Origin: Kiritimatiellia bacterium
GTDB lineage: Bacteria; Verrucomicrobiota; Kiritimatiellia; RFP12; UBA1067
DNA length: 33,728 nt
Direction of reading: 5' to 3'
Assembly: GCA_017646325.1 (NCBI GenBank)
Contig: JAGCMU010000031.1
Span: forward strand, 1 to 33,728
Shown one piece after another: positions 1-33,728 of the stretch (positions are counted from its first letter, which is position 1; each line of letters begins with the position of its first letter). Below the pieces are notes generated by a model. The model was given only the letters and a program-made list of their open reading frames with translations, was not told the origin of the DNA and did no database searches. Both the position numbers and the translations under genes were made by a program.

Positions 1-421
1 TGTCGTTCGCATTGATTTTTCCGCCAGAAGCTACTGTAAGATCGCGACAAACAACCCAAATGCGGTTTGAAGACTCCGACGATGTAAAGGGATCGCCGCA
101 AGTAAGCGTGCCATTTTTATTGATCGTAATCGTATCGGCTCTAACGGCGGTAAACCAGTTTGAGGTCATCAATGTTCCCGTCAAATCAAGAGAATTAAGA
201 TTGGGCATATCCTCGACAATAATAACTGATGTTGAGCCTGGAATCGTTACATCATCACCCGCCTGAGGAACACCTTCTGGAGACCAGTTCCCGGCATTAC
301 TCCAAAGTGTATCAACTGCTCCAGTCCATGTGCGTTGTTCAGCAAACATCGAAATCGGAGCGATGGCAAGTGCTGCAATAAATGTCTTACTCAACGAACA
401 TTTAACTTTATCAATAGACAT
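1..421 (-). CDS. Exported repeat-type surface protein, N-terminal 140 residues (cut by window edge)
   Basis: Read on the minus strand from ATG at 421-419, this frame stays open to the left edge (140 codons), so it is the 5' part of a longer gene. The first ~28 residues form a signal peptide: a basic stretch (KVKCSLSK), a hydrophobic core (FIAALAIAPISMF) and a likely cut after MFA. The mature part opens with RTWTGAVDTLWSNAGNW, followed by a GDD.TIPG segment. This W.G..d..W.na.NW style is common at the start of PVC autotransporter-like or beta-helix surface proteins. The ATG is preceded by AGGAG at good spacing. I found no clear promoter in the 135-bp gap to the hemA fusion (422-556). Function is unknown; adhesion or a cell-surface role is inference only. 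Confidence 0.8.
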   Translation of the reverse strand, partial: MSIDKVKCSLSKTFIAALAIAPISMFAEQRTWTGAVDTLWSNAGNWSPEGVPQAGDDVTIPGSTSVIIVEDMPNLNSLDLTGTLMTSNWFTAVRADTITINKNGTLTCGDPFTSSESSNRIWVVCRDLTVASGGKINAND

Positions 422-556
422 ACTTTTCTCCTAATGCAATCCCTTTTACATGTTCTTAAGCTAGACCACACGGCCTTACCTAACAACATTATTTCAACTA
501 AAAATTATCAAATTTAACGATAGAACGCAATCAAAAAACACAAAAAAAATCGACAC

Positions 557-2002
557 CTATAACCCAGCGTATTCTCTTTTAATTATCGATTCTGCACGAG
601 CAGTTACTTCATTGAGAGTTCCTGTTTTCACTCTGTGCCAAAGTTTTAAATCATCTAAATCCGCAACCGTCACTCCATGGCCTAAATCATCAAAATAAGG
701 ATCGATATTGCGAGGGACTCCTAAATCAACGAAAAGAACATTTCTATCAAGCACCTTTGAAGCCATTGAAGGAGTGACAACACTTTTAGAGGAATCAACA
801 GCAGAAAGAATTATATCGACATCGCCCAGATGATTTTCCAAATCATCAAGCTGAACGAATTTTACATTTTCTTTTTCGTCCTTCTTATGAATGTGATAAA
901 CCCACGTAATCGGCACGTTAGAAGACGATAGCGCGTCCACAATACCTGTGCCGACCATACCTGTACCGATAACCATCACTTTCGTAGAAGCGTCAAGCCC
1001 TCCATGGACAGACAAATACTTCACGGCAATCTGATCAATTTCAGCAACATGCAAAAGGCCTTCAATTTCATGTCGAACATCTTTTGAAACGCGCAAGACC
1101 TCTGCGCCAAGTTCCTTAATTTCCGGCCCCGCCCAACCGAATCCTGACGCCTCGGTCAAAGCGTCCTTAAATTGCGAGACGATATGCGCTTCTCCTAAAA
1201 GAGACGATTCCAATCCGCCCGCAACACGCACCAAATGACGGAATGCCTCATATCCTTTTAAGAGGAAGCGTTCTTTTTCCAAAAGTTTATCAAGCCCCGT
1301 CAGGCGTTTCATAATTGAAATTGAATTCTCATCCCCCTTCTCAACCATTGCAATTACTTCTACGCGATTGCATGTATTGAGAATAAAAAATTCCCGAATA
1401 CCTTTTATCCCCGTCAACATTTTTCCCAAGATAGCGCGTTCCGATCCAGGCAAATGATACGGGGCTCTCTTTTTAGAAGGCAAAAGCGTATCGGATGTAC
1501 CGATAACGACGAGTTCAGATTCGCGGAATGTTGAGAAACTATCTAAAATGGAATTTCGCACGTCTTTTGCGCTACGGCAATTTTGCCCGCTCGTAGACAC
1601 TGCAACTACAATGTCTTCAAATCGAGCGATTGCAGGAGTCGTAAAATCCCCCTCTGCCCAATTGCCGTCTGCACAGCAGCAAAGGACGTTGTTTTTGCGG
1701 GCATCATCTAATACTGCACGATTTACATGCTTATCATCCGTGCATGCAAAAACGAGAGAAAATCCTAACGAATCCCCCTCTTGCCAAACACGCTTTTTCC
1801 ACGTTATTTGATTTTGAGATTCAAGGTCTACAAGTTTTTGAGTCGCCTCAGGGCAAATCAATGAAACATCAATTCCAGCTTCCAACAACAACGAAACTTT
1901 TCTGGTGGCAACAGCCCCTCCTCCGACAACAAGGACACGCTTCCCGTCAACTATCACGTTTAACGGAAACGTTTTTCTTTTCGGTCTTGAGGTAAGCCTC
2001 AT
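557..2002 (-). CDS. hemA: Fused precorrin-2 dehydrogenase (Met8/SirC-like) and glutamyl-tRNA reductase
   Basis: A 481-aa two-domain tetrapyrrole enzyme. Residues ~11-160 match the Met8/SirC/CysG-N fold: a FPLNV start, NAD loop VLVVGGGAVATRK, and ADGNWAEGDFTTPA, whose Asp fits the Met8 catalytic Asp. Residues ~163-481 match glutamyl-tRNA reductase, which reduces Glu-tRNA to glutamate-1-semialdehyde with NADPH: NTCNRVEV with catalytic Cys near residue 211, GLESSLLGEAHI, and NADPH loop VMVIGTGMVG. The usual ~100-aa C-terminal dimerisation domain is missing; the protein stops soon after the cofactor domain. Bacterial fusions I know of put HemA first; here Met8 is first. An upstream in-frame ATG at 2125 lies inside queF. 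I chose 2002 because it nearly abuts the queF stop (2004) and begins the conserved domain. The Shine-Dalgarno (GGAG) is rather far away, so coupling to queF is likely. The pairing suggests linked early haem/sirohaem synthesis. Confidence 0.9.
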   Translation of the reverse strand: MRLTSRPKRKTFPLNVIVDGKRVLVVGGGAVATRKVSLLLEAGIDVSLICPEATQKLVDLESQNQITWKKRVWQEGDSLGFSLVFACTDDKHVNRAVLDDARKNNVLCCCADGNWAEGDFTTPAIARFEDIVVAVSTSGQNCRSAKDVRNSILDSFSTFRESELVVIGTSDTLLPSKKRAPYHLPGSERAILGKMLTGIKGIREFFILNTCNRVEVIAMVEKGDENSISIMKRLTGLDKLLEKERFLLKGYEAFRHLVRVAGGLESSLLGEAHIVSQFKDALTEASGFGWAGPEIKELGAEVLRVSKDVRHEIEGLLHVAEIDQIAVKYLSVHGGLDASTKVMVIGTGMVGTGIVDALSSSNVPITWVYHIHKKDEKENVKFVQLDDLENHLGDVDIILSAVDSSKSVVTPSMASKVLDRNVLFVDLGVPRNIDPYFDDLGHGVTVADLDDLKLWHRVKTGTLNEVTARAESIIKREYAGL

Positions 2003-2003
2003 C

Positions 2004-2468
2004 TTAAGGGCGCACTCCGCTCCATTGGGCAAAGCGTGCTTCAGCAAGCTTTTTCCACTTCGCCCCCTTGCCGCCATTGACAAACGGATCAATGGAAATT
2101 CCGCCACGAGCGGCGAATTTTCCAAAGACCTCCATATATTTCGGCGAAAGAAGTTTCACCAAATCGTTGTAAATCACATTGATTACATCTTCGTGAAAAT
2201 CGCCGTGATTGCGAAAGCCAAAGAGATAGAGCTTTAACGACTTTGATTCCACCAGTGTTTTATCGGGCACGTAGCGGATAGTCAAAGTCGCAAAGTCTGG
2301 CTGCATAGTCTTTGGGCAAAGAGTCGTAAATTCAGGGCACGTGAAAGTAACCCAATAATCACGATCGGGATGAGCGTTGGAAAAAGAATCCAACATTGAC
2401 GGATCGTACGACATCGACGCTTGAACAGTATTTCCAAGCGACTTTAATTTACCCAAATCCTTACGCAT
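2004..2468 (-). CDS. queF: NADPH-dependent 7-cyano-7-deazaguanine reductase QueF
   Basis: QueF reduces preQ0 to preQ1 with NADPH in the cytosol, on the way to queuosine in tRNA. At 154 aa it is the short, unimodular (Bacillus YkvM) type. The family signature is clear: [15 protein letters not shown] at 46-60, with the thioimide-forming Cys at 51 and the catalytic Asp at 58, and [20 protein letters not shown] at 74-93, which binds substrate. Met replaces the more usual Gly after KT. The start ATG at 2468 has AAAGG about 8 nt upstream. The gene follows the aconitase stop by 15 bp, and its stop sits next to the hemA-fusion start, so the three are probably cotranscribed. No other queuosine genes are in the window. 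Confidence 0.96.
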
Positions 2469-2483
2469 AACAAAACCTTTCTC

Positions 2484-4472
2484 TTACTTGAGGGAAGCGA
2501 GAAGACCACCGCAAAGAATGAGGTGTTTTTCACGATCGGAAAGCGTGGCCGTTGCTGTAAACGTATTTTTGCCGATCTTGATCGTAACCTTTCCGTCACC
2601 CTTCACTGCTTCAAGGATGTTGGAAAATTCAACCTCATCTCCTGCATTGATTTTATCATAAACCTTTGCATCGTCAAAAATGAATGGGACAATACCAAAG
2701 TTCACGAGGTTTGCACGGTGAATGCGTTCGATTGATTTTGCAACGACAGCCTTTACACCAAGGAACATCGGGCAAAGCGCCGCATGTTCACGGCTCGAAC
2801 CCTGACCATAGGATTCGCCCGCGATAATAACGTTTGCAAGACCTTTTTCCTTATTTGCCATACACTTGTCGTGGAAAGACGCATCGCACGGCTCAAACAC
2901 GAATTTTGCATATTGAGGAATGTTTGAACGGAATTTCAAACGAGCACCTGCAGGCATGATATGATCCGTTGTAATTTTATCGCCGACCTTAATCGTGCAA
3001 ACACCCTTGATGGATTTTGCCAAAGGAACACCCTTTGGAACCGGGGCGATATTAGGTCCGCGAACGATTTCCGTCTTCTTAACACCCTTTCCTGCCGTGT
3101 TGCGATAAAGGAACATTGCATCATCAATAGGGAATTTCTTAGGTGCAGGAACAGATGAAACCGCATTCTTGCGAGGGTCTTCAACCTTGCCCGTAAGAGC
3201 CGCTGCTGCCGCCGTTTCCGGAGAGACGAGGTAAACTTGCGCAGACTTAGTTCCGCTTCTTCCTTCAAAGTTACGGTTGTTCGTGCGAAGGGAAATAGCC
3301 TCTGTTCTAGGACTCATGTGAGCGCCGATACAAAAACCGCAAGCGTTTTCCAAAATACGGCACCCTGCCTTTATGAGGATTGCCAAAGAGCCGTCTTCTA
3401 CGAGCATATTAACGACCTGGCGAGAGCCGCATGCGATACCGACCTCAACATCGTCTGCGACATGCTTACCCTTCAAATAAAGGGCAACCGTACGGATATC
3501 GCGATAGGAAGAGTTTGTGCAAGATCCAATCATGATTTGATTGACCTTCTTGCCCTTCATTGATTTGACGGTAACGATATTACCTGGAGAATGAGGCGCG
3601 GCCATGAGAGGTTCAATCTTGGAAAGGTCAATCGTAACCGTTTCGTCGTATGTAGCATTCTTGTCCGCAACGAGCTCAACCCAATCTTTGCCGCGGCCTT
3701 GGGCTTCAAGGAATTGACGTGTAACTTTATCGGACGGGAATACAGACGTGGTGACGCCAAGCTCCGCACCCATATTCGTAATTGTTGCACGGCTTGGAAC
3801 GTCAAGCGTTGCTACACCTGGGCCGTAATATTCGAAAATCTTTCCGACATTACCCTTCGTTCCGTAAATTGAAAGGACTTTTAAAATCACATCCTTTGCG
3901 CTGCATCCTTTGGAAAGGCGGCCCGTCAATTTAACACCGACAATTTTTGGAGTCGGGATATGAAATGCACCGCCCGCCATGGCAACTGCGATATCAATAC
4001 CGCCAGCGCCGATTGCAATCATACCGATGCCGCCGCCTGTCGGGGTGTGGGAATCGCTACCAAGAAGAGTTTTGCCAGGCTTGCCGAAACGTTCAAGATG
4101 AAGTTGGTGGCAAATTCCGTTTCCTGCCTTTGAATAAACGATACCGTACTTCTTTGCAACGCTTGCAAGGAAGTCATGGTCGTCAGCGTTTTCAAAACCG
4201 ATTTGAACCGTGTTATGGTCCACATAACTTACCGCCAACTCATTGCGGATGTGCGGAACATCCATAGATTCAAATTGCAAATATGCCATTGTGCCAGTTG
4301 CGTCTTGCGTAAGCGTCTGGTCTATGCGAATACCGAGTTCGCTATCTACTTCCGGATCGCCTTCAACGATGTGTGCAGCGAGAATCTTTTGCACCACATT
4401 CATTTTCGACTCTTTTACACAGCTTTTTTTGCAGCAACATTTCTTTTTAGCGCAAGTTTTTTTAATGCTCAT
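2484..4472 (-). CDS. acn: Aconitate hydratase (short, ~640-aa class) with Cys/Lys-rich N-terminal tail
   Basis: A 662-aa member of the aconitase/IPM isomerase family, interconverting citrate and isocitrate. [4Fe-4S] ligands are visible: GSCTNSS (Cys318) and CGFC (Cys378 and Cys381). Other conserved sites are GSDSHTPTGGGIG (138-150) and the swivel-domain loop GESYGQGSSREHAAL. Length and pattern fit the compact single-chain bacterial aconitases rather than AcnB. Homologues normally begin near MNVVQKIL, here Met24. This protein carries a preceding tail with five Cys and nine Lys (Cys 7, 12, 13, 14, 18). The upstream ATG (4472) is preferred because GGGGG lies 7 nt before it, while Met24 has no clear Shine-Dalgarno. 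A strong hairpin lies 25 nt upstream. It is probably cotranscribed with the small basic protein upstream and queF downstream. Confidence 0.95.
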   Translation of the reverse strand: MSIKKTCAKKKCCCKKSCVKESKMNVVQKILAAHIVEGDPEVDSELGIRIDQTLTQDATGTMAYLQFESMDVPHIRNELAVSYVDHNTVQIGFENADDHDFLASVAKKYGIVYSKAGNGICHQLHLERFGKPGKTLLGSDSHTPTGGGIGMIAIGAGGIDIAVAMAGGAFHIPTPKIVGVKLTGRLSKGCSAKDVILKVLSIYGTKGNVGKIFEYYGPGVATLDVPSRATITNMGAELGVTTSVFPSDKVTRQFLEAQGRGKDWVELVADKNATYDETVTIDLSKIEPLMAAPHSPGNIVTVKSMKGKKVNQIMIGSCTNSSYRDIRTVALYLKGKHVADDVEVGIACGSRQVVNMLVEDGSLAILIKAGCRILENACGFCIGAHMSPRTEAISLRTNNRNFEGRSGTKSAQVYLVSPETAAAAALTGKVEDPRKNAVSSVPAPKKFPIDDAMFLYRNTAGKGVKKTEIVRGPNIAPVPKGVPLAKSIKGVCTIKVGDKITTDHIMPAGARLKFRSNIPQYAKFVFEPCDASFHDKCMANKEKGLANVIIAGESYGQGSSREHAALCPMFLGVKAVVAKSIERIHRANLVNFGIVPFIFDDAKVYDKINAGDEVEFSNILEAVKGDGKVTIKIGKNTFTATATLSDREKHLILCGGLLASLK

Positions 4473-4477
4473 CTTTA

Positions 4478-4484
4478 CACCCCC
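4478..4484 (-). promoter_or_regulatory. G-rich Shine-Dalgarno of the aconitase gene
   Basis: On the minus strand GGGGGTG lies seven to eight nt before ATG 4472 and fixes the start that includes the Cys-rich tail. Its GGGGGT (4484-4479) is complementary to ACCCCC in the 5' arm of the hairpin upstream (4529-4524), so it could be sequestered in an alternative RNA fold. Confidence 0.6.
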
Positions 4485-4497
4485 TTTTTTAGAACGA

Positions 4498-4530
4498 AAC
4501 CCCTCGACCTACTTTATAAGTCGGGGGGTT
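4498..4530 (-). promoter_or_regulatory. Strong 11-bp hairpin in the aconitase 5' leader
   Basis: On the minus strand AACCCCCCGAC pairs with GTCGAGGGGTT over 11 bp (one G-T wobble) around an 11-nt A/T-rich loop. No U-run follows on either strand, so it does not look like an intrinsic terminator. It ends 25 nt before the aconitase start. It could block exonucleases, bind a protein or take part in a fold that masks the ribosome site. No known riboswitch class is recognised. Confidence 0.6.
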
Positions 4531-4540
4531 AGTAATTACA

Positions 4541-4559
4541 AAATCCTCAAAAAGGATTT
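4541..4559 (-). terminator. Weak A/T-rich hairpin after the small basic protein gene
   Basis: On the minus strand AAATCC and GGATTT flank a 7-nt loop, directly after the stop codon at 4562-4564 and before a short TTG-TAATT stretch. With only six pairs it is at best a leaky terminator, so read-through into the aconitase gene is likely. Confidence 0.35.
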
Positions 4560-4561
4560 CA

Positions 4562-4717
4562 TTAATCTTCAGGCTTTGTCTTTTTCAAACCCAAACCACG
4601 GCTCTTATCCGTCCATTCTCCACGCTTCTGGAGTAAATCGACGCGTTCGAAACGCTTCAAAACGTTACGCTTGGTTGTGATCTTGCCTGATCCTCTAAGA
4701 CTACGATGTTGGCTCAT
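4562..4717 (-). CDS. Small basic protein of the Chlamydiae/Verrucomicrobia type (51 aa)
   Basis: A 51-aa, strongly basic ORF beginning MSQHRSLRGSGKITTKRNVL and continuing KRFERVDLL, with GLKKTKPE near the end. From memory this matches the small basic protein family restricted to the PVC group (TIGR04137, described as rRNA/ribosome associated). That makes it the best lineage marker in the window. The ATG at 4717 has GGAG in a purine-rich run about 10 nt upstream, and a near-consensus promoter lies at 4750-4778. The protein has about 16 Lys/Arg and no membrane segment, consistent with binding RNA in the cytosol. The aconitase gene follows downstream. Precise function is not known to me. Confidence 0.88.
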   Translation of the reverse strand: MSQHRSLRGSGKITTKRNVLKRFERVDLLQKRGEWTDKSRGLGLKKTKPED

Positions 4718-4749
4718 GTTTTCTTCTCCTCTTCAAATTTTGAGTTAAT

Positions 4750-4778
4750 ATTATATCGTATTTTATCACTTTTGACAA
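4750..4778 (-). promoter_or_regulatory. Sigma70-type promoter of the small basic protein/acn unit
   Basis: Minus strand: TTGTCA (4778-4773), 17-bp spacer, TATAAT (4755-4750). The -35 matches in five of six positions and the -10 in all six. A 5-bp inverted repeat (CACTT/AAGTG) surrounds the -35. The predicted start is near 4743, giving a leader of about 26 nt. Confidence 0.75.
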
Positions 4779-4782
4779 GTGT

Positions 4783-6159
4783 TTATTTAACCTTTTTAAT
4801 CTCGTATTTCAATTCTTTTGGTTGGGCGAATTTTCGGATATCTTCCTGCTCCTCCCAGAGCTGAGCATGAACTTCTTCATGTTTTGGCCAATATTCAATA
4901 TATTGAGGGGTAAATTTAATAAAGAAGTTTTTGGCGAAATTTTTGTCAATTTCCTTTTGTTTCTCGTAATACTCGGAAACCTTCTTCGCATCATTGACAT
5001 CTACCTTGCCCGTAAGGCACCAACGGGCGTAGTGAGCATTGCGGACAGTACGTTCCTTGTACATAACGGCTTCCTGACGCCTAAACACTTCCTGCGCGTG
5101 AGCGTATTGGGGGGTCTTCGTATTAAAGCCCAACAATATACCCTTTTCCAATTCTTCGGAAGTCCACTTGCCGACGACATTCGTGCCGATTGTCAATTCG
5201 TATTCACCGCTTGAAAGCCCCTTCACACAAAGGCGTTCGCGGTTGAACTTTTCTTCAACATTGAATTCAGCAATATAAGGAACGGCGTTTGACACTACAG
5301 GGAACGGAAGCGATTTTGCAAGCATCTTGAATTGAAGCGCGTTTTCGCCGCCGGAAATATCGCTTACCGTCGCATTATCACACTTGAGAGCTTTCAACTC
5401 CTTCGCATCAATTTCAACATCGGAAACGGTTGAAGGAACATTCTGCGCCTCCAAGAAAGTCCATGCCATAATCGCATGACCAATTGCTGTCGGGTGGACA
5501 CGGTCCTTTCTCGTCATCATAAACGAAGGATCCTTTTTCTGATGGCGCGAGACAAACGAATTCAACGGCGTGTAAAAATTTACATAGGGAACGCCTTCTT
5601 TTTCGGCTCTTATAATAACGTGACCTGCCATCATCGCAAGGCCTCCATTACACCCAAAGAGGCTATGATATAATCCAAACGACTTATTTGTATTAACGGC
5701 AGTATCGTCATAAGGCGTTGGCGTAAAATACATCAACTTCGCGTTTGGAACGGCTTTTTTTATCGCTCCGACCAATCTTGTAGTGCTATTGTACCAACCT
5801 TCAATTGCACGCACACGACCCGTCAACTCGCGTTTTTCCGGATAATACGAATAGAAAAGTCTACCGACGTCATTCATACCGAAATGAATCGTCACGTGCG
5901 TAGGGTTATATGGAACAATATCGTTGTCAATTCGGTTAATTGCACGAGATGCCGCATCGCCGCCGACACCTGCGTTAATGAAACGGATCTGTCTTTCCGG
6001 GAAACGCGTTCTGTAAAAGTCAGTTATGAATTCATGGTAGCGCCCACCATGCGTAATTGAATCGCCAAAGAACACTACGACATCACCGTCCTTGTACGGA
6101 TCTGCAAAAAGAGACCCCATCACCAATCCAATCACCGACAACATAATCTTACTCTTCAT
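4783..6159 (-). CDS. Exported SGNH/GDSL-family hydrolase
   Basis: A 458-aa exported serine hydrolase, likely an esterase or lipase acting on carbohydrate esters. The signal peptide is MKSKIMLSVIGLVMGSLFA, cut before DPYKDG. All SGNH blocks are present: block I FFGDSITHG (nucleophile Ser34), block II AGVGGDAASR, block III GMND (Asn96), and block V DRVHPTAIGH with Asp219 and His222. The SGNH domain covers ~25-240; the remaining ~215 residues are an unassigned C-terminal half rich in charged residues, seen in other PVC members of this group. ATG 6159 has AAGGAG upstream, and a good promoter sits at 6186-6214. The substrate cannot be told from sequence; acetyl groups on polysaccharides are plausible given the other glycan genes here. 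Confidence 0.92.
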   Translation of the reverse strand: MKSKIMLSVIGLVMGSLFADPYKDGDVVVFFGDSITHGGRYHEFITDFYRTRFPERQIRFINAGVGGDAASRAINRIDNDIVPYNPTHVTIHFGMNDVGRLFYSYYPEKRELTGRVRAIEGWYNSTTRLVGAIKKAVPNAKLMYFTPTPYDDTAVNTNKSFGLYHSLFGCNGGLAMMAGHVIIRAEKEGVPYVNFYTPLNSFVSRHQKKDPSFMMTRKDRVHPTAIGHAIMAWTFLEAQNVPSTVSDVEIDAKELKALKCDNATVSDISGGENALQFKMLAKSLPFPVVSNAVPYIAEFNVEEKFNRERLCVKGLSSGEYELTIGTNVVGKWTSEELEKGILLGFNTKTPQYAHAQEVFRRQEAVMYKERTVRNAHYARWCLTGKVDVNDAKKVSEYYEKQKEIDKNFAKNFFIKFTPQYIEYWPKHEEVHAQLWEEQEDIRKFAQPKELKYEIKKVK

Positions 6160-6185
6160 TTTTTTCTCCTTTTTTAAATAAACTT

Positions 6186-6214
6186 ATTTTATCATACTCC
6201 GTAACATCTGTAAA
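6186..6214 (-). promoter_or_regulatory. Sigma70-type promoter of the SGNH hydrolase gene
   Basis: Minus strand: TTTACA (6214-6209), 17-bp spacer, TAAAAT (6191-6186), each matching consensus in five of six positions. It lies 10 bp after the stop of the upstream pseudouridine synthase gene and gives a short leader with AAGGAG before ATG 6159. Confidence 0.6.
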
Positions 6215-6223
6215 AAAACAAAA

Positions 6224-6937
6224 TCACCTTGCATACACGATATCCGCGGGCGGGGAAGAAACAAACTCCATTCGCCTTTTTGTTATCGGATGGTTTAATT
6301 CCAACTTTACGGCGTGAAGGAGTTGACGGCGCGGGCGCTGGACCATACGCCTGTCGAGATTATCCGAGCCATACAATTTATCTCCTGCAATTGGATGACC
6401 TAAGTGCGATGCATGGACTCTGATCTGATGAGTGCGCCCAGTCTCAATCACAAATTCCACGAGCGATATCGGGCCTTGCTTCCCCAACACCTCCCAATGC
6501 GTAATCGCCTGCTGCCCTTTCGTCTCCACTACCGCCATACGCTTAGGGTCCCACGGTTTTCGCCCTATAAGCGTATCAAGCGTACCCTTTCGCGGATTCA
6601 TCGTGCCGTGAACGACGCCAAGATATGTTTTACGGATTTTCGTATGCTCCGCAAAATCTTTCAACAGCGGTTTGATCGCCCTATTGGTTTTTGCAAATAC
6701 CATCACACCGCTTGTTTCTATATCGAGACGGTGGACTACTCCCGGACGGGTCGCGCTGCCGACTCCCGCCATTTTGGGGCAATGGTGCAGCAATGCATTG
6801 AGAAGCGTTCCGGACGGATACCCAGGAGCCGGATGAACTATAATTCCAGGAGCCTTCTCAATTACAATGATATCATCATCTTCAAAAATGATATCAAGCG
6901 GCAATCGCTCTGGCTTTGGAATCATGTTTTCTTGCAT
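6224..6937 (-). CDS. RluA-family RNA pseudouridine synthase
   Basis: A 237-aa pseudouridine synthase that isomerises uridines in rRNA or tRNA. The catalytic motif is RPGVVHRLDIETSG, with Asp72 as nucleophile. Further family sites are KAPGIIVHPAPG (substrate loop), KTYLGVVHG, GRTHQIRVH and LLHAVKL. The N-terminal S4 RNA-binding domain of RluC/RluD is absent, so this is the short, catalytic-domain-only type; the target base cannot be assigned. ATG 6937 follows the stop of the radical SAM gene (6941) by three bases, so translation is probably coupled. It is the last gene of the run led by gyrB. Confidence 0.92.
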   Translation of the reverse strand: MQENMIPKPERLPLDIIFEDDDIIVIEKAPGIIVHPAPGYPSGTLLNALLHHCPKMAGVGSATRPGVVHRLDIETSGVMVFAKTNRAIKPLLKDFAEHTKIRKTYLGVVHGTMNPRKGTLDTLIGRKPWDPKRMAVVETKGQQAITHWEVLGKQGPISLVEFVIETGRTHQIRVHASHLGHPIAGDKLYGSDNLDRRMVQRPRRQLLHAVKLELNHPITKRRMEFVSSPPADIVYAR

Positions 6938-6940
6938 TTT

Positions 6941-7843
6941 TTAATCCAACTCTGAAATCGGCACTTTTCTTTTTGAACCTGGCACGTCTGCTACGAAACG
7001 AGGCAATCCCAAGCCGCCAATCTTTTCAGCGCACTCTTTTTCTATTGCAATAGCCTTCTCAAGCGGCACTCTGAAGTGAGAAATTCCAGCAATCGGATCG
7101 CACACAAAAACGTAATATGGACGCACTTTCGCGCGCTGCAAAGCACGGAAAAGCTTTAACATTTCTTCTGCAGAATCATTGACACCTGCAAGAAGCACCG
7201 TCTGGCACGACACCAAAACGCCATTTGAAACGAGCCTCTGACAAGCGTCGAAAGCTTCTTGAGTCAACTCGTCTGCGCAGTTGAATTGAGTATTTACCCA
7301 CACCTTTTGATTCTGACCTAAACGCTTTGCCAACTCATCCGTGATTCGCGAAGGGTTCACGCTCAAAGCCCGCGTGCAAAGGCGAACGACTTCAACCTGC
7401 TCGAGACTTGAAACGGCATCGACAAATCTCATCACCTCGTCATCAGGCAGAACGAGCGGATCGCCGCCGGAAATAAGCACGTCTCTAACTTCAGGATGTT
7501 CGCGAATATAAATCAGGCAATCTGAAAGCTCTTCATCGGTTCGCACGACATCTGCGTGTTTGAGAAGCCCCTTTCTCGTACAGTGGCGGCAATTCATAAA
7601 GCACGCATTCGACGCCATAATCAAAACACGGTCGGGGAAACGCTGCTTCAAACCTAAACAACAATTGGCCTCCCCATCCTCGCCAAAAGGATCCTCGGAA
7701 AAATCATCTTCGTCGTCGAGTTCTCTTACATCAAGCTCCATTTGCTTGCGGAACGCAATTGATTTTGCCGCAAGATTTTTTGCATACTCATTTGCGACAA
7801 AAGGGAATTTTTCTTCTACCTGTCGTATAAGGTCGTCATCCAT
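6941..7843 (-). CDS. KamA-family radical SAM protein (lysine 2,3-aminomutase-like)
   Basis: A 300-aa radical SAM, PLP-dependent aminomutase. The [4Fe-4S] motif is CFMNCRHC (Cys81, 85, 88), preceded by LKQRFPDRVL as in lysine 2,3-aminomutase. The PLP Lys is probably Lys293 in VPGSKRKVP. Two Asp that hold the lysine side chain in KAM are conserved (Asp249 in VCDP and Asp286 in VADVPG); glutamate 2,3-aminomutase changes both. So a lysine-like substrate is favoured, either free lysine to beta-lysine or an EpmB role for EF-P. It is shorter than clostridial KAM (~416 aa) and nearer EpmB (~340). A GTG at 7852 is in frame, but AGGAAG lies 8 nt before ATG 7843 and would overlap the GTG, so 7843 is chosen. 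An acidic stretch (ELDDEDDFSEDPFGED) sits at 41-56. The upstream acyl-CoA synthetase stop is at 7849. Confidence 0.85.
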   Translation of the reverse strand: MDDDLIRQVEEKFPFVANEYAKNLAAKSIAFRKQMELDVRELDDEDDFSEDPFGEDGEANCCLGLKQRFPDRVLIMASNACFMNCRHCTRKGLLKHADVVRTDEELSDCLIYIREHPEVRDVLISGGDPLVLPDDEVMRFVDAVSSLEQVEVVRLCTRALSVNPSRITDELAKRLGQNQKVWVNTQFNCADELTQEAFDACQRLVSNGVLVSCQTVLLAGVNDSAEEMLKLFRALQRAKVRPYYVFVCDPIAGISHFRVPLEKAIAIEKECAEKIGGLGLPRFVADVPGSKRKVPISELD

Positions 7844-7848
7844 ATCAA

Positions 7849-9489
7849 TCACTTCCTAAGTTCCACTTGCTGTGCAACAAGACTCCCACCGCCGTAAATC
7901 TCACGCAAGCGCGGTTTTTCAATCTTTCCTGTAGGGTTGCGTGGAACAGAAGCAAAAATAATTTTACGCGGACGCTTATAACGCGGCAATTCCATACAAA
8001 AATCATTCACTTCTTCTTCCGTGAGACTCATCCCCTCTTTTACCTCGATGATGGCAGCTGCGATTTCGCCAAGACGGGCGTCGGGAAGCCCGATCACGGC
8101 AACGTCTTTAATGGCCGAGTTCGCACGGAGAAAATCTTCAATTTGAACGGGATAGAGATTTTCGCCGCCGCTGATGATAACATCCTTCTTGCGGTCAACA
8201 AGGTAGATAAATCCGTCGCGGATTTCCGCCATATCGCCCGTATAAAGCCATCCTTCGTCGTCAAGAATTTCCTTCGTCGCCTCTTCGTTTTTATAGTAGC
8301 AACGGAGGACGCCCGGGCCTTTCACCGCCAATTCGCCTACGCCGCCAGGAGCGACTTCCGTTCTGTCGGGGTTGACAATTTTTGCTTCCCAGCCATATCC
8401 TGGCACGCCGATTGCTCCGACATAATCGATATTTTCAACGCCAAGGTGAACGCATCCTGGCCCCGTTGACTCGGAAAGCCCGTAATTTGTATCGTATTGG
8501 TGATGAGGAAAAATTGCCTTCCAACGCTTTACCAAACTTGGAGGAACAGGTTGAGCTCCAATATGCATAAGGCGAAGCTGTTCTAATTTATAATCCTCGA
8601 GCTTTACATCTCCGCGGTCGATCGTGTCGAGGATATCTTGTGCCCAAGGCACCAAAAGCCATACGATAGAACATTTTTCTTCAGAAATTGCACGCAAAAT
8701 CCATTCAGGCTTGATCCCTTTCAAGAGAACAGCCTTGCCGCCCACGAGGAAACTTCCAAACCAATGCATCTTTGCGCCCGTGTGGTAAAGCGGCGGGATA
8801 CACAAGAAAACATCGTCCTTCGTTTGGCCGTGGTGATTTTGCTCGACCTTGCAGGAATGCATCAAACAATGGTGCTGAAGAACAATCGCTTTTGGAAAAC
8901 CCGTCGTGCCGGAGGAGAAGTAGATTGCAGCATCATCGTCTTCACTAATCTTGATTGACGGCTCGCGTGTCGAGCAATAAGACACGAGAGATTTGTACGA
9001 TGCGGAAAAGCTTGGACAATCGTCGCCCACATAAAGAGAGAATTTAACCTTTGGCATTCTATTGATGACTTGCTCGACTCTTCCTGTAAATTCAGGCCCG
9101 AACACCAAAACATCAACGTCTGCAAGGTCTACACAGTAGCGGATTTCTTCTGCCGTATAACGGAAATTGAGAGGGACTGCCAATGCTCCAGTTTTTAAAA
9201 TACCGAAATAAATAGGCAGCCATTCAATTGAGTTCATCAAAAGGATGCCTATCTTATCACCCTTTTTGATGTTTCTCGTCAAAAGAAAGTTTGCAAAGCG
9301 GTTTGCCTTTTGATCGAATTCCGCCCAAGTAATCTCACTGCGAAACGAATCGATGAGCGAAGTTTCAATCAATGAATATTCCTGCCAGGTCGTGTGGCTT
9401 TTTTCAAGTTCCTGCGGGTTTATTTCAACTAAAGCCGTATCATTCGGCCACTTGCTTGCATTCTGCGCAAGTATCTCCGTAATAATCAT
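7849..9489 (-). CDS. AMP-dependent acyl-CoA synthetase/ligase
   Basis: A 546-aa ANL-superfamily enzyme that adenylates a carboxylic acid and passes it to CoA or another thiol. Motifs in order: phosphate loop YFSSGTTGFPK (190-200), YGLSEST, GWLYTGDMAEI, hinge DRKKDVIISGGENLYP, and C-terminal catalytic Lys in PTGKIEK (~522). The architecture resembles medium/long-chain fatty-acid or crotonobetaine-type CoA ligases. A segment at ~24-50 before the usual SEITWAEFDQ start is extra. No transmembrane segment is seen. The gene lies 12 bp after the lipoprotein gene and its TGA is next to the KamA-like start. The acid substrate is not predictable; a lipid or envelope role is suggested only by the neighbours. 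Confidence 0.92.
   Translation of the reverse strand: MIITEILAQNASKWPNDTALVEINPQELEKSHTTWQEYSLIETSLIDSFRSEITWAEFDQKANRFANFLLTRNIKKGDKIGILLMNSIEWLPIYFGILKTGALAVPLNFRYTAEEIRYCVDLADVDVLVFGPEFTGRVEQVINRMPKVKFSLYVGDDCPSFSASYKSLVSYCSTREPSIKISEDDDAAIYFSSGTTGFPKAIVLQHHCLMHSCKVEQNHHGQTKDDVFLCIPPLYHTGAKMHWFGSFLVGGKAVLLKGIKPEWILRAISEEKCSIVWLLVPWAQDILDTIDRGDVKLEDYKLEQLRLMHIGAQPVPPSLVKRWKAIFPHHQYDTNYGLSESTGPGCVHLGVENIDYVGAIGVPGYGWEAKIVNPDRTEVAPGGVGELAVKGPGVLRCYYKNEEATKEILDDEGWLYTGDMAEIRDGFIYLVDRKKDVIISGGENLYPVQIEDFLRANSAIKDVAVIGLPDARLGEIAAAIIEVKEGMSLTEEEVNDFCMELPRYKRPRKIIFASVPRNPTGKIEKPRLREIYGGGSLVAQQVELRK
7852..7857 (-). promoter_or_regulatory. Shine-Dalgarno that decides the KamA-like start
   Basis: Minus-strand AGGAAG lies 8 nt before ATG 7843. 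The alternative GTG at 7852-7850 begins at the last base of this motif, so it cannot use it. The motif sits at the 3' end of the acyl-CoA synthetase gene. Confidence 0.7.
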
Positions 9490-9501
9490 TTGATTTTTCC
9501 C

Positions 9502-10188
9502 TTACTTTATTTGAGTGGAAAGAAACGCAGTCGCATCCGCCATCGTTTGCTCCGTCAACGAAGCCAAGGCCCAATTCTGCATAAAGTTGAATGTCGTTTC
9601 TTCGCTACCGGAAAGACCGATGAAAAAGAGCGGCGACCATACGGCGGCATCGTATTTCTGCTTGTAATCTTTCGTAAAAATCAAGCGTCCCGTTTTATTG
9701 TCGTAAACTTTCAATTTTGCCGACCAATTTTGAACTGCATATTCTGCAGAGAAAACGGAAGAAAGCATCCACATAAATTCGGCAAACGTTTCTCCGCTAC
9801 TTACAAAAGGACCTCCAAAAGCCACATCTACAGTATACTCTGCCGGGTCTTTACGAAGAATGTAACCGTTTTCTTCTAATATGTTCGAGGCCTTTTCCAA
9901 ATAAGCCTTTGTTATGTGAATACGAGGAATACGCATTTCGGTAGTTCTAACATCTCTTCCCATCGGACGATTCCTGCGTCCGTGACGGCCTCCGCCGACA
10001 AAGGAAGTTTCATATCCGTAAATCGGGATATACTCCGTCAATGTTGCTTCAAATCCGTTCAACTTTATAAATACGTCCCTGCCAGTCGGGGCGGGCGTCA
10101 TTTTGTAAGTTTGCATTTCGGCTTGATGCAAAACAAAGCATCCAGCGCAAAGAAATGCCAAAGCTATAGACATTATTATTTTTTTCAT
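9502..10188 (-). CDS. Putative lipoprotein of unknown function
   Basis: A 228-aa exported protein starting MKKIIMSIALAFLCAGC. The Cys after CAG is probably lipidated, although the -3 residue is Cys rather than the usual Leu/Val, so this is a relaxed lipobox. The mature part contains a Gly/Arg-rich patch (VGGGRHGRRNRP), a segment resembling small outer-membrane lipoproteins (FIKLNGFEATLTEYIP), and a C-terminal half with VKVYDNKTGRLIFTKDY-like strands. No catalytic motif is visible. An in-frame start at 10215 would overlap the gene upstream; ATG 10188 is preferred because AAGGAG lies about 9 nt upstream. It sits between the TPR membrane protein and the acyl-CoA synthetase, 16 and 12 bp away, so it is probably cotranscribed. 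I do not recognise the family. Confidence 0.75.
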   Translation of the reverse strand: MKKIIMSIALAFLCAGCFVLHQAEMQTYKMTPAPTGRDVFIKLNGFEATLTEYIPIYGYETSFVGGGRHGRRNRPMGRDVRTTEMRIPRIHITKAYLEKASNILEENGYILRKDPAEYTVDVAFGGPFVSSGETFAEFMWMLSSVFSAEYAVQNWSAKLKVYDNKTGRLIFTKDYKQKYDAAVWSPLFFIGLSGSEETTFNFMQNWALASLTEQTMADATAFLSTQIK

Positions 10189-10204
10189 TCGTCTTAACTC
10201 CTTT

Positions 10205-12058
10205 TTATTTATCAAATTTCATGGTCTTCATTTTCTTTTTGAGCCCCACGCCCATAAGAGATTGCCCAGACTCGATATAAACATCGGCAAGACCTTGCAC
10301 GTATGCCCGATCGCGCCACTTCGTAATCGTTGCGGCCTCTTCCGCCAATTGAACAGCCCTCTTGACATCGCGATTTGGGTTTTGTCTGCGGCACAACAAT
10401 TTTGCCGCGCGCAGCTTGAGAGACGGATCGTCAGGATGACGCTTTATCAAAACCTCCAATTGTCTTACGGCAATATCCTCATGGGAAGATGCGGCAGCGC
10501 ACTCGATTAATTCAAGGCGATGTTCGTCAAGCAACGGATCGAGCTTTACCGCCCGCGCAAATACAGATGCGGCAGCGTCAGGGCGGCCAAACTTTTTCAG
10601 GCATACTCCAAAATTATGAATGGCGGCAACATCTTGAGGGTAAATCAGCAAACGGTTTTCATAACAGCGAAGAGCACCGTTTACGTTGCCGATATTCAAT
10701 CTGCGCCTTCCTTCAAGATCAAGACCGTCTGCCAATGAGCGGAGAAGCGGATCTCTCGGATTCATTTGCGCTGCTTGAGCCCAACGCTCTACGGCATTTG
10801 AGGAAGAGCCTCTATCGGCATCGGCAAAGGCGAGGATGATGTCGCGTCTTGCGCATTGCACCTTGAAAATGCTGTTCGTCAAAACGTCATACACGCCTTG
10901 ATCGACATCTCCCTTAGTAAGCCATGTTGTAAAAGGAACAGAATATGGAGTTAAAGAAGAAACCGTTACAGGAGCAAAACGCCCCTTAACAGAATTGGAA
11001 AATGCCAAACGGGGAGCATTCAATGACGCCATAAAATCGCCTGAAGCACTCAATCCTACGAGGCCTGGCTCCACATCGTAATCTGTTCCCACATAACAGG
11101 CAAGGACTTCCGACGGAGACATCACGCCGGCAGATGCAAAGGCTTCAAACGTCTTTTGCTCTTCAAACAATTTCAAAATGTCGGCAAGATCGATGTTTTT
11201 ATCAGACCCCACAACGACATAATCATACAGCCCCGTACACCAGAAACGATAATGCTTGAAAACTTTTCTAAACTCGGCAAGAATTGTTTTAAGCCTTGCG
11301 CGGGAAAGAAGACGCGCATCAATGCGGTATGCGGCAGCGCCTCCGTCATTCAACCTTTCACGCACATCTTCCCAATCGCTTGCGTAAAACGTGTCGGAGC
11401 CAACGACCCAATCGACCACGGGAGCGACAAAAACGATATCAGCCTTTTCTTTCTTGTCAACAAGCTCCATCCCCGCTTCAACAAAAACATTAGTAAAAAG
11501 GAAAGACTCATCTCCCCAAACTGAAACTTTTTTCGCTTTTGGATTTTCAAAGAGTGCAATCAAAGGAATCAATTTACGTGTCTCGGAAAAACGCGATCCC
11601 GTATATACGACCCTGCCGTCCATCGTAATTACGCCGCCCAAATAATCTTCATCTTCGTAGTAAGCGATTTCATATCCGTCACGTTTTTCAGAGCGCTCAG
11701 GCTTTCCCTTCCCGAAGCAAGAATCCTTCGTTGCGATTCTCGCAAAGGCTTCAACACCTTCGCTGCCGGAAGGAGGAATGAATGCCGTCACAAACGTAAG
11801 CCCTAAATAAGAAGAAAACGATCTCGTCACGTTTTCCTGCAAATAAAGCCAACTGTGGGCTATTTTACCAGAAAACGCAATGCACAAAGCAGCATACGCC
11901 GCAACGGCAGAAATCGAAACGATTATGGAGCGTTTCTTGTTTTTCCTGAAAAGATAAACGGCATAAAAGATAAAGGCGACAAATAAAGCCGCACTTGCGA
12001 AAAGAGCGAGATACGCATAAAACGTATCTCCAGCATATTTAAAAATTCCCCAATTCAT
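10205..12058 (-). CDS. Membrane protein with degenerate spermidine-synthase-like domain and TPRs
   Basis: A 617-aa protein. Two N-terminal membrane helices (~13-36 and ~44-63) are followed by an extracytoplasmic or cytoplasmic body. Residues ~150-290 recall the C-terminal half of spermidine synthases (GSDTFYASDWEDVRERLNDG, then FRKVFKHYRFWCTGLYDYV and VVGS). The glycine-rich AdoMet loop is not visible where expected (VSVWGDESFLF), so methyl- or aminopropyl transfer looks doubtful. From ~430 to ~590 there are TPR-like helical pairs with NPRDP, YPQDV, DPLLD and HPDDP turns. ATG 12058 overlaps the kdtA TGA as ATGA and has GAGGTGG upstream; a longer frame to 12106 is rejected. The place after kdtA and before a lipoprotein hints at an envelope-linked scaffold, but this is inference. 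Confidence 0.75.
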   Translation of the reverse strand: MNWGIFKYAGDTFYAYLALFASAALFVAFIFYAVYLFRKNKKRSIIVSISAVAAYAALCIAFSGKIAHSWLYLQENVTRSFSSYLGLTFVTAFIPPSGSEGVEAFARIATKDSCFGKGKPERSEKRDGYEIAYYEDEDYLGGVITMDGRVVYTGSRFSETRKLIPLIALFENPKAKKVSVWGDESFLFTNVFVEAGMELVDKKEKADIVFVAPVVDWVVGSDTFYASDWEDVRERLNDGGAAAYRIDARLLSRARLKTILAEFRKVFKHYRFWCTGLYDYVVVGSDKNIDLADILKLFEEQKTFEAFASAGVMSPSEVLACYVGTDYDVEPGLVGLSASGDFMASLNAPRLAFSNSVKGRFAPVTVSSLTPYSVPFTTWLTKGDVDQGVYDVLTNSIFKVQCARRDIILAFADADRGSSSNAVERWAQAAQMNPRDPLLRSLADGLDLEGRRRLNIGNVNGALRCYENRLLIYPQDVAAIHNFGVCLKKFGRPDAAASVFARAVKLDPLLDEHRLELIECAAASSHEDIAVRQLEVLIKRHPDDPSLKLRAAKLLCRRQNPNRDVKRAVQLAEEAATITKWRDRAYVQGLADVYIESGQSLMGVGLKKKMKTMKFDK

Positions 12059-13350
12059 CCTACCACCTCTAATATCTCTTCGGCGCAACGCCCCACAACT
12101 CCGCAACGCTCCAACACCGCATTGCGCGCACGCTCGCCAAGTTGCAGGCGCTTTTCCTGATCTGCAAAGAGTGATTCAATATTTTCAAGCAATTCTTCTT
12201 CATCTTTGACTTGAACAATCGCACGAGCGGAAAGAAGATCGCTCATCACGGGACGGAAGTTTTCGGTATTGGGACCTACGAGCGTGGCAACGCCGCAAAG
12301 ACACGGTTCAATCATATTTTGCGATCCATGCTCGCAGAGGCTTTTCCCGACGAAAGCGACTGAAGAGATTCCGTAAAATCCCATCATTTCCCCGGTCGTA
12401 TCGGCAAGATAAACCTTTTTCTTGCCAGTATCGATCTGTTCTGTACGCGAACGGCGGACACAATCGAATCCAGCGTCGCAAATATTTTTTTCCACTGCAT
12501 CAGCCTTTTCGAAATGACGAGGGACTATCACCAATTTTACATCTTGATACTTGCTTTCGAGCTTGGAAAAAATTCTCAGCAATACTTCGTCTTCCCCTGG
12601 CCACATGCTCCCACCCAATAAAATACGCGATTTTTCCCCATCAGAAGAAACCCACTTTGCGACTTCTTCTTCCTTCGATTCGTTCCTCTTTGCAACATCA
12701 AACTTAAACGATCCTGTAACCTTCACATTCCCATTATCCGCTCCCGCGGCGACGAGACGGTCTGAGTCCAATTTCGATTGGGCAAAAATACGCGTGAAAG
12801 AGCGCAACACATCGCCGAAAAACCAACGCATCTTTTTGTAACGCGGAGCGCTCCTGTCGGAGACGCGGGCATTTATCAAAAAGAGCGGAACGCCACGTTT
12901 ATTCAACTGACGGATAAAATTAGGCCACAATTCCGATTCCGTCAAAATAACGGCGCGAGGATTAAACGTATCGACAGCACGCTTCACATAAAGCGGAAAA
13001 TCGAGAGGATTGTATATTAAAATATCATCATCCCCTACATATTTTTCAGCTTGTTTCCATCCCGTTGACGATGTTGTTGAAAAGAGAAACCGTATGGACG
13101 GATCTTTTTTGCGCAACTCATTCATCATCTGCGCGGCGACAAAAACTTCACCGACGGACACGGCATGAATCCACACTAAAGACTTCTCTTTTTCCGCAGG
13201 GATTTTTTCGATAACGTCTTGAGTATACTTCCCGAACCTATCCCCCATTCGCGCACGATAACCTCCACGGCGTTTCATACGCAAAAGGAACATAGGCATC
13301 ATCGCCGTATACGCTACGGCAAATAGGCAGTTATACAAAAGCCATTTCAT
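12055..13350 (-). CDS. waaA: 3-deoxy-D-manno-octulosonic acid (Kdo) transferase
   Basis: A 431-aa GT30 enzyme (E. coli WaaA is 425 aa) that moves Kdo from CMP-Kdo to lipid A at the inner face of the plasma membrane, so the organism makes LPS. An N-terminal anchor (LLYNCLFAVAYTAMMPMFLL) is followed by the acceptor-domain motif HAVSVGE (Glu68 is the likely catalytic base) and TESELWPNF. The donor domain shows LLGGSMWPGEDE, VIVPRHFEKAD and GSQNMIEPCLCG. The start at 13350 lies 18 bp after the gyrB stop with no strong Shine-Dalgarno, so it may depend on read-through translation. Its stop overlaps the next start as ATGA. Whether it adds one, two or more Kdo units cannot be told. Confidence 0.96.
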   Translation of the reverse strand: MKWLLYNCLFAVAYTAMMPMFLLRMKRRGGYRARMGDRFGKYTQDVIEKIPAEKEKSLVWIHAVSVGEVFVAAQMMNELRKKDPSIRFLFSTTSSTGWKQAEKYVGDDDILIYNPLDFPLYVKRAVDTFNPRAVILTESELWPNFIRQLNKRGVPLFLINARVSDRSAPRYKKMRWFFGDVLRSFTRIFAQSKLDSDRLVAAGADNGNVKVTGSFKFDVAKRNESKEEEVAKWVSSDGEKSRILLGGSMWPGEDEVLLRIFSKLESKYQDVKLVIVPRHFEKADAVEKNICDAGFDCVRRSRTEQIDTGKKKVYLADTTGEMMGFYGISSVAFVGKSLCEHGSQNMIEPCLCGVATLVGPNTENFRPVMSDLLSARAIVQVKDEEELLENIESLFADQEKRLQLGERARNAVLERCGVVGRCAEEILEVVG

Positions 13351-13368
13351 GCGGAAAAAAGAAGACGA

Positions 13369-15939
<2,571 letters not shown>

Positions 15940-15949
15940 TTAGAATTCC

Positions 15950-15978
15950 TTGACTTTTTTCTAAATTTTGTTTATTAT
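15950..15978 (+). promoter_or_regulatory. Sigma70-type promoter of the plus-strand four-gene unit
   Basis: TTGACT (15950-15955), 17-bp spacer, TATTAT (15973-15978): five of six matches in each box. It lies in the 172-bp divergent gap with gyrB. A small inverted repeat (CACGA at 15984-15988, TCGTG at 15996-16000) sits at the predicted start of transcription and could be an operator or a 5' hairpin. Confidence 0.7.
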
Positions 15979-16042
15979 TTTAACACGATAACACCTCGTG
16001 CAAATACTGTTTTAAGAACATAAAACATTATGGAGAGAAAAA

Positions 16043-17131
16043 ATGGAAATTACATCAATAGACTCAGCCAATCGCCAACCCGTAAAAATCGGGGTCATTG
16101 GTTTAGGCCGTTCTTTTTTTACTCGACACCTTCCTATTTTGCGCAAACTAAACGGATTTTTTAAATTAACCGCCATATGCGATATCGCAAAAGAACGCCG
16201 CACAATTGTAGAAAAAGAATTCCCGGACGTTCATACGTATCGCCAAATCAGCGATATGCTTGACGATCCGGATATTGACATCATCGACATCGCATTACCG
16301 ACGGCCGACCACGTGAGCGTCGCTATCGATTCGCTCAACAGAAACCGCTGGACCATGGTCGAAACACCAATCGCCACATCGATCGACGATTTAAACCGTG
16401 TACGGGCGGCAGCCGTAAAAAGCAGAAATAAATTACTCTTCTTCATGCCTGAAGTTTTCAGCCCAGACTTCTTGCTCGCAAAGCAGGTTATGGCAATGAA
16501 GGAAAGTCCTCTTGACGAGATCCACGAAATCTGTGTCCGCAACTACGATTATATCCGCCGCGACGATTGGCAAACGGTAAAACGCTGCGGAGGCGGCTCT
16601 TCCTGGTATCATGGGCCTGCCGCCGTTTTTCAGGCATACGATTTGTTGAAACCGTTCCCCCCTGCCCAGCTTTGGAGCGAACTCAAACGCGTAGCGTCTC
16701 TTGGAGATGCAGAAGATTTCACCCGCATCATTCTCCGTACGAGAACGCAATTGACCGCGCGCATTGAGATCAACGGAGGATACTTGGGCGAAAGAAAACC
16801 GTCTTTTTCCTTGACGGGATTGCGCGGCAACTTCTCTGTTTTCCCAGGCGAAAGCGAAGGTGTTATCAGGGCAATCGATCCGGAATTCAAATTCCCGCGC
16901 CGCCGCTCGAGCGTTCGCATGCCGCCTCTCGATGATATGCACGAACAATTCCCGATGGTAGACATTCCCGTCAAATTGAACAATGCAAATCTTGTCGGAG
17001 ACGAAGCGTTCTATCATGCGGTATACAATTCCGTATGCAAGGCCGTCCTCTTCCCCGTGTCATTTGAAGAGTACAACGAAGTCACCAGGTATTTGCAAAT
17101 AGCAAAGAATTCCTCTTCTTTCAGCAATTGA
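16043..17131 (+). CDS. Gfo/Idh/MocA-fold protein lacking the usual catalytic residues
   Basis: A 362-aa protein with the Rossmann domain of NAD(P)-dependent sugar oxidoreductases: KIGVIGLGRSFFTRHLP binds dinucleotide, and D73-D82 plus IALPTADH fit the fold. The family hallmark EKP is changed to ETP (Glu107-Thr108-Pro109), losing the Lys that assists hydride transfer. The later GG...D.G.H..D motif reads GGGSSWYHGPAAVFQAYD (183-200), with Ala where the catalytic His normally sits. It may bind NAD(P) or a sugar nucleotide without classic dehydrogenase activity, or use other residues. ATG 16043 has GGAGAG upstream. It heads a plus-strand unit with half a glycosyltransferase nine bp downstream, which points towards glycan or surface-sugar work. 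Confidence 0.85.
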   Translation: MEITSIDSANRQPVKIGVIGLGRSFFTRHLPILRKLNGFFKLTAICDIAKERRTIVEKEFPDVHTYRQISDMLDDPDIDIIDIALPTADHVSVAIDSLNRNRWTMVETPIATSIDDLNRVRAAAVKSRNKLLFFMPEVFSPDFLLAKQVMAMKESPLDEIHEICVRNYDYIRRDDWQTVKRCGGGSSWYHGPAAVFQAYDLLKPFPPAQLWSELKRVASLGDAEDFTRIILRTRTQLTARIEINGGYLGERKPSFSLTGLRGNFSVFPGESEGVIRAIDPEFKFPRRRSSVRMPPLDDMHEQFPMVDIPVKLNNANLVGDEAFYHAVYNSVCKAVLFPVSFEEYNEVTRYLQIAKNSSSFSN

Positions 17132-17140
17132 TCTTTTTCA

Positions 17141-17803
17141 ATGTCGGAGCGGCCTACAGTTTTAATAATTTCCTCAACACGTGTTCACGTAAACACTATG
17201 GAGATTTTGCGGATACAAGATACCGTATCCGCTCTTCTTGATTCAGGTTACGATGTCGATTTGCTGGTACCTCGGAAATCGGCACTGCTTTCTATGGCAA
17301 TACGCCCGGAAGCTCGTATAATCACTCCTTTCAAAACATTTTTCTCAAACGATCCGCCAGACAGGCCTTCTCTGCGCAGATGTCTTGTAAAGACCATCAT
17401 CTTCTTACACGCATACCATTTGCTGTCAAAAAAAGAATACGTCGCTTTGCATGGAATTGACGATGCCGCATCTATCGTCCAATCGCTCGATCGCATGACG
17501 ATACAAAAATATCCTTATATTGCAGAATATCTTCAGCCGTTCTCCCGTCACAAATACAAGTTGAATATTTTAGCTCCATTTTCCCGAATGAACGAGCGCT
17601 CTGCAATCCGCCATGCCTCGGCCGTGATTTTCCCTGACGCGGAAACAAAAGATGTTTTCAACGGAAAAATTCCACATGCGAGAGTTTCCGTGCTGCCTGA
17701 TCCGCACACGGATTTAGTTCCTGAAAAATTCACGTTCAAGGATTTTTCCATCGCTCTTATCAGAATTTACGACTATATCCTTCGTCCTAAGAAGAATGCT
17801 TGA
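17141..17803 (+). CDS. Stand-alone N-terminal half of a GT-B (GT4-like) glycosyltransferase
   Basis: A 220-aa protein that resembles only the acceptor-side Rossmann domain of GT4 enzymes. It opens PTVLIISSTRVHVNT, then has ALLDSGYDVDLLVP (as in L...GH.V.v), ALHGIDDAA (as in H.H....), and ends near SAIRHASAVIFPDAE and VSVLPDPHTDL (as in AD.vi..S and v.PNg.D). The donor-binding half with its E.FG..E motif is absent, and only 22 bp separate the stop from the next gene, so no remnant lies downstream. It may be a regulator or partner, or a relic. No Shine-Dalgarno is visible before ATG 17141, nine bp after the previous stop, so translation may be coupled. Function is inferred from fold only. Confidence 0.7.
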   Translation: MSERPTVLIISSTRVHVNTMEILRIQDTVSALLDSGYDVDLLVPRKSALLSMAIRPEARIITPFKTFFSNDPPDRPSLRRCLVKTIIFLHAYHLLSKKEYVALHGIDDAASIVQSLDRMTIQKYPYIAEYLQPFSRHKYKLNILAPFSRMNERSAIRHASAVIFPDAETKDVFNGKIPHARVSVLPDPHTDLVPEKFTFKDFSIALIRIYDYILRPKKNA

Positions 17804-17825
17804 ATGAAGGCAAAAGGACAAAAAA

Positions 17826-18905
17826 ATGAAATCAATTTTCCGTTCAATCAAAAAGATTTTACATTCTAAACAAAACCGTGCTTCTGCAAAAAAGAAGAAA
17901 AACAAAAAACTCACGTTTGCGCAAAAGCTGCGTAAAACAGCGAGATACTTTTCGCTCATCGTTTTTGCTCTGTGGCTTACTCTTTCTCTTGTCGGGAACT
18001 GGTATGTCCACCATCCGCAGCAATGGCTCAAAGACAACCGTTCGTTCTTGACCGCGCCGCTTGAATACTTTGGAAACCGTTTTGCAATCTTCTCCGACGC
18101 TATGGGCTTTATGGGGCACGACGCCGTTTACGAGTCCGACGAACCTGCACCTGAGGGGCAAGTGTTTTTTGCGGGCAAACCTGTACGCGTCGACAATCCC
18201 GCCCCTGATGACGTCATCGTCTTGAACCGCGACAACTTTGTAGTCGGATGGTCACCTAAAAACAAGTGTCCTTCGTGGGTCGCCTACCATGTAACAAAAG
18301 AATCTCGTCACGACGTTCAAGACCGTCCCAATTTCCAACGCGACAAAATGGCTCCTAATTGTCCGCCGGCAAACGCGCTTGCCCGTTCCGGCTACGACCG
18401 CGGACACATGGCCCCTAACCATGCCATCGTTTCCCGTTATGGCACAGACGCGCAAAAAATGACGTTTCTCATGAGTAATATCGCTCCGCAAAGACCTTCT
18501 CTCAACAGCGGAATATGGCGTGAGCTGGAACACCGTATTGCCAATTTCTGGACTGCCAGATACGGAGAAATCTGGGTTATCGTCGGAACAATCTTCAACC
18601 CTGAGATGAGACAAGTAATCGGCGGATCGGGAATAAGCGTTCCAGACTCGTTTTATATGCTCATTCTTGCGCAAGAAGGCGTAAATGTCCGATCTCTCGC
18701 CGTTGTAGTTCCACAGGAAATCCCATACAATGCTTTTCCGCTTCATTACATCGTGACGATCAACGAGCTTGAACAAATGACAGGATATGATTTCCTTTCA
18801 GATCTGCCAAACTTCATTGAGCGTCCTCTTGAAAGCGATCGCCCGACACGCCTTTGGCCAATCCGCTATCGCGACATCTTCAAACTTTTCTCATTGCGTT
18901 TTTAA
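17826..18905 (+). CDS. Membrane-anchored DNA/RNA non-specific endonuclease (NucA/DRGH type)
   Basis: A 359-aa beta-beta-alpha-metal nuclease. The N-terminus is very basic (KKKKNKK at 22-28), followed by a membrane helix at ~41-58, so the enzyme is probably tethered with its catalytic part outside the cytoplasm. The DRGH motif is YDRGHMAPNHA (190-200) with His194 as general base. Asn218 (MSNIAPQ) and Asn227 (LNSGIW) fit the metal-binding and conserved helix positions of Serratia/NucA nucleases. Family roles are degrading external nucleic acid for nutrients or defence, but a housekeeping function is equally possible. I see no immunity-gene candidate beside it. Its TAA overlaps the apbE ATG as TAATG. 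Confidence 0.92.
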   Translation: MKSIFRSIKKILHSKQNRASAKKKKNKKLTFAQKLRKTARYFSLIVFALWLTLSLVGNWYVHHPQQWLKDNRSFLTAPLEYFGNRFAIFSDAMGFMGHDAVYESDEPAPEGQVFFAGKPVRVDNPAPDDVIVLNRDNFVVGWSPKNKCPSWVAYHVTKESRHDVQDRPNFQRDKMAPNCPPANALARSGYDRGHMAPNHAIVSRYGTDAQKMTFLMSNIAPQRPSLNSGIWRELEHRIANFWTARYGEIWVIVGTIFNPEMRQVIGGSGISVPDSFYMLILAQEGVNVRSLAVVVPQEIPYNAFPLHYIVTINELEQMTGYDFLSDLPNFIERPLESDRPTRLWPIRYRDIFKLFSLRF

Positions 18906-19867
18906 TGTCAAAACAAACCACTAATAAAATCATCGCGTTTGCGATTATGGCGGCAATGCTTTTTGCCGCTATTTTCACCTTGAAAAAACCGTCGGCGCGT
19001 CTCCATATCGCAAAATGGAATTCCATGGGGACTATCGCCACCATATCGACATACAACAAAAACATTCTTCCTGACATTCAACGCATCGCAAAAACGACTT
19101 TCGACGAGTTTGAGTTTCTCCTCTCGTCTTGGCTACCCGATTCCGAGTTGAATAAAATTTCAAGCCTTGCAGGCACATCAACTGAAAGAGAAATTTCGCC
19201 GCTCGTTACAAACGTCTATTTTTCCGCTTTTGAAATGATGAGGATATCAGAAAACACTTTCAACCCATTCATAAAACCTTTAATGAACCTTTGGGGTTTT
19301 TCTCTTTCTCCCGAAACGAAAGAGATTAAAAAACCTTCTCCTTCCGAAATAAAAAGACTGCTCTTCACGATTGATGACGTATCTTTAAACGGCAATAAAA
19401 TTTCCTTGAAGAAAAAAGGAATGCGTCTTGATCTTGGAGGTATCGCAAAAGGCGCCGCCATTGATGAAGCCCTTTTACGAATCGCTTCACGCTTCCCTGA
19501 CGATTCAGTCATCATCAACTTTGGCGGAAACATCAAATCGCAAAATGCAAAAACGGACAAAACACTTATTCGCAATCCACTCACAAACGGTTACATCTCA
19601 ATAACAAATGATGTTCCTAAAAATTATGCCATCGCAACGAGCGGCGGATACGAGCGCTACGTTGTAATTGACGGAGAAAAAGTTCCGCACATCTTAGACG
19701 GACGAACGGGATATCCGGCAAAGAAAGTAACGTCCGTAAGCGTAATCGCCCCTTCTGCTACTTTGGCCGATGCTTTATCGACCACTCTTTTCATCATGGG
19801 CGAAGAAAAAGGAAGTGACTTTTTGAAAAGCCACTTCCCCGAAGCACAGGCTATCTGGATAAAATAA
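18905..19867 (+). CDS. apbE: FAD:protein FMN transferase (ApbE)
   Basis: A 320-aa ApbE-family enzyme that links FMN covalently to Thr/Ser of flavoproteins such as NqrB/C or RnfD/G, on the outer face of the membrane. An N-terminal membrane/signal segment (IIAFAIMAAMLFAAIF) fits the exported form. Motifs: LDLGGIAKG (175-183), INFGGNI, ATSGGYERY, HILDGRTGYP (262-271) and the ADALSTTLFIMG metal site. ATG 18905 overlaps the stop of the nuclease gene; a longer frame from 18854 lies within that gene and is rejected. No Shine-Dalgarno is visible, so reinitiation is likely. No flavoprotein target is in the window. Confidence 0.95.
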   Translation: MSKQTTNKIIAFAIMAAMLFAAIFTLKKPSARLHIAKWNSMGTIATISTYNKNILPDIQRIAKTTFDEFEFLLSSWLPDSELNKISSLAGTSTEREISPLVTNVYFSAFEMMRISENTFNPFIKPLMNLWGFSLSPETKEIKKPSPSEIKRLLFTIDDVSLNGNKISLKKKGMRLDLGGIAKGAAIDEALLRIASRFPDDSVIINFGGNIKSQNAKTDKTLIRNPLTNGYISITNDVPKNYAIATSGGYERYVVIDGEKVPHILDGRTGYPAKKVTSVSVIAPSATLADALSTTLFIMGEEKGSDFLKSHFPEAQAIWIK

Positions 19868-19890
19868 TCTTTTATCAGGATGTAGAGGTC

Positions 19891-22800
19891 TTATTTGACA
19901 TCTACGACCTTTTCTCCTTCTAAACCTGTCGCGATATCTCTGATTACAACCGTATACGCTCCGAGATCCGAGTATGGGAATTGAAGCGGGATTTCACGTG
20001 TCTTAGGTTCAACGGTGAAGATATTTTCTCTATTTGCAATTATCTTGCCGTCAGGTCCCTTCACGCTCAAACGATAAACACCGCCTTTACGCAAAACCTT
20101 CGTTGAAAGATTCACGTAATCACCGCCCTTGACAGAAGTTTTGTCAATCGCAACGGCCGGTGCCTTTTGTTCCGTTTTGAACTGAGCATAAAGCTTGAAA
20201 GGCCTTTCGAGAGATGCGATATCAACCTTTGTGCCGCGTGTGACAAAGCCCTTATCGCATTCGTAAATCCATCCTTCGCTACCAAACTCAAGCGTTACGG
20301 CTTTACCGCAATTTTTCGCAAGGGTTGTAAAGCCCACTACTTTTTGTTCAGGAGTTTCGCGGACTCTGAGTACGAGACCTAAATCTGGAAGTCCCTTCAC
20401 GCTTTCACGTTGTTTAACACCGACACTTCCGACGATTTCCAACATTTTTTCATCTTCGATAGTGCGGTCGTACTTTATCCACATTCCCTTCAATGGAGCT
20501 TCTTCGCGACGAGCGAGATATTGATCGAGAACACCAGGTTCAATATCCGCATAAATCTTACCGCCGCGCTTCACAAAGTCCTTAAGAGCGGAAACTTCTT
20601 CATCGGAAAGAGATGAAATTCCGGGAAGGAACAAAAGCTTATAATCAGACAGCTTTTTCAAAGTTGTAGGCGTTACAAAGGAAACATCAAGACCTTTACG
20701 GTAGCAGAAGCGAATAATGTCTCTGCCTCCTTCAGAAGGCGACTTGAACTCGTCTGAAAGAGTCGTTGCCAAAGAGCTTGGCCACGAGTAATATATCGCA
20801 AAGCCGTCTTTTCTAAGAGGAGTGCGGATCATGTACGAAGCTAAGCCATGCTTGAGCTGCATGTGGTTTTCATTTATCTTTTGTACGTACGGAGCCAATG
20901 TCAAATCACCGGCAAAAGCCCCTTCCGTACTTCCGATAATACCGGAGAACCACTCATCGGCATTTGCTCTGCCGGTGATAAGATATTCCCATTGATTTCC
21001 AGGGAATCCATCGCGTGACGAACGCAAATATCCGCCCCACCACATACCGCGCACGCGATCGGGGGCGATTGATTTAAGAACTTCATCCAAATAAACATCG
21101 CGGTATGGACCCCAAAACTCAAGATTCTTGACTGTTTCTTCAAGGTTGCCGGCGGGCGAGCCTTCAGCGCCGACACGGGCCTTTGGATCGTACTTCTTAA
21201 TGACTTCACGACACATTTGGAATGTATCGGAATACATTTGCGCTGCATAACTTACCTGATCAAGCCAGCTTGGCCAATCGCCTGCCTTCTTTGATTCAGC
21301 AATCGTCATACGCTTTACCTCGTTAAATGATTTGAGCGTTGTTTTATGAGCATCATTGTATCTTTCGATTGAACCGTAGCGTTTCTTTAAGAAGTCGAAG
21401 AAATATCCATCGTCAATCGCATCGCCAAAGCCGATGTTATGCGTATATGTGCACTCGTCTCCAAGATTGTATACGCTAACGCCATAAGGAGCGCAACGCT
21501 TTACACGCGGAGTAAAGTATTGTTCAAACACCTTGCGGATTTCGGGACGGTAGCAATTGAAATTATTACGAATCTTTTCAAGTTCCGCCTTGTGGGCACT
21601 GTTAGTTCCCTTTGGAAGAGGAGCTGTGCGCCAAGCAGTTCCATTTGTACTTCCACTAAGACAAACACGCGTTATGTACGGTGCTGCGCGTCCGTTGAAA
21701 ATAGCGGAAAGATTTCCAGATTCACCGAGGTGGGTATCATACCCCATCTTCTCGATTACTTGCGGATAGAAAAGTTCCGTTATTCCGCCCTGACCGATAT
21801 CCTCCCACATAATCATCGTGTAATCAGGGAAACGGTGATTCGGGAAGAAAATAAGCTTTCTCTTGGATGCCAACTCTTTTCCGTCAGAAGTGAGAGTCGC
21901 TTTAAAGACACCTGCAAGCGTTTCAAAGTTACGCTTAGGCAAAGAGACCTTCACATTGCGCGCACCCTTTGCAAACGCCTTCTCGCCTTTGATACGGACT
22001 TGAAGATACGGATGGTCTGCAATTTCGTATTTAAGCGTGCCTGATGAAGGAGCAGGATACTGCCATTCAATATTGAATGTCGGGCCAGTCCCTTCTGCGA
22101 CAATCGTCGTATTGGTGCCGTCTATCGTAACATCACCGACGCACGATTCCTTTGCGAACGGATATACCGCGACAAAATCACACTTGTCGCCCTTCATAGG
22201 AATGACATCGAACCAATATTTTCCTGAAGGAACTTTGGTGAGATCTAATTTATAAAGATTCTTTCCGCGTGAAAGTTTCATATGTTCATCAAAAATGACG
22301 GCATTTTCCGTATTGCGAAGGCGAATGCGGGCATTATCGACAAAACCGTTCGCATCATCGACAGAATAAGCAAAGAATGTAGCGTTGTCGGAGAAAGACT
22401 CTCTTTCACGCCCTGAACCGAAATCGATAACGCTTTGGATGTCATTTCCTTGAGCCCAACGTATTATGTTGGCGGCAAATGCCGAACGCGTTTCAAAATT
22501 ACCCTTCCATTCAAGCGACCACGCACCGGGATTTTGGAAATCAATTTCTGCGACACGGCCTTTCCCGAATTCATAAAGAGCCATCTTTGCCTCGGTTGAA
22601 TTCATATTGGGACTCTTGCGAGACGCCTGCTTTACGCCAGGTATTTGAGCGTAAGGAACTAAAGAAGCGAGAGCACGTCTATCGCAATCTTTGCGTACAA
22701 GTTTCTTTGAAAGAGCGGCGTTCAATTTTCCTCCCAAAAGAACAAGTCCTACTCCGTTGTCACGAACACGGCGAAGGATTTCATAGCGGTAGTGTGCAGG

Positions 22801-24264
22801 GATTTTATCAAAGGTAAATCCGTAAAGAACAATCACATTGGGGTTCTTTTCGAGGAGTGTTTCAAATTGCGCTTGCTTATCAAGAAACGTTCCATGTGAA
22901 AGCGGATCTTGATAAATGCCGGTTGCACCAAAGCCACCTGGGTGAAAGAGCGCGTCTTCATATCCAAAACGCTGTTCCAATTCGATGACTTCGCGAAACG
23001 CCGTTCCGATTCCGCAGATAAACAACGGGCGAGATTTTTCTCCGATATTTTTTTCGCACCAATCAAGATGAGGCGTCACATACGCATTCTTAATACGGTT
23101 GTGGCGATACCATCCGTTGTGGCCGTTGTATTTCTTTGGCGGAGTAAGGTCGTACTTTCCTGCAAGAGGCATTTCAATAGGTTCGGCCTTAACGGTTTTA
23201 TCTGTAAGAGAACTTGCCTTAATTTCGTATGAAAGGATGCGAACCTTGTCTACAATTTCGCGGAACTGCTTGATGGAAGCGAAAGAAGCATCGTATTTTG
23301 CAAGCTCGTTCGTATAAGAAACTTTTAAGGAAGCGAGACTCTTTGCAATATCAGAGCGTTTTGATTTGGCAACTTTCTCTTCAAGCTGAGATACTTTATC
23401 GAGAAACTCCTTTTCAAGGTTTTTCTTTTCGGCGTCAAGATCGCTGATATGCGTGCCTGTAAGATCGTGAACATAAACCTTGCCGTCAATCATGATTCCC
23501 CAAAGAATATTAAGGCGGGATTCAAGAAGAGAGAGTACTTTCTTTGCATCGGGCTTTGTTCCATCGGAAAAATAAAGATATCCGAACTTATTGGAAGCAT
23601 ACCCTGACGCACCTGGAGCACTTGTGGAAAAGCCCTTCCCCCAGCCAAGAGCGCCAAACCTAAAACGAGAATGGTTGAATGTCCAAATATCACCAGGCTT
23701 TGGCCCTTGACGATTATGGAAGGCGCTCCAAGGAACAAAAAATTCAACCTCCCAGCGGTCATCCAAAATCTTCGCCGCGCATGAAAGACCTGACGCCATC
23801 CAATTTTGATCCATGTTGGCACTATCCATACGCCACGCAGAATCGTATTTACCTAAGGAGTTTACGATAAATTTATAATAACCGATACCGGCCGCTTCAG
23901 GGTCAAAATATATTTCGCCACTATCGTCTGTCCAAATATCACCTTGAAAGTTCTTCGTACAATTTTGGCGCAATTTGGAAATATTGTCTTCCCAGTTTCT
24001 AATACCCGTATAAATACCTTTATCATCATAAACGATCATACAATCCGTCTTCGTATTAGTTACACGACGAGGATTAGGCTTGTGGTATTCATAATAATCA
24101 GAATGGACATGCGCCGTCTTCCAGCACTCATCATCAAGAAGACCATCCATCTTGGGGGATTCTTTCGCAGGCATTGCCACTTGAAAAGCGAGTTCTCTCA
24201 ATTCCGCGCCATTTACACCAAGTGCCGCAAACAATGAAGTTAATCCAACAACAATTTTTTTCAT
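19891..24264 (-). CDS. Large exported GH42-like protein with CBM9-like N-terminus
   Basis: A 1457-aa secreted protein. The signal peptide MKKIVVGLTSLFAALGVNGA precedes a CBM9/DOMON-like domain (~25-235: DGLLDDECWKTA, VYDDKGIYTGI). A charged coiled coil follows (~275-345). A flavodoxin/GATase-like domain covers ~400-620. A TIM-barrel region (~850-1150) recalls GH42: YNLGDECTYTH with Glu937, then FLKKRYGSIERYNDAHKT, and STEGAFAGD with Glu1114. The Glu spacing of 177 residues suits a GH42-type acid/base and nucleophile pair (inferred). A second GATase-like domain (~1182-1250) matches the beta-galactosidase trimerisation fold, and two beta-sandwich stretches end the protein. ATG 24264 has GAGGA upstream. 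The substrate is unknown; beta-galactoside cleavage is a guess from the fold. Confidence 0.8.
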   Translation of the reverse strand: MKKIVVGLTSLFAALGVNGAELRELAFQVAMPAKESPKMDGLLDDECWKTAHVHSDYYEYHKPNPRRVTNTKTDCMIVYDDKGIYTGIRNWEDNISKLRQNCTKNFQGDIWTDDSGEIYFDPEAAGIGYYKFIVNSLGKYDSAWRMDSANMDQNWMASGLSCAAKILDDRWEVEFFVPWSAFHNRQGPKPGDIWTFNHSRFRFGALGWGKGFSTSAPGASGYASNKFGYLYFSDGTKPDAKKVLSLLESRLNILWGIMIDGKVYVHDLTGTHISDLDAEKKNLEKEFLDKVSQLEEKVAKSKRSDIAKSLASLKVSYTNELAKYDASFASIKQFREIVDKVRILSYEIKASSLTDKTVKAEPIEMPLAGKYDLTPPKKYNGHNGWYRHNRIKNAYVTPHLDWCEKNIGEKSRPLFICGIGTAFREVIELEQRFGYEDALFHPGGFGATGIYQDPLSHGTFLDKQAQFETLLEKNPNVIVLYGFTFDKIPAHYRYEILRRVRDNGVGLVLLGGKLNAALSKKLVRKDCDRRALASLVPYAQIPGVKQASRKSPNMNSTEAKMALYEFGKGRVAEIDFQNPGAWSLEWKGNFETRSAFAANIIRWAQGNDIQSVIDFGSGRERESFSDNATFFAYSVDDANGFVDNARIRLRNTENAVIFDEHMKLSRGKNLYKLDLTKVPSGKYWFDVIPMKGDKCDFVAVYPFAKESCVGDVTIDGTNTTIVAEGTGPTFNIEWQYPAPSSGTLKYEIADHPYLQVRIKGEKAFAKGARNVKVSLPKRNFETLAGVFKATLTSDGKELASKRKLIFFPNHRFPDYTMIMWEDIGQGGITELFYPQVIEKMGYDTHLGESGNLSAIFNGRAAPYITRVCLSGSTNGTAWRTAPLPKGTNSAHKAELEKIRNNFNCYRPEIRKVFEQYFTPRVKRCAPYGVSVYNLGDECTYTHNIGFGDAIDDGYFFDFLKKRYGSIERYNDAHKTTLKSFNEVKRMTIAESKKAGDWPSWLDQVSYAAQMYSDTFQMCREVIKKYDPKARVGAEGSPAGNLEETVKNLEFWGPYRDVYLDEVLKSIAPDRVRGMWWGGYLRSSRDGFPGNQWEYLITGRANADEWFSGIIGSTEGAFAGDLTLAPYVQKINENHMQLKHGLASYMIRTPLRKDGFAIYYSWPSSLATTLSDEFKSPSEGGRDIIRFCYRKGLDVSFVTPTTLKKLSDYKLLFLPGISSLSDEEVSALKDFVKRGGKIYADIEPGVLDQYLARREEAPLKGMWIKYDRTIEDEKMLEIVGSVGVKQRESVKGLPDLGLVLRVRETPEQKVVGFTTLAKNCGKAVTLEFGSEGWIYECDKGFVTRGTKVDIASLERPFKLYAQFKTEQKAPAVAIDKTSVKGGDYVNLSTKVLRKGGVYRLSVKGPDGKIIANRENIFTVEPKTREIPLQFPYSDLGAYTVVIRDIATGLEGEKVVDVK

Positions 24265-24301
24265 ACATAAGTCCTCTTTATACGTTCAAAAAACTCCTAC
24301 A

Positions 24302-24310
24302 ATTCTACCA
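24302..24310 (-). promoter_or_regulatory. Extended -10 promoter of the GH42-like gene
   Basis: Minus strand TGGTAGAAT: a five-of-six -10 box with the TGn extension, about 38 bp before ATG 24264. It has the same TGG-extended layout as the gyrB promoter. No good -35 is seen. Confidence 0.5.
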
Positions 24311-24330
24311 AAAGATAAGTGTTTAGCGGT

Positions 24331-24375
24331 AAAAAAAAGACGCGTCCTCCTTCAAAAAGAAGAACACGCCTTTTT
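24331..24375 (-). terminator. Terminator of the sugar-enzyme operon
   Basis: After the dehydrogenase stop (24392) the minus strand forms an imperfect hairpin, with arms GCGTGTTCTTC and GAAGGAGGACGC, followed by eight T. The plus strand has five T on its other side, so it may also stop weak opposing transcription. Confidence 0.65.
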
Positions 24376-24391
24376 GACGATCACCTTTTGA

Positions 24392-25492
24392 TCAATCGTT
24401 CACGAATGCAATTTTGAGACCCTTCATAGAAATGTTCATCTCCATTGCATCGTTCATTTCGTCCAATTTGTATTTATGCGTAATCAAGTCGGTAATTGGG
24501 AATCCGCGCTCCTGTGATTCCTTGAGGAAGTCGAAGCTCTGCACCCAATCCTTTGCCTGATACGTCCAGCTGCCGACGGCCTTGACCTGCTTGTTGCACA
24601 TATCAATGTGGGGGTTGTAAGTCGTATCGCCGTTGTTCACAAAGAATCCCAATTCGCAGAAGCTGCCGCCTCGGCGAATATAACTCCATGCCTTTGTTGC
24701 GGCCTTTGGAGAACCTGTGCATTGGAACACCATTTCAGCGCCTTCGCCTCCTGTAATCTTTTTCACCTGCTCCGTGGCATCGATATCAAGACCATTGACC
24801 GTATAACGGGCGCCGAGCTTCTTTGCAAATTCCAAACGGTTCGCGTCAGTATCGCAGGCGATAATGTTTCTTACACCAAGACAACGGACCATATTGAGAA
24901 GAAGAAGCCCGATAGGACCACACCCCTGCACCAATACATAACTGTTGAATTTGAAATTGAAAATCTGTTTAGCCTGTTCAACTGCGTGAACGATAACTGC
25001 CGCAGGCTCGATAAGGATGCGCAAATCACGGTCCATATCGGAGACATTAAAGACAACCCCGCCTGCATTGACTTTCATATACTCGCCGAACCAGCCGTTG
25101 AGATAATGCTTCTCACCTGGCAACAATCCAAAAATTTCTCCGTTGTTGCAAAGCTCCATAATTTCAGGATGGTATGAGCAGGTATCGCAAGTTCCGCAGG
25201 ATTTCAAACCCGTCACGATCTTGTCTCCGACCTTGAGTTCTTTGCCCATGAAATCCTTTGTGACATTCTTGCCGAGTGCAACGACCTCGCCCGTTCCTTC
25301 GTGGCCGAGCTGAACGGGACAAATACCAAAGGGGTCGCCCTTATATTCGTGGACGTCAGTTCCGCAAATACCGCAACCTTCAACCTTTACGAGAATTTCG
25401 TCATCTCCAATAGTTGGAATTGCAACTTCCTTAACCTCCATCTTTTTTGGTTCAACCAAAACAGACACTTTGCATTTTTCTGGTATAGACAT
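24392..25492 (-). CDS. Zinc-binding medium-chain alcohol/polyol dehydrogenase
   Basis: A 366-aa MDR-superfamily NAD(P)-dependent dehydrogenase. Catalytic zinc site: CGICGTDVHE (Cys43) and GHE (His64, Glu65). Structural zinc site: Cys99, 102, 105 and 115; the last spacing is two residues longer than in classic ADHs. The nucleotide loop is VQGCGPIGLL. The closest known types are sorbitol/threonine/galactitol-1-phosphate dehydrogenases, so a polyol or sugar is the likely substrate. ATG 25492 has AAGGAG upstream. It is the last gene of a four-gene operon with isomerase, kinase and aldolase, which suggests it feeds or drains a ketose pathway. The exact substrate is unknown. Confidence 0.9.
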   Translation of the reverse strand: MSIPEKCKVSVLVEPKKMEVKEVAIPTIGDDEILVKVEGCGICGTDVHEYKGDPFGICPVQLGHEGTGEVVALGKNVTKDFMGKELKVGDKIVTGLKSCGTCDTCSYHPEIMELCNNGEIFGLLPGEKHYLNGWFGEYMKVNAGGVVFNVSDMDRDLRILIEPAAVIVHAVEQAKQIFNFKFNSYVLVQGCGPIGLLLLNMVRCLGVRNIIACDTDANRLEFAKKLGARYTVNGLDIDATEQVKKITGGEGAEMVFQCTGSPKAATKAWSYIRRGGSFCELGFFVNNGDTTYNPHIDMCNKQVKAVGSWTYQAKDWVQSFDFLKESQERGFPITDLITHKYKLDEMNDAMEMNISMKGLKIAFVND

Positions 25493-25508
25493 TTTATTCT
25501 CCTTTTTT

Positions 25509-26366
25509 TTAAGCTTTACCTACAGATCCAAAAAGCTGAAGCTTATTCAATACACATGCCTTGATCTCAGCAACCTTTGCATTGCGCGTTTCAAGATAGT
25601 CGCTTGTAACAGGATGCTCCGGATCAAGCTTCGCACACTGCGCGCGCATCGCACGCATACCTGCGAGGCACAAATCTGTATGAATATTGAGTTTTGCAAT
25701 ACCGTCGCGAATGGCATTGCGGAAATCGTCGTCTGAAAGACCGCTGCCTCCGTGAAGCACTAATGGCGTATCCAAGGCGGTGCGAATATCGCGAAGGCGC
25801 TCGAGGTTGAGTTTTGGTTTTGCCTTGTAGACACCGTGAGCAGTTCCGACGGAAACTGCGAGAGCGTCAACGCCTGTCGCCTTTTGAAATTCAACTGCCT
25901 CTTCAACCGTCGTATACATCGCGTCGTTGCCTTCATCGCCAGTCGACGTTTGCCCTACGTGGCCAATCTCGCCTTCAACGGAAATACCAAGCGAATGAGC
26001 GATTTTAACGATCTCCCGTGTCTCTGAAATATTTTCCTCATAAGGCTTTACCGATGCGTCAAACATTACAGAAGAAAAACCCATTTTCATTGCCTCTAAA
26101 GTGCGATCGAAAGTAAGGCCGTGATCGTAATGAACAACCACCGGCACGCTCGCGCGCTTGGCGGCGGCGATGAGAGATGGGGAAATGAGCGGCAAATCGC
26201 CAAAGGGCAAAAGAACCTCCGCAGTACCGATTACAATTGGACTGCGAGCTTCTTCCGCCGCTGAAATGGCAGCCTCCAACATATCTGTATCGTGCGTATT
26301 GAATAGGCCTACCGCGTAATGCTCCTTTTGCGCTTGACGCAACACATCATTTAAATTTACTAACAT
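25509..26366 (-). CDS. Class II ketose-bisphosphate aldolase (Fba/GatY/KbaY family)
   Basis: A 285-aa zinc-dependent aldolase that splits a ketose-1,6-bisphosphate into DHAP and glyceraldehyde-3-phosphate. Active-site residues: HYDHG with Asp81 as proton donor and His82 binding zinc, SVEGEIG (131-133 region), GTAHG with His177, and HGGSG with His205. Size and pattern match both fructose- and tagatose-bisphosphate aldolases, which sequence by eye cannot separate. Its ATG (26366) lies 20 nt inside the end of the PfkB kinase gene, a strong sign of coupled expression. The kinase probably makes its substrate. Confidence 0.93.
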   Translation of the reverse strand: MLVNLNDVLRQAQKEHYAVGLFNTHDTDMLEAAISAAEEARSPIVIGTAEVLLPFGDLPLISPSLIAAAKRASVPVVVHYDHGLTFDRTLEAMKMGFSSVMFDASVKPYEENISETREIVKIAHSLGISVEGEIGHVGQTSTGDEGNDAMYTTVEEAVEFQKATGVDALAVSVGTAHGVYKAKPKLNLERLRDIRTALDTPLVLHGGSGLSDDDFRNAIRDGIAKLNIHTDLCLAGMRAMRAQCAKLDPEHPVTSDYLETRNAKVAEIKACVLNKLQLFGSVGKA

Positions 26367-27294
26367 ATTCTCTTAATTCCTTTTCCGTTTTCATTCCTTC
26401 TGTAGCACCTGGTTCGGAAAGAGCTCCGACAGATGCAATTCCACCAAGATCCAAAATATTCAAGTCGCTTTCCCCTCGGAATATTCCCGTAAGAGCTCCA
26501 GCGCAAAATGCATCCCCTGCTCCCGTCTTGCCCTTTATGAGTTCATCAGGGATTGCGACAGATGGCAGTTCTACGACTTCGCCGCCACGGCGAAGCGTAA
26601 TCCCCTTTTCAGGCATATGGATGACGACTCTTTCCCGAACGCCAAGCTCGAGAAGTTTTTCGCACAATTTGCAAGGCTCGACATCCATCCCTGCAATGCG
26701 GGAAGCTTCAACCTCGTTGACAATCAAGTAATCGACGTAGGCGAGGCAATCCCGGACTAAAGAATAACGATTTGAATTTTCAGTGACTAAATCAATGGCC
26801 GTATACACTCCGCGTTTTTTGAGTTCTCTCAAAATACGAAGCCCGTCTCCATTGTCGATTTTATCGAGCAATAAAAAATATCCTAAAAGAACGATATCGC
26901 CTTCATTGACAAGTTCGAACGGAAAATCATCATACCCCCATTCGGCACTTGCACCAGGAAAAGTGAAAAACGTTCTTTCTCCTCCCGCAACACTCATTAC
27001 CTCCGTAAAAGATGTTACGGATTTTTTTGACACCTTAATACCGCTGACATCGACATTATCACGTTGCAACTCAGAAACGACGTATCGGCCATCGTCATCA
27101 TCTCCGATCATTCCAAATGCCGAAACGGGGATATCGGGCGCGAAACGGCGGATGTCGCGCCCCGTATTGTGAACCATCCCACCGCCAGCACGGGAAAGAG
27201 ATTGGATTTGCACCAACTCGCCCGCGCCAGGGTAAGAATCAATCCCGTAAATTCTATCAACGAGAATGGAACCAGCTACAACGATCTTTCTCAT
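26347..27294 (-). CDS. PfkB-family carbohydrate kinase
   Basis: A 315-aa ribokinase-fold kinase. The N-terminal GSILVDRIYGIDSYP and AGGGMVHNTGRD form the sugar site, and TGAGDAFCAG carries the catalytic base Asp261. The family includes 1-phosphofructokinase, tagatose-6-phosphate kinase and several nucleoside or ketohexose kinases. Next to an aldolase and a NagB-like isomerase, a ketohexose phosphate is the best guess: tagatose-6-P or fructose-6-P to the bisphosphate. The start at 27294 overlaps the upstream TGA as TGATG, and the 3' end overlaps the aldolase gene by 20 nt. Confidence 0.92.
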   Translation of the reverse strand: MRKIVVAGSILVDRIYGIDSYPGAGELVQIQSLSRAGGGMVHNTGRDIRRFAPDIPVSAFGMIGDDDDGRYVVSELQRDNVDVSGIKVSKKSVTSFTEVMSVAGGERTFFTFPGASAEWGYDDFPFELVNEGDIVLLGYFLLLDKIDNGDGLRILRELKKRGVYTAIDLVTENSNRYSLVRDCLAYVDYLIVNEVEASRIAGMDVEPCKLCEKLLELGVRERVVIHMPEKGITLRRGGEVVELPSVAIPDELIKGKTGAGDAFCAGALTGIFRGESDLNILDLGGIASVGALSEPGATEGMKTEKELREYVSKFK

Positions 27295-28238
27295 CAGTTT
27301 GCTTCAGGTACCAATGGGCCTGCAAGTTCTTTGAGGAAGAAAAGTCTGCCAGGAAGCGTAGGAATCCAGCTCGATGTAATCCAGCGGGTCGGCCCGTATC
27401 TAAGAGTCATCCAAAGGGACATTCCCTGCCATTGCATTCCACGACCGTAAATTCCGTCAGCGCCGCCGATTGCGTAATCTGCCTCAAACATTATGCCTGG
27501 CCCGATTGTGTTTGCTCTACAAGGAACGAGCGTCGTGCGTGATTTGAACGAGGTTTGCGCATTTTGCTCGATCGTTAATGGATGAAGCTGAACGCCAATG
27601 CGGTATGGCTGCTTTTTCCATTCCGCATCAGTTTTGAATTCGCCGCCGATTTGCGGCTCCCAGAATGCGATATGACACATACGGCCGATGCCGTAGACCA
27701 AAACGAGCTTCGCGCCTTCTTTTTTGAGAGCGGCGATTTTCGCTGGATAAGTCGGAAGATTTTTCTTCGTTGCGAAATTGCGGTGTTCAACAGGAACTGT
27801 CAACTTGCCGAGCGGATTGTAAAATGCCTGCTCCATCGCATATTGGAAAGATGCTTCGCCAACGAGCGTGTTGCCCTTTGCATCCGCCCATTCATCCATA
27901 TTAAAGCACCATACGTGGTTACAGTCGACATTCCATTCCTTAAGGAAATATACGGCCCACTTATACATACCCATCGGCCCGACAGGAAGAATGAATGCAA
28001 TCTTTTCGCCGCGCTCTTTTGCGCACTTTATTTCATTTGCAATCTCGTGGCCCATCTTCACTTCAAATTCAATAAGATCGTCGCATTGAACAGGCTGAAA
28101 GTTTTTATTCCAGAATTTTTGCACCTTGCACACATCTGAAGGTTTGTTGGCGCAGCACTTGTCGATTTTCTTCATATCCCATCCCTTAGGGTAAAAACCT
28201 TCAAGGAGCGATCCTTTGACAGTAGACATAAAATCCAT
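27294..28238 (-). CDS. NagB-like glucosamine/galactosamine-6-phosphate isomerase or deaminase family protein
   Basis: A 314-aa protein of the NagB/6-phosphogluconolactonase fold. FNMDEW (Asp115) matches NagB FNMDEY with its catalytic Asp. [13 protein letters not shown] (183-195) matches GIG.DGHIAFNEP: His189 and Glu194 are kept, but the Asp that partners His is Met187 and the following Gly is Cys. It is longer than E. coli NagB (266 aa), with an extra N-terminal ~50 residues and insertions. A changed substrate or mechanism is therefore possible. An in-frame TTG at 28268 exists, but ATG 28238 has AAAGGA at proper spacing and is chosen. It is the first gene of the operon, under the -10 box at 28290 and the dyad at 28262-28280. 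Confidence 0.85.
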
Positions 28239-28261
28239 AACACATTTCCTTTCATTTTTAC

Positions 28262-28280
28262 CGGTCAACTTATTTAACCG
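28262..28280. promoter_or_regulatory. Operator-like dyad at the sugar-operon start site
   Basis: CGGTCAA (28262-28268) and TTAACCG (28274-28280) form a 7-5-7 inverted repeat with one mismatch. It starts about 10 bp after the -10 box and lies at or just past the expected transcription start, where a repressor would block. The regulator is not in the window. Confidence 0.5.
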
Positions 28281-28289
28281 TATGAAAGA

Positions 28290-28295
28290 ATTATA
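28290..28295 (-). promoter_or_regulatory. -10 box of the sugar-enzyme operon
   Basis: Minus strand consensus TATAAT; the -35 region is weak. The predicted start near 28283 gives a leader of about 45 nt with AAAGGA before ATG 28238. A poor -35 would fit activator-dependent or regulated expression. Confidence 0.55.
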
Positions 28296-28380
28296 TCACA
28301 AGGATAAAAAAAATGGAATATTTTGTTGGCTCTGGAGTTTATCTTTTTGAACGCCGGCGATAATCTTCCCCCAAAGACAC

Positions 28381-28402
28381 AAAAAACGGCTCTAAAGAGC
28401 CA
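28381..28402 (-). terminator. Intrinsic terminator of the pseudopilin-priA-DUF456 unit
   Basis: Minus strand: perfect 6-bp stem GGCTCT/AGAGCC with a 2-nt centre, then G and six T. It lies about 170 bp after the DUF456 stop (28574). No coding gene fills that interval. Confidence 0.75.
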
Positions 28403-28436
28403 TAAAGAAAACACACGAAAAGAGACTTGAGAGAAA

Positions 28437-28467
28437 AATGTTGCCAGTATCCAATGTTGCCAATACC
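28437..28467. repeat. Short tandem direct repeat
   Basis: AATGTTGCCAGTATCC (28437-28452) is followed at once by AATGTTGCCAATACC (28453-28467), one substitution and one missing base apart. It lies in the DUF456 3' region next to the GC-rich palindrome. Confidence 0.6.
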
Positions 28468-28489
28468 ATTTTCCAATTCTCAACGGTAG

Positions 28490-28510
28490 GGCGGTCGCCC
28501 CGCGACCGCC
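28490..28510. repeat. GC-rich REP-like palindrome
   Basis: GGCGGTCG and CGACCGCC form a perfect 8-bp stem around a 5-nt CCCCG loop, in otherwise A/T-rich untranslated DNA. No T-run follows on either strand, so it is not a usual terminator. Size and position suit a dispersed REP-type element, but only one copy is visible here. Confidence 0.55.
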
Positions 28511-28573
28511 GAAAATGTTTATGAAGAATTTTGGTGGTTTTTGCAGGCAGTTTGACAGTAGAAACAGTTGGCT

Positions 28574-29050
28574 CTAAAATGGCCACAGGGAAAAGCATTT
28601 AATCAGCATAAAGAGGCATACGATCACCTTCAAAAAAACACCTAACAAAAAACCGACGAAAGCGCCAAGCCCGCCCCAAAGAGCCTCGCCTATCGTCTTT
28701 TTATATATCAGCTCCCCAATAAACGCGCCTAAAAAAGGACCGATAAAAACTCCAATAGGCATAAAAAACATTCCTAAGATCGTTCCTATCGTGCAGCCCC
28801 TCAGTCCATATTTTGAACAATTAAATTTCTTTGCGCCGATTATAGGAACGACGTAATCAAGAATGGTTACGGCGATTACGGCAATTCCACACGTAACGAG
28901 CAACGATACGCTCGGAGGATTCTTCGTTGGGAGAAGAAGCAAGAAACTGCAATAGGAAAAAATAGGCCCTGGCAAGACAGGAACAAAGCAACCGACAATT
29001 CCTACTATCTGTATGATAATCGCAAGACAAAAAAGAGAAAATTCCAACAT
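28574..29050 (-). CDS. DUF456-family integral membrane protein
   Basis: A 158-aa, very hydrophobic protein with about four to five membrane helices. The family pattern is visible: FVPVLPGPIFSY near the N-terminus, LDYVVPIIGAKKF in the middle, GLRGCTIGTILGMFF, and FIGPFLGAFIGEL followed by ALWGGLGAFVGFLLG. Glycine-zipper-like spacing (GPFLGAFIGE, GGLGAFVGFLLG) suggests tightly packed helices. Function of DUF456 is unknown to me. ATG 29050 has a near-perfect AAGGAGGTG site, and the gene follows priA by 17 bp, ending the unit before the terminator at 28381-28402. Confidence 0.88.
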   Translation of the reverse strand: MLEFSLFCLAIIIQIVGIVGCFVPVLPGPIFSYCSFLLLLPTKNPPSVSLLVTCGIAVIAVTILDYVVPIIGAKKFNCSKYGLRGCTIGTILGMFFMPIGVFIGPFLGAFIGELIYKKTIGEALWGGLGAFVGFLLGVFLKVIVCLFMLIKCFSLWPF

Positions 29051-29067
29051 TGTTCCACCTCCTTAAA

Positions 29068-31296
29068 TTACATCAATGTCAATGCGTCGACATCATACGA
29101 AATACGCACGTCATCAGGTGGCGGACGCAAAGACTTTATCCAATTGTACGCGTTCGTCATCATAAGCGCGCTCCCTGCGCGCATTATGATGTGATACCGA
29201 AAATATTTGTCTGCCTTCGATAATGGAGATTCTACGGCATCGCCTACAAGAAACGGCTTTTCTAAATTTTTCGTCTGCTCATTTGCTTTTTTCGCATAGC
29301 TTTTCAAAGACTCGGCATATAACGAACTCCACGACTCAACGAGCTCCTGACTTTGCGAACGAAATACTATTCTTGCCATTTTGCAGTATGGCGGCAAATA
29401 AGCACTCTTTCGCGACCGTAATTCTTCTTCGGCAAACGATTTAAAGTCCTTATTGCTTGATATGTAAGAAATGGCCGGCTCATCAGGCGAAAAGGTTTGA
29501 ATAATAACCTTCCCTGGCTTCTGCGCTCTTCCTGCACGCCCCGACACCTGGGCTAAAAGCTGGTATGTTCTCTCGCTTGCCCGCGGGTCTGGCATATTCA
29601 GTGACGTATCGGCATTTAAAACTCCAACCAAAGTCACGTTTGGAAAATCAAGCCCCTTCGTAATCATTTGCGTTCCAAGCAGGATATCCGCCTTCCCCGT
29701 TCTAAATTTATCCAATATGTCTTCGTGTGAATATTTCCGAGATGTGGAATCTGCATCCATTCGCAAAATCCTTGCCCCTTTAAAGCATGCCTTTAAAGCA
29801 TCTTCCGCGCGTTGCGTTCCAATACCCGTAAAATCGAAAGTTGTAGATTGGCAACTTGGACATATTTTTGGAATATGCTCCCACTTGCCGCAAATATGAC
29901 AGCGCAAACACTGATCGACTTTATGGTACGTATACGTAACGGAACAATTGGGACATTCCGCTTGCCATCCGCACGCAGGACATTGCATAACGCGAGAAAA
30001 TCCGCGACGATTCAAAAAGAGAATAGATTGTTCGCCCTTTGATATGCGGTCGTAAATCGCATCAATGAGCACAGATGAAAATATCGGAACGTGACCGAGT
30101 TTTTGAATTTCCTCTTCTAAATTTACAACATGAACCGATGGCATCGATTGCCCTGCCGCACGCAAGGGAAGAGAAGAAAGCTCATACTTCCCGATTTGCA
30201 TATTGTACCAAGATTCTAACGACGGAGTAGCGGAACCCAATACCACCTTTGCATTTTCATACATTGCCCGAACTACAGCCACATCGCGAGCGTTGTATCG
30301 AGGAGTTTCATCCTGCTTGTAGGAATTGTCATGTTCTTCATCGACAACGATAAGCCCTAGATTCCGTATCGGAGCAAACACCGCAGATCGAGGCCCTACG
30401 ACAACGCGGGCTTCGCCTGTACGGATACGATGCCACTCATCATACCTCTCACCGTCCGAAAGAGCCGAATGAAGAACGGCGACCTTGTTGCCGAAGCGCC
30501 CCGCAAATCGACGCACCGTTTGAGGAGTAAGTGAAATTTCCGGAACAAGAACAATAGCCCCACGCCCCTCTTCAATTTCGCGGGAAATTGCCTGCAAATA
30601 TACTTCTGTCTTTCCACTTCCCGTAACACCGCAAAGAAGAACCGGTTTCTTTGAAGAAGATATCGTTTCAAGAGCCTTCGCCTGCATTGAATTAAGAGTC
30701 AAGGGCTTAGTTGGAATGATATTGCGCCGTGCAAGAGGATCTCTTCTTGAAACGTGTGTTTGAATAGAAAGATATCCTTTTTCCTCTAAATTGCGAAGTG
30801 TTGAAATTGCCGTCTTGAATTCTCGTGTTACCTGGCTCAACCATCCGCCGCCTACGCGCTTTATGTTGTCGTAAAGCTCTTGTTGGCGAGACGTTAATTT
30901 TTCCTGCGATTTCGGTTTTGAAACGACCTCGACAAAAAGCATTTCCTTCGGCTTCATGGACGGCTTTAAGACTGACGCTGGCAGAGCCGTTCTCAAAGCC
31001 GTTTCAATTGGAGAGGCCGTATACGAAGCGATCCATTTTACCAATTTCAATCCGGCTTCGGAAAAGAATGGAGATTCATCCTCGATGCCGATAATAGGTT
31101 TTATTTTTGAAGGGTCTAAATTTTTTAATTCTGGCGGCATTTCTTTATAAAGAGCTAAAGCAAAACCGCGCGTTATTCTATGAGAAAAAGAAACACGAAG
31201 AAGCTGCCCTACGAGCAGCTTCTCCTTGTATTCTTCTGGAACTGAATAAGTGAACAACTTATCCAATGCCAAATCTATAGCGACTGAAACGAACAC
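29068..31296 (-). CDS. priA: Primosomal protein N' (replication restart helicase PriA)
   Basis: A 742-aa superfamily 2 DNA helicase that reloads the replisome at stalled forks. The N-terminal 3'-end-binding domain (VSVAIDLALDKLFTYSVP) leads to Walker A GVTGSGKT (223-230), VPEISLTPQT, and DEEH (319-322) in VVDEEHDNSYKQDE, with RYNARDVAVVRA after it. The eight-Cys zinc region is complete (CPACGWQAECPNC, then CLRCHICGKW and CPSC), and helicase motifs V/VI (LLGTQMITKGLDF, QVSGRAGR) are intact. The start is GTG at 31296 with no strong Shine-Dalgarno, five bp after the pseudopilin stop, so coupling is likely. Confidence 0.97.
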   Translation of the reverse strand: MFVSVAIDLALDKLFTYSVPEEYKEKLLVGQLLRVSFSHRITRGFALALYKEMPPELKNLDPSKIKPIIGIEDESPFFSEAGLKLVKWIASYTASPIETALRTALPASVLKPSMKPKEMLFVEVVSKPKSQEKLTSRQQELYDNIKRVGGGWLSQVTREFKTAISTLRNLEEKGYLSIQTHVSRRDPLARRNIIPTKPLTLNSMQAKALETISSSKKPVLLCGVTGSGKTEVYLQAISREIEEGRGAIVLVPEISLTPQTVRRFAGRFGNKVAVLHSALSDGERYDEWHRIRTGEARVVVGPRSAVFAPIRNLGLIVVDEEHDNSYKQDETPRYNARDVAVVRAMYENAKVVLGSATPSLESWYNMQIGKYELSSLPLRAAGQSMPSVHVVNLEEEIQKLGHVPIFSSVLIDAIYDRISKGEQSILFLNRRGFSRVMQCPACGWQAECPNCSVTYTYHKVDQCLRCHICGKWEHIPKICPSCQSTTFDFTGIGTQRAEDALKACFKGARILRMDADSTSRKYSHEDILDKFRTGKADILLGTQMITKGLDFPNVTLVGVLNADTSLNMPDPRASERTYQLLAQVSGRAGRAQKPGKVIIQTFSPDEPAISYISSNKDFKSFAEEELRSRKSAYLPPYCKMARIVFRSQSQELVESWSSLYAESLKSYAKKANEQTKNLEKPFLVGDAVESPLSKADKYFRYHIIMRAGSALMMTNAYNWIKSLRPPPDDVRISYDVDALTLM

Positions 31297-31301
31297 TCAA
31301 A

Positions 31302-32072
31302 TTACTTAGGTGATTGTGTAGAATCAGGAGTAAGGTAGGTGAATGCCTGATATTCTTCACTTGCTTCCGGCATCTTGAAAACCTGCTTGTTATAGATGAC
31401 GTCAGTTGTGGAATACTTGGCAGTCATAGAAATTACACCGCCGCCCTTACGGATGATTACATAACCCTTGTTGCCGAATGGAGTGTTGTACTGTGAACCG
31501 CCAGCCTTACCAAGACCGACTTTGTCACGACCAGAAGCATATTCCTTCAAAAGTTCGCCGCAGTTGATGTTACGGGAAACGAGAATTGGAACGATGTCTT
31601 CGAGTTCATCCTGAACGTTTGCGCCGACGCACCAACCGACATTGTTAGCGACGAGTTCGGAACCGGCGGCAACAGGAGCAACACCAGCACCTGAAAGGCA
31701 GGTCAAATCAACACCCGTTACGAATGGAGACCATTCTTCAGGCTTGTTCATATCCTTGACGTCGAACAAATCGTTGAAATACATGTATGCGCTTGAATAC
31801 CCGTTTTCAGAGATATCCTTGTCGCCACCTGCAGCACCTGCTTCAGCAGCTTGAGTGCGTGGCCATACAGAGCCAAGACCTGCAGCTTCACGTTCGGTGT
31901 TAGCCGATGTGATTGCAACGAACAAGTTACGGCCGCGCATTGAGCAGGCAGACATGTTTGCCTTGATCATAGCGGAAGTAATTGCCGGGAAGAGAGCACC
32001 CATCAAGATACCGAGAATACCGATAACAACGAGCAACTCAACGAGAGTAAAGCCTTTTTTAGTCAATTTCAT
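31302..32072 (-). CDS. Type II secretion/type IV pilus-like pseudopilin
   Basis: A 256-aa prepilin-type protein. The leader MKLTKKG is cut before Phe8 by prepilin peptidase, and Glu12 (+5) is present in KGFTLVELLVV. A single hydrophobic helix (~8-32) is followed by an exported globular part with three later Cys that could form disulfides. The long soluble tail (TDVIYNKQVFKMP near the end) is like the many PVC pseudopilins with unknown partners. AAGGAG precedes ATG 32072 and the promoter is at 32113-32141. No secretion ATPase, secretin or prepilin peptidase is nearby. It sits directly upstream of priA. Confidence 0.9.
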   Translation of the reverse strand: MKLTKKGFTLVELLVVIGILGILMGALFPAITSAMIKANMSACSMRGRNLFVAITSANTEREAAGLGSVWPRTQAAEAGAAGGDKDISENGYSSAYMYFNDLFDVKDMNKPEEWSPFVTGVDLTCLSGAGVAPVAAGSELVANNVGWCVGANVQDELEDIVPILVSRNINCGELLKEYASGRDKVGLGKAGGSQYNTPFGNKGYVIIRKGGGVISMTAKYSTTDVIYNKQVFKMPEASEEYQAFTYLTPDSTQSPK

Positions 32073-32112
32073 TTATTATTTCTCCTTTTATTTTTTTGAA
32101 ATTTACTGGAAA

Positions 32113-32141
32113 ATTATGCCAAAATTACGGAATTTTTGCAA
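32113..32141 (-). promoter_or_regulatory. Sigma70-type promoter of the pseudopilin-priA unit
   Basis: Minus strand: TTGCAA (32141-32136), 17-bp spacer, CATAAT (32118-32113). The spacer holds the inverted repeat AAAATT-ACGG-AATTTT (32121-32136), a possible regulator site. The predicted start is near 32106. Confidence 0.6.
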
Positions 32142-32157
32142 GCGAAAAAACCGTCCA

Positions 32158-33728
32158 TTATTCCACCATCAAATCAGTCCAGATGATATTTCCTTTTGCT
32201 CCGTGAGGAGGCAAAATTTCAATTGCGTTTTCACGCTCATGAATAACTTCTGCAGGAACGGTGTACTGGAGAACGGTTTTTGCATCTCTTGGCCAATCTT
32301 TCAATTTGACCCAAGCCTTTTTCTGATCGACACGGTTCAAATCGAGATCGATGCGGTTTTTGAATTTGCATTTTTGCGTATTCATCCGCACCTCGATTTC
32401 CTTTAAGGATTTTTCATCCGTCTTATCATCAAATGCGATGGAAAGAGTGCATGTAGAATCCTTGTTTACTGGACCTGTCGTCAAACGCAACGTGATATTG
32501 CGGGACATTCTGTCAATCACATACCCTTCGAATCTGATGCCGAGCGGACACGGGAACATTCGTCTTGCGGAATATCCAGGCATTGCGCAAATCGAATCGA
32601 CAGCGTAGCGGCGCTTCACGGTTGTGAGTTTCTTTGCAGAACAAATATCCTTCAAATACGACTCAAGCGTATCAAGTCTATGAGGCTCGCGATAACATTC
32701 ATTGAAGAGATAAAGGCCATCCGTTCCGCACGCCCAATAAGAAGCGGCACCGCCACGCAACAAATCATCGCCCGAAACGAGATTGTACAAGCAGGAGCTT
32801 TTCCCTGGAGATGTTCCGCAGTTAATGTGAGTACCCTTCTTTAAAATTCGGCGCCACAATTCAATCGGAACGTCGTTCGGCACGTTATTGCCAAAACCTG
32901 CAAGAGTAAGCATATCGACACATCCTGCGTCAGACCACGCGGCGACATCGTATCCAAAACGAAGACACGTTTCTGGATCGGTAGGCACGCGATGACCTAA
33001 CTTAATTTTGTGTCCAACTCTCTTTTCGGCCTCGTCTGCAATCTTGCGGACTTCTTTTACGAAACGCGTAAGAGCCTTGCGCCCCTCGTATTCGCTGCCT
33101 GGAGGAAAGTGCATAGCCCAACGCATCCAGTCGCATTCAAATCCGTCCATATCCCATTTTGAGAAAATTTCCCGAACGAGTTTCAGATGGTGTTCGAAAA
33201 CTTCTGGAATCAAATAGTTGTACGCACCTTCCCAGCTGCGCTCCTGACGGTATGGAGCGCGACGCCACTCCGGATGCTTACGCCACATTTCTGACGGCCA
33301 CAAAGTAACAGTCAGGTGTTCTGGAAGAGGTAGATTAAACGCTACCTCTTCCAGACCGTGTGCATCATTCATACGCATCGTGAGCCATCCTGCGATGCCC
33401 AATTCTTTACAACGCTGAAGCCACGTTGCAAATTGATCAACACCGCGATCGGAAAGAAGGCGCAAATGACGCTGATACGAATAATCGGTAGGCTGATCCT
33501 TGAATCGCTCCCACACGTTTGAATCGTAAAGAGCGCGCTGCATGTTGACGCAAAAGAGTATACCGGTAATCGTGCCGGTACGGGCATAGGTGTCGACAAG
33601 CTTGCGACACCCTTCTACCGTCATATCCTCATCTCCATGGTATTTTCCATCGTAGAAATGCTGGTTATCCTCATTCATCCATACGGTTTTCTTGGGAGAA
33701 TCACCGTATGAAAGAAGAGTAGCGCAAA
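32158..33728 (-). CDS. Glycoside-hydrolase-like TIM-barrel protein, 5' end beyond the window
   Basis: The frame is open to the right edge (~523 codons here), so the true start is outside; an internal ATG at 33678 is not the start, because DSPKKTVWM... continues upstream. The visible part looks like a PVC glycoside-hydrolase-like family related to GHL10/GH10-type barrels. It has GITGILFCVNMQ-like and LGIAGWLTMRMND strands, WDMDGFECDWMRW (a candidate acid pair on a barrel strand), ACGTDGLYLFNECYRE, and a C-terminal beta domain. No family-defining catalytic pair is certain to me. It is probably involved in glycan breakdown or recognition. Its stop is 85 bp before the pseudopilin start, with an independent promoter between. 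Confidence 0.75.
   Translation of the reverse strand, partial: CATLLSYGDSPKKTVWMNEDNQHFYDGKYHGDEDMTVEGCRKLVDTYARTGTITGILFCVNMQRALYDSNVWERFKDQPTDYSYQRHLRLLSDRGVDQFATWLQRCKELGIAGWLTMRMNDAHGLEEVAFNLPLPEHLTVTLWPSEMWRKHPEWRRAPYRQERSWEGAYNYLIPEVFEHHLKLVREIFSKWDMDGFECDWMRWAMHFPPGSEYEGRKALTRFVKEVRKIADEAEKRVGHKIKLGHRVPTDPETCLRFGYDVAAWSDAGCVDMLTLAGFGNNVPNDVPIELWRRILKKGTHINCGTSPGKSSCLYNLVSGDDLLRGGAASYWACGTDGLYLFNECYREPHRLDTLESYLKDICSAKKLTTVKRRYAVDSICAMPGYSARRMFPCPLGIRFEGYVIDRMSRNITLRLTTGPVNKDSTCTLSIAFDDKTDEKSLKEIEVRMNTQKCKFKNRIDLDLNRVDQKKAWVKLKDWPRDAKTVLQYTVPAEVIHERENAIEILPPHGAKGNIIWTDLMVE

Follow-up and report, generated by a model that had tools for sequence, protein, structure and literature searches.

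Glycosyltransferases of family GT4 (PF13439/PF00534), such as MshA, GlgM and sucrose-phosphate synthase, are built from an N-terminal Rossmann domain, a second Rossmann domain that binds the donor and a terminal crossover helix. In a GT-B enzyme this helix lies packed against the N domain. GT-B enzymes of the Alg13/Alg14 type are made as two chains, the N domain being a polypeptide of its own that has a donor-domain partner. The N domain of a GT4 enzyme has also been isolated in the laboratory. The structure 6LDQ is an engineered A-domain of the T. elongatus sucrose-phosphate synthase comprising residues 27-220 and 406-426, which was the only version that the authors could crystallise (PMC7264703).

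Oxidoreductases of the Gfo/Idh/MocA family combine a NAD-binding motif with a catalytic Lys in the motif EKP and a catalytic Asp and His in D-x-G-x-H. The yeast regulator Gal80 has the Gfo/Idh fold without catalysis, and biliverdin reductase is an E-x-P variant that uses other residues. Active sugar oxidoreductases usually have a xylose-isomerase-like TIM barrel protein as their partner. Our search of the literature on Gal80 and on EKP-lacking Gfo proteins found little. In scyllo-inositol dehydrogenase, Ala at the K, D or H position abolished activity (PMC5969746).

Here we analysed a 33,728-nucleotide stretch of DNA (the window), which is one contig of a metagenome-assembled genome (MAG) of 1.4 Mb and 63% completeness. 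It encodes a Gfo/Idh/MocA-fold protein (the Gfo protein) followed by a protein resembling one half of a GT4 enzyme (the half-GT). The closest named relatives that have the half-GT are Kiritimatiellae MAGs, also filed as Verrucomicrobia or Lentisphaerae, several of which came from rumen, omasum, rectum or horse faeces.

Organisation of the locus

The features of the locus are listed in Table 1. The Gfo and half-GT ORFs are spaced by 9 bp and the nuclease and ApbE genes come next on the same strand, as originally predicted. The gyrB gene lies upstream of the Gfo gene in divergent orientation. A promoter candidate at 15950-15978 (TTGACT-17-TATTAT) is plausible but weak, because 10 promoter-like hits were found in the region compared to 5.6 +/- 2.0 in shuffles. 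ApbE was seen beside the nuclease in the window only and at none of the other half-GT loci examined. Further downstream, positions 19891-24264 on the minus strand encode a 1457-aa protein with only CBM9-like and beta-galactosidase trimerisation-like Pfam matches. Genes of GC-rich relatives were called with our own codon-model caller, and their starts may be off.

Table 1. Coordinates of the features in the window
Feature	Position	Strand	Size	Basis or remarks
Gfo/Idh/MocA-fold pseudo-oxidoreductase	16043..17131	+	362 aa	ORF, Pfam, alignment, AlphaFold model
Domain-excised GT4 protein (half-GT)	17141..17803	+	220 aa	N-terminal Rossmann domain and GT-B C-terminal crossover helix
Crossover-helix codons, residues 200-215 (FSIALIRIYDYIL and flank)	17738..17785	+		Homologous to the last helix of full-length GT4 relatives
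DNA/RNA non-specific endonuclease (Endonuclease_NS, YDRGH intact)	17826..18905	+		Lys-rich N terminus, one predicted transmembrane stretch
ApbE-like FAD:protein FMN transferase	18905..19867	+		ATG (18905) overlaps nuclease stop

The Gfo protein is maintained and appears to lack the catalytic machinery of its family

The Gfo protein matched the Pfam family GFO_IDH_MocA (PF01408) at 8.8e-19. Its AlphaFold model (pLDDT 89.7) matched DgpA2, with a fold TM of 0.8, and YvaA, and oxidoreductases of the YvaA/DgpA type are its closest solved structures by sequence and by fold. The NAD-binding G20xG22R23 and the acidic D47 are retained. Alignment to solved Gfo/Idh structures placed E107-T108-P109 at the EKP site, Tyr189 at the position of the catalytic Asp and Ala193 at that of the catalytic His, whereas the aligned YvaA has EKP and D-x-G-x-H. 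The protein is thus a member of the family by fold and NAD-binding motif but has 0/3 residues of the K-D-H triad. The ETP motif and the Ala in place of His had been noticed in the original prediction, and the alignment confirmed both and added the missing Asp. Among the Gfo/Idh paralogues in the same genome, five of the seven others examined keep EKP.

Matches to the Gfo protein were detected in 57/60 relatives (E <= 0.001), some of the weak ones being expected to be paralogues. Orthologues at class level have EKP and ...NWGPH, in which the canonical Asp is already Asn and the His is present. These EKP-keeping orthologues often adjoin a gene for a xylose-isomerase-like TIM barrel (L195, L201, L203, L207-L209). 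Families f2, f5 and f6, of the same order as the window's family, have both EKP and non-EKP members, all with the His retained; some members of each (L178-L185) have EPP, ETP or ESP. The loss of the Lys in three sister families that kept the His suggests that the EKP Lys was lost repeatedly and independently. In the window's own family (f1), Lys and His are gone from every Gfo member examined, with ERP or EQP in one genus set and ETP or ESP in another, and the ETP/ESP proteins form one clade with a support of 100. The residues R172, D175 and W176, the motif GDAxD and most parts of RRRSSVR show little or no variation, and the dN/dS of the Gfo protein was 0.05-0.30, similar to the 0.10-0.13 of EKP-type enzymes. 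As judged from these alignments and rates, the Gfo protein is maintained yet is without the catalytic machinery of its family.

The missing canonical triad would be compatible with a different chemistry, and a Gal80-like binding role and a new chemistry both appear possible. Gal80 was among the PDB sequence matches of the Gfo protein (8e-11), a weak, superfamily-wide likeness to a yeast regulator. In another reading, the Gfo protein would still be an enzyme, with an E-x-P variant and other residues doing the work, and the half-GT would be an unrelated neighbour. Its NAD-binding motif, the invariant polar residues R172, D175, K215, D222, D225 and R288, the several sister-family members in which the Lys alone is missing, and the many genera in which Gfo and half-GT genes are unlinked would all suit this reading. 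We nevertheless regard it as unlikely, since no member of the family has any residue of the canonical triad left and position 108 varies freely among T, S, R and Q.

The GT4 protein has lost its donor-binding domain by an apparent internal deletion

The half-GT matched only the GT4 N-terminal family PF13439 (1.6e-6), and the C-terminal GT domain is absent. Alignment to full GT4 enzymes revealed that exactly the second Rossmann domain, of ~170 residues, is missing. The half-GT ends in a helix, FxxALxxxYxYV, that is the same as the end of the full enzymes. In 64/64 comparisons between half and full proteins, this helix aligned best with the terminal helix of the full GT, in one register, and not with the deleted part. 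A simple C-terminal truncation was ruled out by the retained terminal helix. AlphaFold predicted one Rossmann domain and a confident helix at residues 199-214 (pLDDT 89.8, pTM 0.89), and the Foldseek matches of this model were GT4 enzymes and 6ldq. The original prediction of only an N-terminal GT-B domain was accurate in that a single GT-B domain was found; it had missed the crossover helix. The half-GT resembles 6LDQ, where the N domain is likewise joined directly to the crossover helix in a form stable enough to crystallise. In 6LDQ this is a laboratory deletion, whereas that of the half-GT came about in evolution and several genera have kept it.

Full-length homologues at the corresponding gene position, together with the GT4 fold matches, indicate a shared origin with GT4 enzymes. 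However, Pfam, alignment and model all failed to show two Rossmann domains with a C-terminal nucleotide-sugar binder, and the half-GT cannot be a complete GT4 enzyme because the donor-binding domain is absent. Within the N domain that remains, one basic, hydrophobic helix has a net charge of +3 to +5 among the half-GTs and a moderate amphipathicity, which is lowest in the window protein. In PimA and like GT4 enzymes, a basic-hydrophobic helix of this type binds membranes.

The half-GT (about 190-246 aa) was found as a single copy in each of 28 genomes, every one of which belongs to family f1. Sequencing error had been raised as an objection to both proteins. It fails for the Gfo protein, because the Lys is absent from every family orthologue examined, which also argues against chance; for the half-GT, error or frameshift was ruled out by its presence in 28 separate genomes. 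In genera g3, g4, g5 and g12 the corresponding position next to the same nuclease is taken by a full GT4 of 389-394 aa. The full GT and nuclease genes of genus g12 (L129, L130) are separated by one for a class I/II aminotransferase; a GNAT acetyltransferase gene, identified in L130, follows.

All half-GTs form one clade in the tree, with a support of 100. The stem of this clade has 1.63 changes per site compared to 0.44 and 0.82 on the matching branch of the nuclease and the Gfo protein, respectively, and therefore the remnant changed fast when the domain was lost. Within genera, the dN/dS of the half-GT was 0.05-0.26, similar to that of the nuclease and the full GT, and 16 residues are invariant among 12 half-GTs. 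The protein is shortened further in genera g10 and g14; in genus g6 the zinc-ribbon and nuclease genes described below are kept, and no GT was found. The simplest reading of these data would be a single excision followed by reductions and losses.

The same series across genera, from a full GT through 220 aa and about 190 aa to absence, could also mean that the half-GT and the Gfo protein, both devoid of catalytic residues, are former enzymes heading for loss and with no present role. This is very improbable given the selection measured on both proteins, the open frames in 28 genomes, the 16 invariant residues and the confident fold. Instead, to judge from alignment, tree and substitution rates, the half-GT is a protein kept long under purifying selection after one clean internal deletion in a gut bacterial family.

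We also compared the histories of the two proteins. Within family f1, E[T/S]P coincides exactly with the clade whose members have a half-GT or lack any GT, and the ERP/EQP forms occur in genera with a full GT. A strict co-occurrence of ETP and half-GT, which had been proposed for testing, was not supported, the loss of the Lys being older and wider. From these distributions, the catalytic loss in the Gfo protein is family-wide and older than the loss of the GT domain.

No separate donor half was found in 12 half-GT genomes

Like the N domain of Alg13/Alg14-type enzymes, the half-GT is a polypeptide of its own. We used the missing domain to search 12 half-GT genomes, five of which have a completeness of 90% or more and a contamination of 5% or less, for a donor-domain subunit such as that of Alg13/Alg14-like enzymes. 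No stand-alone or orthologous C-terminal donor half was found in these 12 genomes; the search returned only unrelated full GT4 enzymes with 25-34% identity (best 3.8e-7). There was also no donor-domain gene in the conserved neighbourhood of the half-GT. The suggestion that the half-GT is part of a split enzyme whose other half lies elsewhere is therefore not supported.

In such an enzyme the half-GT would be the acceptor domain and would depend on a second polypeptide for its donor domain, like Alg14 on Alg13. Two-chain GT-B enzymes exist in nature, an engineered GT-B pair did assemble (PMC10937113), and the half-GT is under purifying selection with a conserved structure. However, mixing the separately made A and B domains of sucrose-phosphate synthase did not restore activity (PMC7264703), and the very long branch on which the domain was lost is unlike a split with conserved function. 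Together with the outcome of the search, this makes a split enzyme highly unlikely.

The half-GT belongs to a nuclease cassette

The gene downstream of the half-GT encodes an endonuclease (PF01223, 2.8e-38) whose D-R-G-H motif reads YDRGH in the window; RGH is present in 12/12 aligned sequences. The nuclease directly follows the half-GT in 24/24 distinct informative loci, often with the genes touching or overlapping; in this count, six named loci that are genomes already counted were entered a single time, and L162 breaks off within the half-GT. A zinc-ribbon protein (CxxC..CxxC, roughly 70-85 aa, tail KSRTIRIEL) precedes the half-GT in most loci, its gene at L146 having been read from the sequence. 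In the window the zinc-ribbon gene is missing from 17132-17140, unlike in L069-L075, L079 and L146, and a search of the rest of the same genome, which is 63% complete, gave only weak matches (E 0.001 and 0.08). The nuclease and the zinc-ribbon protein both persist without a GT in genus g6, and the half-GT is therefore dispensable for them.

The Gfo gene lies directly upstream of this cassette only in the window's genus and in g13-like relatives, with the order Gfo, zinc-ribbon, half-GT, nuclease. Other genera have the Gfo protein without a half-GT, and in most genera it is unlinked to the cassette. A strict pairing of Gfo and half-GT was ruled out by this adjacency in one subgroup only. The nuclease is the invariant neighbour of the half-GT, and the Gfo/half-GT pair is thus a local version of a nuclease cassette. 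The two had been proposed to form a non-classical module; they are both conserved and non-classical and stand in one gene row in one subgroup, but the pair is not the unit.

The catalytic domain of the nuclease is probably on the opposite side of the membrane from the half-GT, in which case contact would be possible only with the N-terminal tail or the membrane segment of the nuclease. PADLOC found no model that matched the Gfo protein, the half-GT, the nuclease or the zinc-ribbon protein, and a known anti-phage defence system was rejected on this basis.

Discussion

Collectively, these results suggest that the locus holds two successive pseudo-enzymes rather than one split enzyme, and that the half-GT, coupled to the nuclease, probably acts in binding and not in catalysis; we give this reading a probability of roughly 0.6. 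In the first step, as the sequences show, a Gfo/Idh sugar oxidoreductase lost its Lys and His in the family ancestor; the fold and the nucleotide-binding motif stayed, together with new residues that do not vary. Later, in one branch within the family, a GT4 enzyme encoded tightly upstream of a membrane nuclease lost its donor-binding domain. Alignment, model and tree show an internal deletion that spared the N domain and the crossover helix. By branch length and dN/dS, the remnant evolved rapidly in this branch before it came under constraint again.

Sugar transfer by the half-GT would be improbable with the donor domain gone. Most likely it works in the cytosol, perhaps at the membrane periphery, as a binding or scaffold protein that would use the old acceptor face and the basic-hydrophobic helix. 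It would be co-produced with the nuclease, and also with the zinc-ribbon and Gfo proteins where these are linked. The gene coupling and the sequence would agree with such a binding role, cytosolic or membrane-peripheral, next to a nuclease anchored in the membrane. The Gfo protein, nucleotide-binding and apparently non-catalytic, could act as a Gal80-like sensor. Together, the data suggest that two former sugar enzymes may now do some non-catalytic job. A more elaborate and rather doubtful extension is a four-protein module of dead Gfo protein, zinc-ribbon protein, domain-excised GT and membrane nuclease, in which the retired enzymes would be metabolite sensors by which an active surface nuclease is controlled or localised.

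Pseudo-enzymes are a known kind of protein, and the half-GT and the Gfo protein would be further examples; the domain-excision history read from these sequences is unusual and well documented. Annotation by domain name would label both proteins as enzymes, which calls for caution. The Gfo neighbour adds another series, independent of that of the GT, which leads from EKP..H to an inactive form that is conserved. At the position of the half-GT, related genera offer a natural series of intact, excised, further reduced and lost GTs, a clean system in which to ask what a GT-B acceptor domain does without catalysis.
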